A stretch of DNA of 64,000 nt from Dyella choica. Lineage in GTDB: Bacteria; Pseudomonadota; Gammaproteobacteria; Xanthomonadales; Rhodanobacteraceae. Location: assembly GCF_003977665.1 (NCBI RefSeq), contig NZ_RYYV01000001.1, positions 372,001 through 436,000 on the forward strand. The letters are read 5' to 3'. Numbering within the stretch: the first letter of the stretch is position 1; the number at the start of each line of letters is the position of its first letter. Position numbers and translations under genes: made by a program. Shown one piece after another: positions 1 through 64,000 of this stretch. The notes under the pieces are model-generated. The model was not told where the DNA came from. It ran no database searches and worked only from the letters and a program-made list of their open reading frames with translations.

Positions 1-1
1 G

Positions 2-433
2 ATCATTTTCCATATCGCCTCGCACCATTCGGGTCTGTTTCCGGACGACGCCAACGCCCGGGCGCGCGCGATCACCTGGATGTTTGCCGCGCTCAATACG
101 GTGGAACCGCCGATCCTTGAACTCATAACGGTCAAGTTTCTGGAGGGCGATAAGCCCTGGAACAAGGATCGCTTGCCCTTGGTCTTCGATCGCATCCGCC
201 ACCGACTGACCCAACTTTCCGCTCGCTTGGGCGATGCCGACTGGCTCGATGGCGCGTTCAGCGCGGGCGACCTGCTCATGGTGTCGGTGCTGCTCAGGAC
301 GAGGCCGTCGGGCATCTTGAATGAATTTCCCAGCCTGGCCGCCTATGTCGCCCGCGGCGAAGCACGGCCCGCATACAAGCGAGCGTTCGCCGCCCAATTG
401 GCGTTCAATACGGCCCAGCCAGCGGCCAGCTAG
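2..433 (+). CDS. Glutathione S-transferase family protein, 5' truncated by the window edge
   Basis: The reading frame is open from base 2 and ends at TAG 431-433, so 143 C-terminal residues are visible and the start lies outside the window. The visible part has the all-helical C-terminal domain of a cytosolic glutathione transferase: a helix with a Trp-Met-Phe-Ala-Ala-Leu-Asn segment, then the late motif around 'GDADWLDGAFSAGDLLMVSVL', which matches the GST N-capping and hydrophobic-staple segment (usually FSxADhhh; here a Gly replaces the first Ala). The family conjugates glutathione to electrophiles in the cytoplasm. The thioredoxin-like N-terminal domain that binds glutathione is not seen, so the subclass cannot be assigned. 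It is followed by convergent genes. Confidence 0.85.
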   Translation: MIFHIASHHSGLFPDDANARARAITWMFAALNTVEPPILELITVKFLEGDKPWNKDRLPLVFDRIRHRLTQLSARLGDADWLDGAFSAGDLLMVSVLLRTRPSGILNEFPSLAAYVARGEARPAYKRAFAAQLAFNTAQPAAS

Positions 434-479
434 AGCTGGCCCTGGAAAATGGAACCGCGTGGTAGTTCGCCTCCCACTA

Positions 480-929
480 CTACAGGCGTTCTGAAACCGC
501 GTCCGCCAGATGGTCCAGGATATTCCCCCAGCCCTTGGTATGACCTTCAACAATGGCCGAGGTCGGTAGGCGCTCGTGGGTCAGCACGAGTTCGGTTTCA
601 TAGCCGTGTGGATGGAGTTCGACGGTTACCAACGTGTCCACATGGTTCGTCAGCGGGCCCATCCACGTGAATACAAGCTTGCGCGGCCGGTCGACCAGCA
701 CATAGATGCCCGATACGTCGCGGCTTGATTCCCCCGACGACATGGCAAGGCTGAAGGCTCCGCCAGGGCGAAGGTCGCAGCTCGCCTTGCAATGGACCGC
801 ACCCGGAAAGGGACTCAGCCACCGAACCATCAAGTCAGGTTGAGTCCACAGGTCGAAGATCTGCTCGGCACCCGCCTTCAAGCGCCGGCGTATCTGGACG
901 GTCGGGGCCGTTGTGTCAGCGTGAACCAT
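480..929 (-). CDS. SRPBCC (AHSA1-like) domain protein
   Basis: This 149-residue protein starts at the ATG with top base 929. The reading frame is open further upstream, but that part overlaps the ArsR gene. It shows the START/Bet v1-like layout of AHSA1 proteins: an N-terminal strand with 'IRRRLKAGAEQIFDLWTQP', a WLSP turn, a central 'DLRPGGAFSLAM' hairpin, and a C-terminal helix starting 'EGHTKGWGNILDHLAD'. Members bind hydrophobic ligands or act as small cytoplasmic stress proteins; the ligand is unknown. The start overlaps the end of the upstream ArsR gene by 14 bases. ArsR and SRPBCC genes are very often paired like this, so they are probably co-transcribed and the regulator probably controls the pair. 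Confidence 0.9.
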   Translation of the reverse strand: MVHADTTAPTVQIRRRLKAGAEQIFDLWTQPDLMVRWLSPFPGAVHCKASCDLRPGGAFSLAMSSGESSRDVSGIYVLVDRPRKLVFTWMGPLTNHVDTLVTVELHPHGYETELVLTHERLPTSAIVEGHTKGWGNILDHLADAVSERL

Positions 930-1314
930 GCTTGCGATCCTTGTGACTCGATTTGGGGTCCTGCTTGAGTTCGACCAGCAGGCGCTCCATGGCGTCCAGC
1001 CGCGCGTCCCAAAAGTGGCGCATCCGCTCGATCCAGCCATCGACCTCGTCCAGCGAACCGGTATTGATGGAGAGGATGTGGTCGCGCCCTTTCCTGTGTC
1101 GCTCGACCACGCCGCTCGCTTCCAGCACGCGGATATGTTTCGACACCGCGTTCAATGACATCTGGAAGGGTTCGGCGATCTCGGTCACGCGCGCCTCGCT
1201 GCGTGAGAGCCGTTCGATTATCGCCCGCCGCGTGGGATCGGCCAATGCGGCAAACACCGCATCGAGACGCGCGGTGCGCGTAGCGGCTTTCTTTCGAGCT
1301 TCGGTCTCAATCAT
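916..1314 (-). CDS. ArsR-family winged-helix transcriptional regulator
   Basis: This 132-residue regulator has the ArsR core 'FAALADPTRRAIIERLSRSE' followed by the recognition helix 'SLNAVSKHIRVLEASGVV' and the wing 'RHRKGRDHILSI'. The Cys-containing metal-binding helix (ELCVCDL type) is absent, so it is not a classical metal sensor. It belongs to the metal-independent subgroup usually encoded beside SRPBCC proteins. I chose ATG 1314 because the only longer start is a TTG at 1344 without a clear ribosome site. It is divergent from the secreted hydrolase gene at 1436, and a palindrome in the gap between them is the obvious candidate operator. Confidence 0.9.
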   Translation of the reverse strand: MIETEARKKAATRTARLDAVFAALADPTRRAIIERLSRSEARVTEIAEPFQMSLNAVSKHIRVLEASGVVERHRKGRDHILSINTGSLDEVDGWIERMRHFWDARLDAMERLLVELKQDPKSSHKDRKHGSR

Positions 1315-1360
1315 GGCGGCAACGTGCTCGATTCTCCATCGCAAAAATATTCTACCAAAG

Positions 1361-1407
1361 AGATTGACAATCTTTCGCCGCGATGCTTTTATTCAACCTG
1401 TAGGTTG
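1361..1407. promoter_or_regulatory. Divergent control region with two palindromes, probable ArsR operator
   Basis: Between the ArsR gene and the secreted hydrolase, AGATTGACAATCT (1361-1373) is a perfect 6-base inverted repeat around one base, and it contains TTGACA (1364-1369), a good -35 box for the rightward gene. A second inverted repeat, TCAACCTGTAGGTTGA (1393-1408), lies just before the ribosome site. A regulator bound at the first site would cover the -35. That the ArsR protein binds here is inference from position and symmetry. Confidence 0.45.
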
Positions 1408-1435
1408 AGCATTTTCATTGATATAGGAGAGATCG

Positions 1436-2194
1436 ATGCTAAACAAAGCCCTTGCCGTTGCGATCGCAACGGCTGCACTTCTGTCAGCAGCCGTATCCCC
1501 AGTGCGGGCTGAGCCAGTCAAGAACGTCGTCATCGTCCACGGCGCCTTCGCCGACGGTTCCGGATGGCAGCGTGTCGCCGACCTTCTTGGTAAGGACGGC
1601 TATAAGGTCAGCATGGTGCAGGAGCCGCTGACATCACTTACCGACGATGTCGCAGCGACCCAAAGGGTGCTGGATCAGCAACAGGGCCCCACTCTTCTGG
1701 TCGGCCACAGCTATGGCGGAGTGGTCATCACCGAAGCGGGCAACGCACCGAATGTCGCCGGCCTCGTCTACATCGCCGCTTTCATCCCCGACCACGGCGA
1801 GAACGCAGTCGGCCTGCTCTCGCAGGCTCCCCCTGCCAACAAGGACATGCGCGCCACCAAGGACGATTTCCTGTATCTGGATCCGGCCGCCTTCCCCGCC
1901 GATTTCGCTGCCGATGTTCCGTCTGCCCAGGCGAACTTCATGGCCCATTCCCAACCCATGCTGGCCAAGGCCGCCGCAGGCGCAACGGTGACGACACCCG
2001 CCTGGCGCCAAAAGAAGAGCTGGGCACTGATCGCGACTCGCGACCACAACCTCAATCCCGATCTCGAACGCAGCATGGCCAAGCGGGCCGGCAGCGAAAC
2101 GATCGAAATTCCCGCCAGCCACGCGGTCTATCTTTCCAAGCCGAATGAAGTGGCGCGTTTGATAGAGCGGGCAGCGAAGGCCTCCAGCCAGTAA
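1436..2194 (+). CDS. Secreted alpha/beta hydrolase with intact Ser-Asp-His triad
   Basis: This 252-residue protein starts at ATG 1436 behind an AGGAGA site. Residues 1-25 form a signal peptide ending VRA, so it is exported. The mature part is a compact alpha/beta hydrolase: 'VVIVHGAFADGSGW' supplies the oxyanion region, the nucleophile elbow is GHSYGG with Ser92, and Asp203 and His229 ('ASHAVY') complete the triad. It resembles the short esterase/hydrolase group related to plant methylesterase and hydroxynitrile-lyase folds; the substrate is unknown. A paralogue lies at 12216-12971 with the triad positions at the same residue numbers but Ser92 replaced by Asp. It is divergent from the ArsR gene. 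Confidence 0.9.
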   Translation: MLNKALAVAIATAALLSAAVSPVRAEPVKNVVIVHGAFADGSGWQRVADLLGKDGYKVSMVQEPLTSLTDDVAATQRVLDQQQGPTLLVGHSYGGVVITEAGNAPNVAGLVYIAAFIPDHGENAVGLLSQAPPANKDMRATKDDFLYLDPAAFPADFAADVPSAQANFMAHSQPMLAKAAAGATVTTPAWRQKKSWALIATRDHNLNPDLERSMAKRAGSETIEIPASHAVYLSKPNEVARLIERAAKASSQ

Positions 2195-2226
2195 CCCATT
2201 CCTACAACATGACTCGCCATGTCCTT

Positions 2227-2355
2227 CTCCCTCTCCTGCTTGCAGGGGAGGGGCGGGGTGGGGTTGTACGAGCTTGCCGCCATGTTCAAGTTCATCGCGA
2301 GGTTGTTTCACTTCACCCCACCCCAACCCTCCCCTACTACACGTAGGGGAGGGAG
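2227..2355. repeat. G-rich inverted intergenic repeat (family B), long copy
   Basis: The left part pairs CTCCCTCTCCTGC with a G-rich arm, followed by a GGGGTGGGGT tract. The right part mirrors it (CACCCCACCCC...CCCTCCCCTAC) and closes with a second small hairpin around 2338-2355. The segment after the left G tract (gtacgagcttgc... to ttcatcgc) is found again at 23347-23418, and the bare hairpin recurs at 61912-61943. It is therefore a dispersed repeat rather than a simple terminator, though it could terminate the hydrolase transcript. The rest of 2195-2529 shows no gene. Confidence 0.75.
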
Positions 2356-2529
2356 CAGATAGCAGCAAACTGAGGTTCGACGTCAATCAGGGAACTCAAT
2401 GAAGATGCCCCGTTTCACTAGCATGGGGATCATGTCTGTTCCGGGCGAAGGCGATAAGAAACAGCAGCGAAGCCTGGCACCGTAAGGCGCCAGGTCGCTG
2501 ACAGAACGCTAGATAGTCTGCCCTCCCCC

Positions 2530-2757
2530 CTAGTGATGGCGTTCCAACCTTGCGCTTCCGTTCTTGGCATTCACACGAGCCACCTTGTGGAGGTCTGTGA
2601 ATGGCACAGCCTCAAGGTCCTTGGGTACTTCAAGGACTTCGTGCTTCTCACCCTTCGATGGGACGTAATGCACCGTGAAATCAGCTCCACGCATTTTTTC
2701 CGGGTTGAACATGGTAAGAATGGTGCCGTCCGCGTCATAGCTGACTGCAAGTTTCAT
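2530..2757 (-). CDS. Small protein of unknown function
   Basis: This 75-residue protein starts at ATG 2757 with a good AAGGGGCAG site before it. It is a soluble, charged, beta-rich sequence beginning MKLAVSYDADGTILTMFNPE and ending in His-His. I do not recognise a family. It follows the gene at 2817-3071 on the same strand after 59 bases, so the two are probably co-transcribed. The ribosome site, the clean start and this arrangement support a real gene, but a function cannot be given. Confidence 0.6.
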   Translation of the reverse strand: MKLAVSYDADGTILTMFNPEKMRGADFTVHYVPSKGEKHEVLEVPKDLEAVPFTDLHKVARVNAKNGSARLERHH

Positions 2758-2816
2758 GATCTGCCCCTTATGCCGTTGGATTGGTGTTGCTAGTCGCCGA
2801 TGCTGGCATTCAGCGA

Positions 2817-3071
2817 CTAATTGCTCCCGACTTGCAGGTTGTAATAGGTGGAATTCGGACCATTGTTCTTGACCGTGTAGCCAAACGAATACTGGCCACC
2901 GTTGTTCAAGCTTACGGACTCCGACCCGGCATAAAGCAAAGAAGCCCCGGTATTCAGCGGCTGGGGCTGAATGAACGTGTCACCTTTCCAGCCGGGATTA
3001 TTCCAGGTTGTGATCCAGCCCTGTGACTGGCCGTTGGCGATGTAAATGTTTCCAAGTGTGATGGATGACAT
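2817..3071 (-). CDS. Small Gly/Asn-rich protein of unknown function
   Basis: This 84-residue protein starts at ATG 3071, preceded by a GAGAGG site; a longer frame from 3113 has no better site. The sequence is rich in Gly, Asn, Ser and aromatic residues (for example 'ITTWNNPGWKGDTF' and 'GQYSFGYTVKNNGPNSTYYNL'). The alternating polar/aromatic pattern suggests an all-beta sandwich. There is no signal peptide or membrane segment, and I do not recognise a family. It is the first gene of a two-gene unit with 2530-2757. A weak -35-like TTGACG (complement of 3358-3363) lies about 290 bases upstream. Confidence 0.6.
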   Translation of the reverse strand: MSSITLGNIYIANGQSQGWITTWNNPGWKGDTFIQPQPLNTGASLLYAGSESVSLNNGGQYSFGYTVKNNGPNSTYYNLQVGSN

Positions 3072-4374
3072 GTCAAATACCTCTCTCTTGGCTTCGCGGA
3101 AACCGCGTCCCATTCAAGAACACGCTCTTTGACCGCTGCGCTCGTTTTGAGCGGCAGTGCTGGTGCTGCGGTGACGCCGACTTACGTTTTGCAACGCAAA
3201 ATCCCAAGTCGAAGCTGTGACGCTAATTAGGAGGACGCACGAACTGCGTCGGGCACAAGGTGGCGATGCTGGAAGTCGCCACAAAACAGGGTCGGTTCAA
3301 ATTGAAGCTAACGACACAACCAAGTCGTTAAAGACTATCAATTGGCATGTAATCCACGCGTCAATATTGTTTTAAGAAGAGTCTCTTGGCCGGGGACACG
3401 GTCATTCAGCTCTGCCTCCCTCTTTCCACCTAATCATTACCCAAAAGAATTTCCACTGACCATGCTCACGCCGTAGTAAACGCAGCATCTCGCCATGCAT
3501 CGATGAAATCGGCCTGTCGCTTCCCTTCCGAAAGCCGGCATCGAAGTAGCCCTATTCGAATGCCCAATCTCCGGTGACGCGGATGTTTGGAGTGCCTTCG
3601 CGTTGTTCATGAGCGTAACGCGCACTTCCAGTTCGCGCAGTTCCTCGATCCCGGCAAGATCCGCAGGATCATTGATGCCTCGGTAATCCATTGTCGATGC
3701 GCTGGCAACACCGCACGCATGACACTATCAAGCGAGTGTCCATCGAGCATGCCAACGACAAAAACCAATGTGTATCGCCCCATCCTCTTCAGTTGTATCA
3801 ACTAAACCTCTTCTTTATGGATCTGACAGAATTTCCCGTCGGAATCGCGTCGACATCGCCATCACCGCAATACGCCCGCATCCAAAATGCCGCCTCCTAC
3901 AAGATACTTCACCACCCCTTCACGGACATGCCGGTGATATACGTGCCACTTATTCCGTGCGCTACGCATTCCTAAGGAAGCAAGGGGGGCTGCATGGTTG
4001 GTCATACGATGCACTTGCGCTGCATGGTCCGATATCGCTCGGCGAAGCGGATACCCGCATCGATGTAATCACGCGTCGGCGGCTGGGCAGACACCGATTA
4101 ACCGCGCAAACATTGCCGCTGCAAATTAATACCTGCTTTGAGGCGAAGACCCATCTTCGCCCTTGATATCTACTCGCCGCTCAAATGGAAGGTCACGGGT
4201 AGCGCGGCGTTTTTTCCGGCACTACGACCACAAAGAGATTGGTGGGCCATCATCGGGCCCTTCGCGTAGGGAGCTCGGCGCCAAGCCGCAAAAGCTCTTG
4301 GCCGAGTTGTTACATATTGTGAGAAGTGAAGAGGTTACGGCTGCGCAACATCAAACCAGGAGGATGAGCTAGCT
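3072..4374. other. 1.3-kb region without a convincing gene
   Basis: The longest open frames here (3437-3691 minus, 3768-4166 plus) are short, lack ribosome sites, overlap each other in several frames and resemble no family I know. Base composition is less GC-rich than the neighbours (for example 3300-3420 and 3760-3960), which fits decayed or acquired DNA. Upstream control elements for the small gene at 3071 and for the S74 protein gene at 4375 should lie at its two ends. No tRNA, repeat or insertion sequence was seen. Confidence 0.5.
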
Positions 4375-6201
4375 ATGAACACGCACGATTTTCGCTCTAT
4401 CACTTTGATGCTTACCCTGTCTCTACCCTGGCTGTTCGCCACCTCGGCTCACGCAGATACATGTGTAGCCACGGATTCGGGTTCACCGTATAAAACGGCA
4501 GTTGGTTGTAATGCTCTACAAGCCAACACCACTGGCCAGGCGAATACGGCAACGGGATTTCAGGCTCTGCTATCCAATACGACCGGTAGTGAAAATACGG
4601 CATCCGGTAGCTACTCCATGCAACTCAATACCACCGGCAACCAAAATACCGCATCCGGCAAACTTTCGCTCCAGAACAACACCACCGGGTCTAAGAACGT
4701 CGCCGTTGGAGCGCTTTCGCTTCAATACAATACGACCGGAAGCTCAAACACGGCCACCGGTTTTGAGTCGCTGTTGAACAACACTACCGGCCAATACAAC
4801 ACTTCGATGGGATCTCTATCATTGAGCAACGCCAAGACCGTCAGTTCCAACACCGCCATTGGCTATAGAACTCTTTACTCTGACACAACGGGCCTGGGAA
4901 ATACGGCAGTCGGCTCTCAGTCGCTTACATCCAATACAACCGGTAACTACAACACTGCCACCGGCGTCAATACGCTATCTGCCAATACTACCGGCTATTA
5001 CAACTCGGCGTTTGGCTATTATGCGCTCCAGAATAATACGGGCCCGACCAGCGACCTTCCCAAGGCAGGCACGTCGAACACCGCGATCGGCTATAAAACA
5101 CTTACGGCCGATACGACCGGGTGGCAGAATACGGCCGTTGGCGAATCGGTGCTGACAAGCAATACCACCGGCTCACACAACACGGGAATCGGCGAAGACT
5201 CCCAGTTCAACAATTTGTCCGGAAGCGACAACACCGGCCTGGGCGAGTCGACGCTTTACGACAATACCGCCGGCAACTACAACGTTGCCGCTGGCTATTT
5301 CGCACTCAATCATGACCTTGGTGACGGCAATGTTGCAGCCGGCTATCAAGCGGGTCTTAGCGTCGCCAGCGGAAATTACAACGCGCTCATCGGGTATCAG
5401 TCCGGCATGAACCTGACCAGTGGCGACTATAATTCGTTCCTTGGTTATCAGTCCGGCACGAATCTCACCAGCGGCAGCCATAATATTTACGTTGGTAACG
5501 TAGGTGCCAGCAGCGAGTCGTACATAATACGCATTGGAACGCAGGACAAGCATCTGGGTGCCTACATCGCCGGCATTTACGGCGTGACGGTAAGTAATGG
5601 CGTCGCCGTCTACGTCAACTCCAGCGGACAGCTTGGTGTGCAGCCGTCTTCCTTGCGCTTCAAGAAAGACGTCCAGCCTTTGAGCGATGCCACCAATGAC
5701 AAGCTCATGAGCCTAAGGCCGGTGAGTTTCGAGTATAAGCAGGTCGATGAAAGCGGTCACTACCCCCTTCAATATGGCTTGATAGCAGAGGAAGTAGCCA
5801 AGGTCTTCCCGAATCTGGTGCAAGCCGACGCCAGCGGCAAACCTTTTGCTGTCCGTTATAACTTGCTCATTCCGCTGCTTGTGAAGGGGTTGCAAGATGA
5901 GCATCTTGAAAGCGCGAGGCAGCAGGCGATGATCGCCTCACAGCAGGAGGCGCTAGCTTCCTTGCAAGCACAAAACGAAAAGCTCAAACAAGAGATGGAC
6001 GCGCTACGCGCACAGCAGCAGAAGCAGCTGACCATGGATGAAGAAGCGCGGCCTACTAAAGAAGCCTTGGTGAAGGAAATTGTCATCCTTCAGAAGCAAG
6101 CGGATGTTCAAGCTGCTCGGTTGGCATCATTCGAGCAACGGCTTGATCGCAATCAACACCTCCAAAGTGCCAGCTATGCCAGTGCCGATACCGAACATTA
6201 A
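4375..6201 (+). CDS. Secreted repeat protein with C-terminal peptidase S74 chaperone domain
   Basis: This 608-residue protein starts at ATG 4375 after a CAGGAGGA site. Residues 1-27 are a signal peptide ending SAHA. From about residue 45 to 375 there are some 18-20 copies of a 16-17-residue repeat of the form NTTGxxNTAxGxxSL, like the head repeats of YadA-type trimeric adhesins. Around residues 423-515 lies the intramolecular chaperone (S74) domain known from phage tail spikes, with the Ser-x-x-Phe/Leu-Lys core at S425-S426-L427-R428-F429-K430-K431-D432, followed by 'GLIAEEVAKVFPNLV'. The C-terminus (about 520-600) is a Gln/Glu/Lys-rich coiled coil. The expected product is a surface trimer that folds with help of the S74 domain, which then cuts itself off. 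No YadA membrane anchor is present, so how it is held at the surface is unknown. Confidence 0.85.
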   Translation: MNTHDFRSITLMLTLSLPWLFATSAHADTCVATDSGSPYKTAVGCNALQANTTGQANTATGFQALLSNTTGSENTASGSYSMQLNTTGNQNTASGKLSLQNNTTGSKNVAVGALSLQYNTTGSSNTATGFESLLNNTTGQYNTSMGSLSLSNAKTVSSNTAIGYRTLYSDTTGLGNTAVGSQSLTSNTTGNYNTATGVNTLSANTTGYYNSAFGYYALQNNTGPTSDLPKAGTSNTAIGYKTLTADTTGWQNTAVGESVLTSNTTGSHNTGIGEDSQFNNLSGSDNTGLGESTLYDNTAGNYNVAAGYFALNHDLGDGNVAAGYQAGLSVASGNYNALIGYQSGMNLTSGDYNSFLGYQSGTNLTSGSHNIYVGNVGASSESYIIRIGTQDKHLGAYIAGIYGVTVSNGVAVYVNSSGQLGVQPSSLRFKKDVQPLSDATNDKLMSLRPVSFEYKQVDESGHYPLQYGLIAEEVAKVFPNLVQADASGKPFAVRYNLLIPLLVKGLQDEHLESARQQAMIASQQEALASLQAQNEKLKQEMDALRAQQQKQLTMDEEARPTKEALVKEIVILQKQADVQAARLASFEQRLDRNQHLQSASYASADTEH

Positions 6202-6697
6202 GCAGGAACATTCGCTGGAGCATTAGGACAGCCCCCTGGCTGACGGTTCATGGGGTAACCCGGGCAGTCGGGTGTACCGTGGCCACCGCATTGCTAGCCA
6301 GGCTTTTACCCCCGGGGGCTTGGCGGCCCGCCATGCGGGCCGCCATAGCCAAAAGCACTTTTGCTTACCTGCCGCCGTGTACGTCAACGGGAACCATGGC
6401 AGAAAGAATGCATGACGGGGCTTGGGTTCGTGGCGTAAAAAGCATTACGACCTTCACATGCCCCGCATAAGCCTTCGGGGTTAATTTAAACCTACCTTCG
6501 TCATGGATCATCCAACGGACCGATTCAGGCGATTTGGTGTGAACCAAGGCGTCACAGGAGGAGACGCTACTCCCAACAAGGAAGAAAAGTATCTTGGCAG
6601 CCACCCCACTGCCGCGATGCCATTGACATCGATTGAAAGCCGACGACCGCGCGAGCGGTTGAACGGTTTGTCACACCCCAAACCCACGAGCATCCCC
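6202..6697. other. Intergenic region with possible structured RNA
   Basis: No gene is supported in these roughly 500 bases. The part from about 6225 to 6345 is full of short complementary segments (ACGGT...ACCGT, GGGGTAACCC, GGCC...GGCTAGC-like pairs) and ends in the strong hairpin at 6321-6345. This could be a 3' processing or termination region of the adhesin mRNA, or a leader for the gene at 6698. I do not recognise a known riboswitch. Confidence 0.35.
6321..6345 (+). terminator. GC-rich hairpin after the S74 protein gene
   Basis: TGGCGGCCCGC and GCGGGCCGCCA form a perfect 11-base stem with a CAT loop. There is no T-run, so efficiency as an intrinsic terminator is doubtful, but the position 120 bases after the stop codon fits a 3'-end structure. 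Confidence 0.45.
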
Positions 6698-7093
6698 ATG
6701 AAAACCAGTCAAAAACCTACAGCCTTTGGGCGCCGGCATCAAAATCGCCACTACGCGATCAGGCTCATGGCGGCGATAGCCGTGAGCGCATTCGGCGCCA
6801 TCGCAATCCATTCCGCATACGCGCAGTCAACCAGCTCCAGCATTTTTGGCAGGGCACCCGCGGACAGCACCATCACCGTGCACAGCGACAACGGCGGCGC
6901 CCGCCACGGAACCGCCAACAGCAAGGGTCGGTACACCCTCACTTCGCTGCTACCCGGTACTTACGTCGTCTCGCTGGAAAGGAACGGCCAGACAGTCGCC
7001 AAGGTACAGGGTGTTCCGCTCTTTGCGAGCAGGTCATCCCAAGTCGATTTTGTTTGCGACAATGACCAGTGCACGGGAACGTTTGGTCGCTGA
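6698..7093 (+). CDS. Free-standing Oar-type carboxypeptidase-regulatory-like domain, secreted
   Basis: This 131-residue protein starts at ATG 6698; the frame is open upstream to 6503 but reads as unlikely sequence. After a basic N-terminus there is a long signal peptide ending SAYA at about residue 43. The mature part starts QSTSSSIFGRAPADSTI and continues with 'GGARHGTANSKGRYTLTSLLPGTYVVSLERNG'. This is the carboxypeptidase-regulatory-like fold that normally forms the N-terminal extension of Oar/OmpA-like TonB-dependent receptors of Xanthomonadales. Here it stops after that domain with a tail containing two Cys (CDNDQC). It has no plug or barrel. It could be a remnant, or a small independent periplasmic protein. 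A perfect palindrome follows the stop. Confidence 0.7.
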   Translation: MKTSQKPTAFGRRHQNRHYAIRLMAAIAVSAFGAIAIHSAYAQSTSSSIFGRAPADSTITVHSDNGGARHGTANSKGRYTLTSLLPGTYVVSLERNGQTVAKVQGVPLFASRSSQVDFVCDNDQCTGTFGR

Positions 7094-7106
7094 TCACGCG
7101 GCCCCT

Positions 7107-7132
7107 GGTGTCATGCCCTAGGGCATGACACC
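7107..7132. terminator. Perfect 26-base palindrome between convergent genes
   Basis: GGTGTCATGCCC and GGGCATGACACC flank TA, giving a 12-13-base perfect stem directly after the stop of the gene ending at 7093. The next gene ends at 7238 on the opposite strand. The symmetry and position fit a bidirectional terminator, although T-runs are short. Confidence 0.55.
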
Positions 7133-7237
7133 AAAGATCCGGGCGCCCACCACGGGCTCCCTACAGCGAAGCTGATCTGCCTGGTGCCAGTACACGACAC
7201 TCCTTGATTACCTTTCTGGCCTGGTTGGCGCCGGATG

Positions 7238-8887
7238 TCACTGGATCATCGCCGTCGCGCTGCGAAGGCGATCATCGCCAGGGAAATCCGCACTGAACAT
7301 CTGCGGGCCGGAAGCGAGCACGGTTTGGTTGATGCCAAAGGAAAAAGAACCGTCCGAGCGGGTTCTCACCGTGCCTATCGGCGTCTTGATCGATTCGAGG
7401 TAGAGGAATCGCCGTCCGACCTCATGCCCTGCGTCGTCGACAAACAACACGGCGACGTAAGCGGAGTGTTCAACGTTGATGCGCGCCTCGTACGGAACTT
7501 CCAACGTAAACGCCGCACCAGGCGTTACGGGAAATTTCGCGGAATTGTTGTACACGGTACCGCTCGCATCCACGGCAATCTTGCCGCCAGGAATTTCATG
7601 AACATTCGTCCTGCCACCTCCGGCTTGAGCATTCTCATAGTAGGTGACCTTCCCAATGTTTGCGGTGACGGGGCCGGAACAAGTGCACTGGAGCTCCTTG
7701 TTCGCCCGCACGGCGAACAAGGCCGCGCGCGCATTCTTAAAGGCCGTGCTGGATAGGTTTCTGGTGGGCATCGTTTCTCCCGTCATCGCACCGATGTCGG
7801 CGATTGAGATGGGAGCGCCGCTGATCGCTGCACCCGCCGAATCGCTCAGGCGACCGGAAAGGGTCGTCCCGTTACGCATGAGTGTCATCACGCTACGCGG
7901 TCGCAGATACTCAAGCACCAGATTCGTGAGCGTACCTGCTGTTGCCTCTGGCAGATTGTGCGATGGAAGCGCCACCCAAGTCTGAAAAACCGCCTGATCC
8001 GGGATGACGCCAAGGCCGGACTCGATGTAGGTGAAATGGTCCGCCGCTGCACGAGCCCAGGATTGATCCGTTTGTCCGTCGGTGTTGCCGCCGTTGTAGA
8101 TAATGCCAAAACTTATCCGGCGTGACTTTCTGACAAAAGAAGACAGCAGCGGCAGGTTGGCCATTCCCGCCGGCGACCAGCTCACATCCGCGTGCAGGAA
8201 TTCCAGATTGAATCCAACTGCTTCGCGGTACGCATCCACCCATTCCTCGGTAGCCTGGAGAAACGCCTTCGAAGCATAGACGACTTCGATATCCCCGATC
8301 TTGACGTTGGGAAAGATGCGCTTGGCCAACTTCACATTCGGGGCCACGTCCGCAGCTACTTGCCGGACGGAAAGCCTGCAGGCGTCGCCGCCTTGATATT
8401 CATGGCCATAGTAGAGCGGCTCGTCCATGGCGATATAGGAAGGTTCTCCGCCCAGGCGTTTGACTCGCTGCAGCAATCCCTCCACCAAACCCGGCTCTCC
8501 ATAGGCCTCGGTGCGCTCCTGACAATGCTCCGACCGCGTCGCCATCCCGATCTCCAGCGCCAGTTTGATGTTGCGACGCTTGAGCTCGGAGAAAATCCGT
8601 TGCAGATCCTCGTCCCTGCCCTGCTGCACGAATCCCGGCCCTATTTTGAAGACGCGCAGGTTCGCCGCCACCGTTTTCCACTCGGAATCCGCGCGGAACA
8701 AATCCATGTAATCCTCGCTGGCGTTCCAGTTGTGAGCCGCGCGTGCGACCGGGTCCAGCGGGCTGAGCCAAACTTCATTGGCATGGGCGCTACCGTAGAC
8801 GATGCAAACGACGCACATCAGCCGAAGTACCCAAGTGCTGACGGATGGAAATTTTGCCTTGTTTCGATTTTCGAATTCGGTCCGCAT
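7238..8887 (-). CDS. Secreted protein of unknown function, possible TIM-barrel glycosidase-like
   Basis: This 549-residue protein starts at ATG 8887, with AAAGGA seven bases before it; an ATG two codons earlier (8893) is too close to the site. Residues 1 to about 36 form a signal peptide ending SAHA. The region of about residues 40-340 alternates predicted strands and helices and contains acidic segments such as 'LALEIGMATRS', 'YIAMDEPLYYG' and 'LEFLHADVSW', a pattern seen in (beta/alpha)8 glycoside hydrolases with Glu/Asp at strand ends. The last roughly 200 residues look beta-rich (two Cys at CTCSG, and a 'SGRLSDSAGAAISGAPISIADIG' segment like an Ig/carboxypeptidase-regulatory fold). No named family is assigned. 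The gene converges on 6698-7093. Confidence 0.75.
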   Translation of the reverse strand: MRTEFENRNKAKFPSVSTWVLRLMCVVCIVYGSAHANEVWLSPLDPVARAAHNWNASEDYMDLFRADSEWKTVAANLRVFKIGPGFVQQGRDEDLQRIFSELKRRNIKLALEIGMATRSEHCQERTEAYGEPGLVEGLLQRVKRLGGEPSYIAMDEPLYYGHEYQGGDACRLSVRQVAADVAPNVKLAKRIFPNVKIGDIEVVYASKAFLQATEEWVDAYREAVGFNLEFLHADVSWSPAGMANLPLLSSFVRKSRRISFGIIYNGGNTDGQTDQSWARAAADHFTYIESGLGVIPDQAVFQTWVALPSHNLPEATAGTLTNLVLEYLRPRSVMTLMRNGTTLSGRLSDSAGAAISGAPISIADIGAMTGETMPTRNLSSTAFKNARAALFAVRANKELQCTCSGPVTANIGKVTYYENAQAGGGRTNVHEIPGGKIAVDASGTVYNNSAKFPVTPGAAFTLEVPYEARINVEHSAYVAVLFVDDAGHEVGRRFLYLESIKTPIGTVRTRSDGSFSFGINQTVLASGPQMFSADFPGDDRLRSATAMIQ

Positions 8888-9104
8888 GATCATCCTTTGC
8901 GATGGCTTCAACCGGGGTTCCACGAGCACCGTGCATCCATTGACTGAATTCGCAGTCGAATGTGGACATCCCGCCTATGCTTTCAGCACCTGCCTTGGCT
9001 GTCAAAGGGCCAGTTCAGGTGCGTACCTGTTGAACCCAAGCACGCGTTTTGGAAGCCCAACCGGGTTCACATCCGCCGGAATGCCAGGAACGAGGTGGCC
9101 GCTG

Positions 9105-9380
9105 CGGTTCGAGTTATCGGATGGCAGCTTGCTGGTGGCCGGTGGTCGGCTGACCGGCTACGCCTGGTCTGAAGAGGTGTTGGCCGGCATTGCCAAAGAT
9201 GTGCCCTACAACGCCGAGCAAGCCATGAAAGACCCCGGCGCGCTGTACGAAAAAGCCTTGCTTCCATTCGTCTCAAACGTAGTGGTGGATGGTCGGCTCG
9301 TCACGGGTCAAAACCCGGCATCGGCCAAAGCCACCGCCATGCAGGTCGCTTCCATGCTTCGATCACCCTTTGACGCGTAA
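9105..9380 (+). pseudogene. C-terminal remnant of a DJ-1/PfpI-family class I glutamine amidotransferase-like protein
   Basis: From about 9105 the frame ending at TAA 9380 reads 'LSDGSLLVAGGRLTGYAWSEE' and later 'VPYNAEQAMKDPGALYEKA' and 'VVDGRLVTGQNPASAKATA'. This is the conserved C-terminal third of type 1 glutamine amidotransferase domain proteins (HchA/YajL-like), including the DGxLxTGQNPxS signature. Upstream sequence in this frame (8802-9104) overlaps the start region of the neighbouring gene and does not match the family. The nucleophile elbow with its Cys, which lies in the N-terminal half, is missing. I read it as a truncated gene without activity. Confidence 0.65.
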
Positions 9381-9520
9381 AGAAAGAACCGCTTTCGCAA
9401 AAAAAACCGGTCAGGCGCGTTATTGGTTTTCAGGGAAATCCCTAGCTCGGGATAGCCCCAGCTTGTGGGTGCAAAGCGCCCGGCACCTCACAGGATCTCA
9501 GCAAGTCCTTAAATGACCCG

Positions 9521-9943
9521 GTGTATCTAGGCGCCGTCGTCGGCGACATGTTTTGCATAGGGGGAAGTATTGCCGAAGTCTTTGGCGGTGAGCTTGCCGG
9601 CGAGCTCATCAACTGCGCGGGGATACTGATAGCCGCACCGTTCCAGGTCACGGGTGGCGCTATCGACAGCATCAAGGAAGAGAGTGAACTGAAAAATCAA
9701 GCAAAGGAATATCTAAAGCAAGCGAATGAGCTCGGTAACGCCGAGACACGGGATAAACCGGACGGTTTGCATAGAATCCGATCGCTGGGTGAAACCGGCG
9801 GACTGGATGACAAGACCATCGACGCGCTGGTCGATAATGCCGGCGTCTTTTCATCGTCACCCGACAAAGCCGAGGAGTACTTGCGCGAGCTGAGCAAGTT
9901 GCCCCAGCGAAGCCGCGGCTCTTTTAAGCTAGGGATGCTCTGA
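9521..9943 (+). CDS. Hypothetical protein, 5' end uncertain
   Basis: The first in-frame start is GTG 9521, giving 140 residues, but the same frame is open back to 9446 and reads as plausible protein there (APACGCKAPGTSQDLSKSLNDP). The true N-terminus may therefore have been lost or frameshifted. Residues about 8-45 are hydrophobic and Gly-rich (GDMFCIGGSIAEVFGGELAG), followed by a charged helical part (KEESELKNQAKEYLKQANELGN) and 'DDKTIDALVDNAGVF'. I do not recognise a family. The last codons and the stop (TGA 9941-9943) lie inside the left arm of the inverted-repeat element at 9929-10166, so the C-terminus was probably altered by that insertion. Confidence 0.5.
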   Translation: MYLGAVVGDMFCIGGSIAEVFGGELAGELINCAGILIAAPFQVTGGAIDSIKEESELKNQAKEYLKQANELGNAETRDKPDGLHRIRSLGETGGLDDKTIDALVDNAGVFSSSPDKAEEYLRELSKLPQRSRGSFKLGML

Positions 9944-10166
9944 TCTATTCCACGTGCCCGGCCTTCTGGACGTCACCCCGTCATTCAAATTTAAGATGTG
10001 GGGGCCGAACTGTATACGCGTCTGGTGGAGCGTAGGCTGGGATGGCAATCCCAGCATCGCGCGGCTGTAGGCATGGCAATGCTGGGTTTCTCAACCCAGC
10101 CTACGCTCCGCCAGACGCGCATACAGGGCGGTGACGGGTACGTGGAATAGATCAGAGCATCCCTAG
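9929..10166. mobile_element. 238-bp MITE-like element with 32-base terminal inverted repeats
   Basis: The left end (9929-9960) and right end (10135-10166) are 32-base inverted copies with a single mismatch; each contains GGGATGCTCTGATCTATTCC on one strand. The interior carries an intergenic palindrome of the GTAGGCTGGG family (10031-10105). No transposase is encoded. Part of the right end (GACGGGTACGTGGAATGGATCA) recurs at 26888-26909 next to another palindrome copy. I infer a non-autonomous element. No target-site duplication could be defined by eye. Confidence 0.6.
10031..10105. repeat. Intergenic palindrome, GTAGGCTGGG family, copy 1
   Basis: CGTAGGCTGGGATGGCAATCCCAGC at the left and GCTGGGTTTCTCAACCCAGCCTACG at the right are each small hairpins and are inverted copies of one another, giving a cruciform-like unit. 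This copy extends further on both sides (GCGTCTGGTGGAG... and its near-complement), inside the MITE-like element. Confidence 0.85.
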
Positions 10167-10214
10167 GGGGCCGGAACTTCCGCCTAGCTCTTCAACGCGA
10201 GCGATGCGCCTAGA

Positions 10215-10967
10215 TCATCCATGGATCTCCACGCTCGCCACGATGTCGGAAGCCATCCAGGCGGCCAGAAGACTGCCGGCGCGAGTAACGCCCTCTGCTT
10301 CGCCAAGGTGCTCAACGACGACATCACACATGGCGTTGAAGTCTCCATCATTCAGCAGCGATAGGAGCGCCGCGCGTTCAATCGCATCGACCTGTCTGAG
10401 CTGTGATGAAAACCCGCGACGCCAGACAATTACGCCGGCTGGCGTATCGAGCATTTCGGCCTCGATCGCCTCAGTCTGATGGTGCAATGAGGACCAGACG
10501 TCAACGGCATTGGTGGTTGCGACGTGCTGACGAAAGCTTGGCGTGAGACGAAGGCGTGCGTGGTCCCAGTCAATGTCACCCAATGCCTGGATGGTCAGGG
10601 TCGTTGCGTCTGGCGCCACGAAGCACTCCGAAAGTGTCCACTCGATCCACGCAAGTTCGTCCAGATCCGGGTTGTCCGGGTATATCACACGCAAGGTCTG
10701 GCGAAAGTCCGCGCCATAGTCGTCCAGGGTCCACGACGACGGCGGATGAAGGTCGATGTGACGGATGGCTGTCTGTAGAAAGGCGCCCTCACCCATTCGG
10801 CTGAGAAGTTGCGGATAGCTCGCCTTGAGGACATTCACCAGCTGGGAACGATAGTTGTTCTGATAAGCTGCAAGCCCGCGCGGGGAAACAAGTCGGCGTT
10901 GGAGACGATTTTCGTCACCCGTGTTGACCAGCCAATGGTGAAAATCCCGCTGCATGTCGGCCAACAT
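10215..10967 (-). CDS. bufC: BufC/HvfC-type (DUF2063) partner protein of bufferin maturation
   Basis: This 250-residue protein starts at ATG 10967, with AGGAGG seven bases before it; the ATG shares one base with the TGA of bufB. It begins 'MQRDFHHWLV' and has the family hallmark 'GLAAYQNNYRSQLVNVLKASYPQLLSRMGEGAF', typical of the DUF2063 (BufC/HvfC) N-terminal helical domain, followed by a second alpha/beta domain of about residues 100-250. In characterised bufferin systems, BufC is the partner of the BufB oxidase and helps present the precursor peptide for Cys modification. It is cytoplasmic and last in the operon. No DNA-binding role is implied despite older 'putative DNA-binding' names. 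Confidence 0.9.
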   Translation of the reverse strand: MLADMQRDFHHWLVNTGDENRLQRRLVSPRGLAAYQNNYRSQLVNVLKASYPQLLSRMGEGAFLQTAIRHIDLHPPSSWTLDDYGADFRQTLRVIYPDNPDLDELAWIEWTLSECFVAPDATTLTIQALGDIDWDHARLRLTPSFRQHVATTNAVDVWSSLHHQTEAIEAEMLDTPAGVIVWRRGFSSQLRQVDAIERAALLSLLNDGDFNAMCDVVVEHLGEAEGVTRAGSLLAAWMASDIVASVEIHG

Positions 10968-11812
10968 CACGCTGCCTCCTGCAAGGGAAGATGGCGTTGG
11001 CGCAAATTGCGCGCAAGGTCGAGTTCGCCCAACAGATCGGCAAGCGGCGGAATGGCGTCATCGCGTTCGATCATGGTGGCGACAGGGCCTAGCACGGACC
11101 CAGCTCTCGCATACAGCGCCCACACGTCCACGCCTACGGGTTGGTCATGGGTGTCGATCAGCATGTCCGAGCCCTGGGTGTGGCCGGCCAGGTGGATCTG
11201 GCGCACGCGGTCAACCGGTATGCCGCTCAGGTAGGCCTCCACGTCCCAGCCATGGTTCCTTGCGCTGACGAATAGGTTGTTGACGTCGAGCAAGAGGCCG
11301 CAGCCCGTACGTCGGGTCATTTCGCTGAGGAACTCCCACTCCGTCAAGGTGGAAGCCGTGAAGGTGACGTAACTCGACGGGTTCTCGAACAGCATCGGCC
11401 TGCCGACGGCCTCCTGCGCGGCGTGAATGTTCCGGCAGACGATGGCCAGCGTTTCCTCCGTAAAGGGAAGAGGAAGCAGGTCGTGCGAATTGAATTGCTC
11501 GAAGCGAGACCAGCTCAAATGGTCCGATACGAACAAGGGGTCAAGCCGATCCACCACAGAACGCAGGCGGCGCAGATACGCCGGCTTCAAGCCGTCCGCC
11601 GAGCCAATGGACATCGATACGCCGTGGAGCGCGACGGGATAGCGCTCGCGTACGCGGCGCAGGATATCCAACGGCTGCCCGCCATCGACCATGAAGTTCT
11701 CGGAGATCACTTCCACGAAATCGACCGGCACCTCGGTTTCAAGAAAGTCGTGGTAATGCTCTTTGCGCAAGCCGAGACCGAAGCCGGCAAAGGTGGGAAG
11801 CGATGTGGACAT
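10967..11812 (-). CDS. bufB: BufB: MNIO (DUF692) multinuclear iron oxidase for bufferin maturation
   Basis: This 281-residue TIM-barrel protein starts at ATG 11812, with AGGAG seven bases upstream; a TTG start at 11830 is less likely. Diagnostic DUF692 segments are 'GFGLGLRKEHYHDFL', 'DFVEVISENFM', 'ALHGVSMSIGSADG', 'SDHLSWS', 'LFENPSSYV', 'CGLLLDVNNLFVSA' and 'IHLAGH'; their His, Asp, Glu and Asn residues are the expected iron ligands. In known bufferin pathways this enzyme converts Cys residues of the precursor to thiooxazole groups that bind copper. It lies between bufA2 and bufC, and a strong hairpin separates it from bufA2, which would lower its expression relative to the peptide. Confidence 0.93.
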   Translation of the reverse strand: MSTSLPTFAGFGLGLRKEHYHDFLETEVPVDFVEVISENFMVDGGQPLDILRRVRERYPVALHGVSMSIGSADGLKPAYLRRLRSVVDRLDPLFVSDHLSWSRFEQFNSHDLLPLPFTEETLAIVCRNIHAAQEAVGRPMLFENPSSYVTFTASTLTEWEFLSEMTRRTGCGLLLDVNNLFVSARNHGWDVEAYLSGIPVDRVRQIHLAGHTQGSDMLIDTHDQPVGVDVWALYARAGSVLGPVATMIERDDAIPPLADLLGELDLARNLRQRHLPLQEAA

Positions 11813-11839
11813 GGCGATGCTCCTGGGCAAGGAAAGGCG

Positions 11840-11864
11840 CTGGACCCGCTCGCAGCGGGTCCAG
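11840..11864 (-). terminator. Intercistronic hairpin between bufA2 and bufB
   Basis: CTGGACCCGCT and AGCGGGTCCAG form a perfect 11-base stem with a CGC loop, starting eight bases after the bufA2 stop and ending 28 bases before the bufB start. There is no T-run, so it should act as a partial terminator or as a 3' stabiliser for the upstream peptide mRNA. This is a common device in operons that need more precursor peptide than enzyme. Confidence 0.6.
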
Positions 11865-11872
11865 CCAGGCGA

Positions 11873-12157
11873 TCACTTCGGTTCGGTCAGCGTGCCGCCG
11901 GCTGCGGCACACTCGCTCGGGGTCTTTACGATGACGCCCTGGCCCTTGCAGTCGTTGAGGCCCTTGCAGTCGTGCTTGGCCATGGCGCAAAGGCTTTGGC
12001 CCTTGCAGGCGTTAGCTCCGTAACAGCGGGTCGGCTGTTCTTTGTGGCCCGACTGATCGGCGGCGTGCGCAGCACCGTTGAGTGATGCGATAGCGAGTGC
12101 GACGACGGCGGCCGCCGCAGCGAAACTGCTGCGGGACTTGGTGGTGATGGTGCTCAT
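11873..12157 (-). CDS. bufA2: Bufferin-type metallophore precursor, KGxNxCKGxG type (BufA2-like)
   Basis: This 94-residue protein starts at ATG 12157. Residues 1-33 form a signal peptide (hydrophobic Ala/Val core, AHA site). The mature part has six Cys (C45, C51, C57, C64, C70, C83) in the pattern CYGANAC, KGQSLC, KHDC, KGLNDCKGQG, followed by a GG-containing tail. This is the known layout of periplasmic bufferin precursors, in which a MNIO enzyme modifies Cys residues before export and the product binds copper. The gene is directly upstream of bufB and bufC. Assignment to the BufA2 rather than BufA1 subfamily rests on the CKGxG pattern and is less certain than the bufferin call. Confidence 0.85.
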   Translation of the reverse strand: MSTITTKSRSSFAAAAAVVALAIASLNGAAHAADQSGHKEQPTRCYGANACKGQSLCAMAKHDCKGLNDCKGQGVIVKTPSECAAAGGTLTEPK

Positions 12158-12215
12158 GAGTCGTTTTCCTGTTGGGTAAGGGTTTAGGTCAAACCATTGG
12201 GGGTATGACGCGGCG

Positions 12216-12971
12216 CTACTTCAAGCTCTTCGCCGCGTTCTCGATCACTTGCGCAACCTGTTCCGGCTGCGACATGTAGACGAGGTGGCTGCCCTTGATC
12301 TCGGTGATCCTGGAACCGGCTCGCTGATACATCGAGCGCTGCAGATCGGGGCTGTAGAAGTGATCTTCGGTCGCAACCACCGCCCAGCTGGGCTTGTTCT
12401 TCCAGGCAGCCGCTTCGGTAACGGCGCCCAGCGCAGGAACCGTTGCGGGCACCTGGGAAATGGCCAGGTAGTTGGTGCGGTTGGTAGTCAGATCGTTGCC
12501 TAGGTCGGCGCCGAAGTGCTTCTCGTTGACGTAAACAAATCCGTCCCAGGAGGCTTCGATGTCGTTGCTGGGCTCCGGCACGGAGTTGACTAGTATGCTC
12601 ACGCTTTCACCCACGCTCGGCGCTACCGCGGCCACGTAGACCAGGCCTTTCACCTTGTCGCGATTGCCGGCTACCGTGATCACCGCGCCGCCGTAGTCAC
12701 TGCCTACCAGCAAGGTCGGGCCACTCTCCTTGCGCAACTGGCGATAGACGGCTTCGGCGTCATTACTCAGCGTGTCGATGCGCGGTTGCACGACATTTAC
12801 GCTGTAACCATGCTTGGTAAGGATGTCGTGGACGACGCGCCAGCCCGAACCGTCGACGAAGGCGCCGGGGACGATGACGATGTTCTTGACGCCTTCGGGG
12901 GCGTCGCCAGCAGCGAACGCGGGTGCGGTCGACGCCAGCATGAGCAACAACAAACTCAATGGCTTTCGCAT
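12216..12971 (-). CDS. Secreted alpha/beta hydrolase-fold protein with Asp in place of the nucleophile Ser
   Basis: This 251-residue protein starts at ATG 12971. Residues 1-20 are a signal peptide (AFA site), so it is periplasmic. It aligns along its length with the hydrolase at 1436-2194, without gaps between the triad positions. The oxyanion segment ('IVPGAFVDGSGW'), Asp203 and His229 ('GSHLVY') are kept, but the elbow is GSDYGG instead of GHSYGG, so residue 92 is Asp and residue 91 Ser. An Asp nucleophile with Asp/His partners is the triad of haloalkane dehalogenases and epoxide hydrolases. Either the chemistry has changed or the enzyme is inactive. It sits inside the bufferin operon between doxX and bufA2 (39 and 58 bases away). 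Confidence 0.88.
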   Translation of the reverse strand: MRKPLSLLLLMLASTAPAFAAGDAPEGVKNIVIVPGAFVDGSGWRVVHDILTKHGYSVNVVQPRIDTLSNDAEAVYRQLRKESGPTLLVGSDYGGAVITVAGNRDKVKGLVYVAAVAPSVGESVSILVNSVPEPSNDIEASWDGFVYVNEKHFGADLGNDLTTNRTNYLAISQVPATVPALGAVTEAAAWKNKPSWAVVATEDHFYSPDLQRSMYQRAGSRITEIKGSHLVYMSQPEQVAQVIENAAKSLK

Positions 12972-13010
12972 GATGTTTCCTGAGGAAGTGAAATTGATGG
13001 GAATGGGGAG

Positions 13011-13454
13011 TCACGCAACGGAAGGCGACCGTTGCAGCGATCGGTTGCGACGGATGTGATCCATCGACCACGCGCCGCCGCCGCGGACCACGAGCGGAAG
13101 CAACAGAGCGGCCCAGCTAAGGTGCGTTGGCCATGCGTCCGGGTAGACGAAGATCTCGATGACCGTGGTCATGCCCAGCAAGGCGAGCGCGGACAGCCGC
13201 GTGCACAAGCCCAGCACCAGCAGCACGGGAAACAGGTGCTCCGCGCCTGTGGACAAACGTGCGGCGATGTCCGAGGGAATCAGTGGCAGCGCGTACTCGC
13301 TGGCAAACAGCTGATAGGTGGACTCTTTGATCGTCAGGAGGCCTTCCACTTTCGTACGGCCCGACTGGAAGAACACCGCAGCGATGCCCAGCCGTGCCAT
13401 CAGCAATAGCATGGCCTCCGGAACGAAACGTTGCGGCGCGGGCCATGCGCTCAT
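13011..13454 (-). CDS. DoxX-family inner-membrane protein of the bufferin operon
   Basis: This 147-residue protein starts at ATG 13454, overlapping the end of the bufA1 gene by four bases (ATGA). Four hydrophobic segments (about residues 15-32, 65-83, 88-106 and 110-125) and the motif '[17 protein letters not shown]' place it in the DoxX family. DoxX proteins are regular members of bufferin/gig operons, where they are thought to act in the inner membrane; their exact role is not known. The four-base overlap points to translational coupling with the metallophore precursor. Confidence 0.9.
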
Positions 13455-13726
13455 GGCTTGGCCTCAAGCGAACCGTACCCCTTGGGGGTCTTGAAGGTCG
13501 TACAGGTGCCCTTGTCGACCAGGATCCAGGCATTGCCCTGGTAGTCGACTTTGGCAGTGCCCGCACACGTCGTACCAGGGCCGGCGGCGCAATCGTTCTT
13601 GCCGGCGAGCGCCACGCCGTAACATTTTTCCATCGGCTTCTTGGCGTTCTCGGCATGACCGGCCACGGCGAAGCAGGCCAGGCTGAGGGCGAATGTGGCG
13701 GCCAGTGCCGCGCGAGTGCTTTTCAT
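13451..13726 (-). CDS. bufA1: DUF2282 bufferin-type metallophore precursor (BufA1-like)
   Basis: This 91-residue protein starts at ATG 13726 after an AAGGA site. Residues 1-25 are a signal peptide (GHA site). The mature part contains the DUF2282 signature: '[32 protein letters not shown]' with C35, C46 and C54, then 'VDKGTC' with C75. In studied systems such proteins receive thiooxazole modifications from a BufB/BufC pair, are exported and bind copper in the periplasm. It is the first gene of the operon, so the only bufB/bufC pair here (10.2-11.8 kb) must serve both this precursor and the second one, or a second pair lies elsewhere. The BufA1 label follows DUF2282 membership. Confidence 0.88.
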
Positions 13727-14121
13727 GATGATTTCCTTGGGAAGGTGGGGAATTTTTCGGCTCAGCGCAGCTCAAGCCACAGCGATACGCTGTTACGGTT
13801 AGCTTTAGCGCGGATCTTGTCCGCGCATCGGGTGTTGGGCATCGGGTAACTCCGGTATGACTGGAAATGCCGGTCGCGACCCACTGAATCAGGTCTTACG
13901 CGAGGAGGCTGGGTGGGCAGAAAACTACCCCCTACCCGATTCATTCAGTAGCCGGTAAATTCGAGAGGCGCCCTTTCACAGGGTGAGAGGCTCAGGACGA
14001 AAAAGAGGCCCGCTTTCGACCAAAGCGGACCGCTTCGACGGACGATGTACGCTGACGCGCTTGCGTGTAAAAGATGAGCCTGGCTGCGTATCGTCATTGA
14101 CCCGAGCGGGGCATCGCACCA
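13727..14121. promoter_or_regulatory. Leader and promoter region of the bufferin operon; otherwise no gene
   Basis: Upstream of bufA1 the leader holds two small hairpins: GCGCGGA/TCCGCGC (13808-13826) and CAGCG/CGCTG (about 13780-13793). I could not fix a promoter. An extracytoplasmic-function sigma factor gene, which often accompanies bufferin operons, is not encoded in this window. Nothing else is seen in the stretch up to the ABM gene. Confidence 0.4.
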
Positions 14122-14424
14122 ATGACCCACTACACCTACATTTGGGAATTCATGGTCAAAGCAGGAAAAGAGGCTGAGTTCGTTGAGCACTACAGCCCGG
14201 ATGGGACGTGGGCAAAGCTATTCAAGCAAGCTCCTGGATACGTCGAAACATTACTGCTCAAGGACAGGAAGGATGGACAGCGCTATTTCACTGTGGACCG
14301 TTGGCGCAGCGAAGCGGCCTATCAAGCCTTCAGATCCCGGTTCGCTGACTCGTATGCCGCTCTTGACCGGGTCTGTGAAGACCTGACCACTTCGGAGAAG
14401 CCAATGGGCTGTTTCGATGAATGA
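14122..14424 (+). CDS. Antibiotic biosynthesis monooxygenase (ABM) domain protein
   Basis: This 100-residue protein starts at ATG 14122. It has the ferredoxin-like ABM fold: first strand 'YIWEFMVKAGKEAEFVEHY', central 'GYVETLLLKD', and 'YFTVDRWRSEAAYQAFRSRF', with the W-x-S-x-x-x-Y/F element of the family. ABM proteins are small cytoplasmic dimers acting as cofactor-independent oxygenases or as sensors; substrate unknown. The stop overlaps the start of the following glutathione transferase by eight bases, indicating a translationally coupled pair. Confidence 0.8.
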   Translation: MTHYTYIWEFMVKAGKEAEFVEHYSPDGTWAKLFKQAPGYVETLLLKDRKDGQRYFTVDRWRSEAAYQAFRSRFADSYAALDRVCEDLTTSEKPMGCFDE

Positions 14425-15037
14425 CCGACCCTTGCAAGTCTACTTCTCGCCCTACTCGCCCTTCGTACGCAAGGTGCTGGTTTGCGCTGCCGAGCTCGGT
14501 ATTGCAATCGAACGTCTGCCCTGCGCAGCGCATCCGGTGACGCGCGATCAAGCCATCGTTGCGCTCAATCCCCTCGGCAAGGTGCCAACGCTCTTGAATT
14601 CCGATGGCGAGGCGCTCTATGACAGCCGGGTGATCTGCGAGTACCTCGATGCGACAAGTGCGAATCCCCACCTGTTTCCGATCCAATCCCCCGCGCGTTG
14701 GCAAAGCCTGCGGGAACAGGCGCTTGCAGATGGGCTCCTCGAAGCGGCTGTGCTGATGCGCTACGAACAGGTCGTTCGTCCCGAGGAGTTGCGCTACCAA
14801 CCATGGTATGAAGGGCAACACGCGAAGGTGATCTCGTCCCTGGACCAGTTCGAGGCATGGGTGCCGGACTTCGGCGAACGCGTTGACATCGGTACGATTT
14901 CGGTTGCCTGTGCGCTCGGTTACCTCGACCTGCGTTTTCCCGGCGAAGGATGGCGTTCGCGCGAGAACCTGGCGGCGTGGTATGCAAGTTTCAGCGAACG
15001 ACCCTCCATGTCAGGAACTCGCCATCCCCAAGCCTGA
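14417..15037 (+). CDS. Glutathione S-transferase family protein
   Basis: This 206-residue protein starts at ATG 14417 inside the end of the ABM gene. The N-terminal thioredoxin fold has 'VYFSPYSPFVRKVLVCAAELGI' at the glutathione-activating position (Ser/Tyr), the cis-Pro segment 'NPLGKVPTLL' and the gamma-glutamyl binding 'LYDSRVICEYLD'. The C-terminal helical domain is present but ends early for the family. It should conjugate or reduce electrophiles in the cytoplasm. It probably forms an operon with the ABM gene and perhaps the VOC gene 45 bases downstream. Confidence 0.9.
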   Translation: MNDRPLQVYFSPYSPFVRKVLVCAAELGIAIERLPCAAHPVTRDQAIVALNPLGKVPTLLNSDGEALYDSRVICEYLDATSANPHLFPIQSPARWQSLREQALADGLLEAAVLMRYEQVVRPEELRYQPWYEGQHAKVISSLDQFEAWVPDFGERVDIGTISVACALGYLDLRFPGEGWRSRENLAAWYASFSERPSMSGTRHPQA

Positions 15038-15082
15038 TACCATTGAGCAGGACACGCAGACCCCCACACTTCGGGAGAACTC

Positions 15083-15451
15083 ATGTTTGACCACGTCGTC
15101 TTCGGAGTCAGCGATTATGCAGCGAGCAAAGCGTTTTTCCTCAAGGCACTCGAACCGCTCGGCATAGAGGTCGTCCACGAGAGGCCGGACGGCATCGAGC
15201 TCAGTTCGGACGGCAAGGTTTCATTGTGCCTGCTGCAAACCGAGGAGAAGCCGGCGCATCTCCACCTGGCGTTCGTCGCCGAGAGCCGCCAGCAAGTCGA
15301 AGCCTTTCATCGCGCAGCTCTGGCTGCGGGCGGCAAGGACCATGGCGCGCCCGGTCTGCGCCCGCATTACCACGCGAACTACTATGCAGCTTTCGTGATT
15401 GATCCGGACGGGCACAACATCGAAGTGGTTTGCCACAGACCCGAGGCCTGA
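15083..15451 (+). CDS. VOC-family (glyoxalase/dioxygenase fold) protein
   Basis: This 122-residue protein starts at ATG 15083 after a GGGAG site. It contains one vicinal-oxygen-chelate unit: 'FDHVVFGVSDYAASKAFFLKALEPLGI' at the start, 'LHLAFVAESRQQVEAFHRAALAAGG' in the middle and 'YAAFVIDPDGHNIEVV' at the end. His4 near the N-terminus and the Glu of the last strand are possible metal ligands. The family includes glyoxalases, fosfomycin-type resistance proteins and ring-cleavage enzymes; substrate unknown. Confidence 0.85.
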   Translation: MFDHVVFGVSDYAASKAFFLKALEPLGIEVVHERPDGIELSSDGKVSLCLLQTEEKPAHLHLAFVAESRQQVEAFHRAALAAGGKDHGAPGLRPHYHANYYAAFVIDPDGHNIEVVCHRPEA

Positions 15452-15545
15452 TCCTTCCATCTATAGGATGTTCAGAGCGGGAATCGCACGCTTGCGCTCG
15501 CCCTCCTTCCAAACGTTATCGACGTCATCGGGGAGTACGGGAATT

Positions 15546-15623
15546 GGTCATGGTGTGATTGAGCAGGGCCATCTTGGCATGGATGGCTATGAGATCGAAC
15601 TGCTGTACGGGAACAAGGATTGA
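15546..15623 (+). pseudogene. Possible short remnant of a VOC-family gene end
   Basis: The frame ending at TGA 15623 closes with 'GHLGMDGYEIELLYGNKD', which resembles the last strand of a VOC protein (xPDGYEIELLY). No coding sequence precedes it. It is only about 25 codons long, so chance cannot be excluded. Confidence 0.25.
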
Positions 15624-16414
15624 TGATGAAGAACGCCTTTCCAATCAAGTCTGCTCTGGCGCTGTGCTGCCTGGGCGGTGTCATCGAGGCGGGGCATTCG
15701 ATGCCGGCTGATCCAGCTGTGTCCGGGATATCGGCACCGTCAAGCTTCGTGATTGGGCCGGAGGCCGGCGATTCTCACTCGCACGCGGCCTTCCCCCACG
15801 TGCCCAAGGCCATCATCAAAGTGTCATCGCGTGTGCGCGTAACCCATGCCGTGGGCCAAGGTCTCAACTTTTTTGCCATCCAGGTCAATTTTCCCAATCG
15901 AACCTGGGCCCATGGCGGCCCTCAGCGGGTGAGCGGCAAGTATCAAATGAACTGGGGTGGCCTGGTGTCCCGCGGGGGCGGCGCTACGGATTATCGCGAG
16001 GAAAACCCCGCTTCGGATCTGCAGCTGATGCAGAACGCAGGTGATGCTGAGCGCAGTGCACCGTACACCTGGGTGGAGGGAAAAGACTACGAGCTGACGA
16101 TCGAGCGTGGCAATCAGGTCACGCTTCCCCCGGGACAATACATCTTCATCGGATCTGGCCCCACCGTTTCCGTAAGCAACGCGCGCAACATGTGGGAATG
16201 GAAGTTCACGCTGAGGCCGGCGGACGGGCATGGCCCGGTCCAAGTGTCCACCTTGTATGACGCGGCCGATCGGATCTCCAGTTTCTACATCTGGAACGAG
16301 TGCGGTTACGGCTCATGCGGTAAGAGACAGAGCGCCCGCTGGTCCATGCCTGTCTATTCGACGCTCGACGCACCAGGCAAGAGCGTGCCAGCACAAGTGC
16401 TGACACGTTTTTGA
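15623..16414 (+). CDS. Secreted protein of unknown function
   Basis: This 263-residue protein starts at ATG 15623 (or 15626), close behind an AAGGA site. Residues 1 to about 28 are a signal peptide. The mature protein is beta-rich, with 'IIKVSSRVRVTHAVGQGLNFFAIQVNF', 'SGKYQMNWGGLVSRGGG', 'PPGQYIFIGSGPTVSVSNARNMWEWKFTLRP' and 'VSTLYDAADRISSFYIWNECGYGSCG', and carries two Cys in its C-terminal part. I do not recognise a family. The Trp-rich, all-beta character suggests an extracytoplasmic binding or carbohydrate-interacting protein, but that is only inference. Confidence 0.7.
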   Translation: MMKNAFPIKSALALCCLGGVIEAGHSMPADPAVSGISAPSSFVIGPEAGDSHSHAAFPHVPKAIIKVSSRVRVTHAVGQGLNFFAIQVNFPNRTWAHGGPQRVSGKYQMNWGGLVSRGGGATDYREENPASDLQLMQNAGDAERSAPYTWVEGKDYELTIERGNQVTLPPGQYIFIGSGPTVSVSNARNMWEWKFTLRPADGHGPVQVSTLYDAADRISSFYIWNECGYGSCGKRQSARWSMPVYSTLDAPGKSVPAQVLTRF

Positions 16415-16466
16415 GCCGCCAATCACCTTCACGTCCATACCTTGCGAGGATCGGCGTCAGGGAAGT

Positions 16467-16538
16467 GCGTAGGCTGGGATGGCAGTCCCAGCATCGGGAT
16501 GTCGCGTGGACAGCTGGGATTATCATCCCAGCCTGCGT
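16467..16538. repeat. Intergenic palindrome, GTAGGCTGGG family, copy 2
   Basis: GCGTAGGCTGGGATGGCAGT at the left and GGGATTATCATCCCAGCCTG at the right form the same double-hairpin unit as the other copies. It lies 52 bases after the stop of 15623-16414. Confidence 0.85.
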
Positions 16539-16595
16539 GCTTCATCTGTGTTGTATCGTAGATGTGCTTGCACTACGTCTCGGGAGGAGGACGGT

Positions 16596-17126
16596 ATGAG
16601 CTTTCAAAGGCGCCAATGGCTTCAATCCTTGTCATACGCTTTCGGGGCCAGCTTCATTCTGCCCAGGAACGTATTCGCCGTGACGGCACGAAACCCCGCG
16701 CAACCGGCAACTGCTGCTACGCCAGGGCAGGCAAATGCCAAACATGAGTCAGCGGCAGCGGAAAGGGAGAAAGTGACCGGAATCGGTGGACTGTTCTTTC
16801 GAGCCCATGATCCCGATGCGCTAGGGCGCTGGTACCTGCAACATCTGGGGATCGCACTCACCCCCACCAGCAACGACGCCCCCGTTTGGCAGCAGGAGGC
16901 CGGACCGACCGTCTTCAGCCCCTTTCCCGAGAAGAGCGGCTATTTCGGGGACCCGCACAAGGTTTGGATGGTGAACTTTCGCGTGCACAACCTCGACAAA
17001 ATGATCGCCCAGCTACGCGCAGCGGGGATCGAGGTCAAGCTTGATCCCCAGACTTATCCCAACGGTCGTTTTGCGCATCTGCATGACCCTGAGGGGAATC
17101 CGATCGAACTGTGGCAACCTGCCTGA
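16596..17126 (+). CDS. Exported VOC-family protein with Tat-like signal
   Basis: This 176-residue protein starts at ATG 16596 after a very strong GGGAGGAGGA site; the longer open frame runs through the repeat. The N-terminus MSFQRRQWLQSL...FAV has a twin-arginine-like RRxxL motif and a hydrophobic stretch, so export in folded form is likely. A low-complexity Ala/Pro linker (residues about 30-55) leads to one VOC unit: 'GIGGLFFRAHDPDALGRWYLQHLGI', 'WMVNFRVHNLDKMIAQLRAAGIEV' and 'FAHLHDPEGNPIELWQP', with His and Glu at usual metal positions. Substrate unknown. Confidence 0.85.
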   Translation: MSFQRRQWLQSLSYAFGASFILPRNVFAVTARNPAQPATAATPGQANAKHESAAAEREKVTGIGGLFFRAHDPDALGRWYLQHLGIALTPTSNDAPVWQQEAGPTVFSPFPEKSGYFGDPHKVWMVNFRVHNLDKMIAQLRAAGIEVKLDPQTYPNGRFAHLHDPEGNPIELWQPA

Positions 17127-17440
17127 CGCTTATCTCCACGTCCCCCCAAAAAACTGTTGGCGGACATGTTCGCGCTGTTCTTCAAAACGAAGAACTTCCA
17201 CTGGCCTATGACAGGTCCGCACTTCCGCAACTACCACCAGCTGCTCGACGCGCAAAGCATGCAGATCTTTGCTGCCACGGATCCGATTGCCGAGCGAGTC
17301 CGAAAACTCGGCGCCACCAGCTTGCGATCCATGGTGCAAGCAGCCGGCCTGCAACGCAGTGAAGTAACCACAAAGATGACGTGGCTGCGCACGACATACT
17401 GTCTGAAGCGAAACCTTCAGCCAGATCCAGCCGTCAAACC
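17127..17440 (+). pseudogene. dps: Dps-like ferritin gene remnant, truncated and frameshifted
   Basis: Directly after the VOC stop the frame reads 'KKLLADMFALFFKTKNFHW', 'GPHFRNYHQLLDAQ', 'TDPIAERVRKLGATSLRSM'. This is the first half of a Dps/DNA-protection protein with the family's ferroxidase signature; the Glu of LDEQ is Ala here, while the His and Asp positions are kept. There is no proper start, and after about residue 90 similarity is lost. A short piece in another frame (AAHDILSEA near 17382-17410) resembles the later helix. The sequence then runs into the repeat at 17441. A functional dodecamer is not possible from this fragment. Confidence 0.75.
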
Positions 17441-17508
17441 TGTGCTGGGAGGGCAATCCCAGCACAGCGATGCCGCGTGGAAGCTGGGATTATCATCCCA
17501 GCCTACGC
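17441..17508. repeat. Intergenic palindrome, GTAGGCTGGG family, copy 3
   Basis: TGTGCTGGGAGGGCAATCCC at the left and GGGATTATCATCCCAGCCTACG at the right. The left outer arm is degenerate. The unit abuts the Dps remnant and lies 29 bases before the end of the LysR gene. Confidence 0.8.
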
Positions 17509-17536
17509 CCAGGCAAACGCGCTGATAGGGTCACGG

Positions 17537-18433
17537 TCAGGTCTGGACAAGTGCATCGCGAGCGAAGCGCAGGAAATTCTCTGCCATGGGATTATCCGAT
17601 CCCGATCGCACGGCAACGTCGATGGTGGTGCGTGCGCTGCCTGGAAATTCACGAAAAACCGCACCACGCACGGTGAGCTGGGTCATACAGGCCGGGGCGA
17701 GTGAAACTCCGATGCCCGCGGCGACCAGGCGGAACATCGTGGCAAATTGGGGCGAGTACTGCACGATATGAGGGCTGAAGCCGGCGCGCTTGCAGCAATC
17801 CATGCTGCGATCGTAAGCCAGTGGCCCCATGTGCCTCGGAAATAGCACGAAAGGTTCGGCGCGAAGGTCATGCAAGCGCAACGTTTTTTTTGCCGCGAGG
17901 GGATGGCTCTGGGGAAGTACGGCGACATAGCGCTCGCGCAGCATGGTTTTGACCGCCAGGCCTTCGCCAGCCTCTCCGTCGCGTAAAAAAGCAATGTCCA
18001 ACGATCCGTCACGCAGCGCCTTGGCCTGCGCGGAAGTCCACATTTCATGCAGCTGCAGTTCCACGTTGGGGTATTTCCTGCGAAAGCGATGAATCGCAGC
18101 CGGCAATTCGGTGAACATCACCGAGCCGGTAAATCCGATACTGAGGGCACCTTTTTCGCCCAGGCCAACACGACGCACCTGTGCCAGGTCGTCATCGACG
18201 CGCGCTATCGCAGCGCGGGCTCGCTCCGCGAGGAGCTCCCCTGCAGCGGTGAGTTTGACGCCACGCGTAGTACGGATAAGGAGAGCATGGCCGAGCAACG
18301 ATTCGAGCCGGCGGATTTGTTGACTCAGGGCAGGCTGCGCAATGTGCAGCTGTTCGGCCGCCCGCGTGAAGTGCAGGTTCTCCGCAACAGCAAGAAAGTA
18401 ACGCAGGTGTCTGAGTTCGATTTCATCATTCAT
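17537..18433 (-). CDS. LysR-family transcriptional regulator
   Basis: This 298-residue protein starts at ATG 18433. The N-terminal winged helix is textbook: 'LRHLRYFLAVAENLHFTRAAEQLHIAQPALSQQIRRLESLLGHALLIRTTRGVKLTAAGE'. The rest is the two-lobed effector domain of LysR regulators ('LSIGFTGSVMFTELPAAIHRF', 'LDIAFLR', 'AAGIGVSLAPACM'). It resembles regulators of aromatic or small-molecule metabolism (BenM/CatR-like subgroup), but the inducer is unknown. It is divergent from a GNAT acetyltransferase at 18536, which is the likely target. Confidence 0.92.
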   Translation of the reverse strand: MNDEIELRHLRYFLAVAENLHFTRAAEQLHIAQPALSQQIRRLESLLGHALLIRTTRGVKLTAAGELLAERARAAIARVDDDLAQVRRVGLGEKGALSIGFTGSVMFTELPAAIHRFRRKYPNVELQLHEMWTSAQAKALRDGSLDIAFLRDGEAGEGLAVKTMLRERYVAVLPQSHPLAAKKTLRLHDLRAEPFVLFPRHMGPLAYDRSMDCCKRAGFSPHIVQYSPQFATMFRLVAAGIGVSLAPACMTQLTVRGAVFREFPGSARTTIDVAVRSGSDNPMAENFLRFARDALVQT

Positions 18434-18438
18434 AAGTT

Positions 18439-18451
18439 GATCATATCAATA
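18439..18451. promoter_or_regulatory. LysR-type T-N11-A operator candidate
   Basis: TTGATCATATCAA is an inverted TTGAT/ATCAA pair spaced by CAT, matching the T-N11-A LysR box. It lies six bases before the LysR gene start and about 90 bases from the divergent GNAT gene, the usual place for autoregulation and target control. Confidence 0.45.
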
Positions 18452-18535
18452 GCAATGAGCAAGATATTGGACTTATGAAATGCAAAATGCGAAGGTCGGC
18501 GCAAGGGGCAACCGACAGCGACAGGTAACAGGGAG

Positions 18536-19060
18536 ATGAACGAGGAAATCAGGTATTTCAGCCCGGGCAGCGACCAGTCCCCTCCCCTTCGGGCGATGGC
18601 GCGAAGGTGTTTCACGGATACTTTTTCGCACCTGTATGAGCCGGAGCCGTTTGAGCGGTTTCTGAATGCGGCTTACGGCGACCAAGGCTCCATGTCCAAA
18701 GACCTGCTCGATGCGGGCATGGAGTGGCGGGTCGCGCAGGTGCACGGAGAAATCATCGGCTATGCCAAGCTTCGTCCGCTCGCGGCACCTGCACCCAACC
18801 CGCGCAAAGGCGCCTTGGAGTTACAGCAGATTTATGTGCTGCGCGAATGGCACGGGCGTGGGGTCGCTGACCGACTGATGCACTGGGCCCTGGATCGTGC
18901 CCGCATGCTCGGCGCGCCGGAAATATACCTTACCGTGTTCGACCATAACGAACGGGCCAAACGCTTCTACGCGCGACATGGCTTCGTTGAGGTTGGGCGC
19001 TGTACCTTCCAACTCGGGGACCGGATCGACGACGATCGCGTCTGGCAAAAGACGCTTTAG
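18536..19060 (+). CDS. GNAT-family N-acetyltransferase
   Basis: This 174-residue protein starts at ATG 18536 behind GGGAG. It has the GNAT core: strand 'EWRVAQVHGEIIGYAKLRPLA', strand 4 'ALELQQIYVLREWHGRGVADRLMHWALDRARMLG' with the acetyl-CoA loop R-E-W-H-G-R-G-V, and 'IYLTVFDHNERAKRFYARHGFVEVGRCTFQLG'. It transfers acetyl groups from acetyl-CoA to an amine; substrate unknown. It is divergently arranged with a LysR gene. Confidence 0.92.
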   Translation: MNEEIRYFSPGSDQSPPLRAMARRCFTDTFSHLYEPEPFERFLNAAYGDQGSMSKDLLDAGMEWRVAQVHGEIIGYAKLRPLAAPAPNPRKGALELQQIYVLREWHGRGVADRLMHWALDRARMLGAPEIYLTVFDHNERAKRFYARHGFVEVGRCTFQLGDRIDDDRVWQKTL

Positions 19061-19265
19061 CGGTTTCGGAAAGAGGGTATTCGCAGAAGCCACGCTTTCC
19101 TGCCCTAGCGGACATTGCAACGACAGCGCAGGGCCTGAGGCATCCAAAGGGGGGCTTTCAGGCTCGATTTGCCTCCAGCCTGGACTCTTACCGCTTATGG
19201 CGATCGGACGTCACGCCGCCGCGTGATTGACCAGGACGGCATTAATCGGCCATCCAGACGGACGA

Positions 19266-20153
19266 TCAGGTGCCGGCGTGGTTCTTCGCCAATCGCTCTT
19301 TGAGGAACTCGATGAAGCGCTGGGTCTTGGCCGGAAGCAAGCGTGTTTCCGTCAGCGCATAAACCGGTATGGGCTTGCCTTGCCATTGGGGCAGCACACG
19401 AACCAGCCGCCCCGCCGCCACGTCGTCCGCAGCCAGTTCATCCGTGATCAGAACGATGCCCATGCCGAGCGTCGCGAAACGGCGGATCAGGCCAACGTTG
19501 TTGAGCGTGAAGCGGCTGCTGGTCGAGACCTGGATCGACTGCTTCCCTCGGTGCAAGGTCCATGGCCTGTCCCTGAGGACGTTAAGGCATTCGTGCCGCG
19601 CAAGGTCGGCTGGCTCCATCGGCACACCCGATCGCTTCAGATAGCTCGGCGAGGCGTAAAGGCGCTGCACGAAAGACGCCAACGGGCGCGCAATCAGATG
19701 TGAACTCTCCGGCTCGCCGATACGAATGGCCACATCGAAGGGTTCACTCACCAGATCCACTTGTCGTGGCGTGAGGTCGAAATCGAAGCGGATGCCGGGA
19801 TACCGCTCGGCGAACTCGGCGATCAGCGGCGCCATGTAGATCACCGCGAAATCGACCGGCAGCGAGGCGCGCAGTACGCCGCTGGGCTGGGCGAGCATCT
19901 CGCCCAATTGTTCGTGCGCGAGCCTGGCCTCATCGACGATGCGCTTGCAGCGCTCGAAATAGACCTGGCCCGCTTCGGTCAGCTCGACCCTGCGCGTCGT
20001 ACGGTGCAGCAGACGCAGTCCAATGGCCTTTTCAAGAGCGCTGATGCGTCTGGAGAGGGTGGAGTTCGGTACGCCCGTCGCCTCGGACGCGCCCCGAAAA
20101 CCCTTGGCCTTGGCGACCTCGACGAACAAAGCCATATCGTTCAGAAGTTCCAT
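19266..20153 (-). CDS. LysR-family transcriptional regulator, probably of the adjacent ene-reductase
   Basis: This 295-residue protein starts at ATG 20153 behind GGAGC; a TTG eight codons earlier is weaker. The winged helix is 'MALFVEVAKAKGFRGASEATGVPNSTLSRRISALEKAIGLRLLHRTTRRVELTEAG', the AaeR/DsdC-like CrgA subgroup. The effector domain contains 'DFDLTPRQVDLVSEPFDVAIRIGEP', typical of this subgroup. It is divergent from the Old Yellow Enzyme gene 102 bases away, which such regulators commonly control. Confidence 0.92.
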   Translation of the reverse strand: MELLNDMALFVEVAKAKGFRGASEATGVPNSTLSRRISALEKAIGLRLLHRTTRRVELTEAGQVYFERCKRIVDEARLAHEQLGEMLAQPSGVLRASLPVDFAVIYMAPLIAEFAERYPGIRFDFDLTPRQVDLVSEPFDVAIRIGEPESSHLIARPLASFVQRLYASPSYLKRSGVPMEPADLARHECLNVLRDRPWTLHRGKQSIQVSTSSRFTLNNVGLIRRFATLGMGIVLITDELAADDVAAGRLVRVLPQWQGKPIPVYALTETRLLPAKTQRFIEFLKERLAKNHAGT

Positions 20154-20255
20154 GACATTGCTCCATAAATGGATCAATGTTCTCCACTATACCTCCTTTA
20201 TTCCATCCATGGTTTGACCGCATGATTTCGCCAACCCGATTTCGAGGACTTGATC

Positions 20256-21329
20256 ATGCATCAGCTATTCCTGCCGGTTCGCCTTGGCGACTACACCTTG
20301 CCAAATCGCCTGGCAATGGCGCCGATGACGCGCAGCCGCGCCGAATTGGACGGCACGCCGGGCGAACTGACCGTTGAGTACTACGCGCAGCGCGCTGATC
20401 TGGGCCTGATAGTTACCGAAGGCACACAGCCGTCGGAGGATGGCCAGGGCTACCTCGCCACACCGGGCATCCACACCGACGAGCACGTCGCAGGATGGCG
20501 CAAGGTTACGTCGGCCGTGCGCGCCAAAGGCGGTCGCATCTTTATCCAGCTGATGCACGCGGGACGCATGTCGCATCCCGATAACACGCCCCATCATCGC
20601 CAAGGCGTTGCTCCCTCCGCGATCGCTCCGGGCACGCCGATGTTCACGGCCAAAGGCATGCAGGATATCCCTGTGCCGCGTGCCCTCACCACGGAAGAGG
20701 TACGCCAGACCGTTGCCGACTTCCGTCACGCCGCACGGCGTGCGATCGAGGCTGGCGCCGACGGCGTCGAGATTCACGGTGCCAATGCCTATCTGATCCA
20801 TCAGTTCCTCGCCCCGAGTGCCAACGTGCGAACGGACGAATACGGCGGGTCGATCGAAAATCGCGCGCGCTTCGCCATCGAGGTGGCCACGGCCATCGCC
20901 GAAGAAATCGGCGCGCATAGAACCGCGATCCGCTTGTCGCCCGGCACCAGCATGTGGGGCATCGACGAGGGCGTGGAAGGGCCGGATCTGTACCGCCACC
21001 TGGTCGCGCAACTGGATCAGCTTGGGCTCGCGTACCTGCACATCATGCATCTGGGCAATGAGCCGCTGCTTGTCGATCTGCGCAAAGCCTGGACGCAATC
21101 GTTGATCCTCAACCGACCGGGACGTGCGCGCGAACAGATCGGAACGGACGTGGCCGCAGGACTGGCAGACTTGGAAGCGTATGGGCAGATGATCCTGGCC
21201 AACCCGGATTTCATAACCCGCTTGAGGACGCATGCGCCCCTGAACGATGCCGATCGCAACACGTTCTTCGGCGGCGGCGCGCAAGGGTATGTCGACTACC
21301 CCGCGCTGAGCGAAGCGCTCACTGCCTGA
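20256..21329 (+). CDS. Old Yellow Enzyme-family alkene reductase
   Basis: This 357-residue flavoprotein starts at ATG 20256 with a GAGG site; a TTG two codons earlier is less likely. It is a complete (beta/alpha)8 OYE: 'FLPVRLGDYTLPNRLAMAPMTRSRA', 'IVTEGTQPSEDGQGYLATPGI', 'FIQLMHAGRMSHPD', the substrate-binding 'GVEIHGANAYLIHQFL' with the usual His/Asn pair, 'RTDEYGGSIENRARF' and the C-terminal phosphate site 'DLEAYGQMILANPDF'. It reduces activated C=C bonds or nitro groups using FMN and NAD(P)H. In NemA-like enzymes this detoxifies electrophiles. It is probably regulated by the divergent LysR gene. Confidence 0.95.
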   Translation: MHQLFLPVRLGDYTLPNRLAMAPMTRSRAELDGTPGELTVEYYAQRADLGLIVTEGTQPSEDGQGYLATPGIHTDEHVAGWRKVTSAVRAKGGRIFIQLMHAGRMSHPDNTPHHRQGVAPSAIAPGTPMFTAKGMQDIPVPRALTTEEVRQTVADFRHAARRAIEAGADGVEIHGANAYLIHQFLAPSANVRTDEYGGSIENRARFAIEVATAIAEEIGAHRTAIRLSPGTSMWGIDEGVEGPDLYRHLVAQLDQLGLAYLHIMHLGNEPLLVDLRKAWTQSLILNRPGRAREQIGTDVAAGLADLEAYGQMILANPDFITRLRTHAPLNDADRNTFFGGGAQGYVDYPALSEALTA

Positions 21330-21662
21330 ACGCAAACCAATCAGGCGTGCGAGCGTAACGGACACAGTGGATGGAAATCTGCTGAGCCGGATTGTCCGCC
21401 TCGAATGGCGGACATCTCGCCTCATTCGACCGTCAGTTTTCCGCACGCATGCCGATTCTTTGATGCACTTCACATCGCCAGCAAAACGATCACTTAACTG
21501 AACGCCAAGACCGGCTTGTGTCGAACCGCCCTTATGACCAACACTTCCCGCGTGCTTAGCTAAGCCCTAACGGCGAATCGCATTCGCAGACACGGGGCGT
21601 GTGACGGAACCACCCGCTTGCACGAAACAGGGGGTTTCTCACATGCATTTCGGGAGTCGGTT
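21330..21662. other. Intergenic region, no gene seen
   Basis: There are about 330 bases between the ene-reductase and the Thr-rich secreted protein. Only low-quality frames occur. A GGGAG-like ribosome site precedes ATG 21663. No clear terminator or promoter could be fixed. Confidence 0.4.
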
Positions 21663-22415
21663 ATGCGTACCTGCCGTTTTTCAAAGCGGTTGATTTGCTG
21701 CAGCATCATGCTTGCGTTTGCCTCGGCACTGCCGGCTTACGCACAGACAAGCACCACCACAACAACAACAACGACCACGACGACCAGCACAACGCAAGAA
21801 ACGTCGCGGCTCACCAACGAATTCACCCCGCTTGCCGGTTCCACCAGCAATGCTCAGGCGCTGGTCAACGGCCTGCACAATGGCTCGACCGTTACCTTGA
21901 CGAGCACGTCGCCGACGGGAGCTATCACTACCACCACGTTCACGCCAGATACGGGCAAGCTGGGCTACGGCAACGTGCGTATCGCCCTGTCGCTGGCCGA
22001 GGCAAGTCTTGCGAAGCAAGGCATTACCGATCCCACTTCGGCCGAACTCGCCGCGGCGCTGAACGGAGGCAAGCTGGTGCTTGCCGACGGCAACACGGTT
22101 TCACTGCACGGTGTGCTTGCGTCGCGCGCAGCGGGAGAAGGCTGGGGAGAGGTCGCCAAAGGCCTTGGCTTCAGGCTTGGCGATGTGATGCGTTCGCCCA
22201 AGGCGGTTGGCAGCGAAGCCGCGGAAGGACATGAGCATGCGAAAGTGGCGCATGTCGAGATCGCAAGCCGCGATACCCACTCGACCCTCACGCATCCCGA
22301 TCACGTAAGCAAGCCGGACTCCGTCCAGCGGCCCGAGCGCGTGGAAGCACCCGAGCGTCCGGAACGTCCGGAACGCCCTGATCGTCCTGATCACGCTGGC
22401 CGTCCCGGCGGCTGA
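21663..22415 (+). CDS. Secreted Thr-rich protein with Arg-Pro-Glu C-terminal repeats, unknown function
   Basis: This 250-residue protein starts at ATG 21663. Residues 1-28 form a signal peptide ending AYA. The mature N-terminus is a run of about eleven Thr encoded by ACN triplets, a sequence prone to slippage. The middle part, 'GNVRIALSLAEASLAKQGITDPTSAELAAALNGG', is a compact helical domain. The C-terminus is highly charged, with repeated RPER/APER/RPDR units ending in Gly-Gly. I recognise no family. It is followed 81 bases later by an outer-membrane barrel gene, with a hairpin between them. Confidence 0.75.
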   Translation: MRTCRFSKRLICCSIMLAFASALPAYAQTSTTTTTTTTTTTSTTQETSRLTNEFTPLAGSTSNAQALVNGLHNGSTVTLTSTSPTGAITTTTFTPDTGKLGYGNVRIALSLAEASLAKQGITDPTSAELAAALNGGKLVLADGNTVSLHGVLASRAAGEGWGEVAKGLGFRLGDVMRSPKAVGSEAAEGHEHAKVAHVEIASRDTHSTLTHPDHVSKPDSVQRPERVEAPERPERPERPDRPDHAGRPGG

Positions 22416-22434
22416 TCTTTTTTTCTACTCCGTT

Positions 22435-22464
22435 GGCACGCAGCCCTTAGCTGGGCTGCGTGCC
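22435..22464 (+). terminator. 12-base-stem hairpin between the Thr-rich protein and the barrel protein
   Basis: GGCACGCAGCCC and GGGCTGCGTGCC form a perfect stem with a TTAGCT loop. It lacks a T-run on the downstream side but follows a T-rich stretch (ctttttttct) at 22417-22426, so it may terminate in reverse or reduce read-through into the barrel gene. Confidence 0.55.
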
Positions 22465-22495
22465 TCCTTATGCATGCTCCAAGGAAAAACCATCG

Positions 22496-23335
22496 ATGTT
22501 GAAGAAGCCCTTTTGGATGATGACCGCCAGCCTGCTGCTCGGCACGACTGCCGTTCACGCGGCAGGCACCGCCGATGATCAGTTCAGCCTTGCCGCCGGC
22601 GCGGACTTCTCCAGCGGCAAATACGGCACCGACACCACGACGGACATCTGGTCGGTACCGGTGACGGCTACCTACAACATGGACCGTTGGACCTTCAAGC
22701 TGGTCGTGCCGTATGTCCACATCAGCGGCTCAGACAACGTCATCCCTGGCGTTGGCCGCGTCAACAACGGCAATCCGCACGGGCGCGGTCATGGCCGCGG
22801 TGCAGGCAACACCGGCACCACCACGACCACCGCCGCCGCAACGAACGGTTCTGCCTCCGGGCTCGGCGATATCGTCGCTTCGGCCGGCTATGAAGTATTC
22901 CAAAGCAGCGACCGTACATTCGGCGTGGACCTTACCGGCAAGATCAAGTTCGGTACTGCCGATGAGAACAAAGGGCTCGGCACCGGCCAGAACGATTACG
23001 GCGCCTCGCTGGATACCTATAAGGTCTACGGCAATTGGACTGCCTTCGGCGGCGTGGGCTGGATGAAATACGGCAGCTCGCCCTATATCCAGCTGAAGAA
23101 CGGCTTCAATGCCAATGTCGGCCTCGGCTACAAGCTGAGTCACGACGACGATTTCGGCGTGTACTACAACTATCGCCAGAAGATCGCCACCAACGGCGGC
23201 CCGCAAAGCGAAGTCACCGCCTACTGGAACCACAAGCTCAATCAGAACTTGCGCGTGCAGGCCTACGTACTGGGCGGTTTCGCGAATGGAAGTCCTGATT
23301 ACGGCGTGGGCGCTAGCCTGAAGTACCTGTTCTGA
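22496..23335 (+). CDS. Outer-membrane beta-barrel transporter-like protein
   Basis: This 279-residue protein starts at ATG 22496 after an AAGGA site. Residues 1-22 form a signal peptide (VHA). The mature part alternates amphipathic strands ('FSLAAGADFSSGKYG', 'IWSVPVTATYNMDRWTFKLVVPYVHI', 'FGVYYNYRQKIA', 'LRVQAYVLGGFANG') and ends in a C-terminal Phe, the outer-membrane assembly signal. This fits the transporter family related to phenol-degradation MetA barrels. A Gly/His/Arg and Thr-rich stretch (about 98-125) looks like an external loop. Function is unknown; the Thr-rich secreted protein upstream may be a partner. Confidence 0.8.
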   Translation: MLKKPFWMMTASLLLGTTAVHAAGTADDQFSLAAGADFSSGKYGTDTTTDIWSVPVTATYNMDRWTFKLVVPYVHISGSDNVIPGVGRVNNGNPHGRGHGRGAGNTGTTTTTAAATNGSASGLGDIVASAGYEVFQSSDRTFGVDLTGKIKFGTADENKGLGTGQNDYGASLDTYKVYGNWTAFGGVGWMKYGSSPYIQLKNGFNANVGLGYKLSHDDDFGVYYNYRQKIATNGGPQSEVTAYWNHKLNQNLRVQAYVLGGFANGSPDYGVGASLKYLF

Positions 23336-23346
23336 GCGGTATGCAA

Positions 23347-23418
23347 CTCCCTCCCCTGCTCGCAGGGGAGGGTCGGGGTGGGGTCGCACGAGCTTGCGAC
23401 AATGCTTGAATTCATCGC
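23347..23418. repeat. G-rich intergenic repeat (family B), half copy
   Basis: CTCCCTCCCCTGC pairs with GCAGGGGAGGG, followed by TCGGGGTGGGGT and a tail (CACGAGCTTGC...TTCATCGC) that matches the long copy at 2227-2355. It overlaps the last codons and stop of the LysR gene on the other strand. Confidence 0.75.
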
Positions 23419-24302
23419 CGCGCCAGTTCCGCCAGCAACAGCCTGATCGCTGGCGACGCAGCGATACCAGGTCGCGTAACGGCTTGAACAATGCGAACGA
23501 GCGCATGGTCCTTGGGCGTACCGATGCCCACATTGACCTTGCTTGACCGGTCCAATGCCAATCGCGGGACGAAACCGACACCCAGCCCCGCCTCGACCAT
23601 CTTGAGCACCAAATCATAGTCGTCAACGGCGTGCACGATCCGCGGCACAAATCCCGCGGCGGCACAGGCGCGTTCCGCCAACAGCCGATCATCCAGTTGA
23701 CGCGATCCGACGATCCAGTCGTCCTGCGCAAAGGCTCCCAGATCGATGGTCGAACGCTTGCGTGCCTTGGAATGCGGGAAGGCCAGGAGCACCGGTTCTC
23801 GAAATAGTTCTTCCACGATCAAGCTGTCATCGTTCGGTTTGGGGACGAGGCTGTATGCAAACGTCACCGCCAGGAGGCAGCGTCCGTCTCGCAGTGCAAC
23901 GAGGGCATCGTCGGGTTCCATTTCATGGAAGACGACGTCCAGTTCGGGACATTGCGCCCTGACCCGAAACAGCGCGGGCAGCAAATGGGCCACCGCGTAC
24001 GTTGCGAAGCAGGCAATCACCAATCTGCCAACCGGTTTCGTCGTTGCGCCGCGCAGATCGAGTTCCGCCTTCTCCACCGCGCGCAGAATGACGTCCGCGT
24101 GCTCGGCCAGCCGTTCGCCGTCGGGCGTCAGGCGAACGCGCCGTCCAACCCGTTCAAGCAATCGAACCCCTGCCTCGCGCTCCAGAATGGCCAGATGCTG
24201 CGAGACCGCCGAAGAGGTCAACGCCAGGGATTCGGCCACCGCGGTCATCGTGCCGAGCCGGGAAAGTTCGCGAAACAAACGCAGGCGGACCAGATCAATC
24301 AT
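23412..24302 (-). CDS. LysR-family transcriptional regulator, divergent from an agmatinase-family gene
   Basis: This 296-residue protein starts at ATG 24302. It has the helix-turn-helix 'FRELSRLGTMTAVAESLALTSSAVSQHLAILEREAGVRLLERVGRRVRLTPDGE' and a normal effector domain ('LVIACFATYAVAHLLPALFRV', 'LLAVTFAYSL', 'LVLKMVEAGLGVGFVPRLALD'). Its stop codon lies inside the family B repeat. It faces the agmatinase-family gene across 128 bases of AT-richer DNA and is the likely regulator of that gene. Confidence 0.92.
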   Translation of the reverse strand: MIDLVRLRLFRELSRLGTMTAVAESLALTSSAVSQHLAILEREAGVRLLERVGRRVRLTPDGERLAEHADVILRAVEKAELDLRGATTKPVGRLVIACFATYAVAHLLPALFRVRAQCPELDVVFHEMEPDDALVALRDGRCLLAVTFAYSLVPKPNDDSLIVEELFREPVLLAFPHSKARKRSTIDLGAFAQDDWIVGSRQLDDRLLAERACAAAGFVPRIVHAVDDYDLVLKMVEAGLGVGFVPRLALDRSSKVNVGIGTPKDHALVRIVQAVTRPGIAASPAIRLLLAELARR

Positions 24303-24430
24303 AAAGTTTTACTTAGCCATTGAATTAGCTTTTCAAAGTAGAAGTTTGCAATAGCCTGGGCTAATTTGCGACCGACCGCCGCTAGCCGTTCGCCAGGGCG
24401 GGCTTCGTCAAAAAATCGGGAGATCCGGCC

Positions 24431-25225
24431 ATGGCCAAGGTATCGCTGCTCGGCGTCCCGCATGACGCCAACTCCTCCTTCCTGCGAGGTGCCGCGGACG
24501 CGCCACCGCTCATTCGCAGGGAGCTGTACTGCGATGCCTACAGCATCTGGAGCGAATCAGGGATCGACTTGAGCGTACCCGGCAGACTCGTCGATCACGG
24601 CGACGTGGCATTCGAACCGACAACCGATGCATGGAAAAGCATCGAGGATCACGTCGACCGCCTTTGCGGCTCCGGCGACCGCCTGATTTGCCTGGGTGGC
24701 GACCACGCCATTACGCATCCGATCATGCGCGCTGTGCGTCGACACCACCCGAAGTTGACGATCCTGCACATCGACGCGCACGCCGACCTTTACGACAGCT
24801 ACCTGGGTAATCCCCGCTCCCACGCCTCCCCGTTTGCCAGGATCATGGAAGAGAGGCTGGCGGACCGCTTGATCCAGGTCGGTCTGCGCACGATCAATGA
24901 TCATCACCGTGAGCAGTTCAAGCGTTTCGGGGTCGAGGTAGTCGAGGCCGCCCGGTGCGGCGAGTCACTGCAAATCCGTTTGGATACCCCCGTGTACCTT
25001 TCGCTCGACATGGACGGGCTCGACCCCGCCCATGCGCCCGGCGTATCGCACCGCGAACCCGGCGGTCTGTCGACCCGCCAGGTCATCCGTCTCATTCAAA
25101 GCATCGATCAACCCGTCGTGGCCGCGGACATCGTCGAGTTCAATCCGCGCAACGACATCGGCAACATGACCGCCACCGTGGCCGCGAAGCTTACGAAGGA
25201 AATTGCCGGCATCATGCTGCGCTGA
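24431..25225 (+). CDS. Arginase/agmatinase (ureohydrolase) family protein
   Basis: This 264-residue enzyme starts at ATG 24431. All ureohydrolase manganese-site motifs are present: '[12 protein letters not shown]', '[11 protein letters not shown]' and '[27 protein letters not shown]'; the last strand gives '[12 protein letters not shown]'. It hydrolyses a guanidino or formimino compound to urea or formamide; whether the substrate is agmatine, arginine, guanidinobutyrate or another compound cannot be told. It is shorter than typical agmatinases (about 300 residues), mainly at the N-terminus. It is probably controlled by the divergent LysR regulator. Confidence 0.92.
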
Positions 25226-25323
25226 TTCGCGGAAATTTTTTTGCCGCAACGAATGTTTCCGCGGCCACTTGTTTTGCGCCCATTCCGGCATCACTTGATG
25301 GTCAGTTGCAAAAGGGCGAAACC

Positions 25324-25830
25324 ATGACCACCCAAACCGAAACAGCCATCCTGGCCGGCGGATGCTTCTGGGGCATGCAGGATCTGCTGCGGCGCTACCC
25401 CGGGGTGTTGTCCACGCGCGTCGGCTACTCCGGCGGCGAAGTGGCCAATGCCACCTACCGCAATCACGGCACGCATGCCGAAGCGATCGAGATCGTGTTC
25501 GACCCGGGCCGGATCAGCTATCGCCAGATCCTCGAATTTTTCTTCCAGATCCACGATCCGACCACCCCTAACCGCCAGGGCAACGATAGGGGTACCAGTT
25601 ATCGCTCGGCCATCTTCTATCGCGACGAAAAGCAAAAACAGGTCGCCGTTGACACCGTGGCCGATGTCAACGCATCGGGCCTCTGGCCCGGCAAGGTGGT
25701 CACCGAGATCGCTCCTGCAGGCCCGTTTTGGGAGGCCGAGCCGGAACACCAGGACTACCTGGAACGCTATCCCGAAGGCTATACCTGCCATTTCATCCGG
25801 CTGGACTGGAAGCTGCCGCCACGCGCTTGA
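25324..25830 (+). CDS. msrA: Peptide-methionine (S)-S-oxide reductase MsrA
   Basis: This 168-residue protein starts at ATG 25324; the frame is open far upstream, but that part overlaps the agmatinase gene. The catalytic motif GGCFWG gives Cys14, followed by '[35 protein letters not shown]', '[30 protein letters not shown]' and the C-terminal '[19 protein letters not shown]'. It reduces methionine S-sulfoxide in proteins with thioredoxin. No C-terminal recycling Cys beyond the core is evident, so thioredoxin probably acts directly on the sulfenic acid. Confidence 0.96.
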
Positions 25831-25993
25831 CGTGGTGGTATTTCGAGCGTTGCATTCCAGCGATTTCCGCAACAGTGTCTTCCGCACGGCGTCTATTTGC
25901 TTGGCGCCGGCATCGGCCTAGGCTTGCCTTCCCGACGAAGTGGGCGGCACGCACTTCGGCTGTCTTTTCAGTTGAACCTACAGGAGAAAGAAC

Positions 25994-26284
25994 ATGGCAA
26001 ACGGATACTGGGTCATAACGTTTCGCTCGGTCTCGGACCAGGCGGGCCTCGACAAGTACGCAGCAGTCGCCGGACCGGTGATCAAGGCGCTCGGCGGCAA
26101 AGTGTTGATTGCCGGCCAGCCTTCATTCGCCTATGAAACCGGCATAGCTCAGCGCGTTGCCGTGGTGGAGTTCAGCAGCCTGGCCGCAGCAGATGCCGCC
26201 TACAACAGCGCAGAGTACCAAGCCACGGTGCAACACCTTGTCGGTGCGGCCGAGCGCGACGTTCGCATCATCGAAGGACTATAG
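25994..26284 (+). CDS. DUF1330 family protein
   Basis: This 96-residue protein starts at ATG 25994 after a CAGGAGA site. The fold is the dimeric alpha/beta barrel of DUF1330: 'GYWVITFRSVSDQAGLDKYAAVAGPVIKALGGKVLIAG' at the N-terminus and 'VVEFSSLAAADAAYNSAEYQATV' in the second half. Members are small cytoplasmic proteins of unknown activity. Confidence 0.88.
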   Translation: MANGYWVITFRSVSDQAGLDKYAAVAGPVIKALGGKVLIAGQPSFAYETGIAQRVAVVEFSSLAAADAAYNSAEYQATVQHLVGAAERDVRIIEGL

Positions 26285-26305
26285 GACGCCCCTGTATATG
26301 CGTCT

Positions 26306-26375
26306 GTAGGCTGGGATGACAATCCCAGCTTTGCACGCGGCATCCCAGTGCTGGGGTTGCCATCCCAGCCTACGC
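26306..26375. repeat. Intergenic palindrome, GTAGGCTGGG family, copy 4
   Basis: GTAGGCTGGGATGACAATCC at the left and GGGGTTGCCATCCCAGCCTACG at the right, with the same outer extension (GCGTCT... and ...CAGACACGC) as copy 1. It starts 22 bases after the DUF1330 stop. Confidence 0.87.
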
Positions 26376-26440
26376 CTGGCCAGACACGCACACAGTGCGG
26401 TGACGATGTTTCAGCTCAACGTCGACTTCGAAAACAGATC

Positions 26441-26788
26441 TCACGGCAACGATTGCTCAGCTAGTTCCAGGAACATGCTTTGCAGCTCTCCTTCAAGCTG
26501 CCGCCCGGCATAGCTCAACCGGAAAACGCCATCGGCATCTGCCAGCTCCTGGGTTCCATCGATAACGCCAAGGACGTTGGCTACGGCGTCAATCGTGACA
26601 TGGCGGGTAAGCTCCAGTAGCACTTCTCGCTGGTCAGCACCCAACTGGCCGAAAAGCGTCAGGACGCGCTGCCAATACGGATCGGAAGCCTGCTCCACCC
26701 CGGTATCCAGCAGCAGGCTGCGGTAAAGAGCGTAATTCTTGTCGACAACTTCGGCACCGAGTTTCGATACAAAGTCCTGCGGCGTCAT
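26441..26788 (-). CDS. Hypothetical protein
   Basis: This 115-residue protein starts at ATG 26788 behind GGGGA. It is predicted all-helical: 'TPQDFVSKLGAEVVDKNYALYRSLLLD', 'YWQRVLTLFGQLGADQREVLLELTRHVTIDAVANVLGVIDGTQEL' and 'GRQLEGELQSMFLELAEQ'. It has no signal peptide or membrane span. I do not recognise a named family. It is flanked on both sides by palindrome copies (26306-26375 and 26807-26880). Confidence 0.7.
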   Translation of the reverse strand: MTPQDFVSKLGAEVVDKNYALYRSLLLDTGVEQASDPYWQRVLTLFGQLGADQREVLLELTRHVTIDAVANVLGVIDGTQELADADGVFRLSYAGRQLEGELQSMFLELAEQSLP

Positions 26789-26806
26789 GCAAGTCCCCTG
26801 ATTTTA

Positions 26807-26880
26807 GCGCTTAGGCTGGGATGATAATCCCAGCTTTCATGCGACACCCCGATGCTGGGATTATCATCCCAGCCTACGCG
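26807..26880. repeat. Intergenic palindrome, GTAGGCTGGG family, copy 5
   Basis: GCGCTTAGGCTGGGATGATAATCCC at the left and GGGATTATCATCCCAGCCTACGCG at the right. It is followed at 26888-26909 by GACGGGTACGTGGAATGGATCA, a partial match to the terminal repeat of the element at 9929-10166. Confidence 0.87.
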
Positions 26881-26906
26881 CTGCGATGACGGGTACGTGG
26901 AATGGA

Positions 26907-27749
26907 TCAACGCCTGGTCGCCAGCACACCATCCAAGGCCAGCTGCGCCTTGAATCCCGCCTTCTCCAGGCGCTTCGCCACTTCGCGTGGAACGTCGCGA
27001 TCGCTGGTGAGCTTGTTTGGGCTGCCGGTGTAGTGGAACAGGCGACCGCCACGGCGAAGCACGCGCGCAAGCTGATCGTAGAATGCCTGCGAGTAGAGTT
27101 CGCCGGCGATGCCGAAGCGTGGCGGGTCATGCAGTGCGGCATCCACCGAAGCATCCTCGATCTGCGCGATTATTTGCTGCACGTCGGCATGGGTCAGCTC
27201 CAGGCGGCCGCCGTAGGCGGAATCGTCCGGATCCGGCGACCAAGGGTTGAGCTGGCGCAACCACAATACGTCGGGGTTCTTTTCGAACGAGCGGATGCGC
27301 GTCACGCCAGCCTCCAGACAGCAGGCCGCGAAGTAGCCCAGCCCGCCGCAGGTATCCAGCAGCACCTTGCCGCGAGGCTCGACCAACGCCACCTTGCGGC
27401 GTGCATCCTCAACCGGCGATTCCTTCGACGTAGGCAACATCTTGATGCCGTCAATCTCGAAGGTGGGCGCTCCCCACTCGGTAGGCACCAGCTTGATCAG
27501 CGAACCGGAAAAACGCGAAACCGGCGCGAACTCGTCACCATCCCAGTAGTAGATCGTGCGGTCTTTCAGCTTGTGCGGGTAGGGATAATCCTGGCCCTTC
27601 CACTGCCACCTATCCGCGTGCAGCAATGCATCGCCATGGGAGCGGCCAAGGTCGAGGGAGCCATTCCATTCGACGGCACCCGCGCCGCATGCAGCCAGCA
27701 TGGATTGCGCGGCAGCGCGCGTGAGCAAAGGGCCGGAGTAATGCGTCAC
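26907..27749 (-). CDS. Class I SAM-dependent methyltransferase-like protein
   Basis: This 280-residue protein starts at GTG 27749. An N-terminal domain of about 110 residues ('LKDRTIYYWDGDEFAPVSRFSG...LVPTEWGAPTFEIDGIKML') precedes a Rossmann methyltransferase domain with the SAM loop 'VLLDTCGGLGYFAACCLEAGVTRIRSFEKNPD', and a DPPRF motif in place of the usual NPPY. DPP-type motifs occur in nucleic-acid methyltransferases and in archaeal MTH1873-like SAM-binding proteins, which it resembles most. Substrate unknown. It is divergent from the dienelactone hydrolase gene. Confidence 0.82.
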   Translation of the reverse strand: MTHYSGPLLTRAAAQSMLAACGAGAVEWNGSLDLGRSHGDALLHADRWQWKGQDYPYPHKLKDRTIYYWDGDEFAPVSRFSGSLIKLVPTEWGAPTFEIDGIKMLPTSKESPVEDARRKVALVEPRGKVLLDTCGGLGYFAACCLEAGVTRIRSFEKNPDVLWLRQLNPWSPDPDDSAYGGRLELTHADVQQIIAQIEDASVDAALHDPPRFGIAGELYSQAFYDQLARVLRRGGRLFHYTGSPNKLTSDRDVPREVAKRLEKAGFKAQLALDGVLATRR

Positions 27750-27959
27750 GAAGAGAGGCTTCCAGGGGGGAGAATGCGGATTTTAGGCAAAGCTGCCCGG
27801 ATTCACGAAGCCCGGTCATCCCACGGCACGATTTCGGCGCGATGAGCAAACAACCCGCCCCAATCGGCCATTCACCCGAGGCTGCTTGCGCTTACCTTTG
27901 GCGCCCCGGCGAGTCACACTGCGCCGAATGAACCTCTCTCCCAGCCATGAGGAAGTGTC

Positions 27960-28667
27960 ATGAACGCAAAAAGCGGATCCATGGTCGGCCTGCAACGCCC
28001 GGACGGTCAGCGGCTCGAGGGTTATTTGGCCCTGCCGGAAAGGCCGGATGGCGCGCCCGCGGTGGTGGTGATCCAGGAATGGTGGGGCCTGAACGGGCAG
28101 ATCCGGGGGGTGGCCAACCGGCTGGCGCAATCGGGCTACCTCGCCCTGGTGCCTGACTTGTATCGCGGCAAGGTCACCGTGGAAGAGGAAGAAGCGCATC
28201 ACCTGATGGAGGGCCTGAACTTCGGCGATGCGGCCTCGCAGGACATTGCGGCCGCTGTGGCCTACCTCAAACAACGCATCACCAAGGTTGCCGTGCTGGG
28301 CTTCTGCATGGGCGGCGCACTCGCCCTGCTCGCCCTCGGCCAAAACGCCGATCTGTCCGCGGGCGTCGTGTGGTACGGCCTGCCGCCGCTGGAGTACATC
28401 CAAGCCTCACGCATCAAAGTACCCGTGCTCGGACACTGGGGAACGCAGGATGCGTTCTTCTCGATCAAGTCCGTGGACGCGCTGGAAACGAAGCTTGCCG
28501 AAAGCGGCGTACATGCACAGTTCCACCGCTACCTCGCGCATCACGCCTTTGCCAACGAAACGGCGATCGGTCATGGCCGAATTGCCGGTACGCAATACGA
28601 TCCCCAATGGGCGCAGCTGGCGTGGGACAGGACGTTTACCTTCCTGGGGCGCACGCTCTGGGCGTAG
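27960..28667 (+). CDS. Dienelactone hydrolase family protein
   Basis: This 235-residue protein starts at ATG 27960 after GAGGAAG. It has the Cys-His-Asp hydrolase layout: 'VVVIQEWWGLNGQIRGVANRLA' with Glu40, 'VAVLGFCMGGALALLALGQ' with nucleophile Cys116 in GFCMGG, 'VPVLGHWGTQDAFFS' with the Asp, and 'LAHHAFANE' with the His. The family opens dienelactones in chlorocatechol pathways, but many members act on other esters. The TAG stop (28665-28667) is supplied by the GTAGGCT sequence of the adjoining palindrome. Confidence 0.92.
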   Translation: MNAKSGSMVGLQRPDGQRLEGYLALPERPDGAPAVVVIQEWWGLNGQIRGVANRLAQSGYLALVPDLYRGKVTVEEEEAHHLMEGLNFGDAASQDIAAAVAYLKQRITKVAVLGFCMGGALALLALGQNADLSAGVVWYGLPPLEYIQASRIKVPVLGHWGTQDAFFSIKSVDALETKLAESGVHAQFHRYLAHHAFANETAIGHGRIAGTQYDPQWAQLAWDRTFTFLGRTLWA

Positions 28668-28738
28668 GCTTACGCTGCAAAACCCAGCATTGCCATGCGA
28701 CAGCACGCGCGATGCTGGGATTTCATCCTAGCCTACGT
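28663..28738. repeat. Intergenic palindrome, GTAGGCTGGG family, copy 6
   Basis: Degenerate copy: GCGTAGGCTTACGCTGCAAA at the left, GATGCTGGGATTTCATCCTAGCCTACG at the right. It contains the stop of the dienelactone hydrolase gene on the plus strand and touches the stop of the permease gene on the minus strand, so it fills the whole space between two convergent genes. Confidence 0.8.
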
Positions 28739-30033
28739 CATCGCTCCGGCAACGATGCAGCAACCCGGCGTTGCCATACATAAATCGGCAGCCCGGCCAG
28801 AAGCAGCACCGCACCCCACAGCATGGTCTCCGTACCGGTACCGATAAGTGCCCAAACACTGAAAGCGAGCGCGCCCAGAGCAATCCCTCGACGCAATGGG
28901 CTGACGACGGTGTCGATCCGCCACCATGCCAGCACTGTTATCAGATAAGGCAGTAGCGTTGCGGCGGTGGACAGCAAAATGGTGAATGTAAACAGCGCAA
29001 CCAGCGAGCGGCTGTAGTTGGAAACGATCAGCGCACTGGCCAGTACACTGCTTGCAAGCAGGCCAAACCAGGGCGTGCCGCGCTTGTCCAGGCGGGCGAA
29101 GGCTTTGGGAAACAAACCGTCCAGCGCGGGAGCAAGGGTGGTCTGCGCCTGCAGCAGCACCCAGCCGTTGAGCGCACCAAAGCACGATATGGTAGCGATG
29201 GCGCCGATCCCCATACCCGCCGCATTGCCCCATACGCGTCGTGCGGCTTCGGCCATCGGCGCCGCCGAGGCGTGCAGCACGTCTGCTGGGAGCATGCCGA
29301 CCACCACGGTGCAAGCGAGCATGGTGGCGACTCCCGCGACAGTCATGCCGATCACTGTGGCGCGCGGCACCGTGCGTTGCGGATCACGCACCACACCGGT
29401 AGGCACGGTGGCCGTCTCCAGGCCGAGGAACGCCCAGAGCGTAAGCGAGGCGACCGACGAGGCCACGTTCACCAGGGAATGACCACTGGGATTGAGGGGA
29501 TGAAAAGCGCTTGCATGCACCCAGCCCAGTCCCAGCAAGCCGAATACCACCAGCGGCACCAGTTTGAGCGTAGTGGTGACGATCGCCGTATAACCCGCCT
29601 CGCGCACCCCAGACAGGCTGATGGACGTGCAGATCCATAACGCACCCAGCGCACACAGGGCGCCACGCAGCGGCGTGGCAGTCGCCACCGGCCAGACGTA
29701 GCCGAGGCTGCCGGCAAATGCCACTGCAATGGCTGCATTCGCCGACCACACGCAGACCCAATAACTCCACGCCGCGAGAAATCCGACCTGGTCACCGAAA
29801 GCGCGACGGGCATAGGCGTACGCGCCGCCGTAGTTGGGAACGATCTGCGCCAGCCGCGCGTACACCAGCGCCAGCATCAGCGCGCCGCCGAGGCTGATGC
29901 CCCAGCCAAGCAAGCTCGCGGCACCATAAGGCGCCAACGCAGCCGGCAACACGAAAACGCCCGATCCGATGATGTTGCCGATGACCAGTGCGATCAGCAT
30001 CCACAGCCCGAGCGACCGCTGCGCCGTAGTCAT
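28738..30033 (-). CDS. APC-superfamily amino acid/amine permease
   Basis: This 431-residue membrane protein starts at ATG 30033, overlapping the end of the Rieske oxygenase by four bases. The first segment 'LWMLIALVIGNIIGSGVFVLPAALAPYG' is the substrate-binding broken helix of APC transporters, followed by 'YARLAQIVPNYGGAYAYARRAFGDQVGFLAAWSYWV'. About 12 membrane spans are predicted. It probably imports an amino acid or related amine by cation symport or exchange. Coupling to the oxygenase suggests it brings in that enzyme's substrate; this is inference. Confidence 0.92.
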   Translation of the reverse strand: MTTAQRSLGLWMLIALVIGNIIGSGVFVLPAALAPYGAASLLGWGISLGGALMLALVYARLAQIVPNYGGAYAYARRAFGDQVGFLAAWSYWVCVWSANAAIAVAFAGSLGYVWPVATATPLRGALCALGALWICTSISLSGVREAGYTAIVTTTLKLVPLVVFGLLGLGWVHASAFHPLNPSGHSLVNVASSVASLTLWAFLGLETATVPTGVVRDPQRTVPRATVIGMTVAGVATMLACTVVVGMLPADVLHASAAPMAEAARRVWGNAAGMGIGAIATISCFGALNGWVLLQAQTTLAPALDGLFPKAFARLDKRGTPWFGLLASSVLASALIVSNYSRSLVALFTFTILLSTAATLLPYLITVLAWWRIDTVVSPLRRGIALGALAFSVWALIGTGTETMLWGAVLLLAGLPIYVWQRRVAASLPER

Positions 30034-31124
30034 GCTTGGTCGAGCGAGTTGCGATAGGCCCGGCGCACCATTTCATGAAAATGGTGAACGGCATTTTCGC
30101 GCAGCGGGTTCAAGCGCCCGGCTTCATAGGAACCCGAAGCCAGCCCGCGTTGCACGTCTTCGCAAATGGTGACGTCCTCATCCTGCACTTCATCGCTGAA
30201 CTGGATGTCCTTGGCGCGCCGCGCCTGCGCCTCCGGACGGCTGTCCGGCGCGTAATAGAAATCGAACTCCACCCGGCAGCGGTCCACCCCAGCCGGCAGC
30301 ACGCGATTGGTCTGCAGGCGGCCAGGCAGGATATTGAGCATGGCATTGGGATACAGGAAGTAGTACAGCGCTTCGCCGCTGCCGTAGAGATCGTCGCCGC
30401 TTTCCAGCGGGCTGTACTGGAAGGAATACCATTGGGCCGTTTCGGTGATGTAGCTGCGGTAATCGAGCAGGCTGTTCAATCCAGGATGGATACACGGCAC
30501 GTGATAGCCTTCGAGATAGTTGTCGACGTAGACCTTCCAATTGCAGGCCACGTCGTAGCTGACACGGTGATGGAACTCGTAGCCGTCCAACGCGCGCTGC
30601 GGCCCGAGGCGCGCATCGATACCGGCAACGAATGATTCGAACGGCGGGGCTTCGCCAAGGGCGACGAACACCAGGCCTTGCCACACCTGCACCCGCACTT
30701 CAGGCAAGCGGATATCCGCCGGATTGAAATCCGGCGCGCGGCCCATTTCCGGCGCTCCGCGCAGCACGCCATCCAGGCCGTACGTCCAGCCGTGGTAACG
30801 GCAGCGCAGGTTTTGCGCGCCGCGTCCGTCACAGCTGGCGATCGGCCCGGCACGATGCCGGCATACGTTATGGAAGGCCCGAATGCTGGTCTCAGTACTG
30901 CGCACCACCAAAAGCGGCAGCCCCGCTATCTGCGTAACCACATGGTCCCCTACACCCGACAGTTGCGACTGGTGGCCTACCAGTTGCCAGCTCCGCGCAA
31001 AGATGGCCGAAGCATCCAGGGCCGGGATACGGGGGTCGGTATAGAAGCGGGCCGGCAGGGTCAGGGCGTGATCGAGCTGTTGTGCAGCGAGTGAGTCGGG
31101 GGAAAGCAGCTCGACCATGGCCAT
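30030..31124 (-). CDS. Rieske non-heme iron oxygenase alpha subunit
   Basis: This 364-residue protein starts at ATG 31124 (or 31118); longer frames have no better site. The Rieske cluster ligands are in 'NVCRHRAGPIASC...NLRCRYHGW' (CxH...CxxH). The catalytic domain has the mononuclear iron site 'NWKVYVDNYLEGYHVPCIHPGL' with two His; the third ligand should be the Asp in 'EDVTICEDVQRGL'. It resembles the quaternary-amine group (GbcA, CntA, stachydrine demethylase). No reductase gene is nearby, so electron supply must come from elsewhere. The stop overlaps the start of an APC permease. Confidence 0.92.
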   Translation of the reverse strand: MAMVELLSPDSLAAQQLDHALTLPARFYTDPRIPALDASAIFARSWQLVGHQSQLSGVGDHVVTQIAGLPLLVVRSTETSIRAFHNVCRHRAGPIASCDGRGAQNLRCRYHGWTYGLDGVLRGAPEMGRAPDFNPADIRLPEVRVQVWQGLVFVALGEAPPFESFVAGIDARLGPQRALDGYEFHHRVSYDVACNWKVYVDNYLEGYHVPCIHPGLNSLLDYRSYITETAQWYSFQYSPLESGDDLYGSGEALYYFLYPNAMLNILPGRLQTNRVLPAGVDRCRVEFDFYYAPDSRPEAQARRAKDIQFSDEVQDEDVTICEDVQRGLASGSYEAGRLNPLRENAVHHFHEMVRRAYRNSLDQA

Positions 31125-31577
31125 ACCCGTAGGCGGTGATGACCGAGTATTTATCGGACCGCAGTGCAGCATCAATGCGAAGGGCGGGCGTTCCGTGGCG
31201 CCGGCTCACAGCTTGCCGGCTATCTCCATCTCCTGCCCGGTCCATGACGTCCCTGGGCATCGAATCGCTGCTTGTGCCGTGAAATGTCAGGTTTCCGAAA
31301 CACCGGCGCCCGCCCGCTCGGCAAAAACAGGGGTAGCGAACGTCGGGAAGGCCGAAAACTTAACGGCACGGCAACATTCATCGCGGCGTTTTGCCCTGCC
31401 CCTGGCCAAATATTTGAACTTCCAACGCTGCGCTTAACGACGCCGGCACAGTCACGGCACCAAATCGTGATGTACAGCACATTCCAACTGCAAACATGGC
31501 GTGACGCGTGCATCCATGTAAGCAACTGGCGAGGAGTCCTGAACGGGCCTCGCCTGTACGGCAGGGGGAAGCAGGAG
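31125..31577. other. Intergenic region, no gene seen
   Basis: About 450 bases between the Rieske gene start and the small gene at 31578. The open frame 31272-31577 reads as unlikely protein sequence and is only the upstream extension of the small gene. The promoter of the oxygenase-permease unit should lie near 31130-31250; none is clear. Confidence 0.4.
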
Positions 31578-31832
31578 ATGGAACAGATCGTTGAATGTTT
31601 TATTGCCGGTGGCCCGCAGCATGGCCTGGTGCGTCTGCAGCTGTGGGACCCTCAGTATCCGGCGCCACCGGTAGTGGCGTCCAATGACGGCAAAGTGTGC
31701 ATCGCGGCAGCGCGCCTACCGGCGGGTCAGTGCAGCAAGCGCTTTCTGGTACTGCATCCGCAAGCAACCGGTCAGCAGATCCTTGCCATGGTCGCCAGGT
31801 TGCGGACGCACGCCATGTCCACCGTTGCCTGA
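31578..31832 (+). CDS. Small hypothetical protein
   Basis: This 84-residue protein starts at ATG 31578 after a GCAGGAG site. The sequence, 'EQIVECFIAGGPQHGLVRLQLWDPQYPAPPVVAS', then 'LVLHPQATGQQILAMVARLR', looks like a small alpha/beta domain without signal peptide. I do not recognise it. The ribosome site and the contrast with the poor upstream frame support a real gene. Confidence 0.55.
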   Translation: MEQIVECFIAGGPQHGLVRLQLWDPQYPAPPVVASNDGKVCIAAARLPAGQCSKRFLVLHPQATGQQILAMVARLRTHAMSTVA

Positions 31833-31889
31833 GCTGGGCTGGAGAAAGCGAAGCTATTTCTCAATCCCATCAATGCAAGCCTTCCATCG

Positions 31890-32516
31890 CTACAGACTCC
31901 AATGCCGATAGCACTGATCGATCGCCTGGGCCGATGGCAGGTAAATTTTCGGCAATGGCGTTTGCCGATAGATCTCCGCGTACCGGCGACGGCTCCATGG
32001 AGTGACGATGGCAATATGGTGGATCATGGCCCATTTGATGCTATCGCGAGCGCCCTCCAAAGTACCGACTCTGTCGCGAGCGCACAGTGTCCTTCTCGCA
32101 TATCGGAACAAGCTGAGGGGCATGCTTACATCCAGCAAAATCAAGCCCGTTGCGCGCAGAAAACGCTGCGGCATGCACTTGGAGTAATTGCCGTCCATGA
32201 CCCATTGGTCGCCTATGATGGCGTGGTCGTGCAGGGCGACAAATTCATCTGGGGGACGCGGCGTCCAATTCGAATTCGGGATGTGATACAGCTGGTCCAG
32301 ATGGATCGCCTTTAGCCCGCACTTTCGCGCAATTGCATTGGCCAGGGTGGATTTGCCGCTGTTGGACGGACCGAGTATGCATATGCGTTCTCCCAGGTCC
32401 GGGAGCTGCACGTGCTTGGATGCCGCGGCTGGAATCCGGCGCACAAACTCTCCCCTGTTTCTTTGGTCGGCGAACTCTACAACATCAGGCCCCCTATGCC
32501 CGGCCGGACCTCTCAA
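31890..32516 (-). CDS. P-loop NTPase of the adenylate-kinase/topology-modulation type
   Basis: The 208-residue frame starts at TTG 32516, which overlaps the stop of the upstream small gene (TTGA) and has AAGGA close by. A GTG at 32411 would give 173 residues and starts nearer to where homologues begin. The Walker A motif is 'GPSNSGKSTLANAIA', followed by 'HLDQLYH', 'WVMDGNYSKCMPQRFLRATGLILLDVSMPLSLFRYARRT', as in FlaR/DNA-topology-modulation and adenylate-kinase-like proteins. These bind ATP; the phosphate acceptor is unknown. Confidence 0.8.
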   Translation of the reverse strand: MRGPAGHRGPDVVEFADQRNRGEFVRRIPAAASKHVQLPDLGERICILGPSNSGKSTLANAIARKCGLKAIHLDQLYHIPNSNWTPRPPDEFVALHDHAIIGDQWVMDGNYSKCMPQRFLRATGLILLDVSMPLSLFRYARRTLCARDRVGTLEGARDSIKWAMIHHIAIVTPWSRRRYAEIYRQTPLPKIYLPSAQAIDQCYRHWSL

Positions 32517-32792
32517 TGATCCTTGTCATGGGAATTGAGGACTGACCAGACTTGAGCAGCGCCATCTTTTGGCTCCGATCGATAGCCAGTAGGCGGCACA
32601 TGACCGCGCTGGGAGAGAAGAAAAAGTCCAAGCAGCGCGCTGCCCAACACGGGAATGATCCAGATGATCAAGATTTGCAGCACCTTCTGTGCGTCCGCTG
32701 TAACCCGCATCGACCGCAACAGCTATCGAAACCACCGTATTCAAAGCGGCCAAGGCAAGCCATGCCGTTCGAAACCACTCGTGTGCGTTCAT
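32513..32792 (-). pseudogene. Small membrane protein gene with apparent frameshift
   Basis: From ATG 32792, with a strong AAGGGG site, the frame reads 'MNAHEWFRTAWLALAALNTVVSIAVAVDAGYSGRT' (one membrane span), then becomes nonsense. In the next frame the sequence 'AQKVLQILIIWIIPVLGSALLGLFLLSQRG' (second span) continues to TGA 32513. Joining the two near base 32690-32695 gives a coherent two-span protein of about 92 residues. It is either a broken gene, a sequencing error or a programmed shift. The stop overlaps the TTG start of the P-loop gene. Confidence 0.6.
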
Positions 32793-32891
32793 AAGCCCCT
32801 TTGCTTTGTTCGTAGTGTATGACGACTCCGCTCATCCTCCGCAATGCCGGCTAACGCAAACTTTGCAGAGCCGTTTTCACTGCGATTCATC

Positions 32892-32908
32892 CAGCTGTCC
32901 GACAGCTG
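32892..32908. promoter_or_regulatory. Palindrome upstream of the Ala-rich secreted protein
   Basis: CAGCTGT and ACAGCTG flank CCG, a perfect 7-base inverted repeat about 100 bases before ATG 33009. It could be a regulator site; no protein is assigned. Confidence 0.35.
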
Positions 32909-33008
32909 AAACCCGCCCGATTTCGTTCAGGATGCAGTTGCCCTCATTCGCCTAGCGTCTGCTCGCCACGTCAGAAGAACGCGGCGTTCCCCACTCGGAG
33001 GTTACCCT

Positions 33009-33419
33009 ATGCGCAAGTCCATTCTCGTTGCCGCCATCGCCACCGCCAGCGTGCTGAGCATCCCCGCTTTCGCTCAAGTCACTGCCGGCGGCGCTGTTGG
33101 CGCAGGCGTCGGTGCGGGTGTGAACGCAGGTACGGCCTTGCACGGCGCAACGCAAACGACGACCGGCGCGACCCAAGCGGCTAGTGAGACCGTCGAGCAC
33201 ACGGCTCGCAAAGCCAAGCACACGGCGCACAAGGCTACGCATACCGCCGCATCGACTGCTGACGAAGCCTCGACCACCGCCAAGAAGACCACAATGGGCG
33301 CAACTGAGCCCGCCGATGCCAAGGTGCAGACCGGCGCTTCGGTGAACGGAAATGCGGGTGCCGCCAATGCCAACGCCGGCATCAGTGCGAATGCGGATGC
33401 TGCTGCCGGCAAACAGTGA
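33009..33419 (+). CDS. Ala/Thr-rich secreted protein of unknown function
   Basis: This 136-residue protein starts at ATG 33009 behind CGGAGG. Residues 1-22 form a signal peptide (AFA). The mature protein has a Gly/Ala/Val segment ('GGAVGAGVGAGVNAGTALHG'), a Lys/His/Ala/Thr repeat ('ARKAKHTAHKATHTAASTADEASTTAKK', like histone-H1 or LEA-type tails) and an Asn/Ala-rich end. It is likely disordered and periplasmic or surface-located. An intrinsic terminator follows. Confidence 0.75.
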   Translation: MRKSILVAAIATASVLSIPAFAQVTAGGAVGAGVGAGVNAGTALHGATQTTTGATQAASETVEHTARKAKHTAHKATHTAASTADEASTTAKKTTMGATEPADAKVQTGASVNGNAGAANANAGISANADAAAGKQ

Positions 33420-33452
33420 TCGTTTGACATAGCGCATTTCGTCGTAACGACC

Positions 33453-33480
33453 AAGCCGGATCCCTCGGGATCCGGCTTTT
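33453..33480 (+). terminator. Rho-independent terminator of the Ala-rich protein gene
   Basis: AAGCCGGATCCC and GGGATCCGGCTT form a 12-base stem with a TC loop, closed by TTTT. It lies 34 bases after the stop codon. Confidence 0.85.
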
Positions 33481-33520
33481 CTGCATTCAACGCTGCCGTT
33501 TTCGCGCAGGGAACTTTACG

Positions 33521-34066
33521 TCAATGGCCCGCGTTCTCTGCCGCTGCCTGTTGCAAGAATCCGTCCCTGACGCGCGCCAGCAAGCTCTGAAACAAGACCA
33601 GCTCGTCCGTCGATAGGCCGGCGAGCGCATTTTTGAGCCTGCCCGCATTCATTTCCATCGCACGCGTGATGACCTCGCGGCCCTTTTCCGTGAGCTTGGC
33701 GAGCAAGCGCCGGCGATCCTGCGGATCACCGGCCGACTGCACCAGGCCATCTTGTTCCAGCGAATACATCAGCGCGGAAACGGTCGCGCGCTTCACTTGC
33801 AGCGCGGCAATGATGTCCTGGTGCGGAACCAGGCGACCACCGGCCCCCCACAGCAAGGCAAGGGTCTGAAAGCGCGCTTGCGAACCGGCCGTGCCTTCCA
33901 GCCATTCGTTCAAGACATTGGTGATCTGCTGGGTGGCGGAGCGCAGGGCAAACACTGTTTCCACGCGCTGGAATGCCTCGGGAGGAAAACGCTCCAGATA
34001 GGCCTGGCGCAGGTACTGGGGTGGAAAGACCGGGCCATGGGGGGAATCGGGGTTTTTCAATGACAT
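33521..34066 (-). CDS. MarR-family regulator divergent from the EmrAB-NodT operon
   Basis: This 181-residue protein starts at ATG 34066. The MarR winged helix covers about residues 65-150: 'LALLWGAGGRLVPHQDIIAALQVKRATVSALMYSLEQDGLVQSAGDPQDRRRLLAKLTEKGREV', with the DxRR wing. It is divergent from the efflux operon across about 200 AT-rich bases with inverted repeats, the usual arrangement for a MarR repressor of drug efflux that is released by its ligand. Confidence 0.92.
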   Translation of the reverse strand: MSLKNPDSPHGPVFPPQYLRQAYLERFPPEAFQRVETVFALRSATQQITNVLNEWLEGTAGSQARFQTLALLWGAGGRLVPHQDIIAALQVKRATVSALMYSLEQDGLVQSAGDPQDRRRLLAKLTEKGREVITRAMEMNAGRLKNALAGLSTDELVLFQSLLARVRDGFLQQAAAENAGH

Positions 34067-34096
34067 GACCTCTTCCGGAACAATTCCTCAGCTGAA

Positions 34097-34137
34097 TTGT
34101 ATGGCTTAGTACAAATAAGTTCCATTGTAAAAACAAT
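34097..34137. promoter_or_regulatory. Inverted repeats between MarR and efflux genes, probable MarR operators
   Basis: TTGTA/TACAA (34097-34101 and 34110-34114) and ATTGT/ACAAT (34124-34128 and 34133-34137) lie in an AT-rich stretch near the MarR gene start and about 140 bases upstream of the efflux genes. MarR proteins bind such TTG-CAA palindromes. The assignment is by position. Confidence 0.45.
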
Positions 34138-34272
34138 TACATAGAAAATAGTATGTCAACGAACTGTATGTTTATTGACTAATTCCTCGAACGAGAATAT
34201 TGTCTGCCTCCATACAAATCGCAGCACGGCACGCGATCGGCGCCTGCCGGCCGGTGAATTGGAGAGTTGGAC

Positions 34273-35358
34273 ATGACCCCTGCAGAAGAACCGGAAGGCG
34301 CCAAGCCCTTGCCCGCCCGGCCACCCTGGTCCCGCAAAACCCGTATCACGGCGAGCGTGGCCGCTGGGGCGCTGCTGGTGAGCGGCATTGCCTATGCCGT
34401 CGTGGCCGGCCATGAGGTTTCCACCGACGATGCCTATACGGATGGCCGGGCCATCACGGTGGCGCCACACGTCGCCGGCTACGTCAGCGCGCTGGAGGTA
34501 ACGGATAACCAGTTCGTGCACCGGGGACAGGTACTGGTGCGCATGCAATGCGCGGACTATCTCGCCGCCCGTGACCGAGCCCAAGGTGCGCTGGAATCAA
34601 CGCAAGGCCAGTTGGCTGCCGCGCAATCGGAACTGGCGCTGGCCAAGATCACCTACCCCGCCAAGTTCGCCGCGGCCCAGGCCACGCTCGCCACGCAACA
34701 CGCCAATCTGTTCAAGGCGCAGTCGGAGTTCCTGCGCCAGCACGACATCCCGAAAGAAGCCACCACTTCCCACGACATCGACTTCGCCACCGCCGAACGC
34801 AACGCGGTGACAGGCGACGTGGCGCAGGCGCAGGCGCAATTGCGCATGGCCGAACCGGTAAGCCTCAATATCGATGAAGCGCAAGCCCATGTCGTGCAAC
34901 TGCACGGCGAAGTAAAGCGCGCCCAGGCCGATCTTGATCAGGCCAAGCTCAATGTCGGCTGGTGCGACATCACTTCGCCGCAGGATGGCTGGGTCACCAA
35001 GCGGGGCGTCGAGCAAGGCGATTACGTCCAGGTCGGCCAGCAACTGTTCTCGATCGTGAGTCCTGAAGTGTGGGTAACGGCCAACTTCAAGGAAACCGAA
35101 CTCACCCACATGCGCGCCGGGCAGCGTGTATCCATTGCAGTGGATGCCTACCCAGGACTCAAGCTGGAAGGGCACGTCGACAGTATCCAGCTGGGCTCCG
35201 GGGCGAAATTCACCGCCTTTCCCGCGGAAAACGCTACCGGCAACTTCGTCAAGATCGTCCAGCGCGTGCCGGTCAAGATCGTGATCGACTCCGGGTTGGA
35301 CCCCAAGCAGCCACTGCCGCTCAATCTTTCGGTCGAACCGACGGTAGCGCTGCCATGA
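34273..35358 (+). CDS. EmrA/HlyD-type membrane fusion protein of an efflux pump
   Basis: This 361-residue protein starts at ATG 34273, six bases after GGAGAG. One N-terminal membrane span (about residues 28-48) is followed by the EmrA signature 'VSTDDAYTDGRAITVAPHVAGYVSALEVTDNQFVHRGQVLVRM' (lipoyl half-motif), a long coiled-coil hairpin, and the second half 'GWCDITSPQDGWVTKRGVEQGDYVQVGQQLFSIVS', then 'VWVTANFKETELTHMRAGQ'. It bridges the MFS pump and the outer-membrane channel encoded next. Its TGA overlaps the ATG of the pump gene. Confidence 0.95.
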   Translation: MTPAEEPEGAKPLPARPPWSRKTRITASVAAGALLVSGIAYAVVAGHEVSTDDAYTDGRAITVAPHVAGYVSALEVTDNQFVHRGQVLVRMQCADYLAARDRAQGALESTQGQLAAAQSELALAKITYPAKFAAAQATLATQHANLFKAQSEFLRQHDIPKEATTSHDIDFATAERNAVTGDVAQAQAQLRMAEPVSLNIDEAQAHVVQLHGEVKRAQADLDQAKLNVGWCDITSPQDGWVTKRGVEQGDYVQVGQQLFSIVSPEVWVTANFKETELTHMRAGQRVSIAVDAYPGLKLEGHVDSIQLGSGAKFTAFPAENATGNFVKIVQRVPVKIVIDSGLDPKQPLPLNLSVEPTVALP

Positions 35359-36932
35359 ACGCGGTGTCCGAGGCGCAAGGCATGGCCTGGAAACCGCGCG
35401 CCAATCCGTGGCTGATCGCACTGGTGGTGACGCTCGCCGCGTTCATGGAAATCCTCGACACCACCATCGTCAACGTCGCCCTACCCCATATCGCCGGCAG
35501 CCTTTCGAGCAGCCCGGATGATGCGACATGGACACTCACCTCGTACCTGGTCGCCAACGGCATCGTGCTCACCATTTCCGGCTGGCTGGGCTCGGTGATC
35601 GGCAGGAAACGCTACTTCCTGATCTGCATCGCCATGTTCACCGTGTGCTCGCTATTGTGCGGGCTGGCGCAAAGCCTGCCGCAGCTGATCGTGTTCCGTT
35701 TGCTGCAAGGTTTCTTCGGCGGCGGCTTGCAGCCGAATCAGCAAGCCATCCTGCTCGATTCCTTCGAACCGCGCAAACGCGCCGCAGCGTTCGCCATCAC
35801 GGCCATTGCAACGGTCGTGGCACCGGTGCTCGGTCCCCTGCTCGGAGGCTACATCACCGATCATGCCTCCTGGCGCTGGATCTTCTTCATCAATGTTCCG
35901 GTCGGCATTTTTGCGTTCTTTGCCATCGGCGTGCTGGTGGACGATCCACCGTGGGCGGTGAAGCGGAAACGGTCGGTCGACTACATCGGCCTGTCACTCA
36001 TCACGCTAGGCCTGGGTTGCATGCAGGTGATGATGGACCGTGGCGAAGACGAAGGATGGCTGCACTCCCCCTTCATCGTGCATCTGGCGATCCTGGCCGC
36101 ACTCGGCATTGCCGGTGCTGTGCTGTGGCTGCTGGTCGCCAAGAAGCCAGTGGTCGATCTACGCGTGTTCAAGGACCGCAACTTCGCGGTCAGCTCGATC
36201 CTGATCATCGGCATGGGCATGATCCTCTATGGCAGCGCCGTGCTGATTCCGCAATTTGCGCAAACGACGATCGGCTATACCGCCACCTGGGCCGGCCTGG
36301 TGCTGGCACCCGGTGGCGTGGTGATCATTCTGCTCATCCCGTTCGTCGGACGGCTGATGAAGGTGGTGCAACTGCGTTACGTCATCGCAATGGGCTTCAC
36401 CGTCATGGCGTTCGCGCTTTGCTATTCGAACACCCTGGTGCCCTCGATCGATTTTCGCACGCTCACCACGATGCGCAGCCTGCAGACGGCCTCGCTGGGG
36501 TTCCTGTTCGTCCCGATCAGCATCATGTCGTACCACAGTCTGCCCAAGTCGCTCGGCGCAGATGCGGCAGCGCTGTTCGTGATGTTCCGCAATGTTTCGG
36601 GCTCGGTCGGGATTTCCATCGCGACCGCGCTGGTTTCGGAGCGCACGCAAGCGCGCCAGGCGCATTTGTCGACGTGGCTGACGCCGTTCAATTCGTCTTT
36701 CAATGCGCTGGTCGCCCGGAATGAAGCCGCGTTGCGCTCGCTTGGCCGGGCGGCCGGCAGTTTGCACAGCCAGGCCGTTGCCTACGCCTTTCGCACCCTG
36801 GAACACCAGGCCGCCGTGCTGGCGTATAGCGACGCCTTCATCTACAGCGCCGTACTCGCGGCATTGATGGTTCCCGCGGCCATGCTGCTTTCGCCGGTCA
36901 AAGACGGCCATGCGTCGGCACCGATGCATTAA
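35355..36932 (+). CDS. EmrB-type DHA2-family MFS drug efflux transporter
   Basis: This 525-residue protein starts at ATG 35355, four bases inside the end of the fusion-protein gene. About 14 membrane spans are predicted. Family motifs include 'AFMEILDTTIVNVALPHIAGSL' (DHA2 motif D1), 'GWLGSVIGRKRYFLICIAMF' (motif A) and 'PVLGPLLGGYITDHASWRWIFFINVPVG' (motif C), an antiporter mark. It should expel drugs or toxic organics with proton antiport through the EmrA-NodT conduit. The stop overlaps the start region of the outer-membrane gene. Confidence 0.95.
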   Translation: MNAVSEAQGMAWKPRANPWLIALVVTLAAFMEILDTTIVNVALPHIAGSLSSSPDDATWTLTSYLVANGIVLTISGWLGSVIGRKRYFLICIAMFTVCSLLCGLAQSLPQLIVFRLLQGFFGGGLQPNQQAILLDSFEPRKRAAAFAITAIATVVAPVLGPLLGGYITDHASWRWIFFINVPVGIFAFFAIGVLVDDPPWAVKRKRSVDYIGLSLITLGLGCMQVMMDRGEDEGWLHSPFIVHLAILAALGIAGAVLWLLVAKKPVVDLRVFKDRNFAVSSILIIGMGMILYGSAVLIPQFAQTTIGYTATWAGLVLAPGGVVIILLIPFVGRLMKVVQLRYVIAMGFTVMAFALCYSNTLVPSIDFRTLTTMRSLQTASLGFLFVPISIMSYHSLPKSLGADAAALFVMFRNVSGSVGISIATALVSERTQARQAHLSTWLTPFNSSFNALVARNEAALRSLGRAAGSLHSQAVAYAFRTLEHQAAVLAYSDAFIYSAVLAALMVPAAMLLSPVKDGHASAPMH

Positions 36933-36946
36933 TGAGGATCAAGCTC

Positions 36947-38551
36947 ATGCACGCTTTCAAGTCTTCGATAATGGCGGCCGCCGTGCTGCTGGCCGGCTGC
37001 ACCGTGGGCCCGGATTTCACCCGACCCGACGCCAAGTTGCCGACAGCCTGGTGCTCGGCGCACTGCCAACAGAACAGTGCTATACCGAGCAAGCCAACGG
37101 CTGCGCCCATCCCCGCCTCTTGGTGGACCTCCTTCAACGATATGGAACTGACCAAGCTGGAGGAACGCGTCGCCGACGCCAACTTGGATCTGAAAGTGGC
37201 CTCGCTCCGTCTCGCCGAAAGCCGTGCCGAACGCTCGATCACGGCGGCTGATCAATATCCCACGGTCAACGGCAGTGCGAGCGCTGTGCGCGAACGCGCC
37301 AGCGCCAATGGCGTGATGAGCATCGCCGGCGCGCTCACCCAGCCGACCAACGCAGCGACGGCAGCGAACGGAACCGGCAGTGGCGTAGTGACCACTCCCG
37401 GCAACGGCAAAGCTTCCTCGGGCCCGGCTCCGTTCAACCTGTTCCAGGCCGGCTTCGATGCGTCCTGGGAACTGGATCTATGGGGCCGCGTGCGACGTGA
37501 GATCGAAGCCGCGGACGCCTCCGTGGAAGCCCAGGCAGATGCACGCCGCGACCTATTGATATCCGTCATGGCCGAAGTCGCGCGCGACTACATCCAGTTG
37601 CGTGGCTACCAGACCGACTACGCCATTACGCTCGACAACCTCGCCGCCGCCAAGAATGCCGAACGCGTGACCCGCGAACGGCAGGCGCACGGCCTCGCGA
37701 GCGAACTGGACGTAGTGGAGGCCGCCTCGCAGGTGTCGGCCGAAAACGCGCTGTTGCCGCAGCTCGCGCAGCAGCAGGATGAAAGCATCAATCGCCTCAG
37801 CTTCCTGCTCGGCCAGGCACCGGGCGCGCTGCGTGCCGAACTGGAACAAAGCAGGCCGGTACCGCCTACACCCCCGGTTGTTCCCGTGGGGCTTCCTTCC
37901 GACCTGGCGCGGCGGCGCCCGGACATCCGCGAAGCGGAAGCAACGCTGCACCAGGCCACCGCGGAAATCGGCGTGGCCACGGCGGACTTCTATCCCAGCA
38001 TCACACTCTCAGGCAGCGCCGGCCTACAATCGCTGCAGTTCAACCAGCTAGGCAGCTGGGCATCGCGCCAGTTCAGCATCGGCCCATCGATCAGCCTGCC
38101 GATCTTCGAAGGCGGCCGGTTGAAGGCGACGCTCAATCTACGCAAGGCACAACAGCAAGAAGCAGCCGTGAACTACCAGCGTGTCGTGCTCGCGGCATGG
38201 CATGACATCGACAACGCACTGACTCAGTATTCTTCGCAGCAGCTTCGCCACGATCAGCTGCAGGCCACCGTGCAGAATGACCAAAAGGCGCTGCGGCTGG
38301 CACAGACGCAATACACCGCGGGCACGGAATCCTTCCTGCAGGTGCTCGATGCGGAACGGCGCTTGCTGTCCGCGCAGCAGGATCTCACTGACAACACTAC
38401 CCAGATCTCGGCCACGCTGGTGTCGCTTTACAAGGCACTGGGCGGTGGCTGGGAAGCGACTTATCCGGAAGTGGTTGCCAATGGCCTCGACGCGACACCT
38501 GCCGATAACGAGCGGCACTCGCTTGCCCTGAACCAGGCGCCGCGCGCCTAA
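36947..38551 (+). CDS. NodT-family outer-membrane efflux lipoprotein
   Basis: I chose ATG 36947 (534 residues) because GAGGA lies eight bases before it; an ATG at 36932 overlapping the pump stop (TAATG) would add five residues. The signal peptide ends in the lipobox LAGC, and 'TVGPDFTRPDAKLPTAW' is the classical NodT/OprM start. Two outer-membrane-factor repeats follow ('WELDLWGRVRREIEAADA', 'LPSDLARRRPDIREAEATLHQATAEIGVATADFYPSITLSG', 'GPSISLPIFEGGRLKATLNLRKAQQ'). It forms the trimeric exit channel for the pump. A Ser/Thr/Asn-rich insert around residues 100-145 is longer than usual. Confidence 0.94.
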   Translation: MHAFKSSIMAAAVLLAGCTVGPDFTRPDAKLPTAWCSAHCQQNSAIPSKPTAAPIPASWWTSFNDMELTKLEERVADANLDLKVASLRLAESRAERSITAADQYPTVNGSASAVRERASANGVMSIAGALTQPTNAATAANGTGSGVVTTPGNGKASSGPAPFNLFQAGFDASWELDLWGRVRREIEAADASVEAQADARRDLLISVMAEVARDYIQLRGYQTDYAITLDNLAAAKNAERVTRERQAHGLASELDVVEAASQVSAENALLPQLAQQQDESINRLSFLLGQAPGALRAELEQSRPVPPTPPVVPVGLPSDLARRRPDIREAEATLHQATAEIGVATADFYPSITLSGSAGLQSLQFNQLGSWASRQFSIGPSISLPIFEGGRLKATLNLRKAQQQEAAVNYQRVVLAAWHDIDNALTQYSSQQLRHDQLQATVQNDQKALRLAQTQYTAGTESFLQVLDAERRLLSAQQDLTDNTTQISATLVSLYKALGGGWEATYPEVVANGLDATPADNERHSLALNQAPRA

Positions 38552-38571
38552 CCCGGAAAAAGAAGGCGAAT

Positions 38572-39144
38572 ATGGGCAAACCTCTCACGTCTAAGGCTGG
38601 CGGATGCAAACCGCGCTCACCGCCTGCAGAACACTACGCCATCGCCAGCTCGCTGCAAGCACCCATCGAAGCGATCCATAAAATCGCGCAAGTCTGCCGC
38701 AGCTTGCGGAATGCCACCCACACCATGGAAAGACTGGTTCGGCTAGCCTCGGGCAGCAGCGACTTGACGCTGGCGCATTGGCTGGTATTGGTTCACTTGT
38801 CGAAGACCTCCAGCTGCAAGCAAGCCGATTTGAAATCCGCTACCGGCTTCGCGCCCGCACACCTGACAAAACTGCTGGACGAGCTGGTGGACCGGCGCCT
38901 GGTTCATCGGCATCGCTCTTCGTGGGACCGCCGGCAAATCCTGCTGGCGTCGACCGGAACCGGAAGAGAGACAGCGCGCAAGCTGCTGCTGTCGTTGAGC
39001 CAGCTTGCGGGTAAGGCGAGGGTAGAAGCCATCGAAAGCTTGAGCTCATCCTTGGAGGGATTCGTCTCCATGACGGCAAACGACGGATGGCTGGATGGGA
39101 CGGGCACCGAGAGCAAGGTCCCCGACGACCACCCCACCGTGTGA
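38572..39144 (+). CDS. MarR-family regulator downstream of the efflux operon
   Basis: This 190-residue protein starts at ATG 38572 with a GAAGGCG site, 20 bases after the NodT gene, so it is probably its fourth cistron. The winged helix is in 'LAHWLVLVHLSKTSSCKQADLKSATGFAPAHLTKLLDELVDRRLVHRHRSSWDRRQILLASTGTG', with the D-R-R wing. It differs clearly from the MarR at 33521, and two regulators for one pump suggest layered or cross control. Ligand unknown. Confidence 0.88.
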   Translation: MGKPLTSKAGGCKPRSPPAEHYAIASSLQAPIEAIHKIAQVCRSLRNATHTMERLVRLASGSSDLTLAHWLVLVHLSKTSSCKQADLKSATGFAPAHLTKLLDELVDRRLVHRHRSSWDRRQILLASTGTGRETARKLLLSLSQLAGKARVEAIESLSSSLEGFVSMTANDGWLDGTGTESKVPDDHPTV

Positions 39145-39191
39145 CATCGGCTTTTTTTGCAGCAATCAGCGCATCTGTGCACGTTAGTCGA

Positions 39192-39893
39192 TCAGGCATT
39201 TTCCCAAAGGAATTCGCTCAGCTTGCGCAGCTCATCGAACTGGCTGGCCAGTTCGAAGCTCAGCAGGAAGGCGCCGACGTAGAAAGCTCCCTGGTATTTG
39301 ACCGACCAATCGAGCACCGGAGTGGCGAGACGCCGCCGTATCACGGCGTGGTTGAGCAGGAGGCAGATCACGACACCCAGAACGGCGCCGGCCAATACAT
39401 CCGTTGGGTAATGCATGCCCAGATAGATACGCGGAAAACAGATGAAGGCAATGGTGTAGACGAACGCGACAATGCCGAGCCGGCGAGAAGCCAGGTAGAC
39501 GCCGGTGGCCACCGCGCACCACATCATCGCGTGATCACTGGGAAACGAACTCCACGAACGCAGGACCGGAACCCTGCAAGTGGAGACTTCTGCGGGGAAG
39601 CGCAATGCCAGTGCAGGATCGGCAAACGGGCGAAGCCGGAACGGCAGATAATGAGCAAGAAGCCTGCCTGTGAACAACGCAAGCATCGTCGCCACTGCGG
39701 TGCAGATGACGATTTCACGATCACGGCGCACATCGGGCCCGTTACGGAACCAGATCCACCACAGCAGACAGATCAAGCCGAGGCCGCGCGTGAAATAGAA
39801 CTTTTCGATGGCCATCGCCATGTAGTCGAAAAGCGTCGATCGAAATGCAAAGTGATTAACGAACCTGAGAATGGCAAGGTCGAAAGCATTCAT
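39192..39893 (-). CDS. PAP2-family membrane phosphatase
   Basis: This 233-residue protein starts at ATG 39893. Several membrane spans surround the three PAP2 motifs: 'FRLRPFADP' (RP of motif 1), 'SSFPSDHAMMWCA' (PSxH motif 2) and 'RIYLGMHYPTDVLAGAV' (SRxxxxxHxxxD motif 3; the Ser-Arg is Pro-Arg here). It dephosphorylates a lipid phosphate such as undecaprenyl diphosphate or phosphatidate at the inner membrane. A perfect palindrome lies 49 bases upstream of its start. Confidence 0.9.
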   Translation of the reverse strand: MNAFDLAILRFVNHFAFRSTLFDYMAMAIEKFYFTRGLGLICLLWWIWFRNGPDVRRDREIVICTAVATMLALFTGRLLAHYLPFRLRPFADPALALRFPAEVSTCRVPVLRSWSSFPSDHAMMWCAVATGVYLASRRLGIVAFVYTIAFICFPRIYLGMHYPTDVLAGAVLGVVICLLLNHAVIRRRLATPVLDWSVKYQGAFYVGAFLLSFELASQFDELRKLSEFLWENA

Positions 39894-39941
39894 TTTAGGT
39901 ACGGACTACTGCAAAGCGGTGACGTCCCACTCATCTACTCA

Positions 39942-39957
39942 TTGGACCGTGGTCCAA
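39942..39957. promoter_or_regulatory. Perfect palindrome upstream of the PAP2 gene
   Basis: TTGGACCGTGGTCCAA has 7-base perfect arms and a two-base centre, 49 bases before the start of the PAP2 gene and within its promoter region. It looks like a repressor (TetR-type) operator; no regulator gene is adjacent. Confidence 0.45.
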
Positions 39958-40083
39958 ATGTGAAAAGCAGTTTGCGGCAGTGGTCCGCCGCAAGCCGTAT
40001 TCGGCTGCGGTTTTGCATTCGACGAGGAAGAGCGGTCCAGCACGTTGGGCCTTACGCCATCAACACCGAAAGGCCATGAATGC

Positions 40084-40464
40084 TCAGGGGTCGCCGGTAG
40101 GAACGATGGCGGCCGTTTCCATCATCAGGATGACCGCCCGCTCCGGCGCTCGAGTGCGGTGCACGACCCCTTTGGGGACTACGTAGCCCTGCTGGGGCTC
40201 AAGTTCGATCGATTGCCCCTCGAGATCGATGATGAAGCGTCCGTCCAGGACAAAGAACAGTTCGTCGTCATCATCATGCTTGTGCCAGTGGTACTCGCCC
40301 TGCATGACCCCCAGGCGCAAAACCGAGTCGTTGACCTTGCACAAGGTCTGATTGAACCACTTGGCCTGGACCTGAGAAACGACGCTGGGGATGTCGATCA
40401 CGCTTAGCGAAGGGAACAGGATGTTCAAGTGGGTGGTATAGGGATAATCGTCTGGTTGGTTCAT
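40084..40464 (-). CDS. Cupin-domain protein
   Basis: This 126-residue protein starts at ATG 40464 with GAGGCAG before it. The cupin motif 1 is 'GEYHWHKHDDDDELFFVLDGRFIID' (GxHxH...E) and motif 2 is 'PQQGYVVPKGVVHRTRAPERAVILMME' (PxGxxH). The three His and Glu should bind a metal. It acts in the cytoplasm; the substrate is unknown. Such small cupins are often isomerases, dioxygenases or sensors. It probably follows the GFA gene on the same strand. Confidence 0.9.
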   Translation of the reverse strand: MNQPDDYPYTTHLNILFPSLSVIDIPSVVSQVQAKWFNQTLCKVNDSVLRLGVMQGEYHWHKHDDDDELFFVLDGRFIIDLEGQSIELEPQQGYVVPKGVVHRTRAPERAVILMMETAAIVPTGDP

Positions 40465-40505
40465 GATCTGCCTCGAGCGATTGGCCGGATGCCAAGCTTG
40501 GTAAG

Positions 40506-40910
40506 TCACACCGGATCTTTCTCGTACCGTACAACCGCGTCCGGCAGTTTCACCCAGGCATGCCGCCGGCACTCATAGACAGAATCCTGCGGCGGCGGGA
40601 AACCAGGGTCGGCAAAGGCGCCGATCGCCACCATGACATATGGGTCGGCGCCTTCTTCGGTATGAAACACATTGCTGCCGCAAACGGGACAGAACCGGAA
40701 GCGGAACTTCGCGCCCTGGTCGCCAGTGCGGACGAACTCGGTGGCCTTGCCGGCAACCGTGTAAGGCGAGGCGAAAGCTGCAAGCGCAGCAAACACACTG
40801 CCCGTGCGCTGCTGGCATGACAGGCAGTGGCAAACGCCCGTGCCAAGGACTTCGCCTTGAACTTCTATGCTTAGCTGCCCGCAACAGCAGGAGGCCGTTC
40901 TGCGCGACAT
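40506..40910 (-). CDS. GFA-family (glutathione-dependent formaldehyde-activating-like) zinc protein
   Basis: This 134-residue protein starts at ATG 40910 with GGGGACC upstream; the upstream extension of the frame overlaps the divergent M23-like gene region. The zinc-binding Cys pattern is 'ASCCCGQLSIEV', 'GVCHCLSCQQRTGS' and 'FRFCPVCGSNVF'. The Mss4-like fold is shared by glutathione-formaldehyde-activating enzymes, although most members have no proven activity. The end, 'VYECRRHAWVKLPDAVVRYEKDP', is typical of the family. Confidence 0.9.
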   Translation of the reverse strand: MSRRTASCCCGQLSIEVQGEVLGTGVCHCLSCQQRTGSVFAALAAFASPYTVAGKATEFVRTGDQGAKFRFRFCPVCGSNVFHTEEGADPYVMVAIGAFADPGFPPPQDSVYECRRHAWVKLPDAVVRYEKDPV

Positions 40911-41056
40911 AATGGTCCCCAAGAAAGTTTTAGGACTAGAGCGCATGGTACGCCTTCCTGACGCAGGGGATGCAATCAGCAATGACCTCTGGCATTGGTC
41001 CTTCCCACCACGAGTTCGCATGCTGGTCCGGCTTTTTTTCCATTGCGGAGCTTCGA

Positions 41057-42220
41057 GTGAATGCCTGGCGCCGTTCTCTGCTTGCCTCGTTGCTGTGCCT
41101 TGTCGCCGTGGGGACAACCGCCCAGCGCGCACCCCAAAGACAGGCGTTCGATCTGCGAGTGCCATGGATACCGCAGCCGGTAAGCGTGGACGGCAAGGCG
41201 TCGCTGGTCTATGAGTTGCACCTTACCAACTATGCGCAGGAACCCCTGAAGCTTGAGCGGCTGAGCGTACTCGACAATCGGGATCATGTGCTGGCCGAAT
41301 GGGGGCCTACTTCCCTCAATCAGATCATCGGTCGGCCCGACCACCCCGCGGATCATGACAATGGCTTGCTACCTCCCGGTATCACTGCCGTCGCCTACCT
41401 GTCGGTTCCCATGGACGACAACCCGGAAGCCGCGGCCCGAATCACGCAGCGCATTTCGTATGCAACGAGTTCGGGGCAAACCTTCAGCGTCGATGGCGGA
41501 GCCTTCGCGGTCGATACACGCAAGCCGTTGCAGTTGGGACCACCGTTGCGTGGCGGTCCCTGGGTAGCGATTTATGATGCCCGCTGGGAACGCGGTCATC
41601 GGCGCGTCATGTACGCGATCGACGGAAGTGTGCACATCCCCGCACGTTTCGCGATCGACTGGATCCGCGTAGGCGCGCATGGCGGCTACGCGCGCGGCGA
41701 TGGTGCCGCACCTTCGCAGTGGTTCGGCTACGGCGCCCAGGTGCTGGCCGTGGCGGACGCGGTGGTAGCCTCCACCGGTGAAGGCATTCCTGAACCGCTT
41801 ACCCTGGCCGAAGGTATCGCGCACAAGGTTCCGCTGGAGAACGCGGCGGGGAACTATGTGGCACTGGCCCTTGGCGATGGGCGCTACGCGTTTTACGAGC
41901 ATCTCAAACCGGGCAGCATCAAAGTCAAACCAGGCGATCAGGTGCGTCGTGGGCAGGTGATCGCGCAATTGGGCTTTACGGGTGAATCCACCGGACCTCA
42001 TCTGCATTTCCATGTCAGCGATGCGAATGCGCCGCTCGATGCAGAAGGGTTGCCTTATGCGCTTGACCCTTTTCGCGTACTGGGCGCCTACCCGTCCATT
42101 GAAACCTTCGATCAAGGGAAGCCGTGGCTGCCCTCGGACAAAGCGGGTGGAGACGTACGCACCGGCGAATTTCCAGCTCCGTTGTCGGTGGTCGATTTTG
42201 GTGGCGCCGCCATGCCTTGA
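41057..42220 (+). CDS. Exported M23 (LytM)-like peptidase-domain protein
   Basis: I chose GTG 41057 (387 residues), with GGAG seven bases before it, because it puts the signal peptide (RRSLLASLLCLVAVGTTAQ) at the N-terminus; an ATG at 40970 would add 29 residues. A beta-sandwich of about 150 residues precedes the LytM domain: 'RFAIDWIRVG', 'YGAQVLAVADAVVAST', 'GNYVALALGDGRYAFYEHL', 'VKPGDQVRRGQVIAQLGFTGESTGPHLHFHV'. The HLHFHV zinc ligands are kept, but the first His of HxxxD is Arg (RFAID). Peptidoglycan cleavage is therefore uncertain. Confidence 0.85.
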   Translation: MNAWRRSLLASLLCLVAVGTTAQRAPQRQAFDLRVPWIPQPVSVDGKASLVYELHLTNYAQEPLKLERLSVLDNRDHVLAEWGPTSLNQIIGRPDHPADHDNGLLPPGITAVAYLSVPMDDNPEAAARITQRISYATSSGQTFSVDGGAFAVDTRKPLQLGPPLRGGPWVAIYDARWERGHRRVMYAIDGSVHIPARFAIDWIRVGAHGGYARGDGAAPSQWFGYGAQVLAVADAVVASTGEGIPEPLTLAEGIAHKVPLENAAGNYVALALGDGRYAFYEHLKPGSIKVKPGDQVRRGQVIAQLGFTGESTGPHLHFHVSDANAPLDAEGLPYALDPFRVLGAYPSIETFDQGKPWLPSDKAGGDVRTGEFPAPLSVVDFGGAAMP

Positions 42221-42408
42221 GCCGTTGCTGGCATCCGTGGATTTCGTGAAGGAAAGCAACGCTGCATAATGAGCCTGGAGGCAAGGATTCTTTCGCCTGA
42301 CGCACGACTGTCTGCCAAGCGGCATGGCTTCGATCCGTGCGCCCACGCGCGTAGAGTGGACAACATCTCGCGGATTGTCCCCACTGCGCAGCACAGGAGT
42401 CCCAAATC

Positions 42409-43485
42409 ATGGCGGCCTTCCCTTCCTCGCCATTGCTCGGTCGGCTTGGCATCCGGCTACCCATCATCCAGTCGCCGATGGCGGGGGTATCTTCGCCCGC
42501 CATGGCTGCGGCGGTCAGCAACTACGGTGGCCTCGGCTCGCTTGGCGTCGGCGCCATGACGGCATCGCAAGCGCGCGAAGCGATTCATCAGTTCCGTGCC
42601 CTGAGCCAGGGGCCGCTCAATGTGAACGTATTCGTGCATCAGCCGGCGCAGACCAATCCGCCAAAGGAAGCGGCATGGCTCAAGCGTCTGGACTCGCAGT
42701 TCGGGCGCGCAAAAGCGCAGCCGCCGGCAACCCTGCACGAGATCTACACATCCTTCCTCGTCGACGACGACATGCTTGCCATGCTGGTGAAGGAGAGACC
42801 GAAAGTCGTTAGCTTTCACTTCGGCGTGCCGCGTCCGGACCAGGTCGCCGCGCTGCGTCAAGCGGGCATTGTGCTGCTGGCATCCGCCACCAATGTGCAG
42901 GAAGCCAAAGCACTCGAAACGGCAGGTGTCGATGCCATTGTCGCGCAGGGCTACGAAGCAGGTGGACATCGCGGTGTGTTCGATCCGGATGGTGAAGACA
43001 ATTGCCTAGGCACATTCGCTCTCACACGTTTGCTGGTACGCACGCTTGGCATTCCCGTCATTGCAGCGGGAGGCATCATGGACGGTGCTGGCATTGCTGC
43101 AGCATTGAAGTTAGGCGCTGTTGCCGCTCAATTGGGTACCGCCTTCATCGCCACCGACGAGTCCCTGGCGGACCAGGGATTTCGCCAATTGCTGTTCAGC
43201 GACGCCGCGCACCACACCGTGATGACGCGTGTGATTTCCGGACGGCCTGCACGCAGCCTCGCGAATGACTTTACGCGCTGGGGCGCGGGTGTGCCCAATG
43301 ATGCGGTGCCTGATTACCCGATTACCTACGACGCAGGCAAGGCGTTGAATGCGGTCGGGAGGGCCGCAGGGTTGAGTGGCTATGGTGCGCACTGGGCGGG
43401 GCAAGGTGCACCGTTGGCGCGGGCGCTGTCTACCGAGGCGTTGATGGAGGCGTTGGAAAGAGAGCTTGAGCGAGTGCTTGGTTGA
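42409..43485 (+). CDS. Nitronate monooxygenase-family flavoprotein
   Basis: This 358-residue TIM-barrel protein starts at ATG 42409. Conserved features are 'GIRLPIIQSPMAGVSSPAMAAAVSNYGGLGSLGVGAM', 'NVNVFVHQP', 'GYEAGGHRG' with the catalytic His, and the FMN-phosphate site 'VIAAGGIMDGAGIAAALKLGAVAAQLGTAFIATDES'. It oxidises propionate-3-nitronate or similar nitronates with oxygen and FMN, a detoxification role; some relatives are quinone reductases. It stands alone, followed by a palindrome copy. Confidence 0.94.
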   Translation: MAAFPSSPLLGRLGIRLPIIQSPMAGVSSPAMAAAVSNYGGLGSLGVGAMTASQAREAIHQFRALSQGPLNVNVFVHQPAQTNPPKEAAWLKRLDSQFGRAKAQPPATLHEIYTSFLVDDDMLAMLVKERPKVVSFHFGVPRPDQVAALRQAGIVLLASATNVQEAKALETAGVDAIVAQGYEAGGHRGVFDPDGEDNCLGTFALTRLLVRTLGIPVIAAGGIMDGAGIAAALKLGAVAAQLGTAFIATDESLADQGFRQLLFSDAAHHTVMTRVISGRPARSLANDFTRWGAGVPNDAVPDYPITYDAGKALNAVGRAAGLSGYGAHWAGQGAPLARALSTEALMEALERELERVLG

Positions 43486-43531
43486 TACCGGTGCCTCGTT
43501 GAGACTTTCTCCATCAAGAAGCCTTGTTTCG

Positions 43532-43632
43532 GGTAGGCTGGGGTGCAAACCTCAGCTTTGCCATGCGCGCAAATCGCGATGTTGGGGTTTGCACCTCAAC
43601 CTGCATGCTGGGATTGCCATCCCAGCCTACGG
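43532..43632. repeat. Intergenic palindrome, GTAGGCTGGG family, copy 7 (compound)
   Basis: GTAGGCTGGGGTGCAAACCTC begins a degenerate unit that ends near 43604; GCTGGGATTGCCATCCCAGCCTACG closes it. It looks like one and a half overlapping units between the nitronate monooxygenase and LysR genes. Confidence 0.8.
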
Positions 43633-43726
43633 GTGTTGGCGCTGGACGGCTTCGCTAGGCGCGCTCCCGAACCTGTAGCAAACTTCCGGCTGCCGCCATC
43701 CACGCATACACCCTGAGGCACGCCGT

Positions 43727-44698
43727 ATGGACCGCATCGACGCCATGAAAGTCTTCGTTACCGCACTGGACGAAGGCAGTCTCGCCGGTGCGAGCCGGAA
43801 AACCGGACGCTCTGCTGCGGCGGTGAGCCGGGCGATTGCTTTCCTGGAAGCGCACGTGGGCGTACCGCTGCTGCATCGGACTACTCGCTCCATCAAGCTG
43901 AGCGAGGCCGGCGAACGCTATGCGATGGCGTGCCGGAAGCTGCTGGCGGATCTGGAAGAAGCGGACCGCCAGGCGGCGGGAGAGAAGTCGGTGCCCCGCG
44001 GCACGCTCACGATCAGCGCTACCGTCTACTCGGGAGTGGAATTGCTGCGCCCGATCGTGGATGCGTTCATGGAGCAATACCCGACCGTCAACGTACGCAT
44101 GTATCTGCTGGAACGGCCGGTCAACCTGATCGATGAAGGCATGGACCTGGCCTTGCGCATTACGCATCTTGCCGATTCGACGTTGGTTGCCCTTCGTGTC
44201 GGCGAAGTTCGCAGGGTCGTGGTGGCGTCACCACGCTACCTGGCCACGCATCCGCGCATCGAAGAGCCTGCGGACCTGTCCAAGCACTCGGTCATCGCCC
44301 TGCAGCATGCCGGCGTGGATTCGTGGACTTTCCCGCCGCAGAAAGGTTCGTCGGTACCGCGTGCGGTGCCCGTCACGCCTCGCCTGGTGGTAAACAATGT
44401 GCGTGCAACCATTGCGTCCACTGTGGAAGGGCATGGCGTCACACGTTTGCTTTCCTACCACGTAGCGACAGAAATCAAGCAGGGTTTGCTGCGCATCGTG
44501 CTTGCTGATGCGGAATCGGCGCCGATTCCGGTGCATATCGTGTCACCTTATGGCCGCCTTTCCGTACCCAAGGTGCGCGCCTTCGTCGATTTCGCCCTGC
44601 CCCGCCTGCGTGCGCAATTCACGCGCCTGGCGAGGGATGCAGAAACCCGGCCGGAGGCGCCGATTCCACCGCGCCGCGGAAGAATGTCTGCCGGTTAG
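43727..44698 (+). CDS. LysR-family transcriptional regulator
   Basis: This 323-residue protein starts at ATG 43727 with GAGG eight bases before it. The helix-turn-helix is 'MKVFVTALDEGSLAGASRKTGRSAAAVSRAIAFLEAHVGVPLLHRTTRSIKLSEAGERY', the CrgA-like subgroup. The effector domain has 'NVRMYLLERPVNLIDEGMDLALRITHLADS'. A roughly 20-residue Arg/Pro-rich tail is longer than usual. The SDR-tautomerase pair starts about 100 bases downstream on the same strand and may be its target. Confidence 0.92.
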   Translation: MDRIDAMKVFVTALDEGSLAGASRKTGRSAAAVSRAIAFLEAHVGVPLLHRTTRSIKLSEAGERYAMACRKLLADLEEADRQAAGEKSVPRGTLTISATVYSGVELLRPIVDAFMEQYPTVNVRMYLLERPVNLIDEGMDLALRITHLADSTLVALRVGEVRRVVVASPRYLATHPRIEEPADLSKHSVIALQHAGVDSWTFPPQKGSSVPRAVPVTPRLVVNNVRATIASTVEGHGVTRLLSYHVATEIKQGLLRIVLADAESAPIPVHIVSPYGRLSVPKVRAFVDFALPRLRAQFTRLARDAETRPEAPIPPRRGRMSAG

Positions 44699-44800
44699 CG
44701 GAGATTCGCTAACCCCCATGATGAGCCTAAATTGAAGGTGTCGGCGCTCCACGACTCATTCGGCAGCGCGCTGGCTTTCCTTCCTTCAGAGATCATCATC

Positions 44801-45511
44801 ATGAACAGCTCACGCAAAGTCGCCATCATTACCGGCGCATCCCAGGGTATCGGCGCAGGCCTGGTCAAGGCATTTCGCGATCGCGATTATCGCGTCGTGG
44901 CCAACTCGCGTTCGATCAAGCCGTCCAGCGATCCGGACGTACTGACCATTCCCGGCGACATCTCCGATCGCGCCGTGGCCGAGCGCATCGTCAAGGAAGC
45001 AACGGCCCACTTCGGCCGCATCGATACGCTGGTCAACAACGCCGGCATCTTCATTGCCAAACCGTTTACCTCCTATACCGCTGAGGACTACGCCAACATT
45101 TTGGCAATCAACGTCAACGGCTTCTTCCATATCACGCAGCTGGCCATCGCCGAGATGGAGAAGCAACGCAGCGGCCATATCGTAAACGTCACCACGACAC
45201 TGGCCGAATACGCCATCGACGGAGTGCCCTCGGTGCTGGCTTCGTTGACCAAGGGTGGCCTCAATGCGGCGACCAAGTCGCTTGCCGTCGAGTACGCCAA
45301 GCGGGGCGTTCGCGTCAACGCGGTAGCGCCGGGCGTGATCAAGACCCCGATGCATGCTCCCGAAACCCATGCTGCGCTGGCCTCGCTGCACCCGGTCGGC
45401 CGCCTGGGCGAGATCAGCGACATCACGGACGCCGTGCTGTTCCTGGAATCGGCCGGTTTCGTCACGGGCGAAATCCTGCACGTCGATGGCGGCCAGAGCG
45501 CCGGCCACTAA
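44801..45511 (+). CDS. Short-chain dehydrogenase/reductase-family protein lacking the catalytic Tyr
   Basis: This 236-residue protein starts at ATG 44801; the upstream extension to 44732 has no site. The Rossmann motif is 'AIITGASQGIGAGLVKAF' (TGxxxGxG), and 'LVNNAGIF' is the NNAG element. In place of the usual YxxxK it has Ala147-x-x-x-Lys151 (LASLTKGGL), and Thr residues (VTTTL, 131-133) where the catalytic Ser is expected. The C-terminal 'VNAVAPGVIKTPMH' is normal. It may bind NAD(P)H without standard reductase activity or use another acid. It probably forms an operon with the tautomerase gene. Confidence 0.9.
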   Translation: MNSSRKVAIITGASQGIGAGLVKAFRDRDYRVVANSRSIKPSSDPDVLTIPGDISDRAVAERIVKEATAHFGRIDTLVNNAGIFIAKPFTSYTAEDYANILAINVNGFFHITQLAIAEMEKQRSGHIVNVTTTLAEYAIDGVPSVLASLTKGGLNAATKSLAVEYAKRGVRVNAVAPGVIKTPMHAPETHAALASLHPVGRLGEISDITDAVLFLESAGFVTGEILHVDGGQSAGH

Positions 45512-45517
45512 ACGCTT

Positions 45518-45542
45518 CGGGGCGGGCGCAACGCCCGCCCCG
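45518..45542 (+). terminator. GC-rich hairpin between SDR and tautomerase genes
   Basis: CGGGGCGGGCG and CGCCCGCCCCG pair in an 11-base perfect stem with a CAA loop, six bases after the SDR stop and 18 bases before the tautomerase ATG. Without a T-run it is more likely an mRNA stabiliser or attenuator than a full terminator. Confidence 0.6.
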
Positions 45543-45560
45543 CCAACAGAGTCAATCGTC

Positions 45561-45797
45561 ATGCCTATCGTCAACATCAAAGTGACCCGCGAGGGTTCCG
45601 GTCCCGGCCGTAGCGCCATCACCGCCGAAGAGAAGGCGGCCCTGATCAAGGGCGCCAGCCAGCTGCTGCTGGAAGTTCTTCACAAATCGCTCGAGTCCAC
45701 CTTCGTCGTGATCGAGGAAGTCGAACTGGAGAATTGGGGATGGGGCGGATTGCCGGTTCCCGAGTACCGCAAGCGATTGCAGGCCAAGCCGAAGTAA
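45561..45797 (+). CDS. Tautomerase (4-oxalocrotonate tautomerase-like) family protein
   Basis: This 78-residue protein starts at ATG 45561; the next codon is Pro, so after Met removal Pro1 is the catalytic base of the family. The sequence 'MPIVNIKVTREG...ITAEEKAALIKGASQLLLEVLHKSLESTFVVIEEVELENWGWGGLPV' matches small tautomerases of 60-80 residues that form hexamers. Substrate unknown. It lies downstream of the SDR gene and is probably co-transcribed with it. Confidence 0.92.
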   Translation: MPIVNIKVTREGSGPGRSAITAEEKAALIKGASQLLLEVLHKSLESTFVVIEEVELENWGWGGLPVPEYRKRLQAKPK

Positions 45798-46241
45798 TCC
45801 ATTCGACCACGCCTCCCTGAATTCGGCATGGCGAACATGGTGTCACTGATCGGCGTTGCACACAGCGTGGCGGAACTCGTTATTAGTGCCATACGCCGGT
45901 TTCAATGCTTGGATATACCGCGTTTTGTCACTGCAGGCTGAACGTTGCCTGATTTTCCACGCCGGCATGTCGCCCAGGTCCATGCACAAAATGCCGGCAA
46001 AAATGGGTTGCGCTGTGTGATTGGGCAGGTCTTGCCATCAGCAATGGTCCGACGCACTTGCAAAACACTCACCTGCGCACATGAATTTCTTCACTCTCGC
46101 AGGATGTCTTACTGCATCGTCAATCGACAGTAACAAAATCGTCATACCTTGATTCTAGTTTGAACGAGTCACCCCACACTCCTCCACGACGCGTGCTTCT
46201 CTCGCGTCAAGGATGGGCTTTTCCCTGTCGAGGCTCGTTTC
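45798..46241. other. Intergenic region before the TonB receptor gene, no gene seen
   Basis: About 440 bases of mixed composition. No open frame of quality, repeat or RNA was recognised. The AT-richer part around 46125-46170 is the likely promoter region of the receptor gene. Confidence 0.4.
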
Positions 46242-48899
46242 ATGCAAGTTTCAACTTTAACTAAGGCAATTCTAAGCTGTATGGCAGTCGTTGGGCTTGG
46301 TGCGTGGAGTGCGCCGGGTTACGCATGGGATCAAAGCACCCTTGCATCCGGTGACCATGGACCGTCCAACGCCAATGCTTCGGTAGCGGCGGACAGCGAC
46401 GACGACAAAGATGGGGACAAGAAGAAAGTAAAGGACCTGCAGGGCGTGCACGTGGTAGCGCCACGCACCACCGAGGAAATGGCCCGCCTTACCCAGCAGG
46501 ATTCGCCGAACCTGATCAATATCCGCACCGGCGACGAAATCCGCTCGTTGCCCGACGTCAACACGGCCGAAGCCGTGCGCCGCATTCCCGGCGTTTCCAT
46601 GGAAACGGACGAAGGCGAAGGCCGCTACGTCAACATCCGCGGCCTCGATGCCGACTTGAACAGCACGACCTATGCCGGTGTGCGCCTGCTGCCGACCAAC
46701 AATGCATCGCCCTTCGGCGGCTATCGCGGCGTAGCGCTGGACTCCATCCCCACCGGCTTCATCGGCGCGGTGGAAGTGACCAAGTCGAACCTGCCCAGCC
46801 AGGATTCCGAAGCGCTCGGCGGCACCATCGAAGTCCTGCCCAAGACGGCGCCGGATGAACAAGGCCCGTTCCTGGAAGGCGACGTGGGCGGTGGCTATGA
46901 ACCGTTGCGCAGCACCGGCGTAAGCAACTTCTCGCTTACCGGCGGCGGACGTTACGGCCCGTTCTCGATCGTACTGACCGCCTCCAGCCACATCGACTCG
47001 CGCGGCATCGATGACGTCGAACCGGCGTACTTCAACGACAGCGCGCACCCGTACCAGGCGGTCAATGACATCGAACAGCGCGACTACGAGTTGCATCGCC
47101 GTCGGCACGGCTACGCCATCGACATGGGCTATCAACCCGACGACGACAACGAGTGGTACTTCCGCGCTTTCGAAGCGGGCTACACGGAAAGCTACAAGCG
47201 CCAGTATTTCGACGTCATCCCGGACGGCAACACCACGGTGTCGTCGAGCGGCACGCTGCAGGATACGCTGACCTTCCCCAACGCCCTCACCAAGTCCCTA
47301 CGCGACGAGGAGGAAACCTCGCGCGAGCGCTTCTACATGCTCGGCGGCAAGAACGAGTTCAAGGGCAGCGACACCACGATCGATTATCACGTCGCCTATG
47401 TGGAAGGCACCTACAATAAACCTTACGACTACAACTCCACGTTCACCTACAACTCGCCGACGGGCGCACAAGGCCAGGTCCACTATGGCCCCACCGGCCC
47501 CGGCAGCGTGCCGCTGTACACCATCACCAATGCTCCGGGCTATCTGGACCCGGCGAACTACACGCTGTCAGCCATCAACAACAGCACTGCGCACAACTTC
47601 GATCGCGAGATGACCTACGCCATCAACTCGAAGACCGATGTCAACTGGGGCAGCCTCAGCGAACAGTCGCTCAACTTCGGCCTGAGCGTTCGCCAGCGCC
47701 ACAAGCAGACCAATTCGCAGCCGTACGCTGTGGCGACCACTCCGATCTCCCTGAGCAACGTATCCAGCGGCGCGCAGGAGACCTATTACGATGGCAACTA
47801 CCAGAACGGTGAAGACATCATTCCGGGCGCGCTGCAGCGCATTTTCGGCTACGGCACGGTCGGCCCCAACCAGGTGCTGAGTTCCGAGCAGCAGTTCCTC
47901 GACGTGCACGAGGATGTGTATGCCGGCTATGGCGAATACATGGGTACCTACGGCAATCTGGGGATTCTCGCAGGCGTTCGCTACGAACAAACCAACAACC
48001 GCAGCAACGCGTTCTCCGCCGGCGTGGATGCCAACGGCAACAACTTTGCCAACCCGATCAACAGCCGGCACCGTTACCACAACTTCTTCCCCAGTGTGCA
48101 ATTGCGCTACGACCTGGGCGACGACATGCTCCTGCGCCTGGCTTACTCGTCGACCATCGCCCGCCCCGGCTTCAATCAGAACAATCCGGCCTTGTCGGTG
48201 GACCTGGGCTCGGGCATCGTCACCACCGGCAACCCGGCGCTCAAGCCAGCCACGGCGAACAACATCGACTTCAGTTTCGAGAAGTACCTGCCGGGCGGCG
48301 GCATTGCGTCCATCGGCGTATTCGACAAGGAAATCTCCAACTACATCGTTGCCGTACAAACCACCCAGGCTTTCGACAGCAGCCTGTTCCCCGGCAACTC
48401 CCAGCCGCTGCGCGTCTATACCTACCAGAACGCCGGCTCGTCCTTTGTGCGCGGCCTGGAATTGAATTGGAACCAGCAGTTCCAGGGCCTGCCGGACTGG
48501 CTGCAAGGCCTGGGTGCCGGCGCCAACTACACCTGGGTGGACTCGCGCTTCGAAATTCGCCCGGGCGAATACGCCATGCTGCCGTCGACATCGAAGAACA
48601 CGTGGAACGCGTCGCTGTTCTACAAGCGTGGCGGACTTTCGCTGAATCTGGCCGCCTATTCGGTATCGTCCGATCTGTTTGCGATCGGCGGCGACCGCAC
48701 CAGCGACGTGTTCAACGCCACCCGCACGTCCATGGACTTCGGCGCCAGCTATCAATTCCCGCAGAACTGGACGATCTATTTCGACGCGAAGAACCTGCTC
48801 AACACGCCGCATGCGTTCTACCAGGGCACGCCGAACCGTCCGATCCAGCGCGAGTTCTACGACGTGACCTTCCTGGCGGGTGTCCGCTTCCAGTTCTGA
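46242..48899 (+). CDS. TonB-dependent outer-membrane receptor
   Basis: This 885-residue protein starts at ATG 46242. After a signal peptide ending GYA there is an acidic linker ('ADSDDDKDGDKKKVKDLQ') and a TonB-box-like 'GVHVVAP'. The plug domain has 'EIRSLPDVNTAEAVRRIPGVSMETDEGEGRYVNIRGLDADLNSTTYAGVRL' and 'AVEVTKSNLPSQDSEALGGTIEV'. The rest is a 22-strand barrel ending in FQF. The NIRGLDxxxN-type plug is typical of the carbohydrate or small-metabolite receptor group of Xanthomonadales. Its ligand is unknown. No regulator or permease is adjacent except the two-component operon downstream. Confidence 0.93.
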   Translation: MQVSTLTKAILSCMAVVGLGAWSAPGYAWDQSTLASGDHGPSNANASVAADSDDDKDGDKKKVKDLQGVHVVAPRTTEEMARLTQQDSPNLINIRTGDEIRSLPDVNTAEAVRRIPGVSMETDEGEGRYVNIRGLDADLNSTTYAGVRLLPTNNASPFGGYRGVALDSIPTGFIGAVEVTKSNLPSQDSEALGGTIEVLPKTAPDEQGPFLEGDVGGGYEPLRSTGVSNFSLTGGGRYGPFSIVLTASSHIDSRGIDDVEPAYFNDSAHPYQAVNDIEQRDYELHRRRHGYAIDMGYQPDDDNEWYFRAFEAGYTESYKRQYFDVIPDGNTTVSSSGTLQDTLTFPNALTKSLRDEEETSRERFYMLGGKNEFKGSDTTIDYHVAYVEGTYNKPYDYNSTFTYNSPTGAQGQVHYGPTGPGSVPLYTITNAPGYLDPANYTLSAINNSTAHNFDREMTYAINSKTDVNWGSLSEQSLNFGLSVRQRHKQTNSQPYAVATTPISLSNVSSGAQETYYDGNYQNGEDIIPGALQRIFGYGTVGPNQVLSSEQQFLDVHEDVYAGYGEYMGTYGNLGILAGVRYEQTNNRSNAFSAGVDANGNNFANPINSRHRYHNFFPSVQLRYDLGDDMLLRLAYSSTIARPGFNQNNPALSVDLGSGIVTTGNPALKPATANNIDFSFEKYLPGGGIASIGVFDKEISNYIVAVQTTQAFDSSLFPGNSQPLRVYTYQNAGSSFVRGLELNWNQQFQGLPDWLQGLGAGANYTWVDSRFEIRPGEYAMLPSTSKNTWNASLFYKRGGLSLNLAAYSVSSDLFAIGGDRTSDVFNATRTSMDFGASYQFPQNWTIYFDAKNLLNTPHAFYQGTPNRPIQREFYDVTFLAGVRFQF

Positions 48900-48933
48900 G
48901 CGCTGGCGCTGAGAGCTTAGGTCATCACCTTGA

Positions 48934-49032
48934 GCGCGTAGGCTGGGATGACAATCGTAGGCTGGGTTGCAAAACCCAGCATTGCCATGCATGCGCCTGC
49001 GCGATGCTGGATTGTCATCCCAGCCTACGCGC
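48934..49032. repeat. Intergenic palindrome, GTAGGCTGGG family, copy 8 (nested)
   Basis: A left half GCGCGTAGGCTGGGATGACAATC is directly followed by a second left half (GTAGGCTGGGTTGCAAAACCCAGC, from 48957). The right half GGATTGTCATCCCAGCCTACGCGC closes the outer unit. One copy has evidently inserted into or duplicated within another. Confidence 0.85.
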
Positions 49033-49134
49033 TGTCATGAATTCGTAACCTAATTCAGGCTTGCTAGTCGACTACCAACCTCAAAGGACGAGGCCGCCAC
49101 TCCATCCTCCACGCAACAAGTTGAACGCAACACC

Positions 49135-49821
49135 ATGAAGATCCTGCTGGTCGAAGATGACATTGATACCCGCTCTTACGTCTCCGCGGGACTGAAGGCG
49201 CGAGGGCATTGCGTCGACGAAAGCGGCAATGGCAGCGATGGCCTGTCGCGCGCCAGCGCACAGGAGTACGACGTCATCATCCTCGACAGGATGCTACCGT
49301 CGATCGACGGCATGAGCGTGCTGCGAAGCCTGCGCAACGGCGGCGCGCATGCAAGAATACTGATGCTCACGGCACTGGGCGATGTGGACGCGCGCATAGA
49401 GGGCATGGAAGCCGGTGCCGACGACTATCTCGGCAAGCCGTTTGCGTTGAGCGAACTGCTCGCACGACTCAATGCCATTTCCCGCCGCGGCGCCTATACA
49501 AGCGCGGCTACCACGCTGCAAGTGGGTGACCTGGAACTGGATCTGATCGCTCAGCGCGTTACCCGCGCCGGGCGACAGATCCATTTGCAGCCGCGCGAAT
49601 GGGATCTGCTCAAATACTTTGCCTTGCATGCCGGCGAGGTGATCACACGCGCCATGCTGCTGGAACACGTCTGGGGATTTCAGTCATCGTTCCAGAGCAA
49701 CCTGGTCGATACGCACGTCTGCCGGCTTCGCAGCAAGATCGATCGGGATTTCTTCGGACCGCGCCTGCTTCGCACGGTGCGGGGCGAAGGTTATAGGTTG
49801 TGCGCAAAACAAGGTCACTGA
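49135..49821 (+). CDS. OmpR/PhoB-family response regulator
   Basis: This 228-residue protein starts at ATG 49135. The receiver domain (1 to about 115) has acidic residues 'VEDD', phospho-acceptor Asp51 ('IILDRMLP'), 'TALGD' and Lys in 'GKPF'. A winged-helix DNA-binding domain follows ('REWDLLKYFALHAGEVITRAMLLEHVWGF...VDTHVCRLRSKID...LLRTVRGEGYRL'). The stop overlaps the start of the sensor kinase gene by one base (TGATG), so they are translationally coupled. Confidence 0.96.
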   Translation: MKILLVEDDIDTRSYVSAGLKARGHCVDESGNGSDGLSRASAQEYDVIILDRMLPSIDGMSVLRSLRNGGAHARILMLTALGDVDARIEGMEAGADDYLGKPFALSELLARLNAISRRGAYTSAATTLQVGDLELDLIAQRVTRAGRQIHLQPREWDLLKYFALHAGEVITRAMLLEHVWGFQSSFQSNLVDTHVCRLRSKIDRDFFGPRLLRTVRGEGYRLCAKQGH

Positions 49822-51218
49822 TGTCCCACCCGGCAAGTTCGCTGCTTGGCGCCTCACTCTTCAAGAGCGCCGCATTTCGTCTTGCGGCCCTGCAGGCGTT
49901 CCTGTTTGCGCTGGCCGCCCTGGTCTTGTTCCTGGTTTCCTGGCTGGCGGCGCGCAACTACATCGAAGGCCAGCTGCGCCAGGATATCTCCGACGAAGCC
50001 GCAGAAGTGGCGGTACTGCACGCCAACGTGCGCGCCGATGCTGTTCGCAGGGTGCTGGCCAGGAGGCCCCGGACTCCGTTCGACTACGGTCTGTTCGAGC
50101 GTGACCATACGTTGATCGCCGGCGACGTACGGCAAGAGCCGGCCATTGGCTGGAGCAAGGTAGACCAGCGCGAAGAACACGCGCGAAGCGGCGGATACGT
50201 GCGCCGCATGCTGGTACTCGCCACCACCCTGGACGACGGCCGGATACTGGTGGTAGGTCGCGACCTGGCGAGCGTCGAGCAGCTGGACTCCCTGCTGAAA
50301 CGCACGTTTACCTGGGCCAGCCTGGCTGTGGTCTTGTTGGCGCTGATGGGCGGCATGGTTACCGCGCTCAGCTATTTGCGTCGCGTGGAAGTGGTCGCCT
50401 CGGCAGCCTCCCGCATTGCAGCGGGCGATCTGGGAGCGCGTGTTGCGGTAACCCGGCGCGGCGACGAGTTCGATCGCCTTGCCGTGTCGTTGAACAGCAT
50501 GCTGGAACGCATCCAGACCCTGGTGGAAGGGATGCGCCAGGTGTCGAGCGATATCGCGCATGATCTGCGCACCCCGCTTACTCATCTGCGTCAGAAGCTG
50601 GAAACCGCGATGCAGGAAGCCACCAGCATCGAAAGCTACGACCAGGCCTGTGAACGCGCCCTGGCGGATGTCGACGGTGTACTGGAGACTTTCAGCGCCT
50701 TGCTGCGCATTACCAAGGTCGAGAGCCGCCAGCGGCAGGCCGGCTTCGCCGAGGTGGCACTTTCCCCCTTGTTGGAGCGGCTGGCGGACGACTACCGGCC
50801 CATGCTCGAAGATGACGGGCGTATGTTGCACACCGATATCGCGCCCGGAGTCCAAGTGCATGGCGACGCCTTGCTGCTCACGCAAATGGTCGTCAACCTG
50901 ATCGAGAACGCCCTGCACCATACTCCGCCCGGCACGCCGGTCCGCCTGAAGCTTGAAGCTTTAGATAAGCTTCGCCGGGTCATCATTGAGGACGCCGGTC
51001 CGGGCATCCCGGCGCACGAACGCACCCGTGTGTTGAAGCGTTTTGTGCGCCTGGATGCTGCGCGTACCACGCCCGGCAATGGTCTGGGCCTGGCCCTGGT
51101 CGCTGCGGTAGCCGATCTGCACCAGATCGCGCTGACGCTCGCCGATGCCGGCCCCGGTTTGCGCGTGCAGCTGGACTTCACTTTCCCCCCAAACATCAGC
51201 AAGGGAGTCACCCCATGA
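49821..51218 (+). CDS. Sensor histidine kinase, partner of the OmpR-type regulator
   Basis: This 465-residue inner-membrane kinase starts at ATG 49821. Two membrane spans (about residues 20-40 and 160-180) enclose a periplasmic part of about 120 residues. A HAMP domain ('VASAASRIAAGDLGARVAVTRRGDEFDRLAVSLNSML') leads to the HisKA box 'SSDIAHDLRTPLTHLRQKLE' with His247, and the ATPase domain has 'NLIENALHHTPPGTP', 'DAGPGIPAHE' and 'GNGLGLALVAAV'. The signal is unknown. Its TGA overlaps the next gene's ATG by four bases (ATGA). Confidence 0.95.
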   Translation: MSHPASSLLGASLFKSAAFRLAALQAFLFALAALVLFLVSWLAARNYIEGQLRQDISDEAAEVAVLHANVRADAVRRVLARRPRTPFDYGLFERDHTLIAGDVRQEPAIGWSKVDQREEHARSGGYVRRMLVLATTLDDGRILVVGRDLASVEQLDSLLKRTFTWASLAVVLLALMGGMVTALSYLRRVEVVASAASRIAAGDLGARVAVTRRGDEFDRLAVSLNSMLERIQTLVEGMRQVSSDIAHDLRTPLTHLRQKLETAMQEATSIESYDQACERALADVDGVLETFSALLRITKVESRQRQAGFAEVALSPLLERLADDYRPMLEDDGRMLHTDIAPGVQVHGDALLLTQMVVNLIENALHHTPPGTPVRLKLEALDKLRRVIIEDAGPGIPAHERTRVLKRFVRLDAARTTPGNGLGLALVAAVADLHQIALTLADAGPGLRVQLDFTFPPNISKGVTP

Positions 51219-52213
51219 ACAAGAAAATCGCGCAGGCACTGGCCCTGGCGGGTCTGCTCTGCACGCCGCTGTGGGCCGCGGCGCAAGGCCAGGATGCCTA
51301 CAAGGTCACGCATCAATATGCGCTCGGCGGCACGGGCGGCTGGGACTACCTGACGCTGGACCAGGCCGGGCATCGCCTGTTCATTGCGCGAGACGACCGG
51401 GTGATGGTGGCTGATTCGGCCAGTGGCAAGCTGCTGAAGGAAATTCCCGGCATGCAGCATGTGCACGGCGTCGCCCTGGTGCCCAGCCTGCACCGCGGCT
51501 ATGCCAGCAACGGCCACGGCAACAATGTCAGCGTGATCGACCTGGATACGCTCAAGGTCACCGGTCATATCGCCGTCAGCGGCAAAGACCCGGACGCGAT
51601 CATCTACGATCCGGCTACGTCGCACGTGCTGGCCATGAATGGCGACAGCAACAACATCAGCGTGATCGACCCGGCCAGCGGCAAGGAACTGGGTACGATC
51701 GCGCTGGACGGCAACCCGGAGTTCGCCGTCAGTGACGGCCAGGGCAATGTCTACAACAACATCGAGGACAAGGCCGAGCTGGTGCAGATCGACAGCAAGG
51801 CCGGCAAGGTGCTGCACACCTGGTCGCTGGCGCCGTGCGAAGGCCCCACCGGCCTGGCGCTGGATGCAGCCAACAAGCGGCTGTTTTCCGCCTGCGCCAA
51901 CGGCTGGCTGATCGTGACCGATGCGACGGACGGCCATCAGGTCGCCAAGCTTCCGATCGGCAAGCAGCCCGATGCCGCTGGCTTCGACCCTGAGACGCAT
52001 GAAGTCTTCGCATCCAGTCGCCAAGGCGTGCTCAACGTGTACCACCAGGATTCGGCCGACCAGTACTCCAAGGTGGCGGATGTGCCGACCATGAAGAGTG
52101 CGCGCACTATGGCGCTCGATGCGGATTCGCACCAGATCTATCTGGTGGGTGCGAAGGTGGCGGAAAAAGGGAAGCCGGTGAGCGGGTTCACGCTGCTGGT
52201 GGTAGGGAAGTAG
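51215..52213 (+). CDS. Periplasmic YVTN/NHL-type beta-propeller protein
   Basis: This 332-residue protein starts at ATG 51215, overlapping the kinase stop. Residues 1-23 are a signal peptide. About six or seven propeller blades are visible, with repeated segments such as 'GWDYLTLDQAGHRLFIARDDRVMVADSASGKLLKEI', 'GNNVSVIDLDTLKVTGHI' and 'NNISVIDPASGKELGTIALDG'. Such proteins bind ligands or other proteins in the periplasm. Being the third cistron of a regulator-kinase operon, it may sense or buffer the kinase's signal; this is inference. Confidence 0.9.
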   Translation: MNKKIAQALALAGLLCTPLWAAAQGQDAYKVTHQYALGGTGGWDYLTLDQAGHRLFIARDDRVMVADSASGKLLKEIPGMQHVHGVALVPSLHRGYASNGHGNNVSVIDLDTLKVTGHIAVSGKDPDAIIYDPATSHVLAMNGDSNNISVIDPASGKELGTIALDGNPEFAVSDGQGNVYNNIEDKAELVQIDSKAGKVLHTWSLAPCEGPTGLALDAANKRLFSACANGWLIVTDATDGHQVAKLPIGKQPDAAGFDPETHEVFASSRQGVLNVYHQDSADQYSKVADVPTMKSARTMALDADSHQIYLVGAKVAEKGKPVSGFTLLVVGK

Positions 52214-52251
52214 CCATACTTCGCGCTTCCACTCCCTGTCGAAATCAGCGC

Positions 52252-52273
52252 CCGCTCCCCTTCGAGGGAGCGG
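52252..52273 (+). terminator. Hairpin after the two-component operon
   Basis: CCGCTCCC and GGGAGCGG form an 8-base stem around CTTCGA, 38 bases after the propeller gene stop. There is no T-run. It is followed by a second, stronger hairpin at 52293-52323. Confidence 0.5.
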
Positions 52274-52292
52274 CTTGGAGTGAAAGCATAGG

Positions 52293-52323
52293 CGCAGGTT
52301 GGGGCTCCAACCCCCAACCTGCG
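52293..52323. repeat. Short hairpin related to the GTAGGCTGGG palindromes
   Basis: CGCAGGTTGGGG and CCCCAACCTGCG form a perfect 12-base stem with a seven-base loop. The AGGTTGGGG core resembles a degenerate half-unit of the intergenic palindrome family. Confidence 0.5.
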
Positions 52324-52406
52324 GTGGGCCGCCGTTCACCTCGGGGACATAGGGAACCAGCGAGACTGCGTGGTTTCAGATACCACCGCATCCGTCTCAC
52401 GGGAAC

Positions 52407-53528
52407 ATGCTCGTGCCGTACCGCAAGACCTTTCGACACCCTCTTCAGCACCAATTGGCGAGCCTCCTGGTGTCGACAGCCTGCCTGGCCTTGGCCCCCG
52501 CAGCGGCGGCGCAAAAAAATTCGGCACATCAGCCAAGCGCATCGCAGCTCAACATCCAGGTCAACGATGATCGCATGACGTTGAGCATGGCCCGCTTTCC
52601 GCAGATTTATCTCTACGGGCCGATCGACGCCGACGCGCCGCAACGATTCGAATCCCTGGTGAGCTCCGGTCGCATCAAACCCGGCTCGGACATCTATTTG
52701 AACTCGCCCGGCGGCAGTGTCGAGGCAGGTATCGCGCTGGGCCGCCTGTTCCGGCAAGGTTCGATGGTTACGCACCTGGGTACGCCGCGGCCGCCCAAGC
52801 AAAGCCTTTATGTGAACAGGTCCGCGCTGTGTGAAGGCGCTTGCGCCTACGCCTATCTAGGTGGCCTGTATCGCTGGGCAGTCAGCGGCAGTGACCGCAT
52901 CGGCTTTCCGACTTATCCAGCGCAGCAGACGCCTGTACCAGTCGCCGCGTACCTGAAGGACATGGCTATCGATCTGGGCGCGCTCACCGCCACGTCCGCC
53001 GGATCTGCGCCTTCGACCGGAGCTTCATCGGATCCAACGGCGTGGCTGAATGGGGATCAGATGATCGCCAAGGGCCTCGCCAACAATGGCCGGCAGAACC
53101 TGATCGCAACCTACAAATATGGGCAAGGCACGCCATCTCTCGAACTCAAGCAGGCCGACCGCAACGGCGAGCACGAGATCAGCTTCCTGTGCAAACCAAG
53201 CGGCGCGGAACTCACCACCTACGACACCATTGGCGCCGTGCGCGCCAAGCACATCGTGGCGCGCGAACTGCGCTCGTACTTCGAACTCAATCAACAGGAA
53301 ACCCTGCCACAGCAGGCTGGGGCCACGGCGGTCGATCAATCCGTGGTGCTGCATCGCATCTACCCGTTAAGCCGGCTGCCGCAGTTGGCCTCTGCGCAGG
53401 CGATGGGTGCATGGGTACGCGATCGCACCGGCATCCGCTACGGTTTCGCCTTCGAAGTGGCCGGCGTGAGAAAGGTGCTCAGCGATTTCTACAACGCCTG
53501 CACGCTGGCGACGCAGCAACATTCCTGA
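52407..53528 (+). CDS. Periplasmic ClpP/crotonase-fold protein lacking the catalytic Ser
   Basis: This 373-residue protein starts at ATG 52407. The N-terminal signal region ends near residue 35 (APAAAAQ). The first half has the ClpP-like core: 'RFPQIYLYGPIDADAPQRFESLV', 'DIYLNSPGGSVEAGIALGRLFRQG' (SPGG oxyanion segment), and 'CEGACAYAYLGGLYR'. The last normally reads CASAC...LGG with the nucleophile Ser; here Gly144 replaces it. The C-terminal roughly 190 residues are an unrecognised alpha/beta domain. It is probably a non-proteolytic binding protein, or its nucleophile lies elsewhere. Confidence 0.8.
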   Translation: MLVPYRKTFRHPLQHQLASLLVSTACLALAPAAAAQKNSAHQPSASQLNIQVNDDRMTLSMARFPQIYLYGPIDADAPQRFESLVSSGRIKPGSDIYLNSPGGSVEAGIALGRLFRQGSMVTHLGTPRPPKQSLYVNRSALCEGACAYAYLGGLYRWAVSGSDRIGFPTYPAQQTPVPVAAYLKDMAIDLGALTATSAGSAPSTGASSDPTAWLNGDQMIAKGLANNGRQNLIATYKYGQGTPSLELKQADRNGEHEISFLCKPSGAELTTYDTIGAVRAKHIVARELRSYFELNQQETLPQQAGATAVDQSVVLHRIYPLSRLPQLASAQAMGAWVRDRTGIRYGFAFEVAGVRKVLSDFYNACTLATQQHS

Positions 53529-53568
53529 AACATTCTTCCGCGCAAGCGGCTTGCATTTGGCCGATTCG

Positions 53569-53602
53569 GCGATGGCTTCGTGGTCAGCCATCGCGCTTTT
53601 TT
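53569..53602 (+). terminator. Rho-independent terminator of the ClpP-like gene
   Basis: GCGATGGCT and AGCCATCGC form a 9-base stem with an 8-base loop, followed by GC and six T. It lies 41 bases after the stop codon. Confidence 0.85.
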
Positions 53603-53814
53603 GGGCTCTACTAAGCCTCAGCTAAGACTTGCAATCAAAGCAAGCTAGTGCCGGCTCCCGCTGTGACTCTATATAGATCAGGACGCGATCGGAACCGGGC
53701 GTGACGTCGGTCAACGCCCGCGCGTCATCGTGTTGCAACAAAAACACGCCATCCAGGCCTTACGCATGGCGATTCGGTTCGTAACTGATCATCACAGCGC
53801 CCTTGAGGTTTTTA

Positions 53815-56193
53815 ATGAGCACACGCAAGCACGGCCGAAACGTCCTGGCCGCATGGATTGCCGCCAGCCTGCTGGGCGGCGTTTTCGCAACAGCCGTTCA
53901 CGCCGACGACCACGGCACGGCGCAGCAGACGCAGGACCCTGCATCGGTACAGGACAGCTCGCCGCAGTCGACGACCTCCTCCTCCCAAAAGGATGTCAGG
54001 CAACTCAAGCAGGTCTCAGTCAGCGCCACGGTGCAGACAGTTCCGCTTACCGCGGCCTACACCCAAGGCCTGATCGACGAAGACACCTTGCGCAATCTGT
54101 CGCCCGGTCCGACCGTCAGCGTGCAGACCATGCTCAATCAGCAACCGTCGGTCTTTGCCTATGCCAACGGCCCGAACGGCGTGGAAACCACCATCTATGT
54201 GCGCGCCTTCAATTCCAGCCAGTTTTCCGAAACCTTCGACGGCGTGGCGCTCAACGACCTGTTCAACGGCGGCGTGACCAACCAGGCCGAAAACCGCAAC
54301 AACGTGCTGTTGATTCCCGGCAACCTGCAGTCCGTGGAAATCTACCGCGGCATCAACAATCCGGCCGTCAACTCCTACAATTCGCTAGGCGGCACCGTCA
54401 ACTTCGTGCCGCGGCAGCCGGACGATACGATGGGTGGAACGGTCGGCGCCAGCTATGGCAGCTTCAAGAGCTGGGACTACCACGCCACCTTCAACACCGG
54501 TGACTGGAATGGCGTGAAGCAGGTGTTTTCGTTCGAACACTCGGCCAGCCGCGGCTGGATCGACAACACCGGCGACCACAACAACAATTTCTACTGGGGT
54601 TTGACCTACGATTTCAACGACAACAACCGGCTGTCGAACTATCTTTTGTTCAACAACAACAAGGGCTTTTCGCCGTTCAACATGCCGGCGCCGCTGCAGC
54701 AGCAGTATGGCCGTAACTATCAATGGCCGCTGAGCTGGACCAACTCGCCCATCAAGGACACCAACTGGATGGACATCATCGAGCTGAAGTCGAAATTCAG
54801 CGACGATATCCAGTTTCAGAACAAGCTGTTCTTCGGCCGCAACGACTACCTGCGTACCTCTTTCTCGAACCCGGCGTTCCAGCAGAGCGCCAGCCAGCCC
54901 TACAACCTGGAAGACAACCCCAGCTCGTTCGCGTTCTGGCTGGGCAATCCCAACGGCCCGACCTACGATCCGGCCTCGGTATTCGGTTCAGTGCAGAACG
55001 GCACCGACTACCACTTCTACGGCTATACGACGAAAGGCGTTGGCGATACACCGACCCTCACGCTCAAGCTGCCGCAGAATGAAGTCGTCATCGGCGCCAA
55101 TGCCACCTACGGGGAGCTTTACTCGCGTGAGTACTGGTATGGCTCGGCCCCGGTACCGAAGATTCTTGGTTACAATGACACGTGGGATGAACACGATCAT
55201 CGCACGCTGACATCATTCTTCGTGCAAGACACGATAAGCCTGTTCGATAACACCCTGCATCTCACGCCGGGCGTGAAGTACATCTACGCCAGCACGACGG
55301 ACCGCGACGCGGTAGGCATCTACTACCCGATTGCCGGCGAAGTGCACGATACCGAACACTTCGTGTCACCCACTTTCGGCATCAACTATCAGCTCATCGA
55401 TGGCTTGAACGTCTATGCCTCGTACGGCAAGAACTTCAAACTGCCAGACATTTCGGCCTATTACGGCGCGTTCCAGACCGACGCCAATGGCAACAACACC
55501 ATCGCCCCGCCGCATGTGAAACCGGAATACGTGCAGGATTATGAAGTCGGCATCCGTTATCAGGTCGACGGCTTCAGCGCGATGGTCAACGGCTATCGCG
55601 AAAACTTCCGCAACACCTTCGTCACCGTCACCAATCCGGTGAGCCTGCTCAGCACCTTCACCAACGGCGGCAGCTCCCGCTACCAGGGTGCGGAACTGCA
55701 GCTGCAGAACAACTTCGGCTCGGTAGGAGTAGGCGACCTGAGCGCCTACTTCAATTATGCGCACAACCAGGCCAAGTTCACCTCCAGCTTCACTTCCGAT
55801 TTCGCCGGACAGGTCAACGCCGGACAGCCGCTTGCCGGCGTCCCGCAGAACCTGATCAGCGCCGGCTTCGTGTGGAAGTACGAAGGCTGGCGCTTCAATC
55901 TGGATGCGCGTTTCGTCGACAAGCAGTACATCGACCAGCTCTTTGCCGGTACGCCGACCGCATCGACCATCAAGCCGTATGCCGTAGTCAACTTGGGCGT
56001 CAGCGATACGATCCGCCTTCGGGATTCGGGTTTCGGCAAGCAGATCCGCCTCGGCCTGAATGTTGACAACCTGCTCGATCGCCAGTTTTTGAATACGGCG
56101 TTTACGGATACCGACTACTTCGGCAACAACTTCGTGCGCGGGGTCATTGCGCCGCCACGGACGATCACCGGAAGCGTCGACGTCGATTTTTGA
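53815..56193 (+). CDS. TonB-dependent outer-membrane receptor
   Basis: This 792-residue protein starts at ATG 53815 behind GAGG; a TTG four codons earlier is weaker. A signal peptide (VHA) is followed by a Gln/Ser/Thr linker. The TonB-box region 'LKQVSVSA' precedes a plug with 'MLNQQPSVFAYANGPNGVETTIYVRAFNSSQFSETFDGVALNDLFNGG' and 'SVEIYRGINNPAVNSYNSLGGTVNFVPRQP'. The barrel ends in DVDF. The plug and barrel resemble siderophore/xenosiderophore-type receptors more than the receptor at 46242. The ligand is unknown. Confidence 0.93.
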   Translation: MSTRKHGRNVLAAWIAASLLGGVFATAVHADDHGTAQQTQDPASVQDSSPQSTTSSSQKDVRQLKQVSVSATVQTVPLTAAYTQGLIDEDTLRNLSPGPTVSVQTMLNQQPSVFAYANGPNGVETTIYVRAFNSSQFSETFDGVALNDLFNGGVTNQAENRNNVLLIPGNLQSVEIYRGINNPAVNSYNSLGGTVNFVPRQPDDTMGGTVGASYGSFKSWDYHATFNTGDWNGVKQVFSFEHSASRGWIDNTGDHNNNFYWGLTYDFNDNNRLSNYLLFNNNKGFSPFNMPAPLQQQYGRNYQWPLSWTNSPIKDTNWMDIIELKSKFSDDIQFQNKLFFGRNDYLRTSFSNPAFQQSASQPYNLEDNPSSFAFWLGNPNGPTYDPASVFGSVQNGTDYHFYGYTTKGVGDTPTLTLKLPQNEVVIGANATYGELYSREYWYGSAPVPKILGYNDTWDEHDHRTLTSFFVQDTISLFDNTLHLTPGVKYIYASTTDRDAVGIYYPIAGEVHDTEHFVSPTFGINYQLIDGLNVYASYGKNFKLPDISAYYGAFQTDANGNNTIAPPHVKPEYVQDYEVGIRYQVDGFSAMVNGYRENFRNTFVTVTNPVSLLSTFTNGGSSRYQGAELQLQNNFGSVGVGDLSAYFNYAHNQAKFTSSFTSDFAGQVNAGQPLAGVPQNLISAGFVWKYEGWRFNLDARFVDKQYIDQLFAGTPTASTIKPYAVVNLGVSDTIRLRDSGFGKQIRLGLNVDNLLDRQFLNTAFTDTDYFGNNFVRGVIAPPRTITGSVDVDF

Positions 56194-56207
56194 ACCTGCC
56201 GCATGGA

Positions 56208-56237
56208 CTGCCTCCCCCTCCCTGCAGGGGGAGGCAG
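56208..56237. terminator. Hairpin between convergent genes
   Basis: CTGCCTCCCCCT and AGGGGGAGGCAG form a perfect 12-base stem with a six-base loop, between the TonB receptor (ends 56193) and the ACT/V4R-like gene (ends 56251). It also resembles the core of the family B repeat, so repeat-derived termination is possible. Confidence 0.6.
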
Positions 56238-56250
56238 ATTGACAGCAAGC

Positions 56251-57237
56251 TCAGTCCATCAATGCCAGCACGCACGCATCCGCGCCGCAGCTACGGCAGC
56301 AGACCGCGAAGATCGACAGGCCTGGCGAGGCAAGCATCGGTCCGAGCAAGCCTTCCAGGTAACCGCTGAAGAACTTGCAGCTCGAGCGGCCTTGTTGCGT
56401 GCACAAGGGGCTGTTGCGGATATGCAGCTGGTTGCCGGAATAGTCCACTTCGGCCAGTGCACGTAACGCTGGAACGCCGATGAATTGCATGGCTTCGTCC
56501 AAGCCCATCTTTGCCGTCGCTGCATGATTGCGCTCACGCAGCCAGGCGCCGATGCGTTGACCGGCCATCGACAGGGATGACTCGCGCGCCCCTTCTTCCA
56601 CTGACTGCTCCAGCTTTTTCACCCACGGAAAGATCTGCGGGTAATCGCCCGTCAGTTTCGGCAGCAGCTTCTCCACCTCCGCCTGATCCGCATCGAGCTC
56701 GACCGATTCCCGGAAAGGCTCCACCGGTGCGGTTACAGGGGGTGGCGCTGAAGCGGGAGTGCGCATTAAGGCAAACTCCGGCTCAGGTTCGGGTTGCAGC
56801 GGTGGCCGCGGCTTTACGAAGGCCTGCACAACCTCCGATGCGGTCGACGTCCGTTCCACTTGCGCCACCGTACCAGCCGCCTTGGGCGAACGACTGGCTT
56901 CCTCCGGCTTAGGCTTTTCGGCAGGCGGCGCCGGTGGCGGTGGAGGGACGTAGTTGGCTGCGACCGGACGTGACGCTGCAAAATGCTCTTTCGGCGAGCC
57001 CTCTACGAACGGCGATATTTCGAAACTGATGATGCGCTCATGCGTATCCAATTTCTCTTCCAACGCGCGCTGCTTGCGCGCGGGCCCGCGCACGACCATG
57101 GTAAGCAGCACGCCATTGTGGTCATCTGCCAGGCGCTGTCGAACGAGCGCAAAACCGCACGCTATGATGGTTCGCCCGACGTCGACAAGCAGACCCTCTC
57201 GCGCAAGCGAGAGCGCCTGTACTTCCAGCTCGATCAT
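56251..57237 (-). CDS. Protein with ACT-like N-terminus, Pro-rich linker and V4R-like C-terminal domain
   Basis: This 328-residue protein starts at ATG 57237. Residues 1 to about 75 ('EVQALSLAREGLLVDVGRTIIACGFALVRQRLADDHNGVLLTMVVRGP') look like an ACT-type ligand-binding domain. A long Pro/Glu/Ala-rich linker (about 90-175) follows. The C-terminal 150 residues, with 'EVDYSGNQLHIRNSPLCTQQG', 'CKFFSGYLEGLLGPML' and 'FAVCCRSCGADACVLALMD', carry a Cys cluster like that of V4R/hydrocarbon-binding domains. This suggests a cytoplasmic ligand or metal sensor; partners are unknown. I have not seen this combination named. Confidence 0.75.
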   Translation of the reverse strand: MIELEVQALSLAREGLLVDVGRTIIACGFALVRQRLADDHNGVLLTMVVRGPARKQRALEEKLDTHERIISFEISPFVEGSPKEHFAASRPVAANYVPPPPPAPPAEKPKPEEASRSPKAAGTVAQVERTSTASEVVQAFVKPRPPLQPEPEPEFALMRTPASAPPPVTAPVEPFRESVELDADQAEVEKLLPKLTGDYPQIFPWVKKLEQSVEEGARESSLSMAGQRIGAWLRERNHAATAKMGLDEAMQFIGVPALRALAEVDYSGNQLHIRNSPLCTQQGRSSCKFFSGYLEGLLGPMLASPGLSIFAVCCRSCGADACVLALMD

Positions 57238-57413
57238 TGCCCCCCCTGGGTTCGATGCTGGTGGTTCAGTACGAGATTATGACCGGTTTTGCCCAGCGTT
57301 ACTGTGATGGGGTGGCATGCTACGGCGCTAAACGGGTTGCCGGTGTGGCTTTCCACTACACATGAGCAGGACTCCTGTGTCCGCGCCAGAATGAAAAGAC
57401 CCACAGCACGCCC

Positions 57414-57575
57414 GCCAAAGCACCGACGATCGCGCTGAATGCGCTGAACCTGCTCAATCGCCGTTATTTGATGCTGCCGTCCAGCCCGACGATTTCGGCG
57501 GGCGTGTCATCGCCAACGTATTACGTGGGGGCGCCGCGCCAATGGTATTTGACGCTTAGTACGGAATGGTTCTGA
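57414..57575 (+). pseudogene. C-terminal remnant of a TonB-dependent receptor
   Basis: The frame ending at TGA 57575 reads 'TIALNALNLLNRRYLMLPSSP' and 'YYVGAPRQWYLTLSTEWF'. This is the end of a siderophore-type receptor barrel (NLhDRRY...YYxGAPR...lTLxxxF) with the terminal aromatic residue. No upstream receptor sequence exists in 57238-57413. On the opposite strand the region 57362-57430 reads like the end of a small membrane protein (VLWVFSFWRGH), which also has no upstream part. The locus seems to be debris of a lost uptake operon. Confidence 0.65.
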
Positions 57576-57645
57576 TACCCCCTCCTGCCTCATTGACCCT
57601 TGCATGCAGGAGGAGGTTCTGGAAAGACGCATGCTTGCGGAATTC

Positions 57646-57722
57646 GCGTAGGCTGGGATGACAATCCCAGCATCGCTGCAGGTTCGCGCACGGCGATGCT
57701 GGGTTTTGCAACCCAGCCTACT
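57646..57722. repeat. Intergenic palindrome, GTAGGCTGGG family, copy 9
   Basis: GCGTAGGCTGGGATGACAATCC at the left and GCTGGGTTTTGCAACCCAGCCTAC at the right, ending eight bases before the stop of the NADH dehydrogenase gene. Confidence 0.87.
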
Positions 57723-57729
57723 CGCTTGC

Positions 57730-58992
57730 TCAGGTCTTGCGGCTGAGGATGATTCTCGCCGCACGATCCCCCTTGATATACAGCCACAGCCAATTCAACG
57801 CCACCAGCAGCCGATTGCGTACCCCGATCAGGAAGTAGATGTGCGCAAGCGCCCACACGACCCAGGCCATGCGGCCGCGAAGCTTGACGCGGCCGAAGTC
57901 CACCACCGCCGTATGCTTGCCGATGGTGGATAGATTGCCGTAGTTGCGGTATTGGAACGGGCGCGGCGCGAAGTGATGATTCAGGCGCGCGCTGATCACT
58001 TCGGCCACATACCGACCTTGCTGCTTCGCCGCGGGCGCCAGACCGGGAACCGGCTTGCCGTTTTCCTGTTCAACCAGGGCGGTGTCGCCGATCACGAAAA
58101 TGTCCGGGTGCGCGGGAACCGTGAGATCGCGTTCGACCTTCACGCGACCGGCCTTGTCGGCAGAAGCACCCAGCCACTGCGCAGCGGGCGATGCGCGCAC
58201 GCCTGCCGCCCAGAACACTGCACCGGCGTCTATGCGTTTGTCTTTGCAAATAACCCCCTCTGCATGGCATTCGGTCACCGGACAATTCAGCATGAGGGTG
58301 ACGCCGAGCTGTTCCATGGTGTGTTGCACGTAGCCTGCCAGCGACTCTGGAAAACTGGACAGCACCCGCGCGGCAGCTTCGACCACGATAACGCGCGTCT
58401 GACGCGTGTCGACGCGACGAAATTCACCAGGCATTTCCTCGCGCGCCAGTTCGGCAATGGTGCAAGCCAGCTCCACGCCCGTGGCGCCTGCGCCGATCAC
58501 CACGATAGTCTGCAAGGTCTGCCGCTTGTTTGGATCGGGTTCCCGCTCTGCCTGTTCGAATACGGTCAGCAAATGCTGCCGGATCGACAACGCATCGCCC
58601 AGAGTTTTCAGCCCGGGTGCGAACGGCGCCCACTCGTCGTGGCCGAAATAGGCATGGGTGGCGCCCGTGGCGATCACCAGTGTGTCGTAGGGAATGCGGG
58701 TTTCGTCATCCAGCATTACGGTCTTGCCGGCCATGTCGACCCCGTTCACCTCGGCCATCAGCGTAGTGATGTTCTTGAACTGGTGAAGCACGCGCCGGAT
58801 CGGCCAGGCAATCTGTGAAGTGTCCAGCGCCGCACCCGCCACCTGGTAAAGCAGAGGCTGGAAGACGTGGTGATTGCTGCGGTCGATCAGCGTGACCTCC
58901 ACCGCTTGATGGCCAAGGCGCCGCGCGGCTTCGAGACCGCCAAAACCGGCGCCTATGATCACGACGCGATGTGGATGGGACGTCGGGTTCAA
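57730..58992 (-). CDS. ndh: Type II NADH:quinone oxidoreductase-like FAD protein
   Basis: I chose TTG 58992 because AAGGAG lies exactly seven bases before it and the FAD motif follows at once (420 residues). The first motif is 'HRVVIIGAGFGGLEAARRLGHQAVEVTLIDRSNHHVFQPLLYQVAGAAL', the NADH motif 'IVVIGAGATGVELACTIAELAREE', and the third 'VIGDTALVEQENGKPVPGLAPAAKQQGRYVAEVI'. A C-terminal amphipathic/hydrophobic part ('MAWVVWALAHIYFLIGVRNRLLVALNWLWLYIKGDRAARII') anchors it to the inner membrane. It passes electrons from NADH to quinone without proton pumping. Confidence 0.94.
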   Translation of the reverse strand: MNPTSHPHRVVIIGAGFGGLEAARRLGHQAVEVTLIDRSNHHVFQPLLYQVAGAALDTSQIAWPIRRVLHQFKNITTLMAEVNGVDMAGKTVMLDDETRIPYDTLVIATGATHAYFGHDEWAPFAPGLKTLGDALSIRQHLLTVFEQAEREPDPNKRQTLQTIVVIGAGATGVELACTIAELAREEMPGEFRRVDTRQTRVIVVEAAARVLSSFPESLAGYVQHTMEQLGVTLMLNCPVTECHAEGVICKDKRIDAGAVFWAAGVRASPAAQWLGASADKAGRVKVERDLTVPAHPDIFVIGDTALVEQENGKPVPGLAPAAKQQGRYVAEVISARLNHHFAPRPFQYRNYGNLSTIGKHTAVVDFGRVKLRGRMAWVVWALAHIYFLIGVRNRLLVALNWLWLYIKGDRAARIILSRKT

Positions 58993-59096
58993 GCAAACTC
59001 TCCTTAGGTTGCGTGACGCTTCTTGGCCGACTGGGGGTACTCGATCCGGCCTATGCATGGCCACCATTTTCGCGCAGGCAAATGAGCGGCGCATAG

Positions 59097-60068
59097 CTAG
59101 CCCGGATCTGCCGCCAGCAGATAGCGCTTGCGGTATTCGGCCGGCGTCACACCCACATGCTTGACGAACGCACGCCGGAACGTGTCGACATTCTGGAAGC
59201 CGCACCTAGCGGCCACCTGCTTCGGAGCCCCGTGTGCGGCTTCGAACAAGCCGCGCGCTGCGGCAATGCGCGCCGCCTCCACCCATGCTGCCGGCGTGCT
59301 GCCGACCTCGGCATGGAACAGGCGCGCGAAATGGCGCGGGCTCAAGCCGGCGCGCTCGGCAAGTTCCGCCACGCTATGGTCCAGTTCGGGATGCGCCACT
59401 ATCCAGCGCTGCACCTCCTGCAGAACGGATCGTCCTGCAGGCCGGGCCTCGCCGCTACGGCTGAACTGCATCTGCCCGCCCGGCCGCTTGAAAAACATCA
59501 CCAGCTGCGATGCCACGCGCATGGCGATGTCCCGTCCAAGGTCTTCCTCCACCAACGCCAGGGACAGGTCCAGCCCCGCCGTGACGCCGGCCGCCGTGCG
59601 CAGTTTTCCGTCGCGCACGTACAGCGCGTCTTCGTCCACGCTGATCGAGGGATGGTCCTGACCCAGGCGCGCCGCAGCCGCCCAATGCGTGGTGATGTGT
59701 TTTCCCTTCAACAGCCCGGTGGCGGCAAGTACGAATGCGCCCGTGCAAACCGAGCCATATCGGCGCGCGCGCACTGCCATGCCGCGCAGCCAGGCCAACG
59801 TTGCGGCCGGCATCGCATAGTCGGCGGCATGGGGAGCCCCCGCTACCAGCAAGGTATCGACACGCTCGTCCGATTCACCCGCCACGCGGTCCGGCAGCAG
59901 GCGCACGCCGGATGAGCTGGTGAGCGGGCCGCGCATGCAGGCGATCACCTGCAATGCGTAGTACGCACTCCCTGTCTCGATATTGGCCTGGGCGAACACG
60001 TCGAGCGGGCCGGAAACATCCAGCAACTGCACCCCAGGCAGTGCCAGGACCGCAACCGTCTTGGCCAT
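59097..60068 (-). CDS. GlxA-type transcriptional regulator (DJ-1/PfpI domain plus AraC helix-turn-helix)
   Basis: I chose ATG 60068, with GGGAG seven bases upstream (323 residues). The N-terminal DJ-1/PfpI-like domain ('VAVLALPGVQLLDVSGPLDVFAQAN', 'VDTLLVAGAPH', 'RRYGSVCTGAFVLAATGLLKGKHITTHW') has Cys at the nucleophile elbow. The AraC domain follows ('VAELAERAGLSPRHFARLFHAEVGSTPAAWVEAARIAAAR' and 'VAARCGFQNVDTFRRAFVKHVGVTPAEYRKRY'). Such regulators respond to nitrogen or quaternary-amine metabolites. It is divergent from the HD-domain gene at 60187, its likely target. Confidence 0.94.
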   Translation of the reverse strand: MAKTVAVLALPGVQLLDVSGPLDVFAQANIETGSAYYALQVIACMRGPLTSSSGVRLLPDRVAGESDERVDTLLVAGAPHAADYAMPAATLAWLRGMAVRARRYGSVCTGAFVLAATGLLKGKHITTHWAAAARLGQDHPSISVDEDALYVRDGKLRTAAGVTAGLDLSLALVEEDLGRDIAMRVASQLVMFFKRPGGQMQFSRSGEARPAGRSVLQEVQRWIVAHPELDHSVAELAERAGLSPRHFARLFHAEVGSTPAAWVEAARIAAARGLFEAAHGAPKQVAARCGFQNVDTFRRAFVKHVGVTPAEYRKRYLLAADPG

Positions 60069-60186
60069 GTCACAGCTCCCGTGTCCGTGATCCGCGCGCG
60101 ATGGCAGTATATAACATATCACGCTATTTGATGCCATTTCTGCACCAGGCCACACTGGGCCTGCGTTCCCATGCAGGAGATGGCCC

Positions 60187-60828
60187 ATGCCCCTCAACAT
60201 CAACGGCGTCGGCATTCCCGACAGCCAGCTCGCCCGCGAGATCACCGACCTGGTGCGCGATACCGCGTCACCGCTGCTGTTTCATCATTCAAGCCGCGTC
60301 TATTATTTCGGCGCCTTGGCCGGCAAACGCCGCGACCTGTCGTTCGACGCCGAGTTGCTGTACGCCGGCGCCATGTTCCACGACATGGGACTCACCCCCC
60401 AGCACCGCAGCAGGGACCTGCGCTTTGAAGTGGACGGCGCCAACGTCGCGCGTGACTTCCTGCGCAGCCACGGCATTGCGCAGGCCGATATCGATACGGT
60501 CTGGACTGCCATCGCGCTGCACACCACACCCGGCATTCCAGTCCATATGCATCCGGTGGTCGCACTAGTGACGGCCGGCGTGGAGATGGACGTGCTCGGC
60601 ATCGACCACCATTGCTTCGGCAAACAGGACCGCGAAGCGGTCGTACACGCGCATCCGCGCGGCGACCATTTCAAGGAGGCCATTATTCACGCGTTCTACG
60701 ACGGCATCCGGCACAAGCCGGAGACAAGCTTCGGCAACGTGAAAGCGGACGTGATCGCCGACAAGCAACCCGGATACTCGGCCGGCAATTTCTGCAGCGT
60801 GATCCGCGGCTCGGCCTGGACGGAATAG
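60187..60828 (+). CDS. HD-domain metal-dependent hydrolase (cyanamide hydratase-like)
   Basis: This 213-residue protein starts at ATG 60187 after GCAGGAGA. The HD signature is spread as 'LLFHHSSRVYYFGAL', 'ELLYAGAMFHDMGLTP' (His-Asp pair), 'VWTAIALHTTPGIP' and 'LVTAGVEMDVLG', as in HD proteins related to DDI2/cyanamide hydratase. These bind a metal and hydrate or hydrolyse small nitrogen compounds or nucleotides. It is divergent from the GlxA-type regulator. Confidence 0.88.
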   Translation: MPLNINGVGIPDSQLAREITDLVRDTASPLLFHHSSRVYYFGALAGKRRDLSFDAELLYAGAMFHDMGLTPQHRSRDLRFEVDGANVARDFLRSHGIAQADIDTVWTAIALHTTPGIPVHMHPVVALVTAGVEMDVLGIDHHCFGKQDREAVVHAHPRGDHFKEAIIHAFYDGIRHKPETSFGNVKADVIADKQPGYSAGNFCSVIRGSAWTE

Positions 60829-60923
60829 CACCTTCCCCGAATGTTGCGTAGTGCGAACGGGACTACGCATCGCCGGGTGTCTCTGCTAGCGTCTAGCCGC
60901 CAACACCCACGGGGAAACAAACT

Positions 60924-61865
60924 ATGCGCCTGCGCCGTCTTCAAGCCGGTCTGCTTATCGCAATGAGCCTGGTCGTGCTGCCCGCCTTGGCGGACACGCC
61001 CAAGGCCACGCCTACCACGAAGGAGCTGATCGCCAAATCCAGACCGGAAGAGTGGCGCACCCCCGATCCCAACAATCTGCTCTACATGCAGTTGCCGCAA
61101 GGCCGCGTGGTGATCGAGCTGGCACCCGACTTCACCCCCCTGCATGCCGCCAATATCCGCACGCTGGTACGCGAGCATTATTTCGACGCCCTGGCGATCA
61201 TCCGCGTGCAGGACAACTTCGTCACGCAATGGGGCGACCCCAATGACGATGACAACGGCGATAAAACCAAGATCAAGCCGCTAGGCAGCGCCAAGCGCAC
61301 GTTGCCGCCTGAATACACGCGCACTATCGACCCCAAGCTGGCATGGACGCCGTTACCTGATGGCGACGTTTACGCGCCGCAAGTGGGTTTCAGCGAAGGC
61401 TTTCCCGCGGCGCGCGACCCGGCCGGCGGGAGTGAATGGCTGGTGCATTGCTACGGAATGGTTGGCGTCGCGCGCGATGTTGCGCCAGACAGCGGCAACG
61501 GCAGTTCCTTGTATGTCGCGATCGGCCAGGCACCGCGCCAGATCGATCGCAATCTGGCGATTGCCGGCCGTGTCATCGAGGGCATGCAGTACCTGTCGGC
61601 ACTGCCGCGCGGCACCGGGCCGCTGGGTTTCTACACCCAGGCGGCCCAGCGCGTGCCGATCCTGTCGGTGAAGCTGGCGGCCGACCTGCCGCCTGCGCAG
61701 CGTGAAAAGCTTGCCCTGCTGCGCACCGATAGCCCCACGTTCGCCGCCATCATCGATGCCAAGCGCAACCGCCATGATGCGTTCTACACGTTGCCGGCCG
61801 GCAAGATCGATATCTGCAATATCGATGTGCCGGTGCGTACGGACGCTGCAGCGACCGGACATTGA
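60924..61865 (+). CDS. Periplasmic cyclophilin-type peptidyl-prolyl isomerase
   Basis: This 313-residue protein starts at ATG 60924. Residues 1-23 are a signal peptide (ALA). The cyclophilin domain begins 'NLLYMQLPQGRVVIELAPDFTPLHAANIRTLVREHYFDALAIIRVQDNFVTQWGDPN' (residues matching the active-site strand and RVxxxFxxQxGD) and continues with 'GFPAARD...EWLVHCYGMVGVARD' and 'GNGSSLYVAIGQAPRQIDRNLAIAGRVIEGM'. The C-terminal extension of about 60 residues is unusual but shared by relatives in this order. It isomerises prolyl bonds of exported proteins. Confidence 0.92.
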   Translation: MRLRRLQAGLLIAMSLVVLPALADTPKATPTTKELIAKSRPEEWRTPDPNNLLYMQLPQGRVVIELAPDFTPLHAANIRTLVREHYFDALAIIRVQDNFVTQWGDPNDDDNGDKTKIKPLGSAKRTLPPEYTRTIDPKLAWTPLPDGDVYAPQVGFSEGFPAARDPAGGSEWLVHCYGMVGVARDVAPDSGNGSSLYVAIGQAPRQIDRNLAIAGRVIEGMQYLSALPRGTGPLGFYTQAAQRVPILSVKLAADLPPAQREKLALLRTDSPTFAAIIDAKRNRHDAFYTLPAGKIDICNIDVPVRTDAAATGH

Positions 61866-61911
61866 TTTGACGGCATCTCATAACGCCGTCTCTCAACCAT
61901 GCGGAGATTCA

Positions 61912-61943
61912 GCTCCCTCCCCTGCCCGTGCAGGGGAGGGAGC
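61912..61943 (+). terminator. Hairpin of family B repeat type after the cyclophilin gene
   Basis: GCTCCCTCCCCTGC and GCAGGGGAGGGAGC form a perfect 14-base stem with a CCGT loop, 47 bases after the stop codon. The arms equal the core of the G-rich repeat at 2227-2355, here without its tail. It probably ends the cyclophilin transcript. Confidence 0.65.
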
Positions 61944-62074
61944 AGATTCCCTCTCCCACCATGAATCTGTCCTAAGCGGGTATCCGGCAGGTACACGCCA
62001 TTTTCGCCTGCATCGTTTTATTTGAGGCGGGCGCCAAACGTATCCTGCACGGCAATCGACGGAGACAGGGAGTG

Positions 62075-64000
62075 ATGCGGCTCGGTCTGAAAATACTGGC
62101 CTGGAGCGTGGGCATGGTGGCAGTACTGGTGATCGCACTGGTGCTGTTCATTGCACTGTTCGACTGGAACCGGCTCAAGCCCACGATCGACGACAAGGTC
62201 AGCGCAGCCATCGGACGCCCTTTCGTGATCCGTGGCGAGCTGACCGCAGCGTGGCAGCGTGAACCCAGCGAGCCCGGCCTGCGCAGACTGGTGCCGTGGC
62301 CGACTTTCACCGCCCGCGCCATCGGCATCAGCAATCCACCGTGGGCCCAGCAATCGCAGCTCGTGCAACTGGACGCGCTGGCGTTCCGGATCTCGCCGTT
62401 GCCCTTGCTGCTGCATCATATCTACGTACCTACATTGAGGCTCATCGGCCTGCATGCAGACCTGGAGCGCAACGCCCAAGGCGAAGCCAACTGGCAGCTG
62501 GCCCTTGAGGACAACCAACCGCCTTCCCGCTGGAAACCTACGCTGGGCACGGTCGGCCTCGACCAGGGCGATATCACGGTGGACGACGCCAAGACTCGCC
62601 TAGACTTGCACGTCACCATCAGACCTCTGCAGCAGGCGATCCCTTACGACCAGATCGTGGCGCAGGCCAGCAACGACGCGCGGACCGACGTGGGGCACGA
62701 TGTCGGCCGCATGGTGAACGAGGAAAAGACCCCTCCGGACCTTTCCACCGGCGCCAAGCAGACGCTTTACCAATTCGCCTGGAACGCTACCGGCACTTAC
62801 AGGGGCGATCCGGTGGACGGCAACGGCAAGACCGGCGCGGTGCTGGCCTTGCAACGCGCCGACGAGCCATTTCCAGTGCAGGCGCGCGTGCATATCGACA
62901 ACAGCAAGATCGCCCTGGTCGGCACGCTGACCGACCCCATGCACCTGGGCGCCTTGAACATGCGCGTATGGTTTGCCGGGACCAGCATGGCGAGGCTCTA
63001 TCCGATCCTTGGCATCGCCCTGCCGGATACTCCGCCTTTCGCCACGGAAGGGCATCTGTCGGCGCAACTGCACGCACACGGCAGCCATTTCAGCTATCGC
63101 GATTTCCGTGGCCGCGTGGGCGAAAGCGATCTGGGCGGCAACATGGAGGTAACAACCAGCGGGCCGCGCCTCAAGCTGAGCGGCGATGTGCACTCGCAAT
63201 TGCTGCGTTTCGTCGACCTGGGGCCGCTGGTCGGGGCACAGCCAGAGGAACATGGCAACAGCACGCTGCAGCCGCAGAACAAGGCGCTTCCAGTGCAGCA
63301 GTTCCATACGAACCGCTTGCTCAGCATGGATGCCGATGTGACTTTCGAAGCGATGCACATCGAACGACCTGGCTCATTGCCCATCGATGCCCTCGGCGCG
63401 CACGTCTACCTGGACAACGGCGTACTGAAGTTCAATCCGCTGCGCGCAAGCGTGGCGGGCGGCAGCATCGAGGGCAACCTCAGCATGGATGCCAATACCC
63501 AACCGGTGCGCACGACCCTCGACATGCACGCCCACCACCTGCAACTGAAGCAGTTGTTTCCCACCGTGCAGTCGATGCAGACCAGCTTCGGCGAAATCAA
63601 CGGCGAAGCGAACTTGAGCGGCAACGGCAGCTCGGTTTCGGGCCTGCTCAGCCATTCGGATGGTGAATTGAAGCTGCTGATGAACAACGGTGCGATCAGC
63701 AAAACCCTGCTGGAAGCGGCTGGCTTGAACGTCGCCAATGTGGTGATCGAAAAACTGTTCGGCGACAAGACCGTTGAGATCAATTGTGCCGCCGTGGACA
63801 TGGCCGGCAGCCAGGGCGTATTCACCAACCGCCTGTTCGTGCTGGATACCAGTGATGCCACGGTCGAGGTCAGGGGCACCATCCGCTTCAGCGACGAGCA
63901 TCTGGATCTGGATGTGGTGCCGCACACGAAGGGCATGCGCTTGTTCTCGCTACGCTCACCGCTGTACGTGAAAGGCACTTTCAAGGACCCGGACGTCGGG
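62075..64000 (+). CDS. AsmA-family protein, 3' end beyond the window
   Basis: From ATG 62075 the frame is open for 642 codons to the last base. A single N-terminal membrane anchor (about residues 8-29, 'AWSVGMVAVLVIALVLFIALF') is followed by 'DWNRLKPTIDDKVSAAIGRPFVIRGEL', the AsmA start signature, and the long beta-groove body with 'LYLDNGVLKFNPLRASVAGGSIEGNLSMDANTQPVRTTL'-like segments near the visible end. AsmA-like proteins are bridge-type lipid-transfer or outer-membrane biogenesis factors anchored in the inner membrane. Full members have 600-800 residues, so little is missing. Confidence 0.92.
   Translation, partial: MRLGLKILAWSVGMVAVLVIALVLFIALFDWNRLKPTIDDKVSAAIGRPFVIRGELTAAWQREPSEPGLRRLVPWPTFTARAIGISNPPWAQQSQLVQLDALAFRISPLPLLLHHIYVPTLRLIGLHADLERNAQGEANWQLALEDNQPPSRWKPTLGTVGLDQGDITVDDAKTRLDLHVTIRPLQQAIPYDQIVAQASNDARTDVGHDVGRMVNEEKTPPDLSTGAKQTLYQFAWNATGTYRGDPVDGNGKTGAVLALQRADEPFPVQARVHIDNSKIALVGTLTDPMHLGALNMRVWFAGTSMARLYPILGIALPDTPPFATEGHLSAQLHAHGSHFSYRDFRGRVGESDLGGNMEVTTSGPRLKLSGDVHSQLLRFVDLGPLVGAQPEEHGNSTLQPQNKALPVQQFHTNRLLSMDADVTFEAMHIERPGSLPIDALGAHVYLDNGVLKFNPLRASVAGGSIEGNLSMDANTQPVRTTLDMHAHHLQLKQLFPTVQSMQTSFGEINGEANLSGNGSSVSGLLSHSDGELKLLMNNGAISKTLLEAAGLNVANVVIEKLFGDKTVEINCAAVDMAGSQGVFTNRLFVLDTSDATVEVRGTIRFSDEHLDLDVVPHTKGMRLFSLRSPLYVKGTFKDPDVG

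Follow-up and report, generated by a model that had tools for sequence, protein, structure and literature searches.

A conserved six-gene bufferin operon of Dyella choica combining two precursor types, one Buf2-type maturation pair and a hydrolase-fold protein with aspartate at the nucleophile position

Six genes are located on the minus strand between bp 13726 and bp 10215 of the window, the 64,000-bp stretch of the Dyella choica genome analysed here (RefSeq NZ_RYYV01000001.1, positions 372,001 to 436,000), in the order bufA1, doxX, hydrolase gene, bufA2, bufB and bufC. Profile searches confirmed this order and all six families, as assigned in a preliminary description of the locus. The genes are tightly packed, with gaps of -4, 39, 58, 42 and -4 bases in the order of transcription. 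The first, bufA1 (bp 13451–13726), encodes a DUF2282 (Buf1-type) bufferin precursor (PF10048, 88.5 bits vs. a cut-off of 22.4) with a Sec-type signal peptide, as read by eye, and cysteines at residues 35, 46, 54 and 75, and is followed by doxX (bp 13011–13454), encoding a DoxX-family membrane protein (PF07681, 59.8 bits vs. 23.6) that scored below the HvfX cut-off (NF050144, 53.4 bits vs. 80). The hydrolase gene (bp 12216–12971) encodes an exported protein with an alpha/beta-hydrolase fold (PF12697, 62 bits vs. 26), and bufA2 (bp 11873–12157) a Buf2-type precursor (NF050166, 78.5 bits vs. 60) having six cysteines, three CKG motifs and a Sec-type signal peptide, also read by eye. The MNIO bufferin maturase gene, bufB (bp 10967–11830; PF05114, 353 bits; NF050167 MNIO_BufB, 370 bits vs. 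310), starts with TTG at bp 11830, the next ATG being at bp 11812, and bufC (bp 10215–10970) encodes the DUF2063/PME-type 1 partner (PF09836, 60 bits vs. 27). With Buf1 and Buf2 precursors, an MNIO and its PME-type 1 partner, the gene content is that of a bufferin operon.

The one strong stem-loop found in bp 9900–14200 (bp 11839–11865, minus strand; 12-pair stem) lies between bufA2 and bufB, just past the bufA2 stop codon. At the same position, related cassettes show the same pairing, with paired changes between them, as counted on 9 sequences selected for having the stem, with the misaligned sequence of L070 excluded; among 64 named cassettes, 28 gave no stem of seven pairs. A search of bp 9900–14200 revealed no sigma-70 promoter-like site, and a conserved promoter motif upstream of bufA1 was not seen by eye, the conserved stretch there being the end of an Ohr-type gene. 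Between bufC and an ORF at bp 7238–8929, which had no Pfam match, the only ORFs of at least 50 aa were small ones (up to 77 aa) on the minus strand.

This six-gene order was found at 17 loci in 16 of the 117 family genomes searched. Among 67 named loci bearing the hydrolase, 61 had all six genes, two had the hydrolase only (L159 and L166) and four were partial, of which L178 and L190 are cut off by the end of a contig, L192 comprises the hydrolase and bufA2 only, and L206 has a hydrolase fragment with bufA2 not matched. Because the named loci were retrieved via the hydrolase, they cannot tell how often this gene is missing; the family and named sets overlap, and their counts are kept separate throughout. 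In a plasmid check independent of the hydrolase, 12 regions were opened among 232 records matched by BufA1, and five of these regions, four from Paraburkholderia and one from Cupriavidus, contained the cassette with the hydrolase (a class sample of 274 genomes, used below as a control, yields no cassette frequency). The cassette rows (all 17 family loci plus 23 or 24 named loci chosen for their taxonomic spread) formed a single clade in each of five trees, for BufB (SH-aLRT 99), BufC (99), DoxX (97), BufA2 (90) and BufA1 (86), the trees being quick searches with SH-aLRT support only and those of the two precursors having few columns. Over nine locus pairs, no cassette gene exceeded a dN/dS of 0.42. 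Recurrence at 17 loci of 16 genomes, together with these low dN/dS values, indicates that the arrangement is not due to chance. The window operon is thus a conserved six-gene unit, and the proposal that one MNIO/DUF2063 pair is encoded together with two kinds of precursor and an exported hydrolase-fold protein was borne out.

In Cupriavidus metallidurans, GigP is a DUF2282 protein and GigA a DUF692 protein. The copper-induced gigPABT genes of this bacterium (PMC10304878) share with the cassette a small periplasmic 4-Cys protein, a DUF2063 protein and a DoxX relative, but they include one precursor and have the maturation genes between the precursor gene and doxX, and PMC10304878 nowhere uses the word hydrolase. 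The Buf1 and Buf2 bufferin operons (PMC12452194) share the DUF2282 and 6-Cys precursors, the MNIO, the PME-type 1 partner and DoxX, whereas the window combines two precursor families with one Buf2-type MNIO and adds a hydrolase; the sections consulted of PMC12452194 mention tandem precursor genes and call further conserved genes extremely rare. The Pep4 cluster of Pseudomonas (PMC8719888) has the very order seen here, i.e. DUF2282 peptide, DoxX, hydrolase, short peptide, DUF692 and DUF2063, except that it lists a second hydrolase at its end, and no such gene follows bufC in the window. The layout is therefore not new, contrary to what had been supposed, since it is that of Pep4 and since tandem precursor genes are already described in PMC12452194. 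The account of Pep4, as far as consulted, gives no function, no idea of a second precursor and no data on the nucleophile (PMC8719888).

Phylogenetic analysis placed BufB within the Buf2-type clade (SH-aLRT 99), where the cassette enzymes grouped (97) with composite-operon B2 and with one Buf2-only enzyme (L119). The composite operons, bufA1-bufB1-bufC1-doxX-bufA2-bufB2-bufC2, were found at 7 loci, and L088 is identical but without bufB1. The two Asp codons of the ERDD motif in bufB (bp 11057–11062, minus strand) were located by alignment and, with the roles of both sites taken from the part of PMC12668002 consulted, correspond to the predicted catalytic Asp (bp 11060–11062) and the substrate-selectivity position (bp 11057–11059). 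The latter is Asp in 15 of the 17 family cassettes, including the window, as in ordinary Buf2 enzymes (8/8 composite B2 and 26/27 Buf2-like family rows), and is changed in 2/17 family, 14/63 named and 5/5 plasmid cassettes. By tree and motif, then, bufB is of the Buf2 type, and consequently no Buf1-type enzyme adjoins BufA1. The three CKG motifs were retained in BufA2 of 13 of the 14 named cassettes with a changed selectivity site. In the class control, Asp occupied this site in 35 of 40 Buf2-like MNIOs picked near the top of the matches listed; two of the five exceptions (L240 and L243) still had mostly CKG precursors, several Asp-site enzymes were paired with precursors having CAG, CSG or CGG instead of a CKG, and for 9 of the 40 the search gave no BufA2-like precursor. 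These exceptions in both directions show that the site drifts even where a second precursor is absent and that its match to the precursor motif is loose. The changed sites in the cassettes were counted in favour of a shared enzyme, and the Asp kept in most family cassettes, like this drift, against it.

BufA1 and BufA2, described earlier as unlike, are not wholly so; plain BLAST gave no similarity between them, but a weak one was found by profile. Is BufA1, the only DUF2282 gene product found in the window genome, served by the cassette enzymes? A second bufB/bufC pair, which the preliminary description had named as a possible server of one precursor, does exist in this genome (G000:C67), but this pair comes with a separate BufA2-type precursor (NF050166, 65.7 bits vs. 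60) and is Buf2-type by tree, so that no obvious service to BufA1 can be ascribed to it; as the BufA1 modifier it is not favoured, although it may act in trans. More generally, BufA1 may be no substrate of the cassette BufB at all, being either an unmodified four-Cys protein or one modified by another MNIO, with a purely regulatory linkage. This reading, which we hold possible though rather unlikely, gains from the Buf2-type placement of BufB in the tree and, mostly, in the ERDD motif, from the observation that MNIO subgroups associate with certain precursor families and that many precursors lack an adjacent MNIO gene (PMC12452194, in the part consulted), and from five of the 16 cassette genomes, in which a Buf1-type MNIO located elsewhere could modify BufA1. 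Against it, no Buf1-type MNIO was found in the other 11 genomes (although two of them, G053 and G068, carry a further weak MNIO match), and in one (G078) a single MNIO match accompanies both precursors; four BufA1 cysteines past the first 22 residues are kept in 85/85 cassette rows (from overlapping sets) with a low dN/dS of 0.04–0.29 in nine pairs; and bufA1 remains linked to the cassette bufB across four bacterial families. Judged from these sequence comparisons, one BufB/BufC pair is likely to serve both precursors.

The layouts and trees are observed, and they would fit a cassette that arose as a reduced fusion of a standard bufA1-bufB1-bufC1-doxX operon with bufA2-bufB2-bufC2, from which bufB1 and bufC1 are missing and to which the hydrolase-fold gene was added; the direction from fusion to reduction is our inference. 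In 4/4 Sphingomonad plasmids, bufA1-doxX is located opposite bufA2-bufB-bufC, bufB1 and the hydrolase both being absent, and the BufB of these plasmids scored 472–479 with the cassette profile, compared with only 415–445 for the composite B2. Therefore, one enzyme with two precursors may predate the composite operon.

The hydrolase belongs to the SABP2/PytH/hydroxynitrile-lyase group of alpha/beta-hydrolases; the closest known proteins are tomato methylketone synthase 1 and the SABP2/HNL group, which are plant enzymes, and we know of no RiPP link for them. A model of the window copy built with 62 sequences gave a confident fold (pLDDT 90.1), a first model (17 sequences, pLDDT 44.5) having been discarded. 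His229 (bp 12285–12287) and the acid, Asp203 (bp 12363–12365), both on the minus strand, are kept in 79/79 unique copies, but the nucleophile elbow has neither Ser nor Cys: Asp92 (bp 12696–12698, minus strand) stands where the catalytic Ser would be (GHSYGG to GSDYGG) in the column of PytH Ser78, which is Ala in the S78A entry 5y5v. The reading as an ordinary serine hydrolase was rejected for the window copy. An Asp at the elbow is also the pattern of the Asp-nucleophile hydrolases (haloalkane dehalogenase and epoxide hydrolase); neither enzyme was among the 50 fold matches listed, although some kinship with them may exist. The 79 unique sequences above 200 bits (L195 giving two, L192 counted as operon-bound and L206 excluded) have Ser in 51, Gly in 18 and Asp in 10, with non-Ser residues in 28 of 77 operon copies and Ser in both free-standing copies, whereas 40 paralogues picked from about 150 places in the family-genome search have 38 Ser and 2 Cys. 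Parsimony gives five changes at this position, at least three of them forced by the starred branches. Since the key catalytic residue has been lost repeatedly, the protein is probably no longer an ordinary hydrolase, and the suggestion that it acts on the thiooxazole found no support, with Asp for Ser in the window, Gly elsewhere and two copies standing free.

Two other accounts of this protein were weighed. The Asp and Gly forms might be decaying pseudoenzymes without function, as the non-Ser residues in 28 of 77 operon copies could suggest; we consider this improbable, given that dN/dS was 0.14–0.22 in four pairs (Asp forms only), that the His and acid are invariant, that Asp is common to nine unique copies of one clade and that the window copy is confidently folded. 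A considerably stronger contender, although still short of even chances, is that the hydrolase travels with the operon as a co-regulated passenger, serving in organic-peroxide or xenobiotic stress and taking no part in bufferin maturation. In 14 of the 17 family cassettes, the gene directly upstream on the same strand has an Ohr-type motif (confirmed as Ohr family in one of them, L072), one Paraburkholderia cassette has downstream of it a gene annotated for organic hydroperoxide resistance, and in two genomes the hydrolase has no bufferin genes in its neighbourhood, being free-standing in one (L080) and accompanied by a two-component system and an OsmC/Ohr gene in the other (L081), which suggests that it may have a task of its own. 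However, no Ohr-type motif was found beside the window, L070 and L076 cassettes, and loss of the nucleophile is confined to operon-bound copies (28/77 vs. 0/2 free-standing copies and 0/40 paralogues).

Taken as a whole, we lean, with slight confidence, towards a two-bufferin operon with a shared maturation pair and a nucleophile-free hydrolase-fold partner in the same stress response. The operon would be a metal- and oxidative-stress unit, a reading in whose favour the Ohr-type motif upstream of 14 of the 17 family cassettes was also counted, yielding two periplasmic copper-buffering RiPPs, and the cassette probably serves to take up excess copper outside the inner membrane; the silence of a related MNIO cluster of Microbulbifer under copper stress (PMC12538549, in the part consulted) was counted against this. 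BufB and BufC would form 5-thiooxazoles at the CKG cysteines of BufA2 and most probably also at the two central cysteines of BufA1, and both products, by analogy with their families, would then be exported by Sec and bind excess copper. The hydrolase-fold protein, with its fold, His and acid kept and its serine nucleophile dispensable, having given way to Asp or Gly in several lineages apparently under purifying selection, may work in the periplasm through acid-base chemistry of its His and Asp or serve as a binding protein, rather than as a serine hydrolase opening the thiooxazole. That the pair makes thiooxazoles on both precursors and that this protein is a dedicated periplasmic bufferin partner, engaged in His/Asp chemistry, handling or metal transfer, is a more specific version that we regard as doubtful.

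From tandem genes, the consulted part of PMC12452194 only suggests more than one substrate per MNIO. The cassette makes it directly testable whether these enzymes serve precursors of different families, for which genomes such as G078, with a single MNIO found and both precursors, offer the best test of a shared enzyme. The hydrolase provides a natural Ser/Asp/Gly series at one position with the His and acid intact, which could help to find what this very common fold does in metal stress other than hydrolysis, and a hydrolase-fold bufferin partner, if true, would add a new class to the RiPP accessory proteins.

The preliminary description placed six genes, bufA1, doxX, a hydrolase gene, bufA2, bufB and bufC, on one strand at 10215–13726 of the window; all six were confirmed there, on the (-) strand and in the same order, with intergenic gaps of -4, 39, 58, 42 and -4 bases from bufA1 to bufC. 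Pfam profile matches identified BufA1 as DUF2282, BufB as MNIO and BufC as DUF2063, DoxX matched PF07681 and the operon hydrolase PF12697, and BufA2 and BufB scored above the thresholds of the respective curated NCBIfam models, BufA2 and MNIO_BufB. BufA1 contained the four Buf1 cysteines, BufA2 had six cysteines and three CKG motifs, and putative Sec signal peptides were read by eye at the start of BufA1, BufA2 and the hydrolase. Also by eye, a REP-like inverted-repeat intergenic sequence of the GGCTGGGATGGCAATCCCAGC type was located downstream of bufC (about 10018–10140), with comparable sequence again at about 16440.

When 117 Rhodanobacteraceae genomes were queried with the hydrolase, MNIO and DUF2282 and the regions were then read, comparison of operon layouts revealed the complete six-gene order (hereafter the cassette) at 17 loci in 16 genomes, from six genera as coded. 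Scanning of GTDB genomes with a hydrolase alignment, which is skewed to hydrolase-bearing loci, gave 67 loci (the named loci). All six genes were present in 61 of these, from Dyella, Luteibacter, Pseudomonas, Cupriavidus, Caballeronia, Massilia, Telluria, Pseudoduganella and 3 entries named only Burkholderiales/Burkholderiaceae. Eight Massilia-group loci had doxX after bufC. In the L071 cassette, bufC (2209–3145, (-) strand) was split over two frames by a frameshift or sequencing error. A plasmid search with BufA1, free of the hydrolase bias, matched 232 records, 12 regions of which were opened: the cassette with the hydrolase was found in 4 from Paraburkholderia and 1 from Cupriavidus, standard Buf1 operons in 3 (2 Variovorax, 1 Pseudomonas), and in 4 sphingomonad regions bufA1-doxX was divergent from bufA2-bufB-bufC without the hydrolase; in the two annotated ones, the arms are separated by genes for a sigma-70 family member and a DUF1109 protein. 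Bufferin-type precursors are also carried by enterobacterial plasmids; the 232 records with DUF2282 relatives include 60 from Escherichia, and 102 are predicted conjugative.

The layout, contrasted with known bufferin operons in the preliminary description, is known as well as widespread; the Pep4 list in PMC8719888 shows the same six-gene order in Pseudomonas, there without an assigned function, and had put it in print in 2021. Full-text searches, with subscription journals mostly outside their coverage, led to PMC12452194, PMC12668002, PMC8719888, PMC10304878, PMC6180224, PMC12538549 and PMC8692599, and the text covered of these has no treatment of this hydrolase or of a one-enzyme, two-precursor unit; in the text covered of one bufferin-field paper, both mentions of "hydrolase" refer to peptidyl-tRNA hydrolase.

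In a tree of 107 MNIOs, including those of 17 family and 24 named cassettes and leaving out sphingomonad BufB, the cassette BufBs formed one clade (SH-aLRT 99) inside the Buf2-type clade (99), apart from Buf1-type MNIOs, and grouped (97) with L119 and the B2 enzymes of a composite operon, bufA1-B1-C1-doxX-A2-B2-C2, found at seven family loci. A single cassette clade was also recovered for BufC (SH-aLRT 99), DoxX (97), BufA2 (90) and BufA1 (86); because each gene tree has one such clade, the cassette genes seem to have evolved together as a unit. The cassette reads like the composite operon minus B1 and C1, plus the hydrolase. Given the sphingomonad layout and cassette-profile scores of 472–479 for sphingomonad BufB versus 415–445 for composite B2, the change may have run in either direction. 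Family locus L088 is a composite operon minus B1, with bufA1 and bufC1 retained and no B1 remnant seen; it offers a naturally occurring combination of a single MNIO, two precursors and two partner proteins.

PMC12668002 locates substrate selectivity at a residue adjoining the catalytic Asp; that residue is Phe in Lys-Cys and Asp in Cys-Lys (BufA2) enzymes and is not conserved in DUF2282 enzymes. This site is Asp in the window BufB (ERDD), in 8/8 composite B2, 4/4 sphingomonad and 26/27 Buf2-like family enzymes, and Gly in 7/7 composite B1. Cassette BufBs had 15 Asp and 2 Gly in the family (n=17), 49 Asp, 7 Gly, 6 Ala and 1 Glu at named loci (n=63), and Gly in 5/5 on plasmids; BufA2 retained the three CKG motifs in 13 of 14 named cassettes with a changed site. 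Among 40 control Buf2-like MNIOs, picked class-wide among the matches listed, 35 had Asp; the five others comprised three whose precursors had CEG or CAG and two whose precursors were mostly CKG, and several Asp-site controls were also paired with precursors bearing CAG, CSG or CGG. The variation in cassettes is at most a hint of relaxed BufB selectivity.

A separate enzyme pair for one of the precursors was an alternative named in the preliminary description. A second bufB/bufC pair is indeed present in the window's genome, but with its own BufA2, and bufA1 is the sole DUF2282 gene found in that genome. No Buf1-type MNIO was found elsewhere in 11 of 16 cassette genomes; two of these 11 (G053 and G068) had a further weak MNIO match, not adjoining a DUF2282 match, and G078, also among the 11, showed no other MNIO at all, its own BufB having Gly at the selectivity site. 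BufA1 and BufA2 showed no similarity by single-sequence BLAST (E 0.17) but a weak one between profiles, where hhalign gave a probability of 96 and an E of 2e-9 for an alignment of few sequences lying partly over the signal peptides. NF050166 matched 2 of 5 BufA1-type proteins in one set and some in another, all below the cut-off. As judged from these comparisons, it is plausible, and better founded than before, that one BufB/BufC pair serves both precursors.

Directly after the bufA2 stop, a stem-loop of 12 pairs was located (11839–11865, (-) strand). Stems of at least 7 pairs occurred there in 36 of 64 named cassettes, with both-sided changes at 5 of 11 pairs among nine chosen sequences. The predicted stem-loop may allow precursor and enzyme to be made at different levels, possibly as an attenuator or mRNA end.

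In 14 of 17 family cassettes (13 with a stricter motif), bufA1 was immediately preceded, in the same orientation, by a gene with an Ohr-type motif; the one such gene scanned, at L072, belonged to the Ohr family. In numerous Dyella and Luteibacter loci, a divergent two-component system lay beyond this gene; a two-component sensor cluster occurred in 18 named loci, one sensor and one regulator being Pfam-confirmed. At Paraburkholderia locus L210 an annotated organic hydroperoxide resistance gene was downstream of the cassette, and L081 retained the two-component system, OsmC/Ohr gene and hydrolase with the bufferin genes absent. In the window's genome, the usual family site (L305, on G000:C34) contained the two-component system and Ohr without a cassette, the window's cassette sitting elsewhere, and the window hydrolase and BufB grouped with those of L064, from a species coded as another genus (99 and 96). 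It is likely that this cassette was transferred or relocated.

Other hydrolases were observed as well. A second exported alpha/beta-hydrolase in the window (1436–2194, (+) strand) was 47% identical to the operon hydrolase and had a normal GHSYGG elbow. Massilia niastensis (L195) had two operon-type hydrolases close to each other, one with Asp (GHDTGG) and one with Gly (GHGIGG) at the nucleophile place. In many cassettes a second, distinct alpha/beta-hydrolase gene followed bufC; these genes clustered across 25 loci, 19 from Pseudomonas (e.g., L172, 7732–8319), and one was confirmed by Pfam.

The proposal that the operon hydrolase acts on or with the thiooxazole product is not supported. In its place stands the finding that operon-bound copies of this hydrolase fold have repeatedly lost the nucleophile, which we consider the most interesting result.
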